Below are positions 1 to 64,000 of a stretch of 64,000 nt of DNA, in pieces. The translations under genes were made by a program, and so were the position numbers. Numbering within the stretch: the first letter of the stretch is position 1; the number at the start of each line of letters is the position of its first letter. This DNA is from Parietichytrium sp. I65-24A (Eukaryota > Sar > Bigyra > Thraustochytrida > Thraustochytriidae), in the NCBI GenBank assembly GCA_012862575.1, contig BLSF01000015.1:1-64000 (forward strand). The letters run 5' to 3'. Under the pieces are notes generated by a model. The model made no database searches, was not told where the DNA came from, and saw only the letters and a list, made by a program, of their open reading frames with translations.

Positions 1-775
1 GTAGATAGACAAAAATTGTAATAAAACGAGATTCACAATATTACTCCCACAGTCTATACATAGATTAGTGTTTGGACAGCAAATCACGGATATTGCACTG
101 GATAGATAAGACTACGTGAAATCATGGTCTTAATTATTTCACTTTTTCAGGTAAATATTATATTAGTACATGCTACATAAGAGGTACATATGTATAGTAA
201 GCCACATACACGTGCCGGGAAAGGAAGGAAGCTGGTAAGTATATTATAGATACCTACGAGATCTAAAAGCTTCACAGAACACAATCCTGAACAACGAACC
301 ATTCGAGAACGATTCCTTGCTCATTGCACCCTCCAATGTGAAGAATACTATACTAGTTATGTACCATGAACATTTACCAATGTCGACTAACAGATACATT
401 TAACAATTAACGGTAACGGGGGTTGGGGTTGGGGGTTTGGGTTGGGGGTAGGGAGGGAATGGGGGAAGGGAGGGAAGGGGTTTATTCTTTTTACATTGTC
501 AGATGCAATTTCGCAACGTGCAATTTTGGGCTAAGAGTCCCTTCTCGTATATAGACCAAAAATGTAAGAAAATGAGATTCACAATATTACCCCCACAGTC
601 TATACAAAGATCATCGTTTGGACAGCAAATCACGGATAGTGACATGGTTAGATAAGACTAAATGAAATCATGATCTTAATCATTTCACTTTTTCAAATAC
701 AGAGTATACTGGTACATGCTTATTAATAATCGCATATATATAGTAAGCCACGTACACGTGCCGGGAAAGGGAAAG
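1..775. repeat. Two-copy direct repeat, ~230 bp each, ~545 bp apart
   Basis: Bases 1-~230 and ~549-775 are the same sequence with scattered substitutions. Both carry 'attcacaatatta', 'cacagtctataca', 'tttggacagcaaatcacgga' and end in 'gtaagccac.tacacgtgccgggaaagg'. The offset is a steady 545-546 bp. The left copy starts at the window edge, so it may be longer or part of a larger array. No gene is visible inside either copy. Confidence 0.85.
411..481 (+). other. G-rich tract, telomere-like / G-quadruplex-prone
   Basis: About 70 bases consist almost only of G runs (3-5 G) separated by TT, TTT, TA or AA, including TTGGGG- and TTTGGG-like units. It lies between the two direct repeats. The G runs are on the + strand, which is the wrong orientation for a telomere at the left end of a chromosome. 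It is more likely interstitial or a G4-forming spacer. Confidence 0.6.
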
Positions 776-903
776 AGCGATCGAGTGTTATTATGTGCAT
801 CTTACGTTTCTATTAGTGTTGGTTACGCTAAGTTTTATAAACGATAGAAAGTGTTTTTTTCTACTTCTGCCATTAAAAAGAAAGACCTCTAGAGAAAGAC
901 AAA

Positions 904-1533
904 ATGTCCACGATCGTCCAGAGCATCATACGCATACACGCTCCTTCATACGTCGTTTTCGTCTCAATAGTAAATGCGGTCAATGCATATCGCAAAGAAG
1001 AGGAAGCTAAAGATAAAGGGGACTCGGAGGACGATGCCTCATCCGACACGAGCACTCCCAAATCTTTCGCATGGATCCCCATTGTACTAGTTGCTAGCGT
1101 GCTTTTACAATTATTGTGTGCATGGATCTTTTTCAGACGGATTGTAAAAAATGCCATGGGAAAATCAGAAACAGAATACAGTGGTGTTAATTCTACCCCA
1201 AGAAACTTCGATTCGACGAATCATGAGTATGACAAATTGGTTTTGGACGGTTGCCCACTGCAATCCACAGCAATATCTGGAACTCACTGTAGTTCAACAC
1301 GGCTTCCCAGGGACAAGACCTGGCGACCAGTCATTCACCGACATGCAATTCCATCCCGATTCCATCACATCTCAACCTCAGGCAATCACCAAACTCTCCA
1401 CTCATTCCAATTAACAGAGCCAACTTCATTCCTTTCGACCAAACCTCATTTACATTTCTTACACAATTGCCCCAGCAGCACTCAACCCCATGCACGACTT
1501 ACCCCAACTGTTGAAGCGTTTTGTTTCCATTGA
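904..1533 (+). CDS. Possible small single-pass membrane protein (uncertain)
   Basis: An ATG-started frame of 209 codons whose first ~95 residues look protein-like. They comprise an N-terminal hydrophobic stretch, an acidic/serine linker (residues ~32-52) and one clear membrane span (residues ~55-77) ending in FFRRIV. The second half is rich in His, Ser and Thr and reads like non-coding sequence. A competing frame (about 1232-1414) looks equally plausible there, so an intron or earlier stop may exist. The leader just before the ATG (ctagagaaagacaaa) is almost identical to that of the well-supported gene at 11106, which favours a real start. Family not recognised. Confidence 0.35.
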   Translation: MSTIVQSIIRIHAPSYVVFVSIVNAVNAYRKEEEAKDKGDSEDDASSDTSTPKSFAWIPIVLVASVLLQLLCAWIFFRRIVKNAMGKSETEYSGVNSTPRNFDSTNHEYDKLVLDGCPLQSTAISGTHCSSTRLPRDKTWRPVIHRHAIPSRFHHISTSGNHQTLHSFQLTEPTSFLSTKPHLHFLHNCPSSTQPHARLTPTVEAFCFH

Positions 1534-3487
1534 GCGCCATGGCTACCTCGACCGCTCCATCTTGCCACACGCCCCCAGCTTCAAACCTGCGCGTGGAAGG
1601 AAAGGCACCATTAGACAATCAACTTCGTCGGCTCTTTCACTCAGCGGACGGACGTCACCTCGCTTACCACACGGCCACCTCTCGGTCGAGAGCGTTTAGT
1701 CCTTCGCCCAACGAGTACACACACCAGAACCTAACCTCGGCGCCACAAATTTCCATGTTGTCGTACTTTCCCATCTTTCTCCGTTGTGTCAGCCTCCAGA
1801 GCGCTTAAATCGCGAACAGCGACACCTATGACCTCCAAAGTCTGTCCACTGCACGTACTGCTCTGTGCCCTGCCCTGTGTCCGCGTGGGTGTCGGCTTCC
1901 GAGTCTTCACAGTCAATCAAATGATAGTCAATTAACCTAAATTGTTAATTGGGGGTACTGAATACTATTATGTGTGCACCAGTGGAACGCTCATAGGTCG
2001 TACGTCGTCTCTGATCAGCGAACAAAATGAATGCAGGAAGGATTCGTTGATCCGGAACAAGGAACTTGAAGATTCATCCAATCCAAAGAGATTGGTGGCA
2101 GTGACACCGAACAATCCCATGGTTCCTTGGCGGCTCGAAAGACTGACTTTTGCAGAGAGCTTGTGCCTTTCAAAACTGTGCGCGCCGTCGCCGGTGTTTA
2201 CAGAGTTCAAAGCTCTGCGGATTATACCGATCAGTCCGGCCGGCGCGCGACTGGGCGCATTTATAAGGGAAACATCAACGCATTCGATATGGGTTCTGGT
2301 ATAGGCACGTCTCCAGCACCGGCTCCCCACTACCAGCGCAAACTTCACTGTCCCCCAGGAGACCTTTCCTAGACAATCGAATGGATATGACTGCGCTTAT
2401 TCGGTGTAAACTTACTGGCAAGCCGCTCCCAAATTCACAGCACGACCTCAGTATCTCACAGCTTTTGCGAGCTCCGCATAGAGCCACCTTAGCTGCCAGA
2501 TGCATCTGGCAGCTGCACACAGAATAAACAATGCACAATTAACACTCTTCCGAACTTTAGATGTCAACTCGACTCGATCACAGATCACCGGCAAGTCAAG
2601 TCAAGCAAACCACGACCACCTCGATCGAGCCCCGATTCCTGCGAGCTGGCCCTGCCTGCCTCGTAGGACCAAACTGGGGGAGCCTCAGGTCAAATTTGTG
2701 GCAGCGTTTGCGGAACAAAGTTTGAAGTCTTGACCTTGACAAGCGGAACAAAACCTCGAAAACAGGAACGTTTCATAATGCACGGTGACCCTGGCGAAGG
2801 CTAGAAACTTCGCCACCCCTCTTGTGGCTGCTTCTTGATGCTCTGGGCAACCGAGCCCCCATAAAATTTGCGCGCATTTGCAAAGCTCTCCCGCCGCTGC
2901 CGTCTGTACCGGTATGTTTGCTGTTTTTTGCTAGCGTTTTCGAGGGTTGATGTTCGAGATCTTTTGCTACAAACTTCACTGAACAGGATACCTACTTATT
3001 GCCAGGTACGGAGAAGATGTGGCAATACAGGAACCCACAGAGAACCCGAATCACTAAGAGCCAGCTATGGAGTCCATAAGAGCTCAAATCTTCAAAACAG
3101 TGAACAACATATGCCGGAGAGGAGCCCGCAAGAGGAGGTTTGCGAAGCGATTTAAAAGTTTTCATCGTGGTGCGGACTTTCGATAAAGAGAGCTTCATTG
3201 GTGAACAGTGATGGTTGGCACTTCTCTTACTCGTTCGGGTCGAGGGGCATCGGAATTTGTGACTTTTACGACTTTCGAAGAAAAAAAATATACTAAAAGT
3301 ACAAACACGTTGCCCGAGAAGCACAATGAGCACAAGCAATGTCAAACTCAAGCCTCTTCGTTCTCACTTCAAGGCTCCGGACGAATTTCGTTTAACCGCG
3401 CAGCCTCCGCACAAGTGAAAGGCACAGCCAGTCTATCTTTTGTCAAAATATTTATAAACTCATTTCGAAGCTAAATGACCCAGCCTT
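1534..3487. other. Intergenic region, no supported gene
   Basis: Only short, mutually overlapping frames with unconvincing composition are present on both strands. An ATG at 1541 opens 88 codons without recognisable features. I see no RNA gene. Confidence 0.5.
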
Positions 3488-4201
3488 TTATGCCCATTTT
3501 AGGGTGGAAGCCAGCTTGCTCCTATCACTGACCAAGGCAGGATAAGGTGGGGTGAGGTTGGAGGTGTAACTGCTCTGCAACGAGATCACACGCTTGACGC
3601 ACATGTATCGTTTGTATGCTGTGGCGTTTTGCTCCTCAAATTCATGGTAAAGAATCCACATAGAGCAGTGTTCGTTCAGCTCATGGATCTCTTCGTTCGT
3701 CAAACTCTCCAATGAAGCCGTGGTAAACTGAACCCCAGTATCAAAGCTCGGGTCTGTGAATATCAATTTCTCCCTCAGAGCCTTTCGCAGGGGCTTCGGC
3801 TGTTTCTTATCGTAGTACCAGGAACCGGAACGGCCTGGTATTACGGTGGTACTCTCGCCGGCATATTCGCTGTCCATTTCGTCGTTGATGGGGGGGAAAA
3901 AATCGTCAAATTTTGCCCGCTCACTGGTGAAAAACTTCACAAGAGCATAAATATTCTTGTCCAGCGCACACATGAGAGCATCGCGTTCGTGCTTGAACAC
4001 AGCAACATCCTCGCACTCCTCCTCACCATCCGGAGAAAACCAACTATTCCTGAGATCACTGTGGATGCATGTTTCCGTACTTTCAACAGCGAAGTACTCC
4101 ATATTCGCGCCCAACTTTTCCATCACGAGATGCGCGACCTCCCTAGCAACACATGCTCCCCCTCCTTCCTCCTCGCTTCTGAATCGTTTCCTCGCGCTCA
4201 T
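3488..4201 (-). CDS. Hypothetical protein, 237 aa
   Basis: The frame runs from an ATG at 4201 (MSARKRF...) to a stop at 3488; nothing upstream offers a better ATG. The N-terminus is basic then glutamate-rich, followed by a mixed alpha/beta-like sequence with normal amino-acid composition and no membrane span or signal peptide. Late motifs include a tryptophan/tyrosine-rich stretch (SMWILYHEF, residues ~187-195) and a basic patch (YKRYMCVKR). I recognise no family. Its codon use resembles the neighbouring real genes, and the opposite strand carries only shorter, biased frames. It faces the carrier gene tail-ward on the same strand with ~840 bp between them. Function unknown. Confidence 0.6.
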   Translation of the reverse strand: MSARKRFRSEEEGGGACVAREVAHLVMEKLGANMEYFAVESTETCIHSDLRNSWFSPDGEEECEDVAVFKHERDALMCALDKNIYALVKFFTSERAKFDDFFPPINDEMDSEYAGESTTVIPGRSGSWYYDKKQPKPLRKALREKLIFTDPSFDTGVQFTTASLESLTNEEIHELNEHCSMWILYHEFEEQNATAYKRYMCVKRVISLQSSYTSNLTPPYPALVSDRSKLASTLKWA

Positions 4202-4487
4202 CAAGGGTCTCCTCGCTCTGCTTGAACTGCGACTTTTCTTTGTATTCTCCGTCCCCACGCTCAGCTGCTGCCGCCGCCGCTGCTTCTACTGTTGCTTGTC
4301 AAGTAGTGGGTCTGCCCGTGTCTGCCCTCGCACACCTCGCACACAAAGTCACTAGTAGCTAGTGCAGTGGAAGTATGTGGAAGTCAACGTAGTTCACTAC
4401 GGTATGCTAACACACTGCACACTTCGAGGGCAACGCACAATGGGGTTCCGCTGGAGGGCAACCCAGGACACTAAACTGGAAGTGATT

Positions 4488-4529
4488 GTGCTCCATAAGC
4501 CCGTCCGTTTGTGCTCCATAAGCCCGTCC
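4488..4529. repeat. Short direct repeat, 19 bp twice
   Basis: The 19-mer gtgctccataagcccgtcc occurs at 4488-4506 and again at 4511-4529, separated by four bases. It lies between two genes and has no evident function. Confidence 0.8.
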
Positions 4530-5041
4530 TTGGTGCGTCGATGCTGCCCAAGTAGAAAAAGGAAGCATAGCGTCTAATGGTGAGCAACTAATTCTCGGTG
4601 CGAGGCCAAGGCTCTCATCTCCTCCGGGGGAAGCAATTCGAACTCAACAAGATGTGCATAAAATGTATTTGACAGCCCCAGCCAGCTTCTAGAGTAGTAC
4701 GACAATTTGTTAGGCGAAAACGATATTTCGAGCCTTCAAATCGACAGAACTGAGAAAAATGGCTGCGGGTGATGCCCGGTGTTGGAATCAAGGGGTTTGC
4801 AGTTTGATGGAAACTCCTTGCCTGAGCAAAGAAACTATGCTGTACCGGTACTCTTCCACAGCGCGGGAAAGAGAGACAACGCAGCTGCAAGTTCATCGCG
4901 TGCCACGATTGCAACGTCTTCTGTCAGGTTATGTAGACGGGGCATGAAACTCTGCTTTTCCTTTTTCGTTCACTTGGGTTTTTCATTGTTTTAGTTAGAT
5001 ATATTGAATGTCGCGAAAAGTCCCGGCCGCAAGACTTCGAT

Positions 5042-6162
5042 TTACTTGTCTGCTACTTTAATCTCGTTGCGAACAAGCAGGGCAAACACGAGTCTTTGAA
5101 TGCTCTCATAAACAGAAAATTGGAAGGCGGCTGTGATTGCAAGGGAAGCATCAAACATGATTAGGACGGAACTCATGAACGCTTTCTAGCTAGTGTTGGA
5201 ATAACTTACCAGTAAGTACAGTCTGCCACAATTTTGCCTCCATTCCTTTAAAGAGGCCTTTCAAGCCCTCATTGTTGTACACCTTTTGAAGCACGTCGAC
5301 AGTGCCAGAATAGTTGCGCTCCTTTTTCATTCATTTTCGGTCTGGGTGAGTAATCCGCCCTTCCATTTCTGTCATACTATTCCCCGAAACTTACTTTTTG
5401 GTTCGTCGCCTTGCCCTTGTCGGCACGAAGACGAGACTGGGCCAACTGCAGCGGGTAAGTTGCAACAGTTGCGATTGCCTTAGCGATTGCGCCAATCAGG
5501 AAGAACTCTCCGGATGTAATTGGAGTGCCACGCTTCTGTGCCATGCGCTCCACTGGGGCACGAAGGCGTTCATACGCAACAAACTGGATGCTTGGATTGG
5601 ACACAAGGACGAGTGATGGCCCAACACCCTTCCACAGCGCCGCCACGCCTTCCTCGGATGCAATTCTCTTCAAGCAGTCGAGAACTCCAGAGTAGGGCTT
5701 CTCGGAAGAGTCTCCGTCTTTGTTCTTTTGCACAGACAGACGGGTGCCTGCGACCCAAAGTGGTGTCGTCAGCAAGACATTGATGACACCTGCAACAGAT
5801 GCGATTACAAGGTTGGTGATTGGATCGATCTGAGCCTTGAGGTTTTTCGCAACCAGCTTCTTGTAGATCGTCTTCAACGCATTGTAGGTGTAAAAGTACA
5901 CAAAGTTTGACGCTCCGAGGGACACCACGCTCGACCACCATCCTTGGTACAGTGCAGCAAAGCCATCCTTCTGGGCGATGAGCTTGGCAACAGCTAGCAC
6001 GCTCTGGGACTTCATCTTCTCATCCACCTGAAGCTTCATACGAATGATATTGAGCGGGTAGAAGGTGGTGATGGCGGTCACACCGCCGGTCATACCGCTG
6101 ATGGCATGGACAAGGTTGGTGTAGGTGAACACCTCCTTCTTAATTTCCTCCACGACGCTCAT
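5042..6162 (-). CDS. SLC25A17: Mitochondrial-carrier family protein, peroxisomal PMP34/SLC25A17 type, three exons
   Basis: Membrane exchanger of the SLC25 family, 322 aa after splicing. Exons on the minus strand are 6162-5395, 5321-5210 and 5130-5042. The introns (73 and 79 nt) begin GTAAGT and end AG, and joining them keeps the frame and restores the third carrier repeat. Three carrier signatures are visible: YPLNIIRMKL (residues ~36-45, Asn where Asp/Glu is usual), TTPLWVAGTRL and TYPLQLAQSRLR. The second and third closely match PMP34-type carriers, which move CoA, ATP/AMP or NAD across the peroxisomal membrane. The spliced C-terminus carries NYSGTVDVLQKVYNNEG and TAAFQFSVYE, as expected for the last repeat. 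Start chosen at the ATG giving MSVVEEI. Substrate and location are inferred; the carrier fold is near certain. Confidence 0.93.
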
Positions 6163-7871
6163 CTTTCCCTTCGTTTTTTTTCCTTACTTTTCTCCGCACC
6201 CGCACCCACAATCAAACCGCACACAAACAAATACAAACATCTGTCAGCCTCGCGAACGCGTCCGGTCTGCGCAACTCGAGCAACCTAGGCCAAGGCGAAG
6301 GGGACATGACCAGATTCGCACAAAGACCTTGACCACCTGCTTCGCAGACCCACAAACTTACCTAAGCAACCGCGAAACAGCGAAACGGTGAAATAGCGAG
6401 ATGGCTCGACGCCGGACAGCTTTCGTCGATTGGCACACGCGCGTTGTGAGAGCAGCACTCTTGGGGTCCTCGCCGCCTGCTGTGCTCACTCACCACTGTC
6501 ACTATACTAGTACCAGAAAAACACCAATCAAACCTTTAATCTTTTATTAGTTTTGGTCGATTTGAGTTTTGACATAACCAAGCAGACACTCGACCAAGAT
6601 CGATCGGCAAACTAATTTGAAATCAGAATTCGGAATACGCAACGCATAACACATGCTGCCTAACTTCAAAAACCATTGACATCGGCATTGACAGTGAAGT
6701 CCCACCCGTTTCGTTCCATTGATTCAAGTTCGAGGTTGACTGGAGTAAATTTGATCACGTCACATTTCCATTCCCATTTCATTTCCATTTCCACGTATCT
6801 TCCTCTGCCCACTCCTACTCCTCCTCACTGGGCTAGAGTAATCCAACGCTACTAACTTCGGTAGCGCTATGCCTCACCACCCTATGAGTTGTGGGTGAGT
6901 GGCAGCTGCTAGTGCTGAGTACCTCGAAAGCGTAGGCCTCGTCCTTGGGAATTTTACGAAAATCATCACTCACTGTCAGTCCCTCACCTTAATCACCGTG
7001 ATCAGCTGTGACTTTGGATGAAAATTGGCTGTCCATCTGAACTCTGCGAAGGTTATCCGTGGATAAATAAATGTGGGACAAAGAGAAGGTGCCCTATAGC
7101 CGTCCGCTGTAAGCCATACATATCTCGTGAGGACCCTGAGCCTCTGCTCTGAGATCTGAGATCAGAGAAAAGAGGGTGGAAAGTGTGTCAATTGCCATCG
7201 TCATCATGCGTCGATAAGGCCGTCTAGCCATTTGGGTAGAAAGGCTCGACCAGAGAAGGACGGAAATACAATTTCGCAAAAAATTTATTGGACGGACAAA
7301 GATGAGATACCGGTACTCACAGTCAGTACAATGTTCGAAAGTCGATAGATGTCGTGCTTGAAGATTGACTTGGCTGTGAACAAGGTTTTATTTGCGCGTT
7401 CAGCGTTGATGTGTATTTTTAGCTGGAACAGAAATTGGAAGACAGGGAGCCCCACAGCGATATATAATTGTAATAGCGCGCTCACTTCAAGCGACGGATG
7501 CCCTCCTCTCACGGCCCAGCACCCGGACATGGAGTTGCCGGAGTGTGGGTTCGAGGAGGGCGGTGGTGTAAGCTCTCCTGTCCAGCCCTGGTTCTGCGAG
7601 CGAGAACCGAACCCTGCCTCAGAACCCGAAAGCAGCTCAGGTTGAGAACTCACTGTCAGAGTTTTCCTTTTTTCTTTTTCTTTTTTTTTTTTTCTCAAAG
7701 ACAGCGCAAATTATTAGCACAGGGTGAGGGCGGAAAAGCACGCTCATCACAGTCCATCATAGGCACGTGGAATTGACTGACTCTGAAGAGTTTCATGAAT
7801 GCAAGGCGCCTGATCTTCAGAATTCAATTCAGATTTTTATTTGATAAAGAATACTTATTTCACTTTACAAT
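6163..7871. other. Intergenic region
   Basis: No supported gene. Contains a tct/ttcc-rich stretch (6768-6800), a poly-T run at 7679-7695, and a 17-nt quasi-palindrome at 7313-7329. Frames present on both strands around 7285-7700 are short and low in quality. Confidence 0.5.
7313..7329. repeat. 17-nt quasi-palindrome (GTACTCACAGTCAGTAC)
   Basis: Arms GTACT and AGTAC flank a 7-nt core. The reverse complement (GTACTGACTGTGAGTAC) is nearly the copy at 9368-9384. Weaker versions are at ~6966, ~7644, ~13357 and 13659. Role unknown. Confidence 0.6.
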
Positions 7872-8372
7872 TTAGTTGGTTGGAATTGCCTGGGAGTCCT
7901 TGAAGGTGTCCTTCCAAAACTGCTGAAGCACGTCCTGCGGGCAACCGACATGCTCCTGGTCGAGGAGGGTTTTTAGCTCCTTGGCGAGGTTGTCGTGAGG
8001 AACTCCGGACATGGAGATGAGCTGGTTTGCAAGCGCGCCAGTCTTCTCAGTTGGCTCTTTGCGAAGGCATGCAAGGACAGCCTTGGCAAGCTGTTGCGCG
8101 TCAAGTGGCTGCTGGCTAAGCACGTTGTGGAGAAAGGACTCAGTGTTGCCCTCGCCGTGCATGGCGTCCACGAAAAGGTCTTTCAGGATGGTGACAATAT
8201 CATCTGCGTCTTCGAGCGACATGCTCTGGAGGATCTGAGACACCTGGCCTGCATTCTTCTCCTGGATGGACACTGCCAACTGCTTGGTAATGGTGTCACC
8301 CTTGCGCTCACCTGCGCCATTGATGGCTTCCTTGCGGGTCTCGAAAGGGCTCTGGCTGCTGTTTTCCATCAT
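7872..8372 (-). CDS. Unrecognised small soluble protein, paralogue of 11106-11543
   Basis: 166 aa from an ATG at 8372 (MMENSSQ...) to the stop at 7872. Predicted soluble and largely helical, with no signal peptide. From residue ~40 onward it aligns without large gaps to the protein at 11106-11543. Shared features are AGQV...L..M, EADD/EADE, FLH.VL.Q.P, QLAKAV.ACLRK, LANQLI..SGVP and a C-terminal FW. The paralogue lacks this protein's Ser/Thr-rich N-terminal ~20 residues. The two genes diverge across 2.7 kb. Conservation of one motif set in two diverged copies shows both are real, selected genes. I do not recognise the family; the all-helical, repeat-like look is compatible with a protein-interaction scaffold, but that is a guess. 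Confidence 0.75.
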   Translation of the reverse strand: MMENSSQSPFETRKEAINGAGERKGDTITKQLAVSIQEKNAGQVSQILQSMSLEDADDIVTILKDLFVDAMHGEGNTESFLHNVLSQQPLDAQQLAKAVLACLRKEPTEKTGALANQLISMSGVPHDNLAKELKTLLDQEHVGCPQDVLQQFWKDTFKDSQAIPTN

Positions 8373-8965
8373 TTTGCTTGGTTTTAAATCGTACTGTTTG
8401 ATCTCTGTTGCGGTTTCTTTTTCTGGCGTGTTGCTTTTGGGTTTTGTCGGCTGTTTGGATTCTGGTCTGCTCTTCGTCCACGACCCAGGAACAACGGGGC
8501 CGGTATTTCTGAATAGTGGCGCTTACGAGCACTGGGCCCTTTTATAGTCGGCCAGCTGACTCTCTCATTTGTGGCCTGGTCGTTCTTTCTTTTGCAGGCC
8601 TCCGTTTCCTCGACAGTTTTATGGAGCTGCGCCTTGGTTCCAACCTCCACATGAGACAGTCGGGCTTGATTCCAACCTTCGCTCCCGGGATCCTTCGTTG
8701 CGTAAAGTGTTACACTCGCGTCAACCCGCGTCCTAGTGTTGCAGACAAAAAGGGGTTCTCGGCGGATACGTTTCTCCATAGCAACACCGTCCGAAGCAGA
8801 TACCCTCATCCCGGACTTTGAGAAAACAGGGCTCCACGAACTCTCACGTCCAAACTTGTCAACATGTGTGTTTCTATTTTTTGAAATGATCGTTCAGATG
8901 CGGAGTTTCAAATGCCTCGATGCTCCAAGCTCGATCTTTTCTTCCAGAACAAATCAATTCAATTT

Positions 8966-8989
8966 GATTGATTGATTGATTGATTGATT
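8966..8989. repeat. (GATT)n microsatellite
   Basis: Six uninterrupted GATT units. Confidence 0.95.
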
Positions 8990-9367
8990 CAGGAACACCA
9001 GGATTGATAGACTCTTTTCTTCATTGAGTACAAAACCATTTGCATCCATAGAGTGTATATCTTCGACGACAAAGGCGCCGACGTTGACGGTTGGAATCAA
9101 GCACCAGTCGAAGCCTTCTAAAGTCTTCGAAATTAAAGAAGTTAACAAGAAACGCGTACGGAAGGAGCCCTTTGTCGCGATACGTTTGGATAACATGACC
9201 AATGCGCACATCGCCTGCACTATCTTCCTGTCTTACGTTTACAGAGCAGATTAACTTTAATCGGAATCGCCTGAACCGAATAAGTTTCGTACTAGTATAC
9301 GAAATCAAATCCATGATGGATGGCTATTTGAAGCTCCTGAGGCTCCAAACCCCGGGGCGGTACAAGA

Positions 9368-9384
9368 GTACTGACAGTGAGTAC
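9368..9384. repeat. 17-nt quasi-palindrome (GTACTGACAGTGAGTAC)
   Basis: Near-reverse-complement of the element at 7313-7329. Arms GTACT/AGTAC around a 7-nt core. Confidence 0.6.
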
Positions 9385-11105
9385 TCAACGCCGGTGCTCA
9401 GTCAGATCATAATCTATAATTATTATAAAAAGAAAAATTTAGTTAGGCGCCTCGCAGTATTCGCAGATTCCATCAGCACGGCAATCGGACAGGAGGTACC
9501 AGTACTGCACTTACTGGAGGAACCTCGATGATGGCTTTCGAGTCAAGTTCGTCGTGACCGTCGTGCCTGGAATCCTTGCAATCTTTGCATAGCCAGAACC
9601 TTAAAGGTTATGCAAACTAGTGATCATTTTAGGAGCCAAGGGTGCTACTTTTGGTTCCCTCAAGAAAGAGACTAGCGAAAGTCGTGTGCTCTCCTACCTG
9701 TAGCCTCCAGTGAAAGCCAACCCAGGCTGGCCTGGAGAGGCCCAGAGCTGGAAAGCACAGCTTCTGTGTTAATATCGGCTGCACAGGAAGGGGAAACTAC
9801 TGGTGATAACCTCCGCTTTCACAAAGAGACGTCGTGAAGGCTTTCTTCGTGTGGCGCTGCATTGTCCACCTCCTGTAATTTTTTTCCGATGGGTTGTAGT
9901 ACCGTCTACGACTCCGAGGTACTACTGTGCGTACGAGCACAGCGACCCAGAGTTTTGTTTACGACCTTCCGGTACGTACTATCCAAGTATTACTCTACAT
10001 GATAGACTTCCAGGCATCAATCTTTTCCTAAGCTTCAATACTATATTTTAGTCCATGTTTAAATAGTAGCTACAAGTCATTTACAACTGCTACGCAACAA
10101 GATAAAAAGTCTTGGAGATCTTCCTCAGCACAGTACTGTTTCAAGTGTTACTCGCCCTGACAAGCATTCTGATAGTATTCAGAGGCACTCAGTGAAGCTA
10201 CTGCTACGCTTGGTGTTAAGGCTCCTAAGGACGTCTTGTGATGGTCAGACATATAGCGTTTACAGTAGAGAGGCGAACCCGAATCCATTTCACGTTCTTA
10301 CCTTTGAGAGACTTGGCAGCGCGGGTGAGTAGAAGTTTAGTGTAAAAATGAATTTGTCAATTGGTTCATCCAGAATTTCACGCGGACTTGCGCAACGACA
10401 GACTCAAGTCTAGTTGGCTCTCAGCTTTGCGGGGAGGGGCTGCGAATCTCCAGCACCCCATGATGGCCCCATCAAGTGGCCACCATGGAATCCCTATTGG
10501 CACAAAAGCATCCTTCCAGTAGTTGTTCTGCATGTTCTGCATCCTACAACGCTATTTTACGGTGGCGTGGAGAAAGTTAACGCATTCTTCTATTCTTCTA
10601 TTCTTGTGAATTCAGTTCAGAATTCAGAACGTCCAGAATGTTCTGGCCTGCTTCGCAAGCACAGCCTGGAAAGGCAATTGGCCCTAAATTATTGTTCTTC
10701 CATTCTGCTCTCTTGACAGTAAGTTCTGGAATTCTGCACTGGCAAATCTTCTCATTCACCGTCAGAATGCATAAATTTTGACATTTAGTCGGAACGAAAC
10801 AAGGATCTTCGCGGTGTGGAGGAGGCCCACAGCAGTAAAGGTACTGTGTTGCGGGTATCTATCCCTCTCTCTAGAGCTATCCATCTACCTATCTCCATGC
10901 GGGTCGAGTGCTGAGTTTAGGTGCAGCCGCAAACTACAGCATTTGGTCGTGTGCGCTGAACCACGTCGTTGCGAGCCGACCTCACCGGGAGGTGATTTTT
11001 TCGAGTTGACATTGTCATGCAGATCCCAAACGCGATTCAGAACCAACACTCAAAGACACAAGCAGCAAGACAGCAAAACGAAAAGATAGACTAGAGATAG
11101 ACAAA

Positions 11106-11543
11106 ATGGGCGAGAGACAGGCAGACGTTCTCCTCAAGGACCTCCATATTGGTGTGCAGAACAAGCATGCTGGCCAGGTCGCTGGAGTGCTCAGCAAGAT
11201 GAACATGGAGGAGGCCGACGAAGTGGTGTTGGTGCTTCAGGAAATGTTCAAGGAGATTGTGAACAACAAGGATCAGGAGCAGGAGCACTTTTTGCACAAG
11301 GTGCTTGCACAGAAACCTTTCAACGCAGAGCAGCTCGCTAAAGCTGTGTATGCATGCCTCCGCAAGGACCCAGTGGATGGCACCTATGAGCTCGCAAACC
11401 AGTTGATTGCATCATCTGGCGTCCCATCCGACCAGCTCATCACCCACTTGAAGGGGCTCGTGAATGGCAAGTATGACTGCCCAGAGGAGGTCTTCAAGCG
11501 CTTCTGGAGTGACAACTTCCCTCAAACCGAGATCCCTGTCTAA
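11106..11543 (+). CDS. Unrecognised small soluble protein, paralogue of 7872-8372
   Basis: 145 aa, ATG at 11106 in the context agatagacaaaATGGGC. Helical, acidic and soluble; no signal peptide or membrane span. Codon choice is strongly biased (AAG, GAG, CTC, ATC), more so than neighbours, which suggests high expression. Core motifs shared with the paralogue: AGQV..VL, EEADE, FLHKVLAQKPF, QLAKAVYACLRKDP, ELANQLIASSGVP and a terminal W. The gene ends 182 bp before the stop of the convergent BTB-Tubby gene. The family is not known to me. A role in translation or protein scaffolding would be speculation. Confidence 0.85.
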   Translation: MGERQADVLLKDLHIGVQNKHAGQVAGVLSKMNMEEADEVVLVLQEMFKEIVNNKDQEQEHFLHKVLAQKPFNAEQLAKAVYACLRKDPVDGTYELANQLIASSGVPSDQLITHLKGLVNGKYDCPEEVFKRFWSDNFPQTEIPV

Positions 11544-11725
11544 ATACTGATATTGCCATATAAATATTTTTCCTCTTTACTGACACATACTTTACATTTT
11601 TTTTTTACGGAGCCGGCTTCAAGTATCGTCAAGTTCTGCACAAGCTTATCATACACAAGATTTTGGGGTGCTTACCTATCAGATCACTTGGGAACCCACA
11701 TAGCATCTCAACTCTCTTCTCTGTC

Positions 11726-13216
11726 TCAAGTCACCATGAGCTTATCTGCAAATGTCGAGAGCGCGATGCTGAAAGCTTGCATGGCACTTAATGGTGGGCG
11801 AAAGTCCAAGCTAAATCTGTGCTTTGACACTTTTCCGAAAAGCATGAGCCATTCCCCAAGTCTTTCATCGTTGCTCTCCATGATTTTGAAGTTCTTCTTG
11901 CTCGCAAGCTTGACGCGGCCGTGAAAGTCCATTGTCCAAGAGCCTATCTTTTGATCCCAGTCTGGCTTTCGTGTTCGAAGCACTAATAGTCCGTTCAATT
12001 GAGATGTCTGAAATCGGTCTACTAATCCTGGACCCGGGGCAAGGCGATCCCTCAAATCCGGTACCACTACTGTCATAGCGTTTGGTATCCGGGCCATGAC
12101 GTTCTGGTCGTAAAGTATTGCACCGTGCTCACCTTGGACTAGTTCGGGAAATATTGCAGACACCGGCGAACCTGGGAGGATGCCATGATCATAAACCAGA
12201 AATGTAAGCCCCGTGAAGCTGCTCTCGAGCAGTCCAATGTGGTCAAGAGAATCTTTTTGAAACGTGCTCGGGTACGAGTTGGAGAATGTAAACTCACTGG
12301 AGCCCTCCATGTGGCATGCAGCGACGATCGGCTTCCCGGTGGAGTTGCACCGAAGTACAAAGTGTGTTTCTCCTTCGCTCCGAGCATTCCGAATTCTGTC
12401 TATGTAGCATTCTATGATGTCTGCGAAACCGTGAGGCTTTCCCACAATTTTCTTGTCTGCGAGTGCACTTGCGCAGGTGTCGCCCTTTGGTATGTCTCCA
12501 AGTAGCTCTTTTCGATCACCGCTCGAAAAGTAGCGCCGCTTTTCGGCCAAGTCCAATTTGAGCACATCATAGAATTGGGCAATGGCTAGTTTCCTGTTCT
12601 GACAAAGGATATGAGAAGTGTCCTTTCCCAAGCATATCGAAATTTTGCGTAGCTCTAAGTCCCTAATGTATGGATGCAAGTTACCAGAAAAGCACAGCCA
12701 GCGAAAGAGCCGCCGCTTCAGGTCTGTGCGATGGAAACGCTCTGCTTGGTTGAAACTTCTGAGGAATAGTGACGGCTTCATACTCGCAATTAATATCCTC
12801 TCCGAAAGGTGCACCAGAAATTCCACCTCAATCATACAGGCGCTTGCATGCACTTCCAGAACATTTCCCACGTTCACAAGATCAAATTTTCGCTGATACT
12901 CCTCTGGTGACACAAAGTAGCAAAATGCAATCCAGAATCCGTTGAGCATTTTGATGGAAGGAAAGTCAAGCACCGCGTCACCGGCATCGTTCCAAGCACC
13001 GCGCAGAAGCCTCCTGAAATAGTCGCTCTCGACAAGCTTCTCCAATGCAATCTCTACCTTGAGCTCCTTCGACAAGGTGGCAAGCGGCCTGGCCATTTTA
13101 TTCCCCAACTCCGCACTTGCGGCGCTCTCTGTGGCGCTGTGTTCGCGTTGCACCGCATTTTCTTCCGCGCTTTTCTCGCTCCGGTATCGGAACACCACCA
13201 GCCTGCGCGCACCCAT
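11726..13216 (-). CDS. BTB-like plus C-terminal Tubby domain protein
   Basis: 496 aa from the ATG at 13216 (MGARRLVVF). Residues ~50-145 read as a BTB/POZ-like fold (LVESDYFRRLLRG, then a hydrophobic helix pattern) followed by a BACK-like helical stretch to ~235. Residues ~285-496 are a Tubby C-terminal domain. It opens with VLRCNSTGKPIV and GLTFLVYDHG. FHGRVKLASKKNF corresponds to Tubby signature 1, and AFSIALSTFADKL matches the start of signature 2. The protein stops right after this point, without the usual Ala-Cys-Glu ending. Tubby domains bind phosphoinositides at membranes; BTB domains dimerise and recruit CUL3. Membrane-linked ubiquitin targeting would follow, but is inference. Tubby call is firm; BTB call is moderate. 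Confidence 0.85.
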   Translation of the reverse strand: MGARRLVVFRYRSEKSAEENAVQREHSATESAASAELGNKMARPLATLSKELKVEIALEKLVESDYFRRLLRGAWNDAGDAVLDFPSIKMLNGFWIAFCYFVSPEEYQRKFDLVNVGNVLEVHASACMIEVEFLVHLSERILIASMKPSLFLRSFNQAERFHRTDLKRRLFRWLCFSGNLHPYIRDLELRKISICLGKDTSHILCQNRKLAIAQFYDVLKLDLAEKRRYFSSGDRKELLGDIPKGDTCASALADKKIVGKPHGFADIIECYIDRIRNARSEGETHFVLRCNSTGKPIVAACHMEGSSEFTFSNSYPSTFQKDSLDHIGLLESSFTGLTFLVYDHGILPGSPVSAIFPELVQGEHGAILYDQNVMARIPNAMTVVVPDLRDRLAPGPGLVDRFQTSQLNGLLVLRTRKPDWDQKIGSWTMDFHGRVKLASKKNFKIMESNDERLGEWLMLFGKVSKHRFSLDFRPPLSAMQAFSIALSTFADKLMVT

Positions 13217-14462
13217 CAAGCAATCCAACACTGCTCTCCACGAGCTTTGCTCTCTCAGCCAATGTCTCCAATCTGGTCAACGCAACCCCTTTCTTTCACA
13301 CGAAAACACGCAACCTAAACCCCCTTCAAGCTGCGCGGACAGTCCAGATCCCTTGAGTACTCACTGTCCGTCCGTCCGTCCGTCTCTCCAAAACGCTCTC
13401 CAACCTTTGCCAACTTTAGGCGGAACACTAATCAATGCCGACCACTGCGAGCACCGCCGCGTACGCTCCGCGCCGTATGTATCGTATGTATCGTAGCTTG
13501 CTGGCCTACCCAGTACTACGGTATATAATATGTTGTGTTGTGTTGTGTGTGAAGTGTGTGACGACATTGTTCACATAGTTCACATTGGAAAACGTTTGAA
13601 CGAAGGAGAGACTGAACAGATTCTCACATCCTTGGTGCACTGGCGGTGAGTGCGCTCGGTACTGACGGTGAGTAGTACTCGTTCCGTGCGCAAGTCACAC
13701 AATCTCTCCGAGTCTCTTTACAGTCAGCGTTGTCCTAAACTCGTTTACTTTCATCAACAATCAATCTCTCAATCAAAATCTCTCGATTGTTTCACCGTCT
13801 CTTCGAGAAATCTACTTTCTGGTTTCGTCACCATATCTTTGCCTCCACGGAATCCACACCAAATCTCTCTGCCCCGTTCTCCTTCCGAAGTTACTCTATT
13901 GAGTAGTGAGTTCCCTAAAGAACCGCCCAACGAAAGTGTCCGCGAGTACTCTTTTTCTTCTCGCGAGGACCGTTGCAAGGCCGTTGCAAGGCGTTACGGA
14001 AGCGAAAGGTGTCCCAACCCAACGGCCCCAGCTCTCTGGCCACTCTTAGCCGGTGGAACAAAACTCGCAAGACAAGAGGGAGACAAGGACTCAGTAACTA
14101 ACCGCCAGTCTCCATTCCGCGAACTGCGAAATACTGCAAAGAGTTTCATGAAAGACTGTCTCTGCGAGGCCGCGTGACAAGGGATCCTGGGAGATTCATT
14201 CGCAGAGAGAAAGGGCTGGCTTGTCGGACCTATCATTCGTCCTCGGTGGTGCGACGAATAGTCAGGGTGGAGGACGCTCAACTGCAGTTGATGTATGTTT
14301 CGATTCGATTCAATTCGATTCACATTTGATTGCACGCTGAACTGGAGCGAAATCGCGGGTGTTTACGGTTAGGAAGATACTGGAACGGAGAGGCAAGAAC
14401 GGGAATCTTTGAATCGGTTTGCACTCTCCATCTCGCAAAAGCAGGGAGTGGAGCGGGCCAAG
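13217..14462. other. Intergenic region, divergent promoters
   Basis: Separates the BTB-Tubby gene (minus) from APC2 (plus). Contains tccg repeats (13370-13384), a TGTTG/TGTG microsatellite (~13530-13555) and quasi-palindromic GTACTGACGGTGAGTAGTAC at 13659-13678. No supported gene. Confidence 0.5.
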
Positions 14463-17048
14463 ATGATGGAAGATGCGTTTGGGTTTGGGCCGCAGCACGT
14501 GGGTGGCGAGCAAGCAGCGAAGCTCTGGTCTGCGGCGACGCAAGAGCTCGACGAAGCACTTGCGAATCTCGGCTCTTCTGGCGGGAGGAAGGGAAGTTTT
14601 GGCGCGGCGGTGGGAGATGCGGTCCGGGCAGGCTTGGAAGAGTTGCTGCTTGCCTGGCTTTTTAACGAGATGCAGGAGCAGTATGTCCGCCCTGCTGCGG
14701 AGGAATTTGCTGGTGCGCTAAAGGAGAAGAAGCTTTCACAAGCTCTGCTAGCTGCAGAAGGATCGTTTGGTCCGTTGTTTGAGCTTTGCAGCGAACTGGA
14801 CGAAATCTATGCGAAATGCTGGGAAAGCAGTAGCACCCGCTCGCCGGAGGAGCATCCAGCTTCAGGCGAAAAGAACATTTTCACTAGAAGGCTGCGGACT
14901 GCTTTTGACAACGAGCTGTTGCTTGGGGATGCTGCTCTTCTTCGGCAGTTTAGACTTATTGTTCGCAGCTACCTTGAGCGACAGTTTCGCGAAAAGCACA
15001 AGTCTCAAAAGGGCAAACTAAAAAGGACTCGTTCGTTGAGTGGAGTTGCCAAGAGCCATCTCGCGAGCGGGGCAAAGTCCGATGCATTGATGGACGACGA
15101 TGGCGAGCATGAAGTGGACGTAGCTGCGGTTAAATCAGACGACGAGGAGGACGTCGACGACGAAGAAGAAGAAGAAGAGGAAGGCGAGAGCGAAAGCGAG
15201 AGCGAAAGTGATGAAGAGCAAGAGCTATTCTCCTTTGCAGAATTCTCGAGGTGCGTCGCGATGTTGGATTGGTTCCCGTTCTTCGAGGAACCACTAAGTG
15301 ATATCTTGTGTCAGGAAACTGAAAGGTACCTCAACCGAGTATGCACAGGCAAATTCGAAATTCACCTGCTCGACAGAATCTCTGGATGGCTAGATGCCGT
15401 TGCGCTGGACTTTTTGCAGCACATTTTGGCTGTTTGTATCCAAGAAAACAAAGAACAGCGCGCCAGAATGGTTCAAAAGGAAAAGTTCGAGCAATGGAAA
15501 GCTCGGCTGCAATTTCACGTGTTTGAGTCCCTCTGCACATTGCGTATGACGGAGCTATTCGATATAATAACAGAGTTCCCCGACAGCGCCCCAGCCCTCT
15601 TGGATCTTAAAGAGTCGCTTGCGAGGACGCATCAATATCGCGAGCTGGTCTCTAGCCTTCGCTTTGCTTTTGCTTCACGGCTGCTACATCCTGGGGCCAA
15701 CACAGCACAGATATTGGATGTCTACATCTCTACGATTAAGGCCTTACGACTTTTGGACCCAAGTGGGGTGCTTTTGGAGGCGATTAGTGAGCCGATCAAG
15801 ATATACCTTTGCAAACGCGAAGACACCATTCGTTGCATCGTCACAAGCTTGACTGACGATTCCAACTCAGAACTCTTCGAGGAATTCGGCCGTTCCGGGG
15901 ATGCCAAACCGATTTCGCAAGATTATGATGAAAGTGATGACGAAGGTGAGATGGATGATGCCGCCGAATCCGCACAGGCCAACGAGTGGACTCCAGATCC
16001 AATCGAAGCCGACCCAAGGAAGACGTCCCGGAGCCGCAAATCGAATGATATTTTGAGTATCCTAGTCCACATTTACGGATCCAAGGAGCTCTTCGTGAAC
16101 GAGTACAGGCTTATGCTTGCGAACAAGCTCTTGTCAAGCCTGGACTTTGACACCGACAGAGAGGTTCGTAATTTGGAGCTCCTAAAACTCCGCTTTGGGG
16201 AAAATTCAATGTTGGGCTGTGAAATCATGATCAAAGACATGGAGGATTCCAAACGCATAAATGCAAACATCAAAAACAAACTGCAAAACAGCCTTGCGAC
16301 GCGGCAGCAGGAAGACTCTGGCAAAGGTGCGACGTTGGATGCACTGGAGGTCACCATCGTCTCCAAGCAGTTCTGGCCCACCTTGCATGGAGATGAAATC
16401 ACCCTGCATCCACTTGTACAGGAGCGGATGAAGGCGATAGGGCACGAATACTCTGTCTTGAAGAATCCGCGCCAACTTGTGTGGAAGTCCAACCTTGGAA
16501 CTGTACAGTTGGAGCTTGAGTTCGACGATGGCCAAAGTAAAACTTTCACTGTCCCCCCGCTGCTTGCTTCCCTCATCATGCACTTCGGGGAACAAGATGA
16601 TTGGGCCCTTTCGGACCTTGCCACGACGGCAGGGCTCTCCCAAGAGGAGCTGAAGAAGCGAATGACCTACTGGGTCAATCAGGGCGTGGTGAGGGTCAAA
16701 AAGGACGGTCGCGGAGAAACAATTTATCACGCTGTAGAGAGCTTGGCCGACGAGCACGAGCTTGGAGGTGCGCACGACGACGAGGCAACGGAAAAAGCTG
16801 TCTCCGCGGACGCCCAGCTTGCTGAAGAGATGAAAGTGTATGAGGTCTTTGTGAGAGGGATGCTCAACAATTACGAAGCTCTCCCTCTGGATCGGATACA
16901 TAATATGTTGAAGATGTTTGTTTCGACTGGGGAACACAAGTATGACAAGAATGTGCAACAGCTCCAGTCGTTTTTGGACAAATTAGTCAAAGATGATGTG
17001 CTAGATGTGTCCGGGGGAAACTATTTCCTGAAGAAGGCAAAAGAGTGA
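14463..17048 (+). CDS. APC2: Anaphase-promoting complex subunit 2 (cullin-like)
   Basis: Catalytic-core scaffold of the APC/C E3 ligase; with the RING subunit APC11 it ubiquitinates cyclins and securin at mitotic exit. 861 aa from the ATG at 14463 (MMEDAFGF). Residues ~530-740 form the cullin homology region, with the APC2-typical LVHIYGSKELF...EYRLMLANKLL, RNLELLKLRFGE and DMEDSKRIN blocks. Residues ~785-858 are the APC2 winged-helix domain (YEVFVRGMLNNYEALPLDRIHNML). A long acidic/serine insert (about residues 215-258, runs of Asp, Glu and Ser-Glu) interrupts the N-terminal helical region and is unusual. Length is close to the human protein. It is convergent with the RGS gene, with 247 bp between stops. 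Confidence 0.96.
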   Translation: MMEDAFGFGPQHVGGEQAAKLWSAATQELDEALANLGSSGGRKGSFGAAVGDAVRAGLEELLLAWLFNEMQEQYVRPAAEEFAGALKEKKLSQALLAAEGSFGPLFELCSELDEIYAKCWESSSTRSPEEHPASGEKNIFTRRLRTAFDNELLLGDAALLRQFRLIVRSYLERQFREKHKSQKGKLKRTRSLSGVAKSHLASGAKSDALMDDDGEHEVDVAAVKSDDEEDVDDEEEEEEEGESESESESDEEQELFSFAEFSRCVAMLDWFPFFEEPLSDILCQETERYLNRVCTGKFEIHLLDRISGWLDAVALDFLQHILAVCIQENKEQRARMVQKEKFEQWKARLQFHVFESLCTLRMTELFDIITEFPDSAPALLDLKESLARTHQYRELVSSLRFAFASRLLHPGANTAQILDVYISTIKALRLLDPSGVLLEAISEPIKIYLCKREDTIRCIVTSLTDDSNSELFEEFGRSGDAKPISQDYDESDDEGEMDDAAESAQANEWTPDPIEADPRKTSRSRKSNDILSILVHIYGSKELFVNEYRLMLANKLLSSLDFDTDREVRNLELLKLRFGENSMLGCEIMIKDMEDSKRINANIKNKLQNSLATRQQEDSGKGATLDALEVTIVSKQFWPTLHGDEITLHPLVQERMKAIGHEYSVLKNPRQLVWKSNLGTVQLELEFDDGQSKTFTVPPLLASLIMHFGEQDDWALSDLATTAGLSQEELKKRMTYWVNQGVVRVKKDGRGETIYHAVESLADEHELGGAHDDEATEKAVSADAQLAEEMKVYEVFVRGMLNNYEALPLDRIHNMLKMFVSTGEHKYDKNVQQLQSFLDKLVKDDVLDVSGGNYFLKKAKE

Positions 17049-17295
17049 ATGTGAGAGCTGTATTACTTTCCCTGAACTTTTTCATCACTTGTAACCTGGC
17101 GCATGAATCGATTTCGTTTGAAAGAACCTCTCACAGTACCGGTACAGAAGAAAGAAGAGGGAAGCATAAGCGGGTTAGACAGTGACTTAGAACCCTTTTC
17201 ACCTCTAATCATCAAGATGACAATACAAGTTTTTGTTTTCTCAATTCCAGACACTTTTTAAGGTTCATGAAGAAGCCTGTGTTTGGCACAGCAGG

Positions 17296-19443
17296 CTAGG
17301 CTCGAGTTTCTTCAGAGAAAGCCCACTCCAACAAAGACGGATGGCTCTGACTTAGCTTGCGAATGTCCACAAAGACTGGCCAAAACTTTCTAAGCAACAC
17401 ATTCGCACATTCGTTTCGCATATTGGACAGGCTCGAGCACACCTCCGACCAAGCCTCCGTCACATCTTCTTTCCCGTTGGTCTCGAGGAAGTTACTTATC
17501 GCAGCACAAGCGTTTGCGACACATGTGTCGGACACAAACTGGGTCAAATACCGTTTGTGCGAGATGAGGCGATCGCCAAAGTGTCGAAGACTTCCCTTCG
17601 CCGTCTCAGAGAATGGGGACATTCGTTCAAGGCCTGGTGTTTCAATTGTCATGTTGAGTAGAACATCCGCATGCTGGTTCCGAAAGCAATGAGCCCGAAC
17701 ATAATGCGCAAAGATTACGGCGAGGCCATTATGGCGAAGGGCACCTTCCAGGCCAAGGACTATGTGCTTCTTGCGATTCTGGTCCCCGTCAATATAACAA
17801 CGAGTCCATGCCCATGATCGAACCTCCTTCATCTCCGCTGTTGTTCGGGAGGCGTACTTCCATTCACGTGGGGCGGCATTTATTTTTGAGCAGCTGCGGA
17901 TCTCTTCGTCGGACAGCCCAGGCGCGAGGCAAATCTTGACCGGCGCCTTTCGAAGTTTACCCTTCAATCCTCGAAAAACAAGTGACCCAGACGACGGCTT
18001 GACCCCGAATCCGTCAGAGCCACTACGCGGAGTATCACGGCTGTTGTTGCCCTGCATCGCGCTAGACCTCCATTGGGTGGTGCTGGACTTGGTCTCCGGT
18101 GTATCATGGCTCAATTTAGCAAGTGTGCTCTTGGGCAGGAATGGCTTTCCCAACTGCTTGACGGCAACAAGAAGTGTATCACTAGATATCCCACTGAACA
18201 GGCTCAGGCATTTAAGGTAAGACGCGGTTCTCATGAACTGTGTATAGTATGTGTCCCTGAGCTCAAAATATATCTCGCGCTGAATGGTTTCGACGGCCCC
18301 AAAGAGAGGACATCCAGGTCTCCAGAACGATGAGGCACTCTCACTATTGAAGCCGGTTTCTAGGTCTGTTTTCAGCTCCTCGAGGCTCGAATAGGTTCCA
18401 AGGGCCGCCTTCAACAAGGCCGATCCACCAATGGACTTTTGCAAGGCTCTGTAGACCGACTCCCACTTTTGTCGCAACCTCTTGCGACCTGACTCACACA
18501 ATAAACCCCTCAAAGACATCCAAAGAGCCACCAAATCGTTTGGAGTTGCATATGCGAGCTTTGTGGAGAAGACCGTGTTGTCGTGCTTCAAGCTGGACAG
18601 GTAGCTGAGGAATGCTCCTCTCGTCTCCTCGCTTCGAAGGATCTCGCTCAGATTGCAATGAGGCACGATTGCAATGCAGTGTTCGTTGCTGTACTTGGCA
18701 TAGGCCTTTGTTTTGAGAAAACCGAGCAGAAGACTTCTCTCAAGCTCAACCATAATCTTTGCCTGTAGAGGCTGGAAAATCATACTCCCGGTGTCAATGT
18801 GGTCCGGTGTGCACCAGAGCGCCTTGTCCATGCTGCTGATCAAACTTTTTCCCACTGGGACGTGGAGTGCAGACCCTTCTTGAAAAAATATTGACGCGAT
18901 CGATCGCGCTTTTCTCCTCTTCTCCATGATGACCGTCATCTCCTCGGCCTGTGCGCTCCGTGAGTCGAGAACCTCTTCGGAGCGGAATCTTTCCAATACA
19001 AGCCAACAGTACACAGCTGCAGCGGTCCACCCGTGAGCCAGGAACTGTTCGAATTCAACCAATTGCTTCGAGTCTGAGAGCAGCTGAGCAAAATCTCTGA
19101 ACCGGTTTTTTATTGTTTGCGATGAGGAGCATGCAGGGTCCTCCGCCAATTTACTTGCTGCAATGAGACGGTTGGTACTATTTTCGGCCGTCCAGAGGAT
19201 AGCATCTAGTGTAACCTGGACAGGCGACTGCTCTTCTTCGCAACGAGTCAAATTGCCAAACACTGCGCACCTTTCCTTCATACTGGGCTCCAGCTCGCCA
19301 CCGTCCTCCTCCGATGAGAAACCCGAGCTCGATCGGCTCCCCGTGGACGCAATACTTGACTTCGCGGGCTTCCATCCAGCGCCCTGTCCGATTGGAGTCG
19401 CCTCACTCCTGTCGCTCAACGGCGTACAGTCTGCGAGCATCAT
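17296..19443 (-). CDS. Protein with tandem RGS-like domains
   Basis: 715 aa from the ATG at 19443 (MMLADCT). RGS domains accelerate GTP hydrolysis by heterotrimeric G-alpha subunits. Residues ~119-252 show an RGS pattern: FEQFLAHGW...AVYCWLVLERFR, SIASIFFQEGS, then IFQPLQAKIMVELE ending FLKTKAYAKY. Residues ~266-412 repeat the pattern: FLSYLSSLKH...DLVALWMSLRGLL, then LFGAVETIQREIYFEL...YYTQFMRTASYL. A third, weaker candidate begins near residue 585 (LAVIFAHYVRAHCF). A basic/serine linker separates the second and third parts. No membrane span or DEP domain is seen. An upstream exon is possible because the frame stays open for 23 codons before the ATG. Confidence 0.75.
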   Translation of the reverse strand: MMLADCTPLSDRSEATPIGQGAGWKPAKSSIASTGSRSSSGFSSEEDGGELEPSMKERCAVFGNLTRCEEEQSPVQVTLDAILWTAENSTNRLIAASKLAEDPACSSSQTIKNRFRDFAQLLSDSKQLVEFEQFLAHGWTAAAVYCWLVLERFRSEEVLDSRSAQAEEMTVIMEKRRKARSIASIFFQEGSALHVPVGKSLISSMDKALWCTPDHIDTGSMIFQPLQAKIMVELERSLLLGFLKTKAYAKYSNEHCIAIVPHCNLSEILRSEETRGAFLSYLSSLKHDNTVFSTKLAYATPNDLVALWMSLRGLLCESGRKRLRQKWESVYRALQKSIGGSALLKAALGTYSSLEELKTDLETGFNSESASSFWRPGCPLFGAVETIQREIYFELRDTYYTQFMRTASYLKCLSLFSGISSDTLLVAVKQLGKPFLPKSTLAKLSHDTPETKSSTTQWRSSAMQGNNSRDTPRSGSDGFGVKPSSGSLVFRGLKGKLRKAPVKICLAPGLSDEEIRSCSKINAAPREWKYASRTTAEMKEVRSWAWTRCYIDGDQNRKKHIVLGLEGALRHNGLAVIFAHYVRAHCFRNQHADVLLNMTIETPGLERMSPFSETAKGSLRHFGDRLISHKRYLTQFVSDTCVANACAAISNFLETNGKEDVTEAWSEVCSSLSNMRNECANVLLRKFWPVFVDIRKLSQSHPSLLEWAFSEETRA

Positions 19444-20951
19444 GATTCGGGGCGGCTTGCTCAACCGCTCTTCGCCTTTGCGCTTTGACCCTGGTCTTGT
19501 CTCACTTGCCACCGAAGGCTGCTCAAGAAGAAGGCAACGTGCTCAGCTTCTTGACAAGCTCTTCGCAGACCCCGGTCTTGCTGCCTGACATGTATATACG
19601 CGCTTTGGTATACTGCGCTCCTCGGGAGCACGATATCGGCAAAGGCCTGGAAACTTCCGCTGTGGCGTGAACAAAAGAGTCAGCAGAGTCTAAATTGCAG
19701 AATTCGGCACCAACACAGCAAGCACTATCAGCAGCTCATAAGATTCCCGAGGATTGGAAGGCCTCTCAAAAAAGAGGCAGAGTCCTGCGGGAGAGCTCTG
19801 AGAGCTCCGCTTCGAAGCTTATGGCAAATGTCGCGTATGAATAGTTGCAAGGAAGACAACCAATACTACTTAATGTTGTTGGGCTCTGCCCTGATTTCTC
19901 TGACACAAAAGTGAGCAAATGAGTGAGGCTCGAGTCAACTTGGACTCGGCCTTGCCCTCAACCAGACGAGACTCAACTGTCGACCTGTCGACCGACCGCC
20001 GTTGTGCCTGAGTGGTCATTGCCCAGGACACTCTAACTGGCTCATGACCAACTTGGCCGCTGTAGCTTCTACTTCTGCCGCCGCCGCTTCAGATACGGTA
20101 ACGGACAAAGGTGCCAGTGGCTACTCTAGGCCTGGGTAGCATGCATGCGTTCGAGGTGTTCGAGGCGTTTAAAGGTGCTGAGAGAGACTAAACCGAACAG
20201 ACGGGCATGTGTGTCTGTGAGTGAGTGAGTGAGTGAGTAAGAGATAGAGAGTTTGGGAGTGGTTTGCCAGCGATGTACTTTCTTCGATGAAAGAATGTGA
20301 ATATCAGTTAAAGTCGCAAATTGATCCGTTCGTCTCTCTCTCCGCCGGCTGCCGCCGCCGATGCAATAATATCATGATGAGTTCAATAGTACTCTACTAC
20401 CGCATTCCCTAATAAACGAGGAGAGGTTTCCACGCTCACTAGGACTGGGAAATGCTATAACAAGTGCTACTGATCTGATTAGCGAATGGTTAGGAATTCT
20501 ATACATCCCAAAATAGGAGTTTATGCGTTTGCAAAGTTGGCAGATGTTGGCAGGGAAAGTTTCGATGCGTGTGAATTGCCTTGGTTGCCACTCTTGGAGG
20601 GCTTTGTAAATGCGGTAAAAGCATGCTCATCAATCAGCGTCTCTTGTTATATTTAATTTTAATTTAAAATGAAGGGAGAGTGAAAGCAGTATTTTCTTTT
20701 GCCTCGTCTGTCAAGAGGGACGCAACAAACGATCTTGACCGATACAATTCAAAGCCACTGCGGCAGCGCTTTTGTCTTTGACTCGACTCCGCGGGAACAC
20801 TTTGCCCAAAGGTGAAAAGGTGAGAAGGCTAGCCCTCAGGCGACTAGCACTGCCTCTTCCACTCAGTGGCCCGGGCAAGTTAAGTTGCGGCACTCAAGCC
20901 CGTCGAACGCGGTCAGCGAAGGACACTCGAAGCTTCCCATCCGCGGCTCGA
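19444..20951. other. Intergenic region, divergent promoters
   Basis: 1.5 kb without a supported gene. Contains a (GTGA)n run at 20219-20237 and a repeated 'agagctc' patch at ~19790-19810. Confidence 0.5.
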
Positions 20952-22508
20952 ATGGAGCGCACGCTGCTATGCCTGGTCGCGCCTGAAGCGGTCCAAAATG
21001 AAGAAGCGGTGTTGAAGATTCTCTGCGAAAAGTACTCCTTGAAGGTCAGGCAGAGGGCGGAAAGATGGCTGGACTTGTCCACAGTGTGCCAGTTTGCTGA
21101 TGACTTTGCGAGCCTGATGCAAGAGGACGAAGAGTCTGCAGAAAAGGAGCTCGCGATTGCGAGTGCGAGAAGTCACAAGAGCGCGAGCTCTAGCAAGCCA
21201 GGTGAGAAAAAGGCGGCTGATTCGGAGAGCCTGCACTCTGCTCGTACGGAGGATATGCAGAACAGAAAGTTTGACATGTACAGGTGGAGAATTGAGCACG
21301 CTTTCTTGGAGGAAGAGCGCCAAGTCCGTGAAGTCGTTGGTGTTGCGTTGCTTGGCGAAAACTCCATCGAGACTGTCGACAGTGCGTTTCGGAACGACCA
21401 AGAGCTCATGGAGCTTTGTGGAATCCTTACGGAAGACGCGAATGAGTGGGTTCCAAGCTACGTCAAGACTCGTGCAGAAGCAAACGCAGCTGCAGCTTCG
21501 GCCGCAGATCCAAAGAAGAAAAAAGGGAACGCCACAGCCGCACCTATTCCATCTGCTCGCGGTAATGAGTCTGGCTCAGCGTCCTCCTACAATTTTGCGG
21601 AACCATGGAAGCTGACCTCGCGCTGGAATGTCATTGTTCCGTTTTCGACCCACTCCGCTCGTCTTGGCCTCAATCTCGTCTTCAAGCCTCCGCCAATCGG
21701 GCAGTTGTGCTTTGACGAAGATGAAGAGACTAAGAACTCAAGCCTCGTCAAATTCTGGGAGAGAAATCAGCCTGAACGGTTCGAGAAGCTGCCCACGCTG
21801 ATGCTAGACGACCTACTTTCCTTCATGTTCCCGGCTGAGGAGCACCATCCGTGGTCAACTGGCCGCCTCATTGTGTACGGAGAATATGGGCCGCTCAGTC
21901 AGAAGGGCAATCTTCGCGGTGGTATTCGCGGAAGGCACAAGATGCACAAACACGAGATCGAGACCATTGTAAAGCAGATTGACCTCGCGGACATGTTGTA
22001 CATTTATGTTGGAAACGAGGTCCTGACGGCTGAAGAAGAGGTCGAAGTCGCAAAGCAAGCGGATCCGCGATTAAGATACGACAAGCAAATTACAAAGGAA
22101 GAGACCATTGCACTCCTTGAAGACCTCCCACGCAACGATGACGGGACTTTGATGTTCCACGACGTACAGCAGGTTATATTTAAGTTCCGAGCGGACAGAA
22201 TCAAGCGATGGAAACAGTTGGCAACCAACAGCGTTCGCAAAAACCAGAAAAAAAGTAAAATGGAGATTGAGAGGCAGCAACGACACGAAGCGGCGCTTCA
22301 TTCTGCTTCTCTGGCAAGGCAAGCAAAGGATCCTCAGATGGATGACACCGACGCATTCCGCGTCACCTCCAAACTCTTGAACCGCCACAGCTTCCAAATT
22401 TGCCAACTCGAAGAGAAGAACGACCCCTCTATCGTTCAAAACGTCCGGATACTGCGTCAGCAAACTTCACTTGCAGTCAAGTTCGGCGCAGTACCTTGGA
22501 AGCAGTGA
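20952..22508 (+). CDS. Hypothetical protein, 518 aa, orphan
   Basis: ATG at 20952 (MERTLLCLV) chosen over 60 upstream codons that lack an ATG and look basic and non-conserved. The N-terminal part is helical and acidic; residues ~75-95 and ~180-210 are Ala/Ser/Lys-rich linkers. A globular middle (residues ~215-380) contains WNVIVPFSTHSARLG, LMLDDLLSFMFP and GRLIVYGEYG. Residues ~395-440 include DLPRNDDGTLMFHDVQQVIF, which resembles a degenerate EF-hand. A charged coil with many Lys/Arg/Gln follows. No membrane span. Good codon structure over the whole length. I do not recognise the family; the shape (EF-hand-like, charged coils) recalls cytoskeletal or axonemal proteins, but this is weak. Confidence 0.8.
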   Translation: MERTLLCLVAPEAVQNEEAVLKILCEKYSLKVRQRAERWLDLSTVCQFADDFASLMQEDEESAEKELAIASARSHKSASSSKPGEKKAADSESLHSARTEDMQNRKFDMYRWRIEHAFLEEERQVREVVGVALLGENSIETVDSAFRNDQELMELCGILTEDANEWVPSYVKTRAEANAAAASAADPKKKKGNATAAPIPSARGNESGSASSYNFAEPWKLTSRWNVIVPFSTHSARLGLNLVFKPPPIGQLCFDEDEETKNSSLVKFWERNQPERFEKLPTLMLDDLLSFMFPAEEHHPWSTGRLIVYGEYGPLSQKGNLRGGIRGRHKMHKHEIETIVKQIDLADMLYIYVGNEVLTAEEEVEVAKQADPRLRYDKQITKEETIALLEDLPRNDDGTLMFHDVQQVIFKFRADRIKRWKQLATNSVRKNQKKSKMEIERQQRHEAALHSASLARQAKDPQMDDTDAFRVTSKLLNRHSFQICQLEEKNDPSIVQNVRILRQQTSLAVKFGAVPWKQ

Positions 22509-23791
22509 CCTCTTGACGAGCTTTATTGGGGCCAACTTGTTACCGCCACGCACGGCTCGACAATCGAATGAACCCTCATGCCCCAGGTTTGAGGGAGAAG
22601 GAGTGACCCAGTAGCCTTGAGTGTAACAAAGCCCATCTGAATTCTCAGTTTTACTGTCTAGATTTTGTCTTTCTGGCTGCGCAGTTTTTGTCTGTTGTTT
22701 GTGCTGAGCCAACCAAGGCGTCACATGCCTTAAGTTGGCTGCCGATTGGGGATGGAATGGACTTTGGGGGTGAAGACAAGTGAGGAAACCATTTCTCAAA
22801 CGTCTTTGAAACCGCTAAAGACCGGATGCATAAAATTTGGGCTAGTTCGATCAATGTAGCGCTGCTATGCGTGCGCGAAGGACTTGCATTAGGCGAGCAC
22901 AGGTTTGAAAAGCACATCGGGTCCCAGGATGATATCAGCGTAAAAGAAAGAAAGTCGATGCGAATGTGAGCAGCCACTTGAAGAAAAAGGGTGGTGAGAC
23001 CCTACGGACAGAAGAAGCCGGAGGACCGGGAGACAGAGGGTGAGCAGGGCGTCGTCGTCCATTATTCCGGTGTGCAAAACGAAGTTTGCAGAGCTCTTTT
23101 GGACCTCGTTTGCGAGAATCCTGACCATGAAATCAAAGGATGCATGAAAAACGCCAGTGGGTGGATCGCCCATTCCAAAAGAATGGAGAGAAAATATCTG
23201 CCAAAATCATGGACTTGGAAAAGATGAAAGAAACATCATCAGGGTTCAAATGTTCCATTCTCAAAGCATGTGACAAAATGACATCTAGTGACCAAAACAA
23301 CCTTACTGCTATGTATAGCTAGCGATTAGGTACTGTGTTGAGTGCTGGGAGAGGGCTAGCTAGAGAGGAGGGCTATTATTGTTCAAATTAGCAGCAGGTA
23401 TTTAAGTGTACCACTTTTATAGGAGTTCGATACTGCTACCAATGTCTTAGCGAAAAAAACAAAGAACTCGTAGCATAATATTCGTTTAACAACATCTATT
23501 CTACGATTAGAGTCAGATAGAGAGACTCCAGGATCGGCATTATCCTATACCGTATATACCGAGATCGATAGCAATATATCCATGTCTATGAGCTAGGCTA
23601 TGCAGTGCACCACCCCAATAACGTAACGATGCACATCTATACCAAAGCCTAATACCCAGTAGGGTCCAAGGGCTACGTGTGGGATAGGTAAATGTACACG
23701 AACGTCACTGCTACAGGTGTCTATCGTATTGCGTAGGACCACGAGAGGAGGCAAACGCGCACTGCACACGAGGGATCAGCAGCCGGCGCAG

Positions 23792-23861
23792 AAACTGTCC
23801 TTAGAGACACGTCTTAAGAGGCGGTAAGGCCCCGGTACGCGGACGGCAGGAGGGACAGTTT
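23792..23861. other. Inverted repeat able to form a ~70-nt structured hairpin
   Basis: AAACTGTCC (23792-23800) and GGACAGTTT (23853-23861) are perfectly complementary. Inside, CCTTAGAGAC and GTCTTAAGAGG form a second bulged stem. The surroundings are unusually GC-rich. Could be a structured RNA or a regulatory element. Confidence 0.4.
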
Positions 23862-24147
23862 TGGCCGGGCGGGGAGCGGCGCGTGCTCTGCTCGGGCGGC
23901 AGCGTCGGTGCGAGCTCTGTTGTGAAGATTACAGAGATCTGACCGGTCGGGAACGAAACACTGCGTTTCGCTCATTGCTCATTGCTCATTGCTCATAGGT
24001 CGCTCATTGCTCACTGTGCCATCTTCCCATCCTGGCACTCGAGTAGCTACCGGTACCGACTCGTCGTGTGGCGTCGATTTGGAACCTGGAAAGTCATTTT
24101 GGGTTAGGGTTGCATGGGTTCACGCAGCTGTGAGCTGGTCTAGTTGG

Positions 24148-24190
24148 AAGACAAGAACATACAAGAACATACAAGAACACACAAGAACAC
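24148..24190. repeat. ACAAGAACAY tandem repeat, ~10 bp x 4
   Basis: Four adjoining copies of a 10-base unit, about 190 bp before the ankyrin gene start. Confidence 0.9.
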
Positions 24191-24375
24191 GGGCAACTCT
24201 TCGCAAGCCGTTCGCGCGAAAGCAAAATTCAAAAGCCCCGCCCGATTCGACGAGTGAGATTGGCTGCAAGGTCCGGGCTAAGACCTCGATTGCATGGTCC
24301 GAATTGGAGCTCGGGTTGAAAAAGCTGGTCCGTGTTCGGTGCTGTTGTGCTGTTGAGCCTGCGTGATTCGCCGTC

Positions 24376-27189
24376 ATGGCTTCGCGCAGGATTTCGCGAG
24401 ATGATATGAGCGGCAAGCTGTATGTTCAGATCCGGGGAGGGTTTCTAGTGGACTATGGCGAGGGCAGTCAGGCTGAGATGGTGAGGTGTTGCATGGAGAT
24501 GGACGGCAGAGAAGAAAAGACGGAATTTTGGGGTCGACACATGGGCAAGAGCGAGATTTCCGTACATGCCGAGCAGATTGTTCGAGGCGAAGATGCTGGG
24601 ACGCGCTGGTGGTTTGGGAGCTTGGCATCTACATGCCCGAAAGGGTACACTTGCCCGGCTCCCAAGGAATGCGAGAGGTGCACGCCACCAGCGATCGCTG
24701 GTAGAACCGCGCAAGCGACCAGTGGCGTAGCAGTCGCTGAGAGCGACTGCAGATGCGGGCAGGATCTTTTGAGGCCGTGTAGTTCATGCTCCGAAAAGCG
24801 TGACAGGCAGAGCCCAAAGCATGCAATCTTGAAAAAGCTCAAGTGGAAGCGCGGGCGAGGTTCGGGGCGAGAGAAATGTGACGGCACCGGCGAGCGCGAA
24901 CAAGCCGCAACATTTCAGAGCCATGAGTTGCACTTCGACGTCAAAGATTACTTTGGACGCATACCGCTCACATTCTCGCTAGAGAGGTCTTCAAAGCAGG
25001 GCAGTGTGCCGACTTTGGCTGCATCAAAACAAGGAGAAAGCCGATCTGTTGGCCTTAAGAAGCCAAGAGATTCGGGGGGGAAAGGCCGGCCAATTTTCGA
25101 GCCTATTGGATGTGGGCGGGCTTTCTTGTCAGACGCCCTCTCCTTTGAGACCACACAGACGATTCTGCTCGGGCCGAAAGAAAAGGACGGACAGCATGAC
25201 GGCGCCGAAACGGTGGAGTTTAAAAGCCCCGGGATGAACGCGAACCATAGTGACGGCCTCACTGTGCCAGAGAGCCCACGACTACAAGTGGTGAGACTAT
25301 TAGGTCAAGGTAAGACCGAGAGCGACAAGTCGGTGGTCGGGTGCATCCTTTTAGAAATGTGCTTCGTCCCAAAGCGAATTAAAGCGTTCACGCCTGAACT
25401 GCATGATGCTGTTCTCAGAGGACAGGCTGCTTTGGCTCAAGTATTGCTAATCGCATGTACAAAGGACCTGCAAGTGAAGGCACTCATCAGGCGAAGTAGT
25501 AAACACGGTAATTTAAATCCCATCGAGCTGGCGGTCCAGAGCGGACAGACAAAGGTATTGCAGGTGCTGCTCGACATAGCTAACTCTCAGGTTTGGAGCG
25601 AGTCCGTAGTTGGTAGCTGTCCTCACGGCCGTAACGCGCTACACCTGGCTATTGTAAAGCACGATGCGAAGGCCTTGGAGCTGATCTACACGCATGCATA
25701 CAAGCACGACCTATTTCACCTCTCATTTTACGACGGAGTTTTGGATTTGCAAAGCATAAGGTCCGCGCTATCTGGCCAAACGCAGACGATGCTTTTGTCA
25801 CAGCGTGACAAAGATGGTCGTACCCCTTTCTCGCTTGCTTGTTCCCTCCCTGAGCACTTTGATGCGACCGCGCTTGTTCTGAATCTTCTCGAGTTCGACC
25901 CGAATGTCGCCGAGACTGATGAGAATGGGGATTCACCTCTCATGCTTGCAACGAAAGCAGGCCAAATCGGGGTCGCCCAAGTGTTGTTGAATGTGACGGA
26001 CGAGGGGCCACCAGGCGTTTTTTTATGCCGTGCCAAACCAAATTTGCCGAACAAGCACGGTCTCCGACCGCTCCATGTAGCTTGCGAGAAAGGTGACTTG
26101 ACGCTGACACAGGCTTTGCTCGAAGGTGGCGCGTACTCCTCCCTCCAGTCTCAAGACGGGACCACCCCGCTCCATCTCGCAGCAATGCACGGGCACATAC
26201 AAGTCTCGAAAATGCTTTTGGAATGGCCAGTGAATTATCGTGAGGTGCAACTGGGGAGACTTCAGCAAGCTGTCGAGGCGGCAAGTAAAAGCGAGACTGT
26301 GGCTGAAAGTAGCTCTGGTGCCCAGGATCCCCAAGGCGCGATTCCCGATGAAGCGGATGCAGGAATGTCGGAGCTAAACATGATCTTGCAGCTGGAGAGC
26401 TTGCCTTTTCAAAATGAGGAGAGCGTTGCAGACCGTGGGCCTGCGTCGGGCACCAAATTTTTTCGCTTTCGGCAAAAATTCTCTAGGCCAGTTCGTGCTT
26501 TTGTGGGAAAGGTTCGGCGAGGGGCGCGGAAAAATAGGGCGGAAGCCTCTGCTGAGGAGGGACAACAAGAGCTAGTTTTGACGGATTCCGCCCAGCAAGC
26601 AGCACGTGAACTAGAGCCGGCACACGTCCAGACTGACGCGCCTGTGCTCAGGTCAGAGGAAATGATTGAGGCTGAGCTTGCCGATACGCTAGACTCTGGG
26701 CAAGGTGCAGCCCCATCGCTTCCCCGTCATGGCTCAGCGGTCTCAACAGACAACGAAGAAGAACAAGAACAAGCTGCAGAGGAGTGGCCAAATGAAGAAG
26801 AGAATTCGGGCTCCGGTGCAGCAAGCTCTCTTGCTGAAACGCACACCTCAATGCTCACCGAGGCCGTGGAGAGTCGTATGCCAAGACTCCACGCGGTCCA
26901 ATGGAGCAGCGGGATGAACGCTGCGCAGCTTGCCAAAGCTCATGGCCACACGGAACTGTTTGAGCTGCTTAGTGCAGCAATGGCTGCTGAATCGAGGATG
27001 CGTAAAATGGATTCGTTCGCGTCAAGCGGGAATGCTACCTCGGTCACGGACGGCTCGGGCAAGAGACAGGACTCGGAGCTTGATAGCTTTTCGCAGGAAT
27101 ACCAATACGAGCACTTTGAAGAGGACGAGGACGAGGACGAGGCAGTGGGAAATAGCCGTGATCAGGATGAAGATAGTGAAGATGAATAG
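24376..27189 (+). CDS. Ankyrin-repeat protein with acidic tail
   Basis: 937 aa from ATG 24376 (MASRRIS). Residues 1-~330 carry no clear domain but hold several Cys clusters (CPKGYTCPAPKECERC, CRCGQDLLRPCSSC). Residues ~341-618 hold about six ankyrin repeats, e.g. GRNALHLAIVKHD, GDSPLMLATKAGQIGVAQVLL, HGLRPLHVACEKGD and GTTPLHLAAMHGH. A ~220-residue Glu/Ser/Ala-rich insertion (about 620-840) follows. One more ankyrin-like unit (GMNAAQLAKAHGHTELFELL) then comes at ~844-865. The C-terminus is strongly acidic (runs of Glu-Asp). Ankyrin repeats bind proteins; the partner is unknown. No membrane span. Convergent with TRAPPC4, 183 bp between stops. Confidence 0.9.
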   Translation: MASRRISRDDMSGKLYVQIRGGFLVDYGEGSQAEMVRCCMEMDGREEKTEFWGRHMGKSEISVHAEQIVRGEDAGTRWWFGSLASTCPKGYTCPAPKECERCTPPAIAGRTAQATSGVAVAESDCRCGQDLLRPCSSCSEKRDRQSPKHAILKKLKWKRGRGSGREKCDGTGEREQAATFQSHELHFDVKDYFGRIPLTFSLERSSKQGSVPTLAASKQGESRSVGLKKPRDSGGKGRPIFEPIGCGRAFLSDALSFETTQTILLGPKEKDGQHDGAETVEFKSPGMNANHSDGLTVPESPRLQVVRLLGQGKTESDKSVVGCILLEMCFVPKRIKAFTPELHDAVLRGQAALAQVLLIACTKDLQVKALIRRSSKHGNLNPIELAVQSGQTKVLQVLLDIANSQVWSESVVGSCPHGRNALHLAIVKHDAKALELIYTHAYKHDLFHLSFYDGVLDLQSIRSALSGQTQTMLLSQRDKDGRTPFSLACSLPEHFDATALVLNLLEFDPNVAETDENGDSPLMLATKAGQIGVAQVLLNVTDEGPPGVFLCRAKPNLPNKHGLRPLHVACEKGDLTLTQALLEGGAYSSLQSQDGTTPLHLAAMHGHIQVSKMLLEWPVNYREVQLGRLQQAVEAASKSETVAESSSGAQDPQGAIPDEADAGMSELNMILQLESLPFQNEESVADRGPASGTKFFRFRQKFSRPVRAFVGKVRRGARKNRAEASAEEGQQELVLTDSAQQAARELEPAHVQTDAPVLRSEEMIEAELADTLDSGQGAAPSLPRHGSAVSTDNEEEQEQAAEEWPNEEENSGSGAASSLAETHTSMLTEAVESRMPRLHAVQWSSGMNAAQLAKAHGHTELFELLSAAMAAESRMRKMDSFASSGNATSVTDGSGKRQDSELDSFSQEYQYEHFEEDEDEDEAVGNSRDQDEDSEDE

Positions 27190-27372
27190 TTGAGAAATGT
27201 AAAAAGGACCAACGCATATATTTGTATTTATTGGTGTGGCCTCCGCGCTCATTGATGATGGAGGGAAATACGCGTTTTCGAAGTTGGAGTAAAATGTAGA
27301 GATTTGCCTAAGATTTCATTAAATTACAGCGAGACTTCGTCTGATCAGTACACGGGCAATGGGGACGGTGCC

Positions 27373-27924
27373 TTACCGAAATCGCTCCCCGACAGAGCGC
27401 TCCAAATAAAAGTCGAAAAGGTCACATTTGATGACTTGATCAAGCTCGTAAAACGGGTTTTTTAGCACATAGTCTGCGTACAACTCGTACACCTTGCGCA
27501 GAAAAGAATCGGTATCCTTGGAACCTATATCCGCGGTCACGAAGAACTTAATTCCAGTGATCGTCTGAAAGCAGCTGAGGAGAAACGTGTCCGCTTGCAA
27601 GTGATCAATCCCCGAGGACCCTTTCACTGGCGAAATCTGCGCAGCTATCGCATACAGCGAATGAAATGTCGAGGCCAGCCTGAGCGTGTCGTTCCCGCCG
27701 AGCTGCGACGCCTGCGAGAAAGCCTGTCATTCCCATCACCAAAATTCCACACGCGTTAGCCACATCTTCAAACCCAACCTTTCCGAACCGCGAGACACAA
27801 TGCAATCACCAGAAACGACGCTTCGACCGCGGAATCCATCCAGCGAAAGCGTCCGGCCTACACGCACCTTGTGAAAAATCAGCCCACCGGCCTTGTTTAC
27901 TATGAAAAGATTATGCAACGCCAT
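27373..27924 (-). CDS. TRAPPC4: TRAPP complex subunit 4 (Trs23), two exons
   Basis: Core subunit of the TRAPP tethering complex, which activates Rab1/Ypt1 in ER-Golgi traffic. Exon 1 is 27924-27868 (19 codons, MALHNLFIVNKAGGLIFHK). The intron 27867-27724 (GTGCGT...ACAG, 144 nt) separates it from exon 2, 27723-27373. The spliced protein is 135 aa. Exon 2 carries LRLASTFHSLYAIAAQISP, GSSGIDHLQADTF, TGIKFFV and YELYADYVLKNPFYE, all typical of TRAPPC4. The PDZ-like insert found in animal and yeast orthologues is absent, as in plants. An alternative acceptor 10 bases downstream of the chosen one lies in the wrong phase. The exon-2 end overlaps a GTAAGG, so a further intron cannot be excluded, but the length already fits the family. 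Confidence 0.92.
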
Positions 27925-29700
27925 CTCCCATGCGTTCGGAAACGCCACTCCGTCTCTCTTTTTGTCTCTCTCTGTTTCTCTTTTTGTCTCTCTGTCTCTG
28001 TCTCAGTCTCTCTTTGGACACTTTTCACATCTTTCAACATCGCTTTTCGCATCCAAAATTAGGGAATAATCCTCGAGAGAATAATCGGAATTCGCAGAAC
28101 AATTCCCAGGGAAATTCCCTTCGCGAGTTGTTCGCAAAGTCCTTCTGGAAGCTCGTTTCTGTTCGTCCGAGAACCGCCGCCCTGTGGCCGCCTGAGGAAG
28201 AGAATGAAGAGGATGCAAAAAGTGCTGGTGAGACTCTGAGGGGAACTGCGGGGCTAGCGTCTTACAGTAGGAGTGATAGTGGAGGTGTTCGCCACTGTGA
28301 AGGTGAGTATTCCTCCAGTGAAGGACTTGTGAAAAGTCTAAAAGTCAAGAGTGCCTTTATTTTGGTACTCTTACTGTTCCTCCCGTGTCTGGTGGTAGCG
28401 TCGAGCCAACTTGTTTTATCAAAACCAGCATTCGCTACTGTTAACCGTAGGTGGGAAAAGCTGAATAGCGTATCAGCGAGAAACTTTCTCTGGGTGACAA
28501 GTTCCCCTCTCTTTGTGCGGGCGTTTGAAACAACATGCTGAGAGGTTGCTAGAGATGCTGAGAGGACATGCTGTGAGGAGAAGCCGTGAAGGGGGAGTTC
28601 TCCCCATGCTTGCAAGGGGGGGGAGGACTGGGAGAACTCAAGACTCTGAAGATGAGAAGAGGGGTGTGTTTTAGATTTCGTGATTGACATCAAGTATAGT
28701 CTGGAAAGAAAGTGATGTGAGGATAGTCTGCCTCACTCTGTGACTTTTCGTTGTTTCATCAAGTCTCTTTTGTTTCTCCTCTTCAATTTGAAAAATGAAT
28801 TAAACACTCTTTTCCTAGTTAGTAGACTATTACTATAAGCTTATAGTTTCTATAAATATACTTTTCTCTCTCTTACTCTCTCTCTCCGTCTCTCGGAGGT
28901 GTATCGGAGATACTCAGTGAGTGTCACAGTAGAAGCTTCGCCTCAGAAAGATTGGATAGATTGGTGCAGAAAGGGCTCCGCTTCCTACTGTAAATGTTAG
29001 GTCTCCCGTAATCAGACGCTCCTCACTGGTAGGCGCTTCCAGTCCTGCGGTGCACCTGTTTAGGAGTATATAGAGACCTTCTAACACTTCGGAGCTTTTC
29101 TTCGGATGGATGGATCCCCGAGCTTAGTCAACTGTCACCATAAACCGTAGGAGTGGCCGTCCAACGATTGCCTCTGAGATGGAACAGGAATCCCCTGACA
29201 CCTGATCTGTAAGGGGCTTCCACCGATTACCATAGAACTTGCTGTTTGGGCTTTCGGTATCAAGGATTGCACTAACCATGCCGCTACTACCACTCAAGCT
29301 TCCTGTTCTAATGTTTACAGTATCACTCCTGTACCCCCGAGGCTTAGTGCGCGCTAATCCACTCTACGAGCGTCCACACTGTACAAGCGAGAAGAGAGGC
29401 AAGTGAAGGAGGAAAGAGGAAAGAGGAAAGAGGAAGAAGAAACCGCCGAGGTGTCCTCGCGTACACTTATCCACACGTACGATCATCCGCGCCTCGCGTA
29501 AGTGCGGGGTCCCAGCAGCAACCGCCCTCAACCGACTCGCCTCGTTGCCCCTCCCGGCAGCGCTGCATCCCAGCTGCGGGGGACGTTCGCCACCTCCCGC
29601 TCTGCCTGCTCCGCCCGCTCTGCGTTGGTGCGGGGGACGATTCGCCCAGCTGCGGGGGACTGGGACTGGGACTCCTGGCCAGGTGTGGGGAGCGCGCGGT
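27925..29700. other. Intergenic region, divergent promoters
   Basis: 1.8 kb with a pyrimidine-rich (T/C)n stretch at 27948-28020, another at 28862-28897, and GGAAAGA repeats at 29402-29436. An open frame at ~28200-28541 encodes a hydrophobic stretch but lacks other support. Confidence 0.45.
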
Positions 29701-32700
29701 ATGGCGCAGGTGGAGGAGATGAAGGCGGAGAACGGGATGGAGGTGGACAGTGCAAAGTTTAAGATTGTGCTGTTTTATCAGTATGCGGATGTGTTGGAGG
29801 CCGATGGAGACGGGTCGACGGCGGAACCGGAGCATCTGAACGAGCTGGAGAGTTGGGTTCGGAGACGCTGCCAGGGTCTCGGACTGACGGGTCGCGTGGT
29901 GCTTTCCACGGAAGGAATCAATGGGAACCTCGCCAGCCGCGGGGAGGAAGGCGTCAATGCGTTCTGCAAGGACCTGCAGGCGCTCAAGCTGTTCCAAAAG
30001 TCCGACATTGACTTCAAGATGGACTACTCGGAGAACCCACCGTTTCCAGATTTGCACATTCAGGTGAAAAAGGAAATTTGCTCCACCGGGAGCACGATGC
30101 CGAAAAAATTGCTTGATGAAGGATATGGCGGAAAGCACTTGGAGCCGGAGGAGTTTCACAAGGTGCTCAAAGAGTACTGGGGAGCCGAGGCCGGCCAGAA
30201 GAGCGACGATCTCGTTGTTATTGACGTTCGCAACAATGTCGAGTTCAAGACCGGGCGATTTGCCGCTGGTGAAGGGAAGGAGGCTGTAAATCCGAGCACG
30301 AAAACATTTTCTAGGTGGGCGCCGGATTACGCCGACAAGGCAGCAGATGAGCTCAAGTCGAAGAAGGTGCTCATGTATTGCACTGGTGGCATTCGGTGCG
30401 AGAAAGCGTCGGCCTATCTTCGATCCATCGGGGTGGAGGATGTCAGCCAGCTGAAAGGCGGTATTCATAGATACCTGGAGAAATTCGGCTCGGACGGTTA
30501 CTTTCAGGGAAGCAATTTTGTTTTCGACTCCCGAACGCTTCAAACTCCCAGTGGTGCCAAGGTGGTAGGCAAGTGCCACGAGTGCTCTGCTCCGACCCAG
30601 ACTGTTAGTTGCGATAGATGTTGCGCCGTGTGTCGGGAGCCTGTACTTGTGTGCGATGACTGCCGCGTCAAGCTGTATGGCGTGTACTATTGCGACCTTC
30701 ACCAGGACTTGAAAGGGCTCTATGAGCCTTTTCTGGAGCGGTTCGATTTGCCCGAGCTCGAGAAACAAAAGGAAGGGTTGTTGAACCTTTTGGTTACCAA
30801 ATTCAAGGCCACCCCCCGTCGACGACCCGTCGGAAAGCAGATCAAGCGCATCGACGAGTGGATCGCTCGCAAACAGGAGCAGGCCAAGACCTCGCAAGAA
30901 ACCGGCAAGGAGATAAAAAAGTCAAAGTGGGGATCCAATCCACGGTGCAGATCCTGTGGCATGATCGGCCCGGAGGACTTGCTCCAAGCGATGGGCCGCT
31001 CGTTCACCGATGAGTCGGTCCTCTGTCGTGGAAACTGTGTCGGCTTTGTCCGTGAATCGTACGAGGACCCGCGAACCACCCTGGATGAGATGAACCACCC
31101 AGACTTTACCGCAGCGAGGAAATCTCAAAAGCGCAAAAGGACGCAAAGAAGTCAGCGTGAGTTTCACAAGCGGATGCGCGATGAGACCTCGCAAGAGTAC
31201 GAAAGTACGCGATACAACATTGTTGCATTCCCAGTCAACGAGGCCGACTTCAAGTCGGACAACATGCAAATGCTGCGGTGCGTGGTGCCGTACATGTTTC
31301 AGTTCCAGACACACGTGAAAAAGAGATGGTATGGCCGCTCGCTATTGGAGACCTATGTTGCCGAGTTTTCCGGGAACAAGCGCGAGTACTACCGCCAAGC
31401 TATAAACTTTGGCCTTATCCGCGTCAACAACGAAATAACGGATCCGAACCAGATCCTCAAGAATGGTGACCTAATCACAAACTGGGTTCACCGACATGAG
31501 CCCCCGGTGTTTTACGTCCCCGCGACAGACATGATTGTGCACGAATCGGAGCGCCTCCTGGTGATAGACAAACCAGCTTCGTTGACAATTCATCCATCTG
31601 GATCATTTCGTAGGAATTCAGTTACCTTCATTCTCGCTGTTGAGTGCGGTTACAAGCAACTCTACCCTGTGCACCGCTTGGACCGGTTTACATCTGGATT
31701 GCTCTTGATTGCAAAGGACGCAGAGTATGCAAAGCAGATCACTGACGCGATGGTGCGTAAAGTCTCTACCCCCAGTTCGGCCTCCTCGATGGCTGACCAG
31801 GACGAGTTCCACACCCACATTCAAAAGGCTTACCTGGCGAGGGTAAGCGGTCGATTCCCGTCGACTCGCAAGGAAATGGACGACCTTCTAGCGAAGAATG
31901 CTCTTTTGAAATCGCCGCCTGAAAACCTCACAGTCACACCATCGCTTCCATCAACTGACTCGGTGGGTTCGGAGGCCGATGTTCCCATGACTGCAAAGCT
32001 GTCTTCAGAAGAGGAAGCATACCTGGAGTCTGTCTCATTGCGTGCCCCCGGTTTCTATTTCGAGGACGGCGAGGACGCTAAAAAAGGGATGCTTGATCTC
32101 AGCTTAGCCTTGAACGAAAAGATGAAGAACAGCAGTGACAAACATTTTGTTTTGTCCTGGCCGATGCAACAAGTTTGCCAGCACACTGGGACATGGCGAT
32201 GCTACAATCCGAATGAACCATTGCCAAAGCAGTCAAGCACCGTTTATATGCAAGGTAGTCCGGAGCCCAAGTTCAGCATGACGCGCTTCCGCCATTTGGC
32301 TTATGACCCTGCAACGGACACGAGTCTGGTGCAGTGCGAACCTGTGACTGGAAGAACACACCAGCTTCGAGTGCACCTCGCGTTCTTGGGTCATCCTATC
32401 CTGCACGACCCGATTTATGGCGAAGGTGGTGATCTTTTTGCCGGTAAAACGGATCGCTCTGAGGATGGTTCCGACGGGGGCGCATTGGATGTAAAGACGA
32501 CCATTTCAAAGGACGAGCAAAATGACATAACCATCATGAATTCCCAATTCGACCAAGAGAAAATTACGCAACTGAAGGAGAGTGGAGATGTGGAAAGTCT
32601 CGCCAAAGCCCTGTGCGTGTCATGTAAAGAAGGCATGGACGTGGCTTTCAAGGAGGTTCAGATGCGGCGTAATGGTATCGATTTGCACGCCTACCGCTAC

Positions 32701-32781
32701 ATCGTAAATCTGGAAGACGGAACTGCAATTGACCATCACACTTCGCTCCCACACTTTGCCTCGACTTTCAGCCTCAAGTAA
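29701..32781 (+). CDS. Fusion of TrhO-like tRNA uridine hydroxylase (rhodanese) and RluA-family pseudouridine synthase
   Basis: 1026 aa from ATG 29701 (MAQVEEM). Residues ~18-125 match the N-terminal acylphosphatase-like domain of TrhO/TSTD2 ([13 protein letters not shown]). Residues ~160-275 are a rhodanese domain with the active-site loop [10 protein letters not shown], Cys227 and Cys233. A Cys-rich region (~295-345) follows, then another (NPRCRSCGM) at ~417. From ~540 comes a second enzyme. An S4-like segment (GLIRVNNE...[17 protein letters not shown]) is followed by a pseudouridine synthase with HRLDRFTSG (catalytic Asp661) and [17 protein letters not shown]. The second half is closest to Pus9/RIB2/RPUSD2 enzymes that act on tRNA position 32; TrhO acts at U34. 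Both active sites appear intact and the frame is uninterrupted. Confidence 0.93.
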
Positions 32782-33938
32782 AGCTATGCAGTCTCACGTT
32801 TTCTTTCACGGCCACATCACTTACAAAATTTTAAATAATAAAAAATAAAAATAATTGGAATGAAGCTTTTCGGCAGTTGTTACAATTAGTTTTGCGTAAA
32901 AGAAAAAGTCTTCTTCCGACCGCTGACCCAGTCTTTGTCGTCGCATCTGAGTTCCTGAATTCTGAATTTGTTTCTGAATTCTGATGCTTGTCTTGACACT
33001 CTCAACAGATGCACGATGATAAGTCCAACGTTGTAGTTTAGACGAATGTGCTCGCAATATTTTCCTATACACTTGCTAGCGACTCTTCCAGTTGTTGCTA
33101 AATTCTGGCCTGTTTGGACTGTTAGTTTTGTTTTCTCTTCTCCCATTCCCTCATCTAATTTTTGCAACACTTGAAGCTCTCATCGCTTCCCCAAGTCGCA
33201 AGTCGTGCATCATCCAGTACCCTCTCAAGATAGAGAATCTCTTAGGATCATGGATACAGAGACATTTCCTTTCCCAACTACTGTGTCTCAGCTGCATCTG
33301 TAGTAGGCAGATAGAGGCTGAGGTAGAGATAAACCTGAGGACCTACGGCCTCGAGTTTAAGACAATATTAACCAAAACATTAACCGAGCATCGGAGCCTG
33401 AGACGCCCTGAGAATCCCTGAGACTGGAGAGAGAAAGAGTTTGGATTAGCAATTGGTTAGAGAGAGTGAGTACAAGTACAGGCTTCGAGCTCCGACGCTG
33501 TTTTTTTTCAGTTTCGAAAAAGAAAAATTTGCAATGACTGTGTTCACTGAAATGAAATGTTCAATCAATCAAAACTTCAGAATTGGAATTCATGAAAATG
33601 CAACTCATTCATCCAAATTGAAATAATTGAAATTGAAATTGAGATACATTGAACAACCTCAAACTCGAATGAACAAGAGAGACAAGAGAGGCAAGAGAGA
33701 CAAGATATAAAGAGCGTTCATTTGAGCTCTCACTGCGGCTTAGTCACCCAATCCCGACCGCTATCTCGGAGCTCCAAACTCCAATTTGTTCCGTCGTTTC
33801 CTTCCTCAAGCTCCGGGCACATGAGATCACTGTGAGCAAGGTTCACACACTCACTGTCTTTTGTGATCTTTTGTGCGGAGAAGAAGGGTGAGCGGCAGAC
33901 CCTGAATTGGCTTGTTCAGTGAAGAGATAGCGAGCAAG
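32782..33938. other. Intergenic region
   Basis: No supported gene. Contains gaattctga motifs (32955-32985), A/T-rich repeats (33540-33650) and gacaagagag units (33675-33710) ahead of the acyltransferase. Confidence 0.5.
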
Positions 33939-35663
33939 ATGGTGGAGATGGACTCGGAGAAGATCGGAGCACCGGAGGAGGTGGGCGGTGCAGCTGCAGC
34001 AGCTGCCGCTGAGGCGCAGAAGGCGGAGGAGATGCAGGCGCTGGCGCAAATGGAAGGCGACTACGTGAGCCATTACTTTCATGTGGCCGGGAAGAAAGGG
34101 CTCGAGGAAGGGTTCGCGAAACCGGTGCTCACAATTGCGTGGCTGCTCTTCGAGAAGCCGCTCGACATCGAGACCGTTCGCAGGGATGTGATGGGCAAGC
34201 TCGTCCAGAAAGTGGAGCGGCTGCGGGCCAAAGCGGTGCTCCACAAGGGATGGACCTATTTTGAGGAGATACCGCTGGACCAGCTGGACCAGGAGTATCA
34301 TTTTCAGAAGGCCGGAAGCTTCGAGAACGAAAAGGAGTGGTCCGCGTTTCTAAATAAGCTGTCGAGCGAAGGCCTCGACTATGACAAGCCTTTGTGGAGG
34401 TATTTTCTGGTCGACCGGCACCCCTCTGGCAAGGCTGCCGTAATGATCGTGGCGGACCATGCTGAGGCGGACGGCGCGTGCCAAACGGTGGCTCTTCTCA
34501 AGCTGTGTGAGTCCGAAGGCACCAACCCAATGCTGTTGGGCGAGAAGAAAAGCCGCCACGTCACAAAGGGCGAAGAAGGAGCAAAGAAACCCAAGCAGGA
34601 CAAGGACGGCAAGCCGCGACGCCTGACAATGTACGAGCAAGCATTAGCTTTCGTTGATGGCCTCTCGAACCCTATCATAGAGCAAATCACCCCCGGTGAC
34701 CCTGACAACGCTCTAAAGGTGAAGAAATACGAATATCCCCAGGAATGGTCAGTTGCTACGTCGCGGCTGGAGGACAGGATGGACGTGCAGCTCTTTAAAG
34801 ACATCAAGGAACGGGTGCCAGGCACTACCGTCAATGATGTCATGCTCGCGGTTACGGCGCTTTCCATCAAAGAGTACTTCAAGTCCATTGACGACGAGTT
34901 TATGGACACTGGGTACGACATCACCGCCACGTTCCCCGTGAACATTAGGCCCAAAGGGGTGGACTATCTTTCAAAGGAGTGGTTTGGAAATCGCGTTGTC
35001 ATGGAGGCTATGACCTTTCCGATGCACAAGTCCAGGCTGGAGACACTGACCCATTTCCGCGACGAAGTTCGCTCCCTAAAGGCGTCCCCAGAAATTTTGG
35101 TCCGCGATTATCTCACTTCGGCGCTCGGCTTCATGCCCAACTCTGTTCTCGTGCCCCTCGCTGCGGAGGCAGGGTCCGGATATTCCATCATGATTTCGAA
35201 CTTGATTTTCAACTTCGAGACTTTGAATTGCTTCGGACAGGAAATCCTCGACGCAAGCTTCATCGTGCTGTCCCCTCTCGGCTATTACTCCGGAATGGCC
35301 ACCTACAAGGATAAGGTTTCTTGCTCCATCGTGGTCGGGAATAACACGAGCACGGACCCACAAAAGCTATTGGCCATGTACAACAGCGAGCTCAAGGCTC
35401 TGCACAAGGAAGTAATGGCAACTCCCGTCAGAAAGCTTAAGAAGCTCGACCGGCCAAAGCAGCCGCCTGGGCCGCTCATGTTTTTGGCGATTATCGCCCT
35501 CGCAGCAGCCCTTGTCTTGCGGGATCAATTCTGGTTCGCGGTAGCCCTCGTCGTAATCTTCCTCTCCTTCGCATTCGTCCGCTTCAAGGACATTTACAAG
35601 AGCAACACCTCGAACATCGAACAGCCTCAAGCCAATGGGGACAAGCGAACCAAAGAAGACTAG
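33939..35663 (+). CDS. Wax ester synthase / diacylglycerol acyltransferase (WS/DGAT, WSD) family protein
   Basis: Acyl-CoA-dependent transferase of the condensation superfamily, making wax esters or triacylglycerol. 574 aa from ATG 33939 (MVEMDSE). The family active-site motif HHxxxDG reads DHAEADG at residues 173-179; the second, catalytic His (174) is kept while the first is Asp. NDVMLAVTALSIKEYF (~residues 299-314), FPVNIRP and WFGNRV are WSD-typical. A C-terminal DUF1298-like region follows, with YSIMISNLIF and LGYYSGMATYKDKVSCSIVVG. Two membrane spans at residues ~509-548 close the protein, suggesting ER anchoring from the C-terminus. The N-terminus is Ala/Glu-rich. Substrate preference cannot be read from sequence. 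Confidence 0.88.
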   Translation: MVEMDSEKIGAPEEVGGAAAAAAAEAQKAEEMQALAQMEGDYVSHYFHVAGKKGLEEGFAKPVLTIAWLLFEKPLDIETVRRDVMGKLVQKVERLRAKAVLHKGWTYFEEIPLDQLDQEYHFQKAGSFENEKEWSAFLNKLSSEGLDYDKPLWRYFLVDRHPSGKAAVMIVADHAEADGACQTVALLKLCESEGTNPMLLGEKKSRHVTKGEEGAKKPKQDKDGKPRRLTMYEQALAFVDGLSNPIIEQITPGDPDNALKVKKYEYPQEWSVATSRLEDRMDVQLFKDIKERVPGTTVNDVMLAVTALSIKEYFKSIDDEFMDTGYDITATFPVNIRPKGVDYLSKEWFGNRVVMEAMTFPMHKSRLETLTHFRDEVRSLKASPEILVRDYLTSALGFMPNSVLVPLAAEAGSGYSIMISNLIFNFETLNCFGQEILDASFIVLSPLGYYSGMATYKDKVSCSIVVGNNTSTDPQKLLAMYNSELKALHKEVMATPVRKLKKLDRPKQPPGPLMFLAIIALAAALVLRDQFWFAVALVVIFLSFAFVRFKDIYKSNTSNIEQPQANGDKRTKED

Positions 35664-35810
35664 CCCTAAGCATGGAGAAACAACCTCGATGGTGGCTTGT
35701 GAAAAGCTGCTGAGATGCTCGGCGAGATTCGGCTCTTGTGATTGCTCTTGTCCAATAATCAACTCACTGACAATGAAATAAGACGTGACGCAACTTGTCA
35801 AATAATATAT

Positions 35811-36117
35811 TCTTTACTCTTTTCGCGCATTTTTTCTTGAGTTCTGAGTTCTGAATTCTGTTGGTTCGAACAATTGCAGACTCTACTTTCTCAAGATCGC
35901 TCGAGTTAGCTCGTTTTCTTTGCAGTTCTTCACGAATGTTCTTATTGATTCTTTCTTTACTCTTTTCGCACATTTTTTCTTGAGTTCTGAATTTCTGAAT
36001 TCTGAATTATTCTGAATTCTGTTGGTTCGAACAATCGCAGACTCTACTTTCTCAAGATCGCTCGATTTTGCTCGTTTTCTTTGCAGTTCCTCACGAATGT
36101 TCTTATTGATTCTTTTC
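35811..36117. repeat. Tandem duplication, ~145-160 bp unit
   Basis: Copy 1 (35811-35953) and copy 2 (35954-36117) share tctttactcttttcgc, the gaattctg block, gttggttcgaacaa, cagactctactttctcaag and cacgaatgttcttattgatt. Copy 2 has a ~20-bp expansion of the gaattctg block. Each copy carries one heat-shock-element-like TTCACGAATGTTC (copy 2 with one mismatch). Confidence 0.9.
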
Positions 36118-36139
36118 TCTTCTCGGCTCTTCGCGACTC

Positions 36140-36249
36140 TTCAAGAATATTCTTATTTATTCCTTTTCCTTCCAGGTCCTTCCAGAACATTCGCGAATAT
36201 TCGCGATCAGCAATATTTTTATTCTCGAACCTTCTCGAGCCTTCTCGAA
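36140..36249. promoter_or_regulatory. Cluster of heat shock elements upstream of DNAJB
   Basis: Three arrays of alternating TTC/GAA units with exact 2-base spacing, the HSF1 binding pattern. They lie at 36140-36152 (3 perfect units), 36180-36202 (5 perfect units) and 36222-36249 (6 units, 5 perfect). Two further 3-unit elements lie in the duplicated repeat at 35929-35941 and 36090-36102. The cluster is 510-620 bp before the start codon of the DNAJB chaperone gene and should make it heat-inducible. Confidence 0.8.
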
Positions 36250-36660
36250 CTTTTCATCTTCCGCCCCCACCTACCGAAAACCCTAATCAAACATAGTACA
36301 TCTCCCTTCAGTCTTTTCACCCCCAGTTTACCCGCAATTATCCGACGCTGAACAGCACTACCAGCTCTCATAGCCTCTCCTACCCATTCGGACCAAAGTA
36401 CCGGGGAAAGGTGGAACAAGGCCCCTTCTATCTGAAACCATACCCATCATCACTAAGACCGTGAGAATTGTTAAGGACAATTAGCGATAAAACGTAGGAG
36501 TGGCAGGAGAACCGAGTTGCGTTTTGCTTAGGCTGTTTTGGCAATGGCAACAGACCCCAAACTGCAAAAGCGTTCAAGTGCGAAAGAACAAGAGAAGAAA
36601 ATTTGACGGAAAGATCGAGACGCGAAGGTCAAGGGATAAATAGCACAATCTCGATCGACG

Positions 36661-36688
36661 TTGATTGTTGATTGTTGATTGTTGATTG
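36661..36688. repeat. TTGATTG tandem repeat, 7 bp x 4
   Basis: Four adjoining 7-base units, 71 bases before the DNAJB start codon, so probably in its 5' leader. Confidence 0.9.
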
Positions 36689-36758
36689 AATCTGGTTGAT
36701 TCAAAGTGCATAAATACTCTTTGTGTTTTGATTGTGGGAAAGCAGAACCGAAGCGAAA

Positions 36759-37895
36759 ATGGTGCAGGCGTCTTCAAAAGGAAGGGACTTTTACAAGATC
36801 CTGGGCGTGAGCCGCGACGTGGACGAAGCGGCTTTGAAGAAGGCTTACAAGAAGCTGGCCGTGAAGACACATCCGGACAAGACCGGGGGAGATGATACAT
36901 TGTTCAAGGAGGTCGCCGAGGCCTATGCGGTGCTCTCCGACAAGGATAAGCGCGAGGTGTACGACAAATTTGGCGAAGAAGGGCTCCGTGCTGGAATGAG
37001 CGCCGAAGATGCGAAGCGCTATGGAGGAGCTGGCGGAATGCCATCTGGATTCAGCACCGGCGGAGGCGGCGAATTCCACATGCCTGCCGGTTTTGCAGAG
37101 AATTTGTTCGCCCAGTTTTTCGGTGGCGGCGGCGGCGGTGCCAGGGGAGGAAATGGCTTTAGCAGCTTTAGCTTTGGCGGTCCGCAAGGTTTCGGCGGAT
37201 CGCCGCAAGGCGGTCGGCAATTCATGTTTAGCGGAGGTAACCCGATGGGCATGGACATGGACTTTGACGACGATATGCATCATAACCCTAACGAAGGTTT
37301 TGGCGGGTTTGGCGGCCGCGGCTTTCAGCAACAGAGCCCACAGCCTCAATACACCGAGCCAACAAAGAAGCGTCCTCCCATTACCAGGGATGTCAACGTG
37401 GACCTGGAAGATATTTGCCGGGGTGTAACGAAGAGGCTCAAGCTCACCCGCAACCTCTTTGATGACCACTCCAGACAGTACAGCACTGTGGAGAAAACCA
37501 TTGAGATTCCGATCAAGCCGGGCATGAAGGCGGGTGCCAAGTTTACCTTTAAGAACCTTGGAAATGAAGAGCCTGGTTACGAGCCCGCGGACATGGTCTT
37601 TGTCCTCAAGGAGAAGCCACACCCTAGGTTCAAGCGGGAAGGCGATGATCTCGTCACCGTCGCCAACATCTCCCTCAAGCAAGCTCTTACTGGAGGCAAT
37701 GTGACGGTCAAGACTATTCGCGGTAAATCTGTCCGCGTGCCATTTGGCCCACTGGCGGATTCCAACAGCTCAACCATTCTTCCTGAAGAAGGTCTTCCGA
37801 ATCCAAAAACAGGCAAGCTTGGCAGCATGCAGGTCAAGTTCAACATTAAGCTGCCAGAGCAGAACAAGCGTCAAAAATTGGCCTCTGAGTTGTAA
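36759..37895 (+). CDS. DNAJB1: Class B DnaJ/Hsp40 co-chaperone
   Basis: Stimulates Hsp70 ATPase and delivers unfolded clients; cytosolic/nuclear type. 378 aa from ATG 36759 (MVQASSK). J domain at residues 9-77 with the HPD motif intact at 38-40. A Gly/Phe-rich region with Met and Gln spans ~90-200. There is no DnaJ zinc finger, hence class B. Two beta-rich C-terminal client-binding domains at ~205-370 (ITRDVNVDLEDICRGVTKRL, GMKAGAKFTFKNLGNE, FKREGDDL). No signal peptide and no CaaX box. Closest to DNAJB1/4/5 and yeast Sis1. Upstream heat shock elements and its chaperone role agree. Symbol is by similarity. Confidence 0.95.
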   Translation: MVQASSKGRDFYKILGVSRDVDEAALKKAYKKLAVKTHPDKTGGDDTLFKEVAEAYAVLSDKDKREVYDKFGEEGLRAGMSAEDAKRYGGAGGMPSGFSTGGGGEFHMPAGFAENLFAQFFGGGGGGARGGNGFSSFSFGGPQGFGGSPQGGRQFMFSGGNPMGMDMDFDDDMHHNPNEGFGGFGGRGFQQQSPQPQYTEPTKKRPPITRDVNVDLEDICRGVTKRLKLTRNLFDDHSRQYSTVEKTIEIPIKPGMKAGAKFTFKNLGNEEPGYEPADMVFVLKEKPHPRFKREGDDLVTVANISLKQALTGGNVTVKTIRGKSVRVPFGPLADSNSSTILPEEGLPNPKTGKLGSMQVKFNIKLPEQNKRQKLASEL

Positions 37896-38367
37896 GCACC
37901 GCGCAACCCTTATGACCTGATTCCTAGCCGGCCCTGACCTTGTCTCCAGACATTGTCCTGATCATAGTGGCCTGTGCCGCTGTTTGTGTGTATAGTATAG
38001 TAAAATAACAACCGACTTTCTGAATTCTGAATTCCGAATTCTGATTGTGAAAAACAAAAGAAACTCGACCACTAAAACTTCCACCTTCCTTTCCAACTCA
38101 TGTCGCTCATTTCGCACGTCTCGTCTGAGTTTCTGGCCGCGTGCAAAGCCCGGCTCTTACGCTCTTCAGCATCTTTATCATACACCCTAACTTCCAATAG
38201 GGTTTGTTTTCGCTGTACTGCGTGGCTCCACTTGCTCATCATACATGTTCTGTAATTTGCGAAACTATTTTACAAAGTATCAGTTTTCAAAAATCGAAAT
38301 TCAAAAGAACAGCAAATTTAGCAGATTTAACAGCAACGAAACTGAAGATTACTTCAAAAAGACTTTT
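37896..38367. other. Intergenic region
   Basis: Convergent 3' ends of DNAJB and the transposase-like gene. A gaattctgaattccgaattctg patch lies at ~38021-38043. No gene seen. Confidence 0.5.
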
Positions 38368-39465
38368 TCATACTCTCGTTCTTTTCATTACTCTTGGTGC
38401 CTCCAAATCCTCCGAAAGGGTCTGTGTGGCTTGGGCTTCTGGCTTCGGATGCTTCAAAGCAGGAAGCTCGTACTCTCTCATGTACGGATCAACAGGGAAG
38501 CTTATGACAAGATTGGCGAGGTCGGACCTTGGCGTTTGCTCTTGTAAATCAGGAAAGGCGAAATAGGTCTCCACTTCGCGCAAATGTTGGATTTTAACCA
38601 ACTTGATGTCTGAGGTCTCCGATGGCAACTTGGCCAAAAAGCAAACAGAGTCAACGAGGGCACCAAATCCTTCCTCATCTGCAAGGACTGTCTCCTGGGA
38701 ACCCGTGCGCGGTGCAATTTTGCAGACGCCATACGTTCTCCCATGCCCCTTAACTCGGATATGTATGAAGTAGAGCACCAAGAGAAGCTCCTCATCTTTA
38801 GCATCGAAGGCAAATGAGTATGGTAAGGAATTTAACCCGAACATAGATTCAAACGTTGTACCATGCCCACTCGCGTCATCCCAACGACACAAGTCTACGC
38901 TTAATGCAGCAAGACCATTGCAGATCACAAGAGACTTTCGTGCAAAGACATTTTGTATCTGTTTGGCCAGCGTTGAGATATCCCCTATGACTGACTTGCA
39001 TTGGCTCGACATGGCGCGAGCCTTAAGGAATTTCTTGAGCATCAATGCATTCGTAATTCGCTTCTTGGAGATGAGACGCACAGAGGACGGCTGCGGGTAT
39101 TTAAGCTTCTGGAATTCAACGATCAACCTCGCACTGTCTCGCCCAATCTGCCGATCCATCATCTTCTTCCTATGCCTGTCGCGACGTTCGCAGTCTCTAT
39201 CACGAGAGCAATACGAGGTGGCACGATGAAATTGCCCTGCACTGCTCATGTCGGAGACTTGTAAGCTTCCAAAAACCTTGATATTCTCGACAAAGTGTGA
39301 AAGGAGGTGCATCTTCATCGTATGCGGTTGTGAACCCTTTGTTCCGGGTTGAGATATTGCCACATCTGCGATCTTGGTGAAATCAGCGCTGCTGCTGCTG
39401 CTGCTGCTGATGGTTACAGGCTCCATGCTTGGATATAGGCGCCGCTTTCTCCCTTGAAACTTCAT
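38368..39465 (-). CDS. Transposase-like C-terminal fragment (probable mobile-element relic)
   Basis: 365 aa from ATG 39465 to 38368. Residues ~50-115 (MHLLSHFVENIKVFGSLQ...HRATSYCSRD...RKKMMDRQI) resemble the C-terminal part of Plavaka/KDZ-type DNA transposases found in fungi and algae, where a 'fate/His' segment is followed by a basic helix. The later section (ELLLVLYFIHIRV...GVCKIAP...KIQHLREVETYFAFPD) fits the beta-rich tail of the same proteins. The catalytic DDE core would lie upstream and is missing. Reading back from the ATG, the frame continues for 19 protein-like codons (Ala/Glu-rich coil) and then meets TAA, suggesting 5' truncation or a lost exon. No terminal inverted repeats were found. 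Confidence 0.45.
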   Translation of the reverse strand: MKFQGRKRRLYPSMEPVTISSSSSSSADFTKIADVAISQPGTKGSQPHTMKMHLLSHFVENIKVFGSLQVSDMSSAGQFHRATSYCSRDRDCERRDRHRKKMMDRQIGRDSARLIVEFQKLKYPQPSSVRLISKKRITNALMLKKFLKARAMSSQCKSVIGDISTLAKQIQNVFARKSLVICNGLAALSVDLCRWDDASGHGTTFESMFGLNSLPYSFAFDAKDEELLLVLYFIHIRVKGHGRTYGVCKIAPRTGSQETVLADEEGFGALVDSVCFLAKLPSETSDIKLVKIQHLREVETYFAFPDLQEQTPRSDLANLVISFPVDPYMREYELPALKHPKPEAQATQTLSEDLEAPRVMKRTRV

Positions 39466-39655
39466 ATATGCCTCTTCTTCTGCAGCGGCTGCGGCATTTT
39501 CCTCGGCCTCCTTTAGAAGGGCTGATTATTCAAAGAACTCGTTCTGCGACGAGTTTCGCATGGAGACAGCGTGCATAACTTCAGCCAAATTAGAATCTTT
39601 CAGGTACTCAGAAGTACTCAAGCACAGACGCTCATCTTGCCTATCAACTCGAACG

Positions 39656-39799
39656 AACAAAACAACACCACAAAACAACACAAAACAAATCAAATCTCAA
39701 CAACACAAAACAAATCAAATCTCAACAACACAAAACAAAACAAATCAAATCAAATCTCAACAAAACAAAACAAAACAAGACAAAACAAAACAACACTAA
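39656..39799. repeat. A/C-rich tandem repeats (acaacacaaaacaaatcaaatctc units)
   Basis: A ~26-base unit is repeated about three times, then breaks into AAAC runs. It contains almost no G. Immediately upstream of the chaperonin-like gene region. Confidence 0.85.
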
Positions 39800-39899
39800 T
39801 CAAACGCTTTGACAGACCAACGCCTCCAAAACAGCGACCGTAGGCCGTGCGCGTCCAAATTTGCCTCTGATCGAGTGGCATTTGATGGCATTGGGTCGA

Positions 39900-39942
39900 A
39901 CCAGAGAAACCAGAGAAACCAGAGAAACCAGAGAAACCAGAG
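39900..39942. repeat. 9-bp tandem repeat (accagagaa) x ~4.5
   Basis: Perfect copies, ending 28 bases before the start codon at 39971. Confidence 0.95.
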
Positions 39943-39970
39943 ACCGGAGACTATGCTCCGCTGACGCGAG

Positions 39971-41629
39971 ATGCTCCCCAGCCTCAGCTCCGCGGAGGCA
40001 GCCATCCACGGCGCGTGCGCTTCGCTCGAGTCCGCGTGCAGAGCGTCATTCGGCCCGCTGGGCCGCGCGCAATGGGTGTCAGCCGGCAGCGAGGCTGGCA
40101 CGAACAGCAGCATCTCCGACCTGGTCGCGCAAAGCTGGCGCTCCCGATGGTGCGAGCTTGGGGACGGAGAAAGTGGGACTGCTACGGAGCCGGTTTGCAA
40201 GCTGCTGGAACAGCTGGTGGCGGCGCAGACGAAACTGCACGGCGATCATGGGCTCTACGTGAGAATGGTGGCAGCGGGGGTGATCAGAAAAGCGCTCGAG
40301 GAGAATGTTCCCGTACGCGCGGTGCAGGCGGGTGTGAGTCTGGCGATGGAAATGTGCGAGGAGATGCTGGCGCCTGGTGGAGATCTGCACGTGGGCATTG
40401 TGTTGTCGGACTTTGATCGGCTTCGGGATCTGTTGGGGGATTCCATGGCGACAAAGATGGCGGCGATAGTCTCCCGCCAGAAGATTGGCCCGCTAGCTGC
40501 ATTGCTGCTGGAAGGATTCGTGTCGTCCATGAACGCCGTGGACGGGGTCGTCAGCTTGAACGCGAAATTCGTGCTCGAGTGCGGCAAGGCAATACATGAT
40601 TCAGAAGTGCTGCAGCAGACAGTTGTCCTGGACTTGCCATTGGCGCCGCAACATACCAACTACATCATCAGACACCAGCAAAGCGGGCCTTGGCAGGTGC
40701 TAGTATTCGAAAACTCTCTGCTCTTAGACGGGAGGGCCGATAACACAGGCACCAATATCGAACTGGAAGCCACCGAGGGTTGGACCCTTGCAGAGGCCCA
40801 GGCAGAAGCCCTGCTGAAATTGGGGAACGAAATTGTCAAAAGCGGGACGCGAATCGTGTTTTCTCAACGCGTGATCCACCCATGGCTCAAGCAAATGCTG
40901 TTTGAAAAGGAGGTGCTCTGTGTGGACAGGGTTTCGGTTTTGAACATCGCAGCTCTGCAGCAAGTGGCTGGCGCCCCAGTGATTGGAAGCTGGGGTGTGT
41001 TCATGCAACGCGTTCACGACAAGACTCTGTTCGGCGCCTTGGAGAGCATCTGGGTCTTGCGAGCGAGTGGAAGGTACCACCTGTGCATGAAGGGGAGTCT
41101 CATGGCAGCCAAATCTAAACTGTGCACCTTGATCCTCCGCGCTCCAGATCGCTTCGCACTTCAGCAATGGAACTTAGTCGCCAAGCGAACGTTTTCGTAT
41201 CTGAAAAGCTTGGCACAGCAGCCTGCAGTCTGCCGCGGAGCTGGAGCAACGGAGTACACCCTTGCGCAAGCGCTTCGGCGAAAAGCACGGAATATGCAGG
41301 AGCCAACTTCAGTCTTGCGAAGGCACCACATTCAGCGCTCAATGACAATATTCGCGGAGGTATTGGAAGATGTAGCATGTGCATTGCAGCCTTCGTGCAG
41401 GTCTTCGAGCGGAACTACCCGACATGACGTCCTCGAGGCTCTGTCGCAAACGTACCATTCGAATGAGCCTAACGAGAGCTTTGGCTGGAACCCATTCTCG
41501 CAGATGCCATACTCGAAAGACTCAAATCGCCTCCCGTTCGACAGCATTCCGTGCAAACTCTTTGCGCTCAGACTTGCTGCGCAGGCATGCTCTGTCCTCA
41601 TTCGCATCAAGGCCGTGCATTCAACCTGA
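39971..41629 (+). CDS. MKKS: MKKS/BBS6-like divergent chaperonin
   Basis: 552 aa from ATG 39971 (MLPSLSS). Group II chaperonin (CCT) family features are recognisable but eroded: FGPLGR near residue 27, HGDHGLYVRMVAAGVIRKAL (apical/equatorial helix) at ~90-109, and an intermediate-domain block. The most telling part is residues ~300-345, RVIHPWLKQMLFEKEVLCVDRVSVLNIAALQQVAGAPVIGS in outline. It has the HP.LKQ.L, DR+.V and G..PIGS pattern of MKKS (BBS6). The usual CCT ATP-binding GDGTT motif is not visible, as in MKKS/BBS10/BBS12. These proteins help build the BBSome, a ciliary traffic coat, and also have non-ciliary roles. Confidence in 'chaperonin-like' is high, in MKKS orthology moderate. Confidence 0.75.
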   Translation: MLPSLSSAEAAIHGACASLESACRASFGPLGRAQWVSAGSEAGTNSSISDLVAQSWRSRWCELGDGESGTATEPVCKLLEQLVAAQTKLHGDHGLYVRMVAAGVIRKALEENVPVRAVQAGVSLAMEMCEEMLAPGGDLHVGIVLSDFDRLRDLLGDSMATKMAAIVSRQKIGPLAALLLEGFVSSMNAVDGVVSLNAKFVLECGKAIHDSEVLQQTVVLDLPLAPQHTNYIIRHQQSGPWQVLVFENSLLLDGRADNTGTNIELEATEGWTLAEAQAEALLKLGNEIVKSGTRIVFSQRVIHPWLKQMLFEKEVLCVDRVSVLNIAALQQVAGAPVIGSWGVFMQRVHDKTLFGALESIWVLRASGRYHLCMKGSLMAAKSKLCTLILRAPDRFALQQWNLVAKRTFSYLKSLAQQPAVCRGAGATEYTLAQALRRKARNMQEPTSVLRRHHIQRSMTIFAEVLEDVACALQPSCRSSSGTTRHDVLEALSQTYHSNEPNESFGWNPFSQMPYSKDSNRLPFDSIPCKLFALRLAAQACSVLIRIKAVHST

Positions 41630-42658
41630 CTTTATTGCCGTCAATGTATTTTATTTATATCTGTGTTTGTGTCTATAGTGATTGGTAGGTGAGAATGAAC
41701 GGCTTCGTCGACAGCCGTCCTGCAACTATACAAGCAAAGCTCATCGCAAATGAAAACTAGAATTTAGAATTTTTAGTTTAGAAAACTCGAAAAGATTAGA
41801 ACAGTTCACCGTTCCTCGGACCCTGACCTACCATGTCAAATCCGGGCTAGGTTCAGGGTTCTTGGCACTTATTTCAAACTGATCTTATGCGTAGCCTAAA
41901 GAGCTTATAAATACTAACCTTTATCTTATACGACAAATAGGAGCATTCGAAATGCGGGAAAAGAACCCAAAAGACTAGTCTTTGATACGTCTCCTTTACT
42001 TGTCGCATTTGGTAGTAACATCTGATCACTATTTACATTAGCACTCCCCATTCGAAAAGATTGAACTCGAAACAGCCAACCTATACACAACCATTAACTA
42101 CCCCTACAGCTTCCCGAATGCTCTTGAAGAACCCAGTTCAAACGGAAAGCGGAAGCTCAGTTCTTCCCAAGTTCTTCCTTCCCACGACCACCACAACCTT
42201 TTTTTTTTGAATGAGACTACCCCTCGTCTACCGCACCCGCTATTCCAAATCGCCTTTTAAAAAAAAGAATTAAAAAATGGTCGTAAAAATCAAAGAAAAA
42301 TCGAGGAAAATGCCATTCAATTGATTTTTTAAAGAACGATTTTTTGAAATTTGAAAACAGCAACATCTCTCTCATTCTCTCTCTCAGCAGACCAGCAGAC
42401 CAGCAGATCTCCAACTCAACCCACTCGTTGACACACACCGCAGTACGCATACTGTCCGCGCGGACACCTGCCGAGCCGCGGTTCGTGCGCGTGAACGAAG
42501 TTGACTTTGGAGTCGTTGGTGACTAGGTGGTCTGGTGACTAGGTGATCTGGTGATCTGGTGATTTGGTGGATTTTGGCAAATTCGGCGGATTTGGTGGAT
42601 TTTGGCAAATTTGGCGGAGAGAGAGAGAGAAAGAGAGAAAGAGAGAAAGAGCGGCAAG
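41630..42658. other. Intergenic region with purine-rich repeats before RPA1
   Basis: No gene seen to 42500. From 42526 to 42650, ctggtgact/gatctggtg and ttggcggattt units are followed by (GAGA/AAGA)n, ending nine bases before the RPA1 start codon. Confidence 0.6.
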
Positions 42659-43008
42659 ATGCTGACGAACAATGCGCTGAAGAGCATCGTGGGCGGGGCG
42701 CTGCTGCAGGATCCGGTGTTGCAGGTGCTGCGGATTAAGCAGATTTCGAACGGGAAGCGTTGGAAGCTGGATCTCTCGGATGGCAGTGATATCATTCACG
42801 CGATGTTGGCGCAGCAGAACGCGCATTTGATTGAGAGCGGCGTCGTGCAGGAGGGCGTGGTCATCACGCTGGAGCAGTATGTGTGCAATGAGGTGAATGG
42901 CAGGCACATTCTCATCATCCTGGACTGCAGTGCAAAGGGCAAACACCCTGTTGTTGGGAACCCGCAGCCGCTCGGAGGACCCGCGGCGGCAGCGCCGCCA
43001 CCGCAGCA

Positions 43009-43040
<32 letters not shown>

Positions 43041-44572
43041 AGCAGGCGCCTCAGTTGTTGCGGCCTCAGCACTCCGGACCAGCGAGGCAGTACGGACAGA
43101 ATCCGGACACTGGCCCTGCGCCGATGCAGCTCTCTAACACGCCGATCAAGGCCGAGCCGATCAAGCAGGAGCGCCGCACGGATCAGTTTGTGGGCCGCGG
43201 CCCTGTGGCGCAGATGCCGATGATGAAGACTGCAGACGGCACAGAGCGCATCATCCCCATCCAAAACATCAGCCCTTACCAGAATCTGTGGACAATCAAG
43301 GCTCGTGTCACCAACAAGACCGACATTCGCAAGTGGGACAAGGGTCCCAACAACCAGGGACAGCTTTTCTCGACCACTTTGATGGATTCTCAGGGCACCG
43401 AAATCCGGGCCACCTTCTTCCGCGACGCCGTGACGAAGTTTTTCGACATGATTCAGGAAGGCAATGTGTACACATTTTCCGGCGGCCGAACCAAGATGGC
43501 CAACAAGGAGTATTCGCGAGTCAACAACGACTTGGAACTCACCTTCGACGCGAACGCGGACATTCGCCACGTGCCAAAAGACAATTCTATTCAAGAGGTG
43601 CACGTCAACCGCACCATGATCGACCAAATCGCAAGCGTCCAGCCCAATGGCATGTGCGACGTTATTGGTGTGGCTCTGGAAATCGGCGAAGTGCAAGAGT
43701 TCACCTCCAAGTCCGGCAAGGAGCTTACAAAGCTCGAGATCAACATCGTAGACGAGAGCAATGCGTCCATCCGTCTGACCATGTGGGGTGACCGCGCCAA
43801 AGATTTCAAGGCAAAGTCCGAGGAGGTCGTCAATCCAGTGATTGGGGCAAAGAACTGCCGCGTCAGTGATTGGGGTGGCCGGACGCTTGGCACAGTCGGA
43901 GGCTCCCAGGTGTTGATCGAGCCGGATTTGCCAGAGGTCCCAAAACTCCGAGCATGGTTCGAGGCTGGCGGCCACACACAGGTGAGCTCCCTGTCCAACA
44001 GCATGGGTGGCGGCGGCGGCGGTGTCATGGCGCCAAAGTCTATCTTTGATAGGTACTCAATCGCAGCGCTGAAGGAAATGAACCTCGCCAACAACCCGAA
44101 GGGCGAGTTCGCAGAGGTCAAAGCCACAATCTCCATGATTCACAGCGAAAAAATGTGGTACGAAGCTTGTCCAGTCGAGGGCAACAACAAGAAGGTGACT
44201 CAGAACGCGGATGGCAGCTGGAGCTGCGAGAGTACCGGGGAGCAGTTCTCCACGAAGGAGAACCGGTACATCTTGCGCATGGCTGTGACTGACCACACAG
44301 GTTCTACCTATTGCCAGTGCTTCCACGACCAGGCACTCAAGGTGTTGCAGCATTCCGCAGACGAAATGGAGATGATCAGGGAAAGTAACCAGGATCTGTT
44401 CAACCAGTACGTGGAGGATGCCAGATTTCAGACTTTTATCTTTCGCATCCGCGTCAAGGAGGAGGAGTACCAGGGAGTGAAGCGTGTGAAGAGCTCCATC
44501 TCGTCGCTCACGCCGGTGGACTGGGCACAAGAGTCCAAAGAACTCATCAGGGCAATAGAAAAGTACAACTAG
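42659..44572 (+). CDS. RPA1: Replication protein A large subunit (RPA70)
   Basis: Largest subunit of the single-strand DNA binding complex for replication, repair and checkpoint signalling. 637 aa from ATG 42659 (MLTNNALK). N-terminal OB fold (DBD-F, ~1-110), then a Pro/Gln linker with a polyglutamine run (~115-130). DBD-A begins at ~200 (PYQNLWTIKARVTNK), followed by DBD-B (~320-430) and DBD-C (from ~475). In DBD-C the usual four-Cys zinc ribbon keeps Cys504 and Cys523, but position 509 is Asn and position 526 is Thr, so one Cys of each pair is lost. The aromatic residues in the DBDs (F/W) look kept. A long open frame on the opposite strand is a shadow of this gene. Confidence 0.96.
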
Positions 44573-45303
44573 AGGATTGTGACGAATTTCGCAAACCTAC
44601 CGCCCCGCCTAACCCCCTCTCTCACAGATTGACCGAACCCATCTTTCAGCTCGCTGAAGCTTTATTGTATTGCATCCATCAGCACACTTGCATCTTGTAT
44701 TTCTTTCCCGTCGCAACTCGATCATCTTTGATCCATCCAACCTACCATTCTTTCCGCTCGCTCACGGAATTCGCTCGAGCCTAGTGGACTTGAAGAAGAA
44801 GAAGGAGGAGGAGGGAACCAAAAGCGTAAAAGTCATAAAACATAAAAACACGAAGGAAGAAATCAGACAGAAAAGAAGTAGTTCCTCTTCGAATGAACAG
44901 GACCGACGCACACAAACCAGAAACAAGCCGACAAAAGGGCTCTGCTGACTGCTGTGCTATAGCCTGGGTAGAGTGACAAAAACGTCTCGCAAATTGTTAA
45001 TTGGGCTCTGTGAGCCAAACGCGACGAGGCGAAGAGAAGATATTTATAGTTTTCAACAACGTTCACATCAGTTTGTCGTCAAGGAACCTGCCCTCAGATC
45101 CATAACATCGCATCGGATTTCGCCCTTTTTGGCTCCCTCCGCTGGTCCATGGTTGCGCCGGCTGGCTGTGGACGCTTGCGCACCAAACCCCAACATCAGA
45201 CAACAAACATGCCATAAACATGACGCGGTCGGCGGGCACTCCATGCCTTTATCCGATCCAGCAATCTTTCAGGACAGCGCGAGCCCGCAAGAATGGGGAC
45301 ACT
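44573..45303. other. Intergenic region, convergent 3' ends
   Basis: Between RPA1 and the SRR1-like gene. Contains an A/G-rich stretch (44791-44890). No gene seen. Confidence 0.5.
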
Positions 45304-46380
45304 CTAACACTTTTGGAGTCGCGCAGGGTCCGGCCTCGCATCGAAGACCCCTGCCGCCGCGGCCTCGTCCACGTTCACCGTCTGCAGCACCACGTCATTG
45401 AACGCCCTCTCCACGTCCTGTCTCGTCGCCATCTCGCTGTCCCCGACAACGTTTGCGCCGATTCCTCGCACCCTGATGTACGGGAGCACGTTCGCTGCGC
45501 ACTTGCAGTCCTCGGGGGGCGCGAGGGACCTATTAAAGTACGCCACCAGCCGATTGCCTATCACCGTCACTTCCCGCAGCAGCTGCGGGGACCAATTGGC
45601 CCACAGGACGTTGTTGTACAGCGGGAGCGGGCAGTGCGGCATGAAGAAGAGCGTGGCCGCGGCGCGCTGCTCCTGCTGCAACAACTGTTGTTGCTGCTGT
45701 TGTTGTTGTTGTTGTTGTTGTTGTTGCTGCTGCTGCTGCTGGTGGTCGCCCACGCAGTGCGCCGTCCCCGCAGCGTTGTCCGCGAGGACGGCGAAGCCCA
45801 TCTGCTCGAGTACGCTTCGGTCCGCCGCCGTAAAGTCCGGGTCGAACGCCTCGAGCACAGCATTGCGTTCCGCGAGCGCCTCCACCAGGTGCGACAACAG
45901 GCCCAGCTGCAGCTGCGCGCTGCGCGTGGAGAGACGGCCCAGTCCCAGACACACCACGCGCGAGAACCGCGCGCCACATTCACCTTGACTTTGACCTTGA
46001 ACGGCGGAGCAGATGTCGCCGACCAGATGCGCCGCGTCTCCTCCGGCGGCGAAGCGCGCGCGGAGTTTCGGGAACGTTCGCGCGAGCCACTCCTCGGGCG
46101 ACGCGATGGCGTCCCCGTGTCCGCTCTGCGCCGCGAGACGAGCGAGACGACCGGCTGCGGGGGCGATGGGAGAGGGATTGGGCAGCGCCATGGAGGAGGA
46201 TGCGGCGGATGGCGTGGCGAGGAAGCGATTGTGGGACGAGGAGGGCGTGCGCGTGTGCGCGTGGGACGCGTGGGACGCGTGGGACGTTTGGGACGACGAG
46301 GAGGATGGGACGCTGCTGGGACGCGCGCGGCGCCGGTGTTTGCGGACCACGAGAGTGAAGCCATCGTCCGCGTCGGCCAT
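45304..46380 (-). CDS. SRR1-like protein
   Basis: 358 aa from the ATG at 46380 (MADADDGF) to the stop at 45304. SRR1 proteins are linked to phytochrome and clock signalling in plants and have related, poorly understood forms in animals and fungi. SRR1 hallmarks: CLGLGRLSTRSAQLQLGLL (residues ~145-163), FDPDFTAADRSVLEQMGF, a hydrophobic FFMPHCPLPLYNNVLWANW and VTVIGNRLVAYFN. A polyglutamine run of about 23 residues (~213-236, mixed CAG/CAA) is inserted just before the HCPLPLY motif, inside the domain. The N-terminus is low-complexity (Ser/His/Ala) with an arginine patch. A long + strand open frame overlapping it is a shadow. Confidence 0.88.
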   Translation of the reverse strand: MADADDGFTLVVRKHRRRARPSSVPSSSSSQTSHASHASHAHTRTPSSSHNRFLATPSAASSSMALPNPSPIAPAAGRLARLAAQSGHGDAIASPEEWLARTFPKLRARFAAGGDAAHLVGDICSAVQGQSQGECGARFSRVVCLGLGRLSTRSAQLQLGLLSHLVEALAERNAVLEAFDPDFTAADRSVLEQMGFAVLADNAAGTAHCVGDHQQQQQQQQQQQQQQQQQQQLLQQEQRAAATLFFMPHCPLPLYNNVLWANWSPQLLREVTVIGNRLVAYFNRSLAPPEDCKCAANVLPYIRVRGIGANVVGDSEMATRQDVERAFNDVVLQTVNVDEAAAAGVFDARPDPARLQKC

Positions 46381-46980
46381 CTTGGATCAGTGATCCAAGT
46401 CGTGTGTGTGTGAGTGCGAAACCCGCACGTGCGGGTTTGGAACCTGCGCCGCTCACAAAGCTTCTTTTTATAACTGTGGTGTGAGGAAGCGTGTGTACAT
46501 GCGGGGGCGCAGCTTTCAACTGTCTCTCAGCTTCTCAGCTTCTCAGCTGTGGGGACTGTGGGGACTGTGGGGGCCACTCATGGTTTCGATTCTTAAGGAT
46601 AAGCCTATGGAGCTCTGTAGTACTTCGCGAAGGGAATTGCGTTCCGCAGCGGATGTGTGGTGTTCACAATCAACAATCAAAACAATCAATGAACATATTC
46701 TGTCATTGCGGGAGAAAAGTTAAGGGACCCACGCGCGACGGGCCTCTGGAGAGAGATGTGGCGCGCATGAAAGGGAAGGTTTGAACGAGTGAAAGAAACA
46801 TGCTTCATTGATTCAGACGCGCTGGAATGTACAGGGAAAAATATTGAGTCAGGGTGGAGGAAGGTCAGTCAGCATGGAGGCAGCTCTGGCTCTGGCTCTG
46901 GCTCTCGAGCAAGTACAGAGAGCTGCCGGTCGCGGCGGTGACCGACCTTCGTTTCGCGGCGGCCAAAGGAAGGAGGGAAT
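46381..46980. other. Intergenic region
   Basis: Contains GGGGACTGT units (46551-46575), a CTTCTCAG run and CTGGCT units (46885-46905). No gene seen. Confidence 0.5.
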
Positions 46981-49184
46981 TCAGAACTCGACCGAACCTG
47001 CTGTGAACGATACGTCCCTGTCGCGGTCCTCCGCCAGCCTTGCAAGGCATGCGTGGTAGAGCTCGACATTGTCGCGAGGTTCGCTCTTCACCATTTTTAC
47101 CAACGCCTCGGCCAGGACCAGCCGCACATTGGCGACTTTGTCGTTCGCCAACGCCAAGAAAGGGTCCAACAGGGACTTGTTGAGCTCCTGCATGTACACT
47201 GGGTCGGAGTGCAGCTCAAGGCAAATCGCGACGTACTGTTGGCGTTCATAAAAGTGCGGCGAGGTTGCAAAATTCAAAATGTTGTCGATCAAGGCTTGAT
47301 ACTTGTTGTTCTCCTCCGAAGTGCGAAGACGCTTCAAACCTGGGCCAACCATTGAGTGGCACGCACTGCGCACTGACTCCACGTCGTCTCTCAAAAGCTT
47401 GCTTGCTATGGGTATAATGACAGAAACCGTCTCTTGAATTCCGAAAAGTTGAGTGAACTCTTTCATCTGCAACGCCACAGACCTTCTAAACCGCCATTTC
47501 GAGTTCTGCTCGTCGCCGTAGCAGTTGCTATGCACGACGCTCCCGCCAAAGTAGGGCAGTGCTTCCGCGGATTGGTCACGCGCAGCCGAAGAGCTGTTGT
47601 TGCCCCCTGCCGAATCCCCCCCGTTGGACCCGGAACCCGAGTTATGGCCACACACCTCCGTGAGAATCTCTAGGTACTTGCCGCGGACCTGCGGGTCCAG
47701 CGCGGCATAAAACTTTGCCAGCGACTCGACAACACCAAGCCTGACGTCTTCCACATCAAGCAGAAAGCTGCGGAGGGCAGGCACAAGTGCGCTTTCTGCC
47801 TTCTGCGGGCCAAGAATTGTGGCAATCTCATGGAGGGCAAACGACAACGTTCGTCGCACGTTTCTGTGGGAACACATGGCCAAAGACTTGAAGGCTGGCG
47901 CCAAAAGCGAGTCCCACTTGTCAGGACTGGTGAGAACAACGGCCGGGAAGTTGAACGCACAACAGAACATGATGTTACTGGCAAAGTCCATCTGGTGGTG
48001 CCCACCAACGAGACTCTCAGCTCCGGCGCGGAGAGTTGCAGGGATTCCGCTGGACCTCCGCGCCGAAGGATTCGTGGACTTCTCAGCGTCTTTGTTGATC
48101 CAACACGCATCCCCAGAGTCGATCTTGGTCATGTCCACGAAACGCTGTATGAGAATGTCCGGAACTTGTTCTGATGGCAGGGAAGCAATAAAGCGCCCCA
48201 GGCGCTGTGACAAGGCCCCGCGTACCCACTTAGATTTGTCCGCCGCCAGGGTATCCGAGAGAGGCAAGAGTTGATCCACGCGAACGTCCTTCTCGACTGC
48301 CTCGGAAATCAAGGCGAGCGAGTCCGCGCAAGCCTTGCGCACGCCCCATATAGAGTCGTTGCATAACCTCACGAAAGTTGGCAATAGTCTATCTGTTGAT
48401 CCGTCTGCAATGCGAAGAATTTTATCCATGCAATATGCCACAGCCCTCCGCACTTTGAAACTGGGATCTTGCGAGAGAGATATTATTTCCTGCGCGACAG
48501 AAAAGAGAAGAGAACGCATCCCGGTAGGGAATGATCAAGCGTCAGTCATAGTCCCGGATGCTCTTTTGTTTTGAAAGAACGAAGAGAAAACACGCAACTT
48601 ACGGGTACACAAAATTGTTGACAAAGCATGGGCCCGAATTTCGGCGCGAGACCGTTGAGTAGCCCGGCAGAAGTTATGCGAAGACTATCGTTGGACTCGT
48701 CATGAGCTAGCTCGAGAACGATTGTTAGCACATGTTCCATCAAATCGTCTTCCTTTACGTAATCCGCCACCTGTATGAGAGACACCGAGGCAGACTCGCG
48801 CACATCCTGTATTTTGTCTGAAACTAGCTTGCCATACACTGGTAGGAGCGCCTTAGTCATGGACTCATAGGCCTCCTGCGATCCTTGCTCGTGGCAGAAC
48901 TGACACAACAACGCTAGCTGAGTACACAAATTTTGTCGAACCACGGGCTCTTGGTCACCAGCGATCTGTTGCACAAGCGGGAAAAGCCTATCGTTCGACA
49001 CCTCAAATCCAGCGCTACGCGCGGTGTCATTAAGCATCATCACGTGCACCAACCTCTGAAGCTCCACCGTGCCAGTGGCGTATCTGACCACTCGTTCTAC
49101 ATCGTCAAGTTCCGGGTCGATGGCCAGGTCCTCGAAAGTAGGCCCATCTACTTGGCCATCCTGCGACTCGTCCTCCATCCACAT
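46981..49184 (-). CDS. PPP4R1: Protein phosphatase 4 regulatory subunit 1 (HEAT-repeat), two exons
   Basis: Scaffold of a PP4 phosphatase holoenzyme, in animals acting on NF-kB and HDAC3 signalling. Exon 1 is 49184-48603 (ATG, MWMEDES). The intron 48602-48490 (113 nt) begins GTAAGT and ends in a pyrimidine-rich CTCTTTTCTGTCGCGCAG. Exon 2 is 48489-46981. The joined protein is 696 aa. HEAT repeats run throughout; diagnostic PPP4R1 blocks are LCNDSIWGVRKACAD, KWVRGALSQRLGRFI, RRTLSFALHEIATILG and WRFRRSVALQMKEF. It lacks the long central acidic insert of the vertebrate protein. A Gly/Asn/Ser-rich loop (GSGSNGGDSAGGNNSSS) interrupts a late repeat. A two-codon upstream ORF (ATG GAA TAA) precedes the start. 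Confidence 0.93.
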
Positions 49185-50362
49185 GGTCGCCGCCCTTATT
49201 CCATGCAAACGATTCGCAACACGCTATGGCTTTGCCACCTTGCTCTGCCTCGAGACAGCGATCAAGTCTACGTCCCTCGATCTGACTGTGAATTCCGAAC
49301 TTTTCTCGACGTCCAAGACGCTCCGAAGCGAGTGATGATTCTACAGATTATAAAATATCCGCAAATGTCTGAACAATTTCGAGACTGGACCGAATCATAC
49401 ACACGGACACGAGCGGACCAATGAAATATGTGTATTGGTCCCCCAAACCCCGTGATGACACACACACACAACAAAAAATCGCCAACAATTTCGAGAGCCC
49501 CCTTACCCACTCCGGTGTAAAACTTTGACTGCCTGCACTCCGTGTGCGCTCGGCCCACACTTATATAACCCTCCGCGGACGCTTTCTCCAGCTTTCTCCA
49601 GTCCCCGCAGGAAGCTTTTGGACAGTCTTCTGGCCGCTCTCCCGGCTACGCTCTGGCACCCTTTGTCCAGAGTCTCGGCCGCTCTCTCTCTCTCTCTGTC
49701 TCTCTCTCTCTCTCTGCAGCGCTCCCAGCCCATGCACTTCCCACACCTGCCAGCGTCCCCGCAGTACGCTAGCTGTGGGGGCAATTTGCCGAGTCTGCAC
49801 CTGCGAACACTTCAATTTTGCCGACGACTGTGGGGATCCTCTCCGCTACCGTTAACAGTAGCGAGGACTAGCGCCTCTTGTGAAACAGAAGAAGAAAGGC
49901 GCGGGATGACGCGCGGATGACGTCATCGTGCCGATGTGGCAATGCACGGGTTCTTCTGCGGAGAACCCGAGAACCGGGCCACTTTCCTCCTTCCTAGCCC
50001 CATATCGTAGGCTACCCGTAGAACTATCCTGTGTGTTCTGTGGGCTGGATGACTTTACACCTGGTAGTATCTCAGTTACTCCAGCGTGCATTCCCGCATT
50101 CCTACCCCAAATTCTATTTGAGGCCTACCCCTCCCCCAGTCTTCAAAGTCAGCAACTCTTACCAGCGCATTAAACACCCCTACACACCCATCCAAAAGCC
50201 TAGGTGACTTGTAGCATCCCACGTCGAAAGAGGAGACCCGGTTGTCCCTTTTCGTTCAGGTGCTAGCCAGTGGCATAGACAACACTAGGAAAAGGAGCGT
50301 ACGCGTGGGGGGTACGCGGAGAAATATAAATAGCCGTGAGGGGCGCAAGTATGCAGAGGGGA

Positions 50363-50396
50363 ACGAGCAAGCAAGCAAGCAAGCAAGCAAGCAGGC
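50363..50396. repeat. (CAAG)n microsatellite
   Basis: About seven CAAG units, slightly broken at the ends. Confidence 0.95.
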
Positions 50397-50549
50397 ACGG
50401 AGGCAAAGTGGGGAGTAAGAGAGGAGGCTGCGCCAAGTTTGAAGTTCTGGTAGTTCTGGCATATATGATATATGAGTTGGAGCTTCTCGGAACGGGAGCT
50501 CAATTTTGGTCGACAAGTCGATAGATTTGGCTGCGAGAGGAGGTCATAG

Positions 50550-50563
50550 AACAACAACAACAA

Positions 50564-50595
<32 letters not shown>

Positions 50596-50611
50596 ACAAC
50601 AACAACAACAA
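50550..50611. repeat. Compound (AAC)n(ATC)n(AAC)n microsatellite
   Basis: Symmetric composite: about five AAC, nine ATC, five AAC units. Confidence 0.95.
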
Positions 50612-50944
50612 GTGCGCGGGATATCAAGTGTTGGAGGATACGGAAGTTTCCTTGGGAAACGTGCATACATAGACATATACATTCGTTGGCGGCGCCCTAG
50701 GTTCAAAGGACTCGGACAGGGCATTGTACAGGGATTCTCAAAGTTGTGGACAGATACAAACAGATACGTGGGAAATTATTGGAGACGGGGCTTGGCAAAT
50801 CAGGTATTTCGGAGTATCGAGGTGACTGTGGTGACTGGACGCATCTCGTTTTTGTTGGCTCGGCAACCATTGCCAAAGAAGCTGGCTGTAATCTAGAGGT
50901 TTCGACTGATCCTGTTCCTGGCGCGAGAGAACTCTTCGTCCACC

Positions 50945-52837
50945 ATGGCCGAGGAGGAGGCCGCCGCGAAGGAATTTCGCAGCGGCGGCCGCGAGCTCCG
51001 CAGAGTAGGTAGTTGGACTGAGTTTGAGCATAATGAGACTAAGCAGCATTTCTGGATGCATAAAACTTCATTTCAAATTAGATTCGAGACGCCTTACGCG
51101 CAGCCGGGCGAAGCCGGAGACGAAGATGCACAGTCGAAGAGCGACCACGCAAAGTGGCTGCAGGAACTGGAGAAGCGGAGAGAGCTAGCCAAAATGTTCG
51201 TGAAGAAGCTGCAGATAAAAAAAGAGGAGGCCGTAGCGACTCCAGCCGCTAAGCTGTATTCCACTCGCGCGAGAGAAAGCTTTCGGGTTAGACCGGCTAA
51301 AGATGTCAACTCGGTACAGGAGAAGGAGCGAGCCGATCGGCAGAAATTGCGGGATGCGATTACACAGCAGGCTTTCTTTGTGGGCGAAGAAGGCAATTGG
51401 GAAAAGTATGTACATCGGACCACGGGTGACGACTTTTATATTCACAAAGTGACATTCGAGATATCAGCTTCTTGTCCTGACAATTCGGATGATGAGGAGA
51501 GCAATGGCATGGAGAGCATTCTTAGTACCTTGCAGGAAGAGTTGGAAGCTGCGGAACAGGCACAACCGCCTCCTATTCCACCGAAAATAAAAAGAGTAGA
51601 GCCAACTTTGGTTAACAAATCGGAGCAGAACCATGGCTTAGTGGAGTTTACTGGCTCGGTCCAGCTCAAGGGAGGGCCCAGCACCTCGGAGTCTTCTGCA
51701 AACGTGTCAGCGGACCGAAACTCCGCCCCCTCACTGTCAACGCCGTCTTCTCCGTCGTCGCCAACCCTCCATCCTGTGCAGTCCATGTACGTTCCCAAAG
51801 CAAGAACGAGGGAGCCTTCCAGCCACCCTACTTTAAAGCATGCTGCCACGGAAGAGCTCAATGTATACAACTTAGCTTCGCCCAGTTCGGCAAGGTCGGG
51901 CAAAGGTTCTGTTCGTGGTTCCGCAAGCAATAAAGCCCGCGAAACCCGTCACAAGTATGCGGAAATTATATCGGAAATCGTGTCGACCGAGGAGGTGTAT
52001 TACAAAGAACTCTCCGCAGTTTTGGACATTTATGTGGCCTGGCTGCGATTTTATGCCGCAGGGTCAGGTGGTTCGTCGGCAAGTAAGCTTGGGTTGAGCC
52101 ATGCGCAAATTGATCAGATCTTTGGTCCAAATTTGGAGGAGATTCGGGTTCTAAGCGGCCAGTTGCTGGCTAAATTGAAGGCCGCGCAGAAGGCAGATCT
52201 CAATTCGGTTGGCAGCATCGTGGACATTTTTTTGGAAATGTCACGAAACATGCACGCGTATGCACCGTACAACACCTCCTATTCCTCGGCGTACATGATG
52301 CTGAAAAAGCAGATTTTAAAGCTGGACAAGCCGTCCTCAGATGGAATTTTTTCAGCGTTGAGTAGAACCAAGCTGACCAAGAGTAAATCGGGCCCGCCAA
52401 ATTTTCTGGGAATTTGGGAAGAGTTCAGCGCAGCCCATCTTCGATCAGAAGTGATTTTCAGCTTTCTCATCAAGCCCGTGCAGCGAATTCCGCGGTATTG
52501 CTTGCTGCTGAATGAGCTGCGCAAGGCTCTGCCCCAGGATAGTGAGCATGTGGAGTCACTCACGGATGCGTGCCATGTATACGAGACAGTTACCAGCGAA
52601 ATCAACGAGTCTGTTCGAGCTCATGAAAAGCTGGTGAGGATCTTCGGCAATGAGTTGGAAACCCCTATGACAAGTCGTACGCTGGACAGCGGGTCCAACC
52701 ATCTCAAGTTCCAAAACGTCTATGGCGACGCCATCGCAAAGAGTTCGAGCGGCTCCGCCTCCAGTGCCGGCTCGCGGGAGGAAATCATGCGTAATCAGAC
52801 CCCCACCGCGCGCCGCAAGCTTAGTAAACTATTATGA
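50945..52837 (+). CDS. RhoGEF (DH domain) with two WW-like motifs, no PH domain
   Basis: Guanine-nucleotide exchange factor for Rho-family GTPases. 630 aa from ATG 50945 (MAEEEAA). Residues ~22-48 and ~150-177 are two WW-like units (W..F.H..T..HFWMHK and W.KYVHRTTGDDFYIHK). They are degenerate: the second conserved Trp is Phe/Tyr and the final Pro is lost. A Pro-rich stretch (PPPIPPKIKR, ~212) and a Ser/Pro linker lead to the DH domain at ~328-570. The CR3 signature FLIKPVQRIPRYCLLLNEL is intact (~507-525). The protein ends ~60 residues later in a Ser/basic tail. The PH domain that normally follows DH is absent. Substrate GTPase unknown. Confidence 0.9.
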   Translation: MAEEEAAAKEFRSGGRELRRVGSWTEFEHNETKQHFWMHKTSFQIRFETPYAQPGEAGDEDAQSKSDHAKWLQELEKRRELAKMFVKKLQIKKEEAVATPAAKLYSTRARESFRVRPAKDVNSVQEKERADRQKLRDAITQQAFFVGEEGNWEKYVHRTTGDDFYIHKVTFEISASCPDNSDDEESNGMESILSTLQEELEAAEQAQPPPIPPKIKRVEPTLVNKSEQNHGLVEFTGSVQLKGGPSTSESSANVSADRNSAPSLSTPSSPSSPTLHPVQSMYVPKARTREPSSHPTLKHAATEELNVYNLASPSSARSGKGSVRGSASNKARETRHKYAEIISEIVSTEEVYYKELSAVLDIYVAWLRFYAAGSGGSSASKLGLSHAQIDQIFGPNLEEIRVLSGQLLAKLKAAQKADLNSVGSIVDIFLEMSRNMHAYAPYNTSYSSAYMMLKKQILKLDKPSSDGIFSALSRTKLTKSKSGPPNFLGIWEEFSAAHLRSEVIFSFLIKPVQRIPRYCLLLNELRKALPQDSEHVESLTDACHVYETVTSEINESVRAHEKLVRIFGNELETPMTSRTLDSGSNHLKFQNVYGDAIAKSSSGSASSAGSREEIMRNQTPTARRKLSKLL

Positions 52838-53337
52838 ACCATTTTTGTTTGGACGAACTGACACAATCAATTATCTCACTCTCTCCATGGACACATCATC
52901 AAACGACCCCGAGAAGTAGAAAACAAAACCGACCGTCATCGCCAGAACGCCTTTAACTACACATTCAACACAACACATTTCAATCAACACATACAAATCA
53001 ACGCACTTCAACCACGAGAACACGTCAACTCGTGGAATGTCTATCACCAATGCGTTCCGCACCATCTAACCCATTTCCCTACTCTAAACCCTAATCACGT
53101 CCGTTGCCAAATACGTTTTCGCGCTACCTCTCCATAGCCAACCCCTACACCGGTCCCATTACCCCAAACGCTAGCCACTGCTAGGCACCGGGAGGGAGAA
53201 AGCAAGAGTGCGCGGTGGGCCACTCCGCAACTCCATCTAAATCGTCCCTCACTAACGCACAGTCACTCATTTCCGTAACAGTAGCGTACTCGCGGCGAAT
53301 TGGCGCGCACCCTCGCTGGGAGAAGGAAGGGGCCGGT

Positions 53338-53395
53338 GGGACGCAAGGGACGCAAGGGACGCAAGGGACGCAAGGGACGCAAGGGACGCAAGGGA
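53338..53395. repeat. 9-bp tandem repeat (gggacgcaa) x 6
   Basis: Six near-perfect units, followed at once by three TGGCCAAG units (53403-53426). Confidence 0.95.
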
Positions 53396-53576
53396 CAACT
53401 TTGGCCAAGTGGCCAAGTGGCCAAGTGCGAAGAGTGAAGAGTGCAGAGTGAAGAGTTTTGAAAGAGTTAATTAAAGTTAAGAGTGGAGAGCGATACTTTG
53501 GCGCTTTGTTTAGGTACCTGACGCGAGATCGTGGCGCATCAAGCGTGCGTTGGAGCGCATTTGTCGCGTGGAGATA

Positions 53577-53625
53577 GGAGATCTCAGGAGATCTCAGGAG
53601 ATCTCAGGAGATAGGAGATAGGAGA
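53577..53625. repeat. 10-bp tandem repeat (ggagatctca) with ggagata tail
   Basis: Three GGAGATCTCA units then three GGAGATA units. Confidence 0.9.
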
Positions 53626-53699
53626 AGCGCTCAGTGGTACGGGAATATATATATACATTGGCGGGATTGGCTTTTCGTCTCGCATGTGATGGTGTTGAG

Positions 53700-53820
53700 A
53701 TTTTGAGATTTGCCAAGTCAGCTTCTTCCATAGTACGGCAGCGGCGTTTTGCAAAGGGTGATTTTGAGATTTGCCAAGTCAGCTTCTTCAATAGTACGGC
53801 AGCGACGTTTTGCAAAGGGT
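53700..53820. repeat. 61-bp tandem duplication
   Basis: Copies at 53700-53760 and 53761-53820 differ at only two or three bases; each begins attttgagatttgccaag and ends gttttgcaaagggt. Confidence 0.95.
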
Positions 53821-54003
53821 AGAAGGAAGAGAGGATCTCTTGCGCGCTGGTGAACGTGGGATAGGGTTCGAGGGCTTGAGACCAACCACAGTCGCTGCAA
53901 AGGAATAGTGGGAAGCGAACGGATCGTTTTGCCCGGTCGAAGGTTGCCGAAAAAGTTCGTCAACGCGAACTCTGCACAAAGAGGGTTTAGGTGGGGATCG
54001 TAC

Positions 54004-56742
54004 ATGGGTCGTGAGCTTGCAGCGCATCGCCAAACGTGCGAGAACGACCCGTGCGGCATGGAGTCACCGTCTGCATCGCTGGCAGACGCTGTTCAATGCA
54101 TTCGCGGCGGGCGATTAGCTGAGCTCAAGTCCAGCATCTCACGGCTAGGCCGGTCCGGCCTTGACGCGCTGGACCAGGACGGAGTCACTGTGATGCATGT
54201 GGCCGCTGAGCAGGGCGACATTGGGGCGTTGGAGTTGCTGGTCCACTCGGGTGGGCTGGGCGTGGGAGTGAAGGATAAGCGGGGTGGAGAACCCCTGCTC
54301 GAAGCGGCAGCGGCAGGGCAGCTGCGGTGCTTGGAGTGGCTGGTGAAGAACGGGGCGGACGTAAACAACAGCGATGACAGGGGCGACACGGCGCTGCATC
54401 TGGCGGCTGGGTACGGCCACGAAGAGGTCGTAGAGTGGCTCATCGAAAACGGGGCCACCGTTGATAGTCGCACCAACGTAGCCGTGACTCCGCTGCTCTA
54501 CGCCACGGCGAAAGGCAAGCTCAGAGTTATGAAAATGCTGCTTGAAAAAGGCGCAGACCCGTCCGCAATGGAAGATGAGCGTGGTTGGAACGCACTTCAT
54601 ATCGCCGCTGGTTGCAACCAAGCGGATACGCTGCGCGCCCTGGTCAACTACAAGCCAGAACTATTCGACTCCAAGACAAAACTTGGCAAAACGGCGCAGA
54701 CTGTCGCTATTGAGGAAAGATGTCCTGACGCATATCTTGCCTGCACTGAAATTCAAAACAGACTCGAGAAAGAACAGAAGCGCTTAGCTCGGCTAGAAAA
54801 ACGCAAGCAGGAAGCCGAGGCAGAGTCAAGGGCTTTTCAGCTGGCTTGTGAAGAGGCGGCTAGGTTGGAGAAAGAACTTCTCGGCTCCAACAGCCTTTCG
54901 TCTCGAAGTGTTAGAAGCAGCGTCAGCGGTCCTTCAGGCTCGGGTGGCAAGAAAAGAAAGACAAAGAAGAAGGCCAAAGCCAGAGCACATGCAGCGCTCG
55001 GGCCGCACGGACGCATGGCTGCTGGCCAACCAGATGAGTCGCGCAGAAAACAAGACGAGGGGGAGCAAGAGAGGGAAATCGACGAAAACGAAAACGAATG
55101 CGGCGCGACGAACGAAAACGAAGACTCAGAAAACATCGCCCAGCGTGTAGCAGGGAACAAAGAGACCTCAGAAACAATTCTTGGAAACCAAGAGCCGGTA
55201 AACGAAAACAGGAGCGCTTTAGGTGCAGATGGTAGAATCATGGCAGAGAATGAGCCGGCTTTCGACGAGGATGGTGGGGAGTGGACCGTGAAACTCTCCA
55301 AGAAGAAGCAGCGCAAGGCGAAACGGTCTGAAAAAGCGAATGCAACAAAGAATAGTGGCAGCGGGCAGTCCGCGTCGTCCGACTCAGATTCGCAGAAATC
55401 TCAAAAACGATTCACAAAGTCCCGTGGAACCGATGCTGTTCCAAAAACAACGAACAGCCGGGAGAAACCAAAGATTCGCGTTGACATGAGCCTGGTTGCC
55501 TCCAATAATGGAGAGGCAGTTGGTCCGCAGTCCTCGCCGTCCAAGCGCAAGTTTGAAAATCGCTGGACTCTTGGTGTCGGCACGAATAGTGCCAGATCTT
55601 TGAAACCGGTCGAGGTCGTAACAGACACGGCCACAAGCACACCTAGTCAAGGTGGTATTTCACAAACAGACTTTGACACGCAACCGCCGCATCCAACAGC
55701 TTCTGCTGGCGGTGGAGAAATGGAATCACTGGTTGTGGAGGAGGAAAAGACTGATGCAATGTCCGCAACTTCTGGAGAGCAGGCGGAGTCCGTCGATTCG
55801 AGTGAAACTTTAGGTACGGGTCAATCTGGAGACGAGGGTTCCGAAGGGGTGCCCGTGCAAATAAAGTCCAGATTGCGGCCTCATGCTCCGCCTTGGTCCC
55901 CGAGACGTCGTCGCTGGACAAGCTTGGCAGCAAACGCAGGGCAAGCCAAAGCGAAGCAATTCGCTGATCAGTCGCCGGAGGTTGTTGACAATGAGTTTCA
56001 GCGAATGCTGAAGAAATTTGTCCATATGGACACCGGCGCCCGTCGGACCGCGAAGCGCAAGTTTGCCAAGGCCACTGCAGATTACGAGGAGAAACGCTTG
56101 GCCGATGCCGAAGAGATGGAGCAATCTTGGCGCAACTCGATAAAACAGCGTCTGCGAAGAGGGATCAAACACTTTCAATTTCAACTCCTAGGAGCTACTC
56201 TTGCGGAAATCTCCGCCGCAGAGGAAGCTCGCTGTCTCAACATTGGAAAAGAGCCAATGGAAAGCACTCTGTTGACTGAAGAGGTGGAGCTCGCCAAACT
56301 TGTCGAAGACGCTCGAAGTCTCTTGGAGGACAAGGACACCGCCCCCCTCCAACATGTTTGTAAGGAGTGGCGTACCGGCGTTCTGGTCTTGGTTCCGGAG
56401 GATGCCACATCAGGAAAAGCTGGCGAACAAGTAGACGAGACTGGCGAAGACGCAGATGATTTCGAAGAAGCGCAGTCGTCCGCCGAATTTGAAGATCTGT
56501 TACGACATTCGATTGAGACTTGGAGACTGAAAGAGCGATATAGTTGCGTTTGGCTGCGTTTCCGAATCGACCAAACGCACCTCATTCCTGTGGCGGCTAA
56601 AGTCGGCTTTGACTTTGAGCACGCGCGACCCGGCATTGTCATTATGAAGTACCACATCATTCCGAGAGATGTCGACGAGGATGCGACCACCACCCCGCCG
56701 GCGTCCGCATCGATATCTGACGAGTCCGACGAACTCAAGTGA
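54004..56742 (+). CDS. Ankyrin-repeat protein ending in an orphan pre-Nudix domain
   Basis: 912 aa from ATG 54004 (MGRELAAH); a second ATG at 54058 (MESPSASL) is also plausible. Residues ~30-230 hold about six ankyrin repeats (VTVMHVAAEQGDIGALELLV, DTALHLAAGYGHEEVVEWLI, ATPLLYATAKGKL, WNALHIAAGCN). A predicted coiled coil follows (~250-293, Lys/Glu-rich), then a Lys-rich and Glu/Asn-rich low-complexity middle. Residues ~832-886 closely match the domain that precedes the Nudix fold in NUDT6-type and plant cytosolic Nudix hydrolases: W.....Y.CVWLRF.ID, LIPVAAKVGFDFEHARPG. There is no GX5EX7REUXEEXGU Nudix box after it, and no reading frame continues it downstream. It may serve as a stand-alone recognition domain. 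Confidence 0.85.
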   Translation: MGRELAAHRQTCENDPCGMESPSASLADAVQCIRGGRLAELKSSISRLGRSGLDALDQDGVTVMHVAAEQGDIGALELLVHSGGLGVGVKDKRGGEPLLEAAAAGQLRCLEWLVKNGADVNNSDDRGDTALHLAAGYGHEEVVEWLIENGATVDSRTNVAVTPLLYATAKGKLRVMKMLLEKGADPSAMEDERGWNALHIAAGCNQADTLRALVNYKPELFDSKTKLGKTAQTVAIEERCPDAYLACTEIQNRLEKEQKRLARLEKRKQEAEAESRAFQLACEEAARLEKELLGSNSLSSRSVRSSVSGPSGSGGKKRKTKKKAKARAHAALGPHGRMAAGQPDESRRKQDEGEQEREIDENENECGATNENEDSENIAQRVAGNKETSETILGNQEPVNENRSALGADGRIMAENEPAFDEDGGEWTVKLSKKKQRKAKRSEKANATKNSGSGQSASSDSDSQKSQKRFTKSRGTDAVPKTTNSREKPKIRVDMSLVASNNGEAVGPQSSPSKRKFENRWTLGVGTNSARSLKPVEVVTDTATSTPSQGGISQTDFDTQPPHPTASAGGGEMESLVVEEEKTDAMSATSGEQAESVDSSETLGTGQSGDEGSEGVPVQIKSRLRPHAPPWSPRRRRWTSLAANAGQAKAKQFADQSPEVVDNEFQRMLKKFVHMDTGARRTAKRKFAKATADYEEKRLADAEEMEQSWRNSIKQRLRRGIKHFQFQLLGATLAEISAAEEARCLNIGKEPMESTLLTEEVELAKLVEDARSLLEDKDTAPLQHVCKEWRTGVLVLVPEDATSGKAGEQVDETGEDADDFEEAQSSAEFEDLLRHSIETWRLKERYSCVWLRFRIDQTHLIPVAAKVGFDFEHARPGIVIMKYHIIPRDVDEDATTTPPASASISDESDELK

Positions 56743-57530
56743 CCCGCGCAGCGCAGCTTCCACTGCCGGTGTATGAATAAATGAATCAATGATCTAGACA
56801 TCCCACTTTCGCAACGATTTGATCTACGAACAGAAAACCCAAACCCATTATTATTATTTCATTTGCTGAATTTGCTGCACCCAAATGTCCGTATTCTGAT
56901 TGATCAACTCACACTGACTTCCCCCTCATCATCGTTCCACCTGTACGAGAGAGCACCCACCCACACACGTCGGACTTTCGTTCATACTTACACACGTATG
57001 TGTACGTGCGTGTACACACTCAAACAAGCACATTAGTACGCGCTACCAGCACCTCAGAATCGTCTCGCAAATACGCGGCCCGCAGAATTTCATCATGCGA
57101 AATGCGAAATGCGAAACGCTTGTGCACTCACTTGCACTGGCGGTAGTGTACAGTAACTTACATTACATTTCAATCAACAATTTCCAGGGATGGATGATGA
57201 TGGATGTGTGGAGATGTGTGGTGTGCTATGGTGCTGTAGACGATTGCAGACCACCCGCCCACTCACTCACTCACTCACTCACTCACTTACTCACTTTCAC
57301 TCACTCACATTCCCTCACAAGAGGTGTGGCCCCGCAGCACGATATCGGAGAAGCAGGACCATCCCCGCAAGCAACAGCGCTCCCTCACAATCGCAATTAC
57401 GAGCTCTCGCTTCCCTCCTACACGACCCACACGACCCACACGGACAACCTTCCTTGCCACAGTTGCCACAAGTAAGTTGCCACAGTTGCCACAAGTTGCC
57501 ACAAGTTGCCTCAGTTGCAAGCCTTGTGCG
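56743..57530. other. Intergenic region with (CACT)n and TTGCCACA repeats
   Basis: Contains (CACT)n at 57260-57309 and TTGCCACAR units (57472-57523) right before the HAD gene's start codon. No gene seen. Confidence 0.6.
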
Positions 57531-59618
57531 ATGAGCACGGAGTGGGCATACGATGAGGCGCTTGCGAAAGCGGCGCTAGGCGAGGTGCTGGAAGTGTTAG
57601 CTCGCGTGCGGCTTGGCGTGGAGGAGACTAGTATCGACTGCGATGGAAATGAAGAATGCGGGGACGCGAGGAATGAGAGCGATGAGAGCGGCGGCCAGAA
57701 TGCGACTGCAGAGGAAGGACGCAGATACGAGCGCGGGGCAGAGATCGGGCTGGCATCGACGAGGAAAGACGGGGCGTGGACGGAAAAGGTGGGAAGCGCG
57801 CATATGAGGACCATGCACCAGGGCCGATGGGAGCTTGCTTGCGAAGATGTTCGAGTAGTGCTGGGCGAAGAGTGCGCGAAGGCTGTCGAGGGTGCGGCGA
57901 AAGCGAGGCTGGTCAGGGCTCTGGCGCTCCGCGAAAACTTGATCAATATGAAAAAGGTTTATTTGCATTTGTACAAACAAGGGCTGCAACTGGAGGAAGA
58001 GCTGGCTCAGTTCACGACGTTGTTTTTCTGGGACGGGAAGGAGTGGTCACAATATTTGATAGCCAAGCAACTCAAGCGAGACGATGAGCCTCCGCCAAAC
58101 CAGGCTATTGAAGTCTACACAGACTGCTCTCACGCGCTCCAGCAGTGCAAGGGCCTCACCCTCGCGCTGCTCACCGCTCGGGAATTCACCAAGCGGGTTT
58201 GCTGCGTCCCACGCCACATTTTGCGCCGATCGGAGATCTCCACGCGCAATATTCCGTACAGTTTTGGCTACTACTACGCCCTGAAAGAGATGAAGAGCAC
58301 TTACGCTCGGTATTTTGGCGAGGAGTGGGCCAACGTGGACTTGGGCAAGCATTTCTACACCATAGCAGAGGAGGACGTCCCGGACCTGACGGGCGGTGAT
58401 GATGAGGCCATTGCCGAGTTTGAATCATTTATTGATGACATTCAAAAAGAGTGCGGCTTCGATCACGAAGTCCGGTACTTTATTAAGCGCGTTTTTATCG
58501 CTAGAGGCATGTCCAAGGCAATTCGGATTGGTGTAGAAGCAAGGAGGTTACAAGAAGCATGCGAATTGTCGTCCAAGACGTTGGCGCATTTGCAGAAAAT
58601 GCTGGAGGAGCGTTTTGTCCAAGACGAGGTAAACAACTACTTTGCGCGGAAGCCTATGGTGATGGTGAAGAACATAAAGCTCGTGGTGGACGAGCTCGCA
58701 GTGTGGCTTGGCAAGATTCGAAGCGAGCCGGAGAGGATCTGGTTCAGCGCCGGAGAATGGGTCGATGGTGGAAGCGGAATCGTGATGCCGACAACCTTCG
58801 GTGTCGTCCGAGGCGCATTCCAGGAAATGAGGACCGTTATCGACAAGCACAGACCCTTGCTCCTCTCTCGCTTGAGGGCCCGGGATGAATACTACCTGCC
58901 ACTGATCACGGGGAAGCTAAAGTGCGCAAAGTGCAAGGAGTCGTTTTCGAGAGCTTTTGTGAAACCGCAAGGCTTGTGCGTGTTTTGCGAAATGAGCATT
59001 CGCGAGGCCGCAAAAGAAGCTTTGTTGCTTGCTGGTGGAGCGGACGAAGTGGACTTGCTCCAGTGCCCTATCCGCTTGCGTTGCAAGACCACCAAGCACC
59101 CCACCATGTGCCCGCACTCGCTCAAGTGCATTGTGTGCGACCTGTGGGGTTGCGAGGCTTGTTCCGTGCAGCGTTTCGGCGGAGAAGACACGCTCACCTT
59201 CATACAAGATTTGCAACCAACTGTTCTCTTCTTAGACTTTGACCGCACTTTGGCGAGTACCAAGAATGGCTCGAGTCCGCTGCAAACGCGGGAGGGAATG
59301 GGGCACACTCTGGACCCCCACCTCAAGGAAGCCGCCTTAGAAGTTAGAAACACCCACGTCGTGACTCGTAACGGCCACGCAGAGGACATTCGCACGTTCC
59401 TCGCTTCGCACGGACTCGGGCACGTCCAAGTGCACAGCTTGAGAAGGTTGAAGGAGTTCAACTCCAAAATAGAAATCATGTCAACTCTTATGGGGCCCAG
59501 CGACCGCGGAGTATTCGTCGACGACAGCTCTCAGGAGCTCATCGAGCCAGCGCTTCGGACCTTTTTGAAAAACAATCCGGGGCGCCTGTCCACTATCTTG
59601 TTTTCGAAAACCTCCTGA
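57531..59618 (+). CDS. Large HAD-superfamily protein with Cys clusters
   Basis: 695 aa from ATG 57531 (MSTEWAY); earlier codons lack an ATG and overlap repeats. Residues 1-~460 are helical with no family I recognise (RYFIKRVFIARGMSKAIRIGVEARRL near ~325-350). Two Cys/His clusters follow: CAKC...CVFC (~465-485) and a longer C...C..H..C..C.C...C run (~515-545) compatible with zinc binding. The C-terminal ~135 residues are a small HAD phosphatase-like fold. Motif I is LDFDRT (Asp569, Asp571), motif II is VVTRN (Thr612), motif IV is VFVDDSS (Asp664, Asp665); a motif III Lys is plausible around ~638-645. Substrate unknown. The combination of domains is not one I know. Confidence 0.8.
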   Translation: MSTEWAYDEALAKAALGEVLEVLARVRLGVEETSIDCDGNEECGDARNESDESGGQNATAEEGRRYERGAEIGLASTRKDGAWTEKVGSAHMRTMHQGRWELACEDVRVVLGEECAKAVEGAAKARLVRALALRENLINMKKVYLHLYKQGLQLEEELAQFTTLFFWDGKEWSQYLIAKQLKRDDEPPPNQAIEVYTDCSHALQQCKGLTLALLTAREFTKRVCCVPRHILRRSEISTRNIPYSFGYYYALKEMKSTYARYFGEEWANVDLGKHFYTIAEEDVPDLTGGDDEAIAEFESFIDDIQKECGFDHEVRYFIKRVFIARGMSKAIRIGVEARRLQEACELSSKTLAHLQKMLEERFVQDEVNNYFARKPMVMVKNIKLVVDELAVWLGKIRSEPERIWFSAGEWVDGGSGIVMPTTFGVVRGAFQEMRTVIDKHRPLLLSRLRARDEYYLPLITGKLKCAKCKESFSRAFVKPQGLCVFCEMSIREAAKEALLLAGGADEVDLLQCPIRLRCKTTKHPTMCPHSLKCIVCDLWGCEACSVQRFGGEDTLTFIQDLQPTVLFLDFDRTLASTKNGSSPLQTREGMGHTLDPHLKEAALEVRNTHVVTRNGHAEDIRTFLASHGLGHVQVHSLRRLKEFNSKIEIMSTLMGPSDRGVFVDDSSQELIEPALRTFLKNNPGRLSTILFSKTS

Positions 59619-60006
59619 CGTTTTCACACACGGGGGCCAATTATTTTTCCATTTGCTCATGAGTCGAGTGTACTTCTCGTACCACTTGATTGGTGACAGA
59701 TAGATAGAGAGATAGATGGATAGAAAAGCAAAACTCTCCATAGTATGCGCCAGCTCGACACGTGATTTGGCGAAGCCAGTCCTGGCGGTCTCACTCAAAA
59801 ACTTGTTTTGCGCTTCCAGCGTGCTCCTGACTTGTTTCCTTTCTTTCTTTCTTTTTGGACAATGAACATGAACACAAAGTTGTCTTACAGTGCAAGGAAG
59901 ACGTAGCACATTCCCCACGCAAAAGCTTGCCAATCCCCATCAGCATCATCAGCATGATCAGCATCGCGGAAACCCATTTCCTCCTCTCTCACCAATCTCG
60001 GCAATC

Positions 60007-60654
60007 TCACCTCCTCCTTTTCGTGCTTGCAAATCCGCCGAAACCGAGCGTTGCCATGACTTGTTCATCGTGATTGTCTCCAATTGTCTCCTCCATTTCC
60101 TTTTCCTTTTCGGCCTTGATCCTTTCGCGTTCTAGCTTGCGTTTCCTCTTCATCTCCGCGCGCATCTCTTTGTCTTTCTGCTCCTTCTCCTGCGCATCCC
60201 TGACGCGTTCCTGGAACGTTCTCTGGTCGGTGGGGTGTCCCCGCAGGCCGTGCTTCCCCATGATCTTCACCCTCAGCCTCTCCCGCACCTGGTCCGCGGA
60301 CACCCTCCTCACCGCCAGCGAGGACCCCGTTTTCGCTAAGTGCTCGTAGGAGTTGACGTGCGCCAGGTAGCCCGCGGAGTCAAAAAACGTACGTTCGCAT
60401 ACGTCGCAGAAGTAGCCGGCCCTAGCCGACCCTACCGCGTCCACGGCGACGTTGCGGCGCTGGCCGACGGTCCGCGTAAAGTCGAAAGTGTCCTCGCGCT
60501 GTTCCAGGAACTTTCCTTTCGGTTCCTGGAACGCGCCGCGCGCCGCCGCGGAACGGCCGTCCGCACGCTGCAGAGCGCGCAGCGCGTACTCTTCAGCGTC
60601 CCATGTGCGCGTCTGCTCCACATTTTTGATACCGCGGGTCTCCGAGGACGCCAT
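60007..60654 (-). CDS. ZMAT2: Zinc finger matrin-type 2 / Snu23, U4/U6.U5 tri-snRNP protein
   Basis: 215 aa from the ATG at 60654 (MASSETRG). Component of the spliceosomal B complex, placed near the U6 ACAGAGA box/5' splice site helix. The matrin-type C2H2 finger CDVCERTFFDSAGYLAHVNSYEH is complete (residues ~82-104). It is followed by the conserved RERLRVKIMGKHG-like helix region and a Lys/Glu-rich coiled tail that ends in a basic KRRR. Length (human 199 aa) and order of parts fit ZMAT2/Snu23. Few introns in this genome does not mean no spliceosome: this gene and the spliced genes nearby show a working one. Confidence 0.95.
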   Translation of the reverse strand: MASSETRGIKNVEQTRTWDAEEYALRALQRADGRSAAARGAFQEPKGKFLEQREDTFDFTRTVGQRRNVAVDAVGSARAGYFCDVCERTFFDSAGYLAHVNSYEHLAKTGSSLAVRRVSADQVRERLRVKIMGKHGLRGHPTDQRTFQERVRDAQEKEQKDKEMRAEMKRKRKLERERIKAEKEKEMEETIGDNHDEQVMATLGFGGFASTKRRR

Positions 60655-62089
60655 CCGGATGCTAGAGTTTTGCGCTGTGCGGCGAGTAGGGCCCGCTGCT
60701 TGGTGTGGGGGAGAGGGACGGCGCGGAATTTGGGAAGAGATGTCCGCCGCTGCTTTTTAACATTCTTGGTTGCGAGAGAGAGATGAAGAACATTTTGGGT
60801 TCTTGGGATCGCTTCCTGGGTTCTTGGGTTCTTGGGTTATCTTAGGTCATCTTAGGTCATCTTGGGTTACCTTAGTTTACCTTAGGTTATCCTATGTTAT
60901 CTTATGTTCTTGATGGTTCTTGGGTTCTTGGGTTCTGCTTTGCAGGTGAGCGAGACAGCGCCGTGTGGTGACTCCTTGTGAATCTGGGCAATGCGAGGCG
61001 ACAAGAGAGAAGAATAAAGAACGAGAGACAAGAAAAAGAAAATGAAAGACTTTTGCTACTTTCATTGAGAACGTACGAAACAATTAAATAGAATCGAGGA
61101 TGACACTATAAGAAGCGCGGATGAAACGGTGCAACGGCTTCTGGAAAGGGAAAGGCGGTGTGAAGTACTGAGGCAAATTTCGTGTAGATTTGGACTTTGG
61201 AAAGCAGTATTTAGACCGAGAGTTTGCATGCTCCTTCGCCGGTCTTTGGCACAATTCAACTTCAAGTTGCCCTGAAGACTTCATTCAATACGTATAAAGA
61301 TGAAACAGAGCACCTGAAATGAAGACGAATTGAATGCTTTGTTGTCTTTGTTGAGATTATAAAACAACCGATTTAGATATCAGTGTACTCGAACGTATTA
61401 CAGGAGACTGATTGTTAGTGGAAAAGTATTTGTACTTTTTTTCAAAGGGAAAGATTTATTTACTTTTTCAGAAAGCAATTGATTGGAAGAGCAAACAAAC
61501 AAAAACAGGCACATTCCCAGAACCGCACAAGAACCCGCTGGGCTCTACTCCTCCCCTACCTATGTCTATCCGTCTTTGGAACCCACTCTGGAACCCACTT
61601 TCGCCGCCACCCATCCTAGCCTAACCTCCTCTACCTCTCTCTTACCTCCCATCCTCTCCCTAAACCATTCTTACCACATTCGCTACTAAGACCCAGTAGC
61701 AACTCCCGTAAACCACAATAGCGGATACTCTACAAGTGCGAGAAGGTTGAGAAGGTGCTGCTGTGCGTGCGCTAAGCGCGGCCAGTCTTGGCGGCACGCG
61801 TCGGTACGCAAGTGGTACGCGCTCGTCCGGCCGCGTACCCTTTCTTCCTTTTCCCCCGGCGCTCTCGGGAGGGGAACAAGGAGCCGTTCCCAGGAACTCG
61901 GGGCGGTCGGTGGCGCTCGTTCGCCGCGGACGGCGGGGCAGCAGCTGGCGCGCCGCCGGTCTTAGCTAAATCCCGTAGCCGGCCCTAGCCCCGGGGCAGT
62001 GGCAGTGGTGGTGGTGGGGGGGGAGGAGAGGAAAGGGAAGGAGGAAGTGTCCTCGCAGCATTAGCAGTACAAGTAGAATTACAAGTAGC
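60655..62089. other. Intergenic region, divergent promoters
   Basis: Degenerate CTTGGGTT/CTTAGGTT repeats span 60793-60936. The rest shows a G/C-rich core promoter before POLR3B. No supported gene. Confidence 0.5.
60793..60936. repeat. Degenerate TTCTTGGG / TTACCTTAGG tandem repeats
   Basis: About fourteen 8-10-base units of TTCTTGGG, TCATCTTAGG and TTACCTTAG form, upstream of ZMAT2. Confidence 0.9.
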
Positions 62090-64000
62090 ATGCGCGGCGC
62101 AGCGAGGCGCGGACGTGGCAGCGCGCTCCGCGGACGCGGCGGGTCGCGCGCGGCGGTGTCCTCGAGCCATGCGACATTGGCATCCGCGCTCGCGGACAAC
62201 CCGCCCGCGGAACCCATTGCGGCCACGGAAGCGGTGGACTCGGCGGCGGAGGCAACAGCAGCAGCAGGAGGAGCAGGAGGAACAACGGGAACAACGAACG
62301 GGTTCGCGGGCAAGAAGCTGGCGGAAGAAGAACCGGCGGAGGAGTCCAAGGTGTCGCCGGTCACGCGCATTGGTTCTCCGACGCCGATGGCGAATGTATC
62401 GAATGTGTCGAATGTGTCGAATGTGTCGAATGCGAGATGGAGGTCCGGTTCCACGGCGAGCAATGGGCGGAGCAGCAGCCTGGGGAACCGAACGTGGAGA
62501 ACGGAGAAGACGGAAAGTGGGTACGAGCATTTGTTTGACGATTCGATGGAGACGGAAGAGCTGGACGATAGTTACCTGGACAAGCCCGCGCAGGAGAAGT
62601 GGAAGCTCTTACCGGAGTTTTTGAAAGTGCGCGGGCTGGTGAAACAGCACATCGACTCGTGGAACTATTTGGTGGACGTAGAGATGAAGAAGATTGTGCG
62701 AGCCAAGGCCAATAGGGAAATCCGCAGCGAGAATTACCAGAACTTCTTCCTGATCTACGAGGACGTGTACGTCGGCCGGCCGGAAATTGACCAGGATCTG
62801 ATCACATACCCGGTGGCGCCGCATGAATGCCGTCTACGAGACCTCACTTACGCGGCGCCAATCTATGTGGATGTGCGGTACACCAAGGGAGGGCTGCAGT
62901 TCAGGAAACGCGGGCTGCAGATCGGTCGGATCCCGGTGATGCTTCGCAGCAACAAGTGTGTGCTCAACGGGAAGAGCGAAGGCGAATTGTCCAAGCTCCG
63001 CGAGTGCCCTTACGACCCGGGCGGTTATTTCATCATCAAAGGCGCCGAAAAGGTCATTCTGATTCAGGAGCAGCTGTCCAAAAATAGGATCATCATCGAG
63101 ACCGACGGCAAGAAGCAGACGACGGCGTCCGTCACATCGTCCACGCACGAGCGCAAGTCGCGAACGGCTGTGTACATTCGCGGACAGCGCATCTACCTCA
63201 AGCATAACTCGTTCACGGTGGATGTGCCGGTCATCATTGCCTTGAAGGCCATGGGGATGGAAAGCGAGCGGACCATCGTGTCCATGATCCAGCCATCGGA
63301 TGAGACGGTGCCCTTTGTGGTAGGAGCAATCGAGGACTGTGCGCGAGCCGGAGTCGTCACCCAGGTACAGGCGCTCGAGTTTATCGGTCAGCACATGCGC
63401 CAATCGCGCTTTAGACGCCCTGGAGCACCTAACAGCGAGGGAGGTGCTGCGGACGGCGGTACGAGCCAGGCGTCCAATAGAATCGAGGAAGCGCGAGATA
63501 TGCTCGCCAACCTCATTCTCACCCACGTTCCCGTAGAGTCGTTTGACTTCAGAGAAAAGGCCTTTTATCTCTGCTACATGGTTCGCCAGTGCTGCTTGGC
63601 GGAGGTGAACCCGAAACTGCTAGATGACAAAGACTACTACGGCAACAAACGCCTGGAGTTGTCTGGGCAGCTCCTCTCTCTCTTGTTTGAGGATTTGTTT
63701 AAACGCTTTAACGCCGAGCTCAAGTTGCAAGCTGAGCGCGTCCTTGCCAAACCGAACCAGGTGGATGCATTCGACATCATGAAACACATGACCCAAAACA
63801 CGATCACGAATGGTTTTATTCAAGCAATCTCTACTGGAAACTGGTCCCTCAAGCGCTTTAAGATGGAACGCGCCGGGGTGACCCAGCAGCTGTCCCGTTT
63901 GTCGTACATGTCTGCTGTCGGGCACATGACTCGTATCACTTCACAGTTTGAGAAGACGCGCAAAGTCAGTGGACCTCGTGCCCTGCAACCTTCGCAGTGG
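62090..64000 (+). CDS. POLR3B: RNA polymerase III second-largest subunit (RPC2), 5' part
   Basis: Second-largest catalytic subunit of Pol III, which makes tRNA, 5S and U6 RNA. 637 codons are in the window and the frame is open at the right edge, so the 3' part is missing. From residue ~164 the match is strong: WKLLPEFLKVRGLVKQHIDSWNY, PHECRLRDLTYAAPIYV, IGRIPVMLRSNKCVL, DPGGYFIIKGAEKVILIQEQ and GHMTRITSQFEKTRKVSGPR. All are typical protrusion and lobe sequences of Pol III RPB2-like proteins. Residues 1-~150 are an extra low-complexity extension (Arg/Gly, Ala/Thr/Glu, four Ser-Asn-Val units at ~100-113) that the human protein lacks. An in-frame ATG at 62546 (residue 153) could be the true start. 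Confidence 0.93.
   Translation, partial: MRGAARRGRGSALRGRGGSRAAVSSSHATLASALADNPPAEPIAATEAVDSAAEATAAAGGAGGTTGTTNGFAGKKLAEEEPAEESKVSPVTRIGSPTPMANVSNVSNVSNVSNARWRSGSTASNGRSSSLGNRTWRTEKTESGYEHLFDDSMETEELDDSYLDKPAQEKWKLLPEFLKVRGLVKQHIDSWNYLVDVEMKKIVRAKANREIRSENYQNFFLIYEDVYVGRPEIDQDLITYPVAPHECRLRDLTYAAPIYVDVRYTKGGLQFRKRGLQIGRIPVMLRSNKCVLNGKSEGELSKLRECPYDPGGYFIIKGAEKVILIQEQLSKNRIIIETDGKKQTTASVTSSTHERKSRTAVYIRGQRIYLKHNSFTVDVPVIIALKAMGMESERTIVSMIQPSDETVPFVVGAIEDCARAGVVTQVQALEFIGQHMRQSRFRRPGAPNSEGGAADGGTSQASNRIEEARDMLANLILTHVPVESFDFREKAFYLCYMVRQCCLAEVNPKLLDDKDYYGNKRLELSGQLLSLLFEDLFKRFNAELKLQAERVLAKPNQVDAFDIMKHMTQNTITNGFIQAISTGNWSLKRFKMERAGVTQQLSRLSYMSAVGHMTRITSQFEKTRKVSGPRALQPSQW

Follow-up and report, generated by a model that had tools for sequence, protein, structure and literature searches.

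The closest described relative of the first half of the protein considered here is TrhO (YceA/YbfQ), an O2-dependent tRNA U34 hydroxylase. In E. coli TrhO, residues C200, T201, G203 and R205 are reported as essential and G202 and C206 as dispensable, while K112A hardly rescues and R114A gives no rescue (PMC6599085). Sakai et al. 2019 also reported that vertebrates and other eukaryotes have TrhO homologues, which they took to suggest xo5U-type modification there (PMC6599085); according to a 2023 paper, 5-hydroxyuridine derivatives occur specifically in tRNA of bacteria (PMC10516636). TSTD2 is a eukaryotic relative of TrhO; the human protein is described in 2023 as having no known function, with no activity shown (PMC10135228). 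Plants have the TrhO-like rhodaneses STR6 and STR7, treated for coconut in passages that name no pseudouridine synthase partner (PMC10298058). According to an earlier survey of nucleosides, Arabidopsis, Populus, S. cerevisiae and calf liver lack cmo5U (PMC2956550), so the pathway that leads to it is not general in eukaryotes.

The second half has its relatives in the RluA family of pseudouridine synthases, whose E. coli members have rRNA and tRNA as substrates (PMC12716993). The human enzyme RPUSD2 forms Psi31-32 in tRNAs of the cytosol and the mitochondria, as well as Psi34 in tRNA-Ile(UAU); its activity on rRNA is reported to have been lost (PMC12716993). In yeast, Pus8 and Pus9 belong to the NRLD type (PMC8910892).

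A gene of the thraustochytrid Parietichytrium sp. I65-24A places a TrhO-type half (about residues 1-400) ahead of an RluA-type pseudouridine synthase (about residues 530-1026) in one polypeptide. It lies in the window, the 64,000-nucleotide stretch of contig BLSF01000015.1 that was analysed; its features are collected in Table 1. What is directly observed is the single frame, both folds with their catalytic residues and, elsewhere in the genome, a gene for CmoA-CmoB. As the best explanation, to which we give a probability of about 0.4, we propose a two-headed enzyme of the tRNA anticodon loop, working in the cytosol or nucleus.

Table 1. Features of the TrhO-synthase fusion gene, in coordinates of the window
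Feature	Position	Strand	Basis
Whole fusion gene, one frame, 1026 aa	29701..32781	+	ORF reading, open-frame length, codon-bias scan
UPF0176_N acylphosphatase-like domain, residues 21-126	29761..30078	+	Pfam PF17773, 61 bits, cut-off 26.2
Q121-V122-K123, at the E. coli TrhO K112/R114 positions	30061..30069	+	Alignment with E. coli TrhO and bacterial rows
Rhodanese domain, residues 166-260	30196..30480	+	Pfam PF00581, 35.2 bits, cut-off 22.2
Active-site loop CTGGIRC, residues 227-233	30379..30399	+	As in E. coli TrhO and four other host copies
Rhodanese_C, Cys-rich tail, residues 269-331	30505..30693	+	Pfam PF12368, 40 bits, cut-off 26.9
Linker, about residues 401-530, CRSCG...CRGNC, K/R-rich stretch near 473-493	30901..31290	+	Coding signal
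S4-like RNA-binding segment, residues 560-592	31378..31476	+	Pfam PF01479, 18.6 bits, below cut-off 22.8
Synthase core part 1, residues 619-716; HRLD, Asp661 codon 31681-31683	31555..31848	+	Pfam PF00849
Long insert within synthase core, about residues 717-838	31849..32214	+	Mostly absent from four E. coli relatives
Synthase core part 2, about residues 839-909, GRTHQLRVH	32215..32427	+	Profile search and alignment

One frame for two halves

The gene runs from an ATG at 29701 to a stop codon at 32779-32781 without an internal stop, within a stop-to-stop frame of 1124 codons. Codon bias was scanned in 150-base windows with 12 other long ORFs of the window as the training set. The frame of the gene was the best of six at all starts from residues -6 to 244 and again from 319 to 969, a range that takes in the whole linker; it was not the best at starts 269, 294, 994 and 1019. 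Just upstream, positions 29530-29679 score negative in the same frame, consistent with a start at ATG 29701. The linker has no Pfam match and is mostly of low confidence in structure models.

The coding signal of the linker speaks against a split into two genes and against a large in-frame intron; an in-frame intron of any size, or a pair of mRNAs, is unlikely. An artefact of annotation, with neighboring genes of one frame merged or an in-frame intron in the linker overlooked, is conceivable for a reading made from genome sequence; set against 1124 open codons and an unbroken signal across the linker, it is very improbable. The uninterrupted frame of the original prediction is borne out by the same evidence.

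No fusion of this kind was found in one ORF among 80 kept prokaryotic TrhO loci, taken from at least 590 candidates. An RluA-type gene lay within the fetched flanks (4 kb or less) at one of the 80 (L048), and in the whole genomes of 20 of them the two halves matched different places in every case (20/20). Viral contigs from IMG/VR were approached in three ways: a few exact peptide patterns for each half gave no candidates; the synthase alignment as query gave 24 RluA-type loci, none with a TrhO half; and a scan for VHRHEPPV gave 7 loci, none of which matched the protein in tblastn at E 0.01. Copies from giant viruses, or stray eukaryotic copies, were thus not found in these scans. A literature search likewise returned no description of a TrhO-pseudouridine synthase fusion, so that the fusion is still, as first stated, not known as a described enzyme from the literature searched or from the prokaryotic and viral sets. 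Annotated examples may already exist, or the fusion may be widespread in some group of eukaryotes.

The TrhO-type half among five host genes

The first half shares with TrhO the domain order UPF0176_N-rhodanese-Rhodanese_C, the CTGGIRC loop and the fold; it differs in having Gln at the equivalent of K112 and a pseudouridine synthase attached. Against the NCBIfam TrhO equivalog NF001133 it scores 184 bits (cut-off 170). A model of residues 1-482, built with 28 bacterial TrhO rows, has a mean pLDDT of 72, with values of at least 90 in 159 of the 482 residues and below 50 in 98. Its best PDB matches are the complex of B. subtilis TrhO with tRNA(Ala), 9j5o (E 1.5e-22, TM by target 0.75), and Legionella 4f67, which places it in the TrhO fold.

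In alignment with TrhO of E. coli K-12, the essential loop residues are all kept, as C227, T228, G230 and R232, and tail cysteines C292, C295, C318 and C321 are present in 26-27 of 28 bacterial rows. Since the bacterial rows had been fetched by the pattern [YF]CTGGIRC, their agreement at the loop is no test, and only other positions were counted. Pfam domains, alignment and fold thus agree on the TrhO/TSTD2-like half with an intact CTGGIRC at C227-C233 that had been called from the letters. Of the two loop cysteines stressed there, C227 corresponds to an essential residue, whereas C233 aligns with the dispensable C206.

A rhodanese loop with two cysteines might instead belong to a sulfur carrier or redox sensor that serves or regulates the synthase and is no hydroxylase, and the human relative TSTD2 is, as cited above, a protein with no activity shown. 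This is an unlikely account of a half that also has TrhO's UPF0176_N domain and Cys-rich tail, in a genome with a CmoA-CmoB gene; moreover, the pseudouridine synthase reaction requires no sulfur.

The main result against a simple transfer of function is Gln121. It stands at the K112 position, where the basic residue is lost, while the R114 position is kept as Lys123, so that one of the pair of two remains; in TrhO both lie in the sheet that faces the tRNA. Of the 80 kept bacterial TrhO rows, 79 have K or R at the K112 position and one has Ala, and 80/80 have K or R at the R114 position; in a smaller alignment both positions are K or R in 28/28 bacterial rows.

The host has further TrhO genes to be considered. 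Its assembly (42.5 Mb, 172 contigs) was searched exon by exon, so that counts are lower bounds. The search with PF17773 gave five: the fusion, C37, C19, C9 and C41, with the domain in C9 split over two places, likely two exons with an intron between them. The four others have no synthase domain in the frames scanned, and all pass the NF001133 cut-off (C9 by its second exon alone; C41 with 334.5 bits); a test that all five copies pass does not discriminate between them. At the K112 and R114 positions, C41 has R and K, C19 has K and R, C37 has R and V, and C9 has R and C. C41 and C19 thus keep both basic residues, and C37 and C9 each lack the one at the R114 position.

In a TrhO tree of 86 rows (80 bacterial, 5 from the host, and E. 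coli), the fused half forms one group with C37 and C9 (100/94) on long branches, a grouping for which the tool warned of joined long branches (C37 with C9). The wider place of this group is unsupported. C41 falls inside gammaproteobacterial TrhO with five such rows (99/97), and C19 goes with the E. coli type (100/99).

Given Gln121 and four other TrhO genes, two of them with both basic residues, the fused copy need not be a U34 hydroxylase; judged by sequence, C41 and C19 are better candidates for U34 than the fused half. The original prediction had the first half hydroxylate U34 if it keeps the TrhO specificity, and family and loop residues still speak for it; Gln121 and the four other host genes make the fused half a less sure candidate for that reaction. 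A close second to the two-headed enzyme, nearly as probable and separated from it weakly by the data, is therefore a protein whose synthase is a working RPUSD2 orthologue and whose TrhO half has diverged, acting on another uridine or RNA or only helping to bind tRNA, while ho5U34 comes from C41 and C19. Such divergence would suit Gln121, a clade shared with two copies that have V and C at the R114 position, and the placement and high score of C41. It would suit less well the retention of the essential loop residues and the Cys-rich tail, or a fold that matches a TrhO-tRNA complex.

The synthase half and its likely substrate

PF00849 (PseudoU_synth_2) matches the second half at 87.1 bits (cut-off 26.8) in two stretches with the long insert between them, and the subfamily model TIGR00005 (rluA_subfam) narrowly misses its cut-off, at 183.1 bits against 192.7, also in two stretches. 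K624, R659-L660-D661 and Y711 are the same in 19/19 relatives from viral contigs, and the motif-I Lys, the catalytic Asp and the Tyr are found in E. coli RluA, RluC, RluD and TruC as well. The half also has GRTHQLRVH; RluA-type rows were fetched by [TQ]GRxHQ[LI]R[VRL]H, so the agreement of the 19 there says nothing. Identity to the four E. coli enzymes is 25-29%, with 20 columns invariant across these four, the fusion half and the host gene C22.

The model of residues 406-1026 is confident in the core only (mean pLDDT 62; at least 90 in 119/621 residues, below 50 in 275/621). Its best PDB matches include RluD, RluC and RluA, with TM by target of 0.51 to 0.74, and human RPUSD1 and RPUSD4 come further down. 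The two halves were modelled separately, and the models give no relative position of one to the other. A joint alignment of TrhO and RluA relatives was set aside, because RluA rows seemed to be placed over the TrhO half. The intact HRLD with Asp661 seen at the outset in an RluA-type half is upheld by PF00849, by the K624/RLD/Y711 alignment and by the fold.

The half has in common with RPUSD2, Pus8(Rib2) and Pus9 the RluA-family core and catalytic Asp. It looks RPUSD2/Pus9-like by signature motifs that we take to mark that type: HRHEPPV before the core, a stretch after motif I, and a C-terminal CxxC...LHA. In Rib2, a deaminase is joined to Pus8. The fusion differs from Pus8 and Pus9 in its HRLD, its long core insert and its N-terminal TrhO partner. 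Given HRLD here and NRLD in the yeast enzymes, RPUSD2-like is a better label than Pus9-type. Of the second half as first described, Pus9/RPUSD2-like and making Psi32 if its specificity is kept, the modification holds as plausible through human RPUSD2, while the Pus9 type fits poorly with HRLD. By analogy with the human enzyme, it is plausible that the synthase half makes Psi31/32.

The nearest PDB sequence is the rRNA enzyme RluC, followed by an RluD-type enzyme, RluA and RluD, and the E. coli family covers both rRNA and tRNA (PMC12716993); the half could accordingly act on rRNA, mRNA or another RNA in place of the tRNA anticodon loop. With RPUSD2 reported to be without rRNA activity (PMC12716993), such a substrate is improbable, marginally more so than the sulfur or redox role considered for the first half. 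HRHEPP and the C-terminal CxxC...LHA, taken as motifs of RPUSD2/Pus9, also argue against it.

No frame matched the synthase half at E 1e-15 in 120 Pseudomonadota genomes, a set without a positive control, and the best match in 20 other bacterial genomes was 41 bits; matches this weak do not indicate a recent bacterial origin. In the host, PF00849 finds six loci, and the exon-by-exon search gave no second gene resembling the synthase half, the best other match being 25 bits. The host thus seems to have no gene of this synthase type besides the fusion, which is one of five TrhO genes.

A predicted wobble-uridine pathway in the host

Both TIGR00740 (CmoA) and TIGR00452 (CmoB) match a single 710-aa frame of the host (C25:205938-208067, minus strand). 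The CmoB part scores 321.1 bits, over the cut-off of 275; the CmoA part, at 190.8 bits, lies just under its cut-off of 193.3 and is 38% identical to E. coli CmoA. K91, Y200 and R315 of CmoB are described as binding carboxy-SAM at its carboxymethyl group (PMC10491745), and in alignment with E. coli CmoB their equivalents are all conserved in the host protein. Neighboring frames have HEAT and TRIP4 domains that exceed their cut-offs and a kinase domain that falls slightly short of its own, which makes bacterial contamination unlikely.

Four CmoA-CmoB fusions suggested in bacteria by the length of the open frame (G035, G086, G088, G094) were refuted, with at least one stop between the genes in 4/4, and none was confirmed in 100 Pseudomonadota genomes, 38 of which had a match. 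A literature search, whose results were mainly irrelevant for part of it, gave no eukaryotic CmoA-CmoB description; as with the TrhO-synthase fusion, annotated examples may exist, or the gene may be frequent in some group of eukaryotes.

The host genome has no match to the U32-peptidase (TrhP) family, so that, of the known sources of ho5U, it has shown TrhO-type genes only. Together with CmoA-CmoB and its three conserved residues, this leads us to predict that the host makes ho5U34 and cmo5U34, with CmoA-CmoB as the consumer. CmoA/CmoB relatives also act in 3-thiaglutamate synthesis (PMC10491745), which counts against this pathway. The xo5U pathway, to which the U34 hydroxylation of the original prediction would belong, has gained support from the presence of CmoA-CmoB in the same genome, a gene out of reach of that prediction.

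As a two-headed enzyme, the fusion would work as follows. The RPUSD2-like C-terminal half would isomerise U31/U32 to pseudouridine through Asp661; the TrhO half, with O2 and its Cys227 loop, would convert wobble U34 to ho5U34, which the CmoA-CmoB protein could then carry on to cmo5U34. Joined, the halves might complete two modifications of one loop in a single binding event, and the synthase may contribute grip on tRNA, part of which the TrhO half may have lost with Gln121. We infer the sites, their order and the sharing of one tRNA, and a cytosolic or nuclear compartment would fit a protein with no evident targeting peptide by eye. We counted in favor of this two-headed enzyme the frame, the TrhO equivalog, the 9j5o match, the kept loop, the synthase residues and fold matches, the activity of RPUSD2, the CmoA-CmoB gene and the lack of a second such synthase gene or a TrhP match in the genome, and against it Gln121, the divergent long-branch group, C41 and C19 as better candidates, RluC as the closest PDB sequence to a half assigned to RPUSD2 by signature motifs, the TIGR00005 miss and the nucleoside survey cited above. 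A tentative extension, somewhat less probable than the enzyme itself, is that two fusions provide a bacterial ho5U34-to-cmo5U34 pathway in a eukaryote, with Psi31/32 formation coupled to U34 hydroxylation and tRNA binding shared through the synthase.

Five TrhO genes and fusions of both TrhO-synthase and CmoA-CmoB type make this a concrete organism in which to seek eukaryotic ho5U and cmo5U, and the fusion links a eukaryotic TrhO relative with an enzyme type of the tRNA anticodon loop. With the next pathway steps in the same genome, eukaryotic use of a wobble chemistry thought to be bacterial becomes directly testable. The host genome gave no psbA-type match (PF00124); its size of 42.5 Mb, the likely intron of C9 and the presence of ANAPC2, RPA1 and a mitochondrial carrier gene, among others, mark it as eukaryotic.

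TrhO-family and CmoA-CmoB genes of the host

Besides the fusion, the host eukaryote carries four further TrhO-family genes, of which C41 falls into the gammaproteobacterial TrhO group; the N-terminus of C19 looks mitochondrial by eye. In the bacterial cmo5U34 pathway the enzymes acting after TrhO are CmoA and CmoB, and in the host these are joined in a single 710-aa frame on a contig that is eukaryotic. The first ATG of this frame is residue 60, followed by a hydrophobic stretch that, on reading by eye, may be a membrane anchor.

Locations of features (G000, host assembly; C, its contigs; L143, fetched locus)
Feature	Position	Strand
Linker motif CRSCG...CRGNC	window 30940-31050	
CmoA-CmoB	G000:C25:205938-208067 (L143:2439-4568)	minus
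TrhO C37	C37:7503-8432	
TrhO C19	C19:553292-554155	
TrhO C9	C9:125416-126440	
TrhO C41	C41:354373-355056	

Linker and insert of the fusion

The linker motif is possibly a small zinc site; its segment had no match in a Pfam search and is of low quality in structure models. Separately, the core of the pseudouridine synthase is interrupted by a long insert of ~120 residues (window 31849-32214), which lies after the motif with the catalytic Asp and before GRTHQLRVH.

Other frames in the window

Downstream of the fusion, a gene (33939-35663) has wax ester synthase/diacylglycerol acyltransferase domains and, by eye, hydrophobic segments close to its C-terminal end. A 695-aa frame (57531-59618), which matched no Pfam family at E 0.001, contains motifs rich in Cys and, by eye, a motif of phosphatase type, FLDFDRTLAST. 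At 45304-46380, frames with a long poly-Gln/poly-Leu run lie on both strands, either of which may be the coding one.
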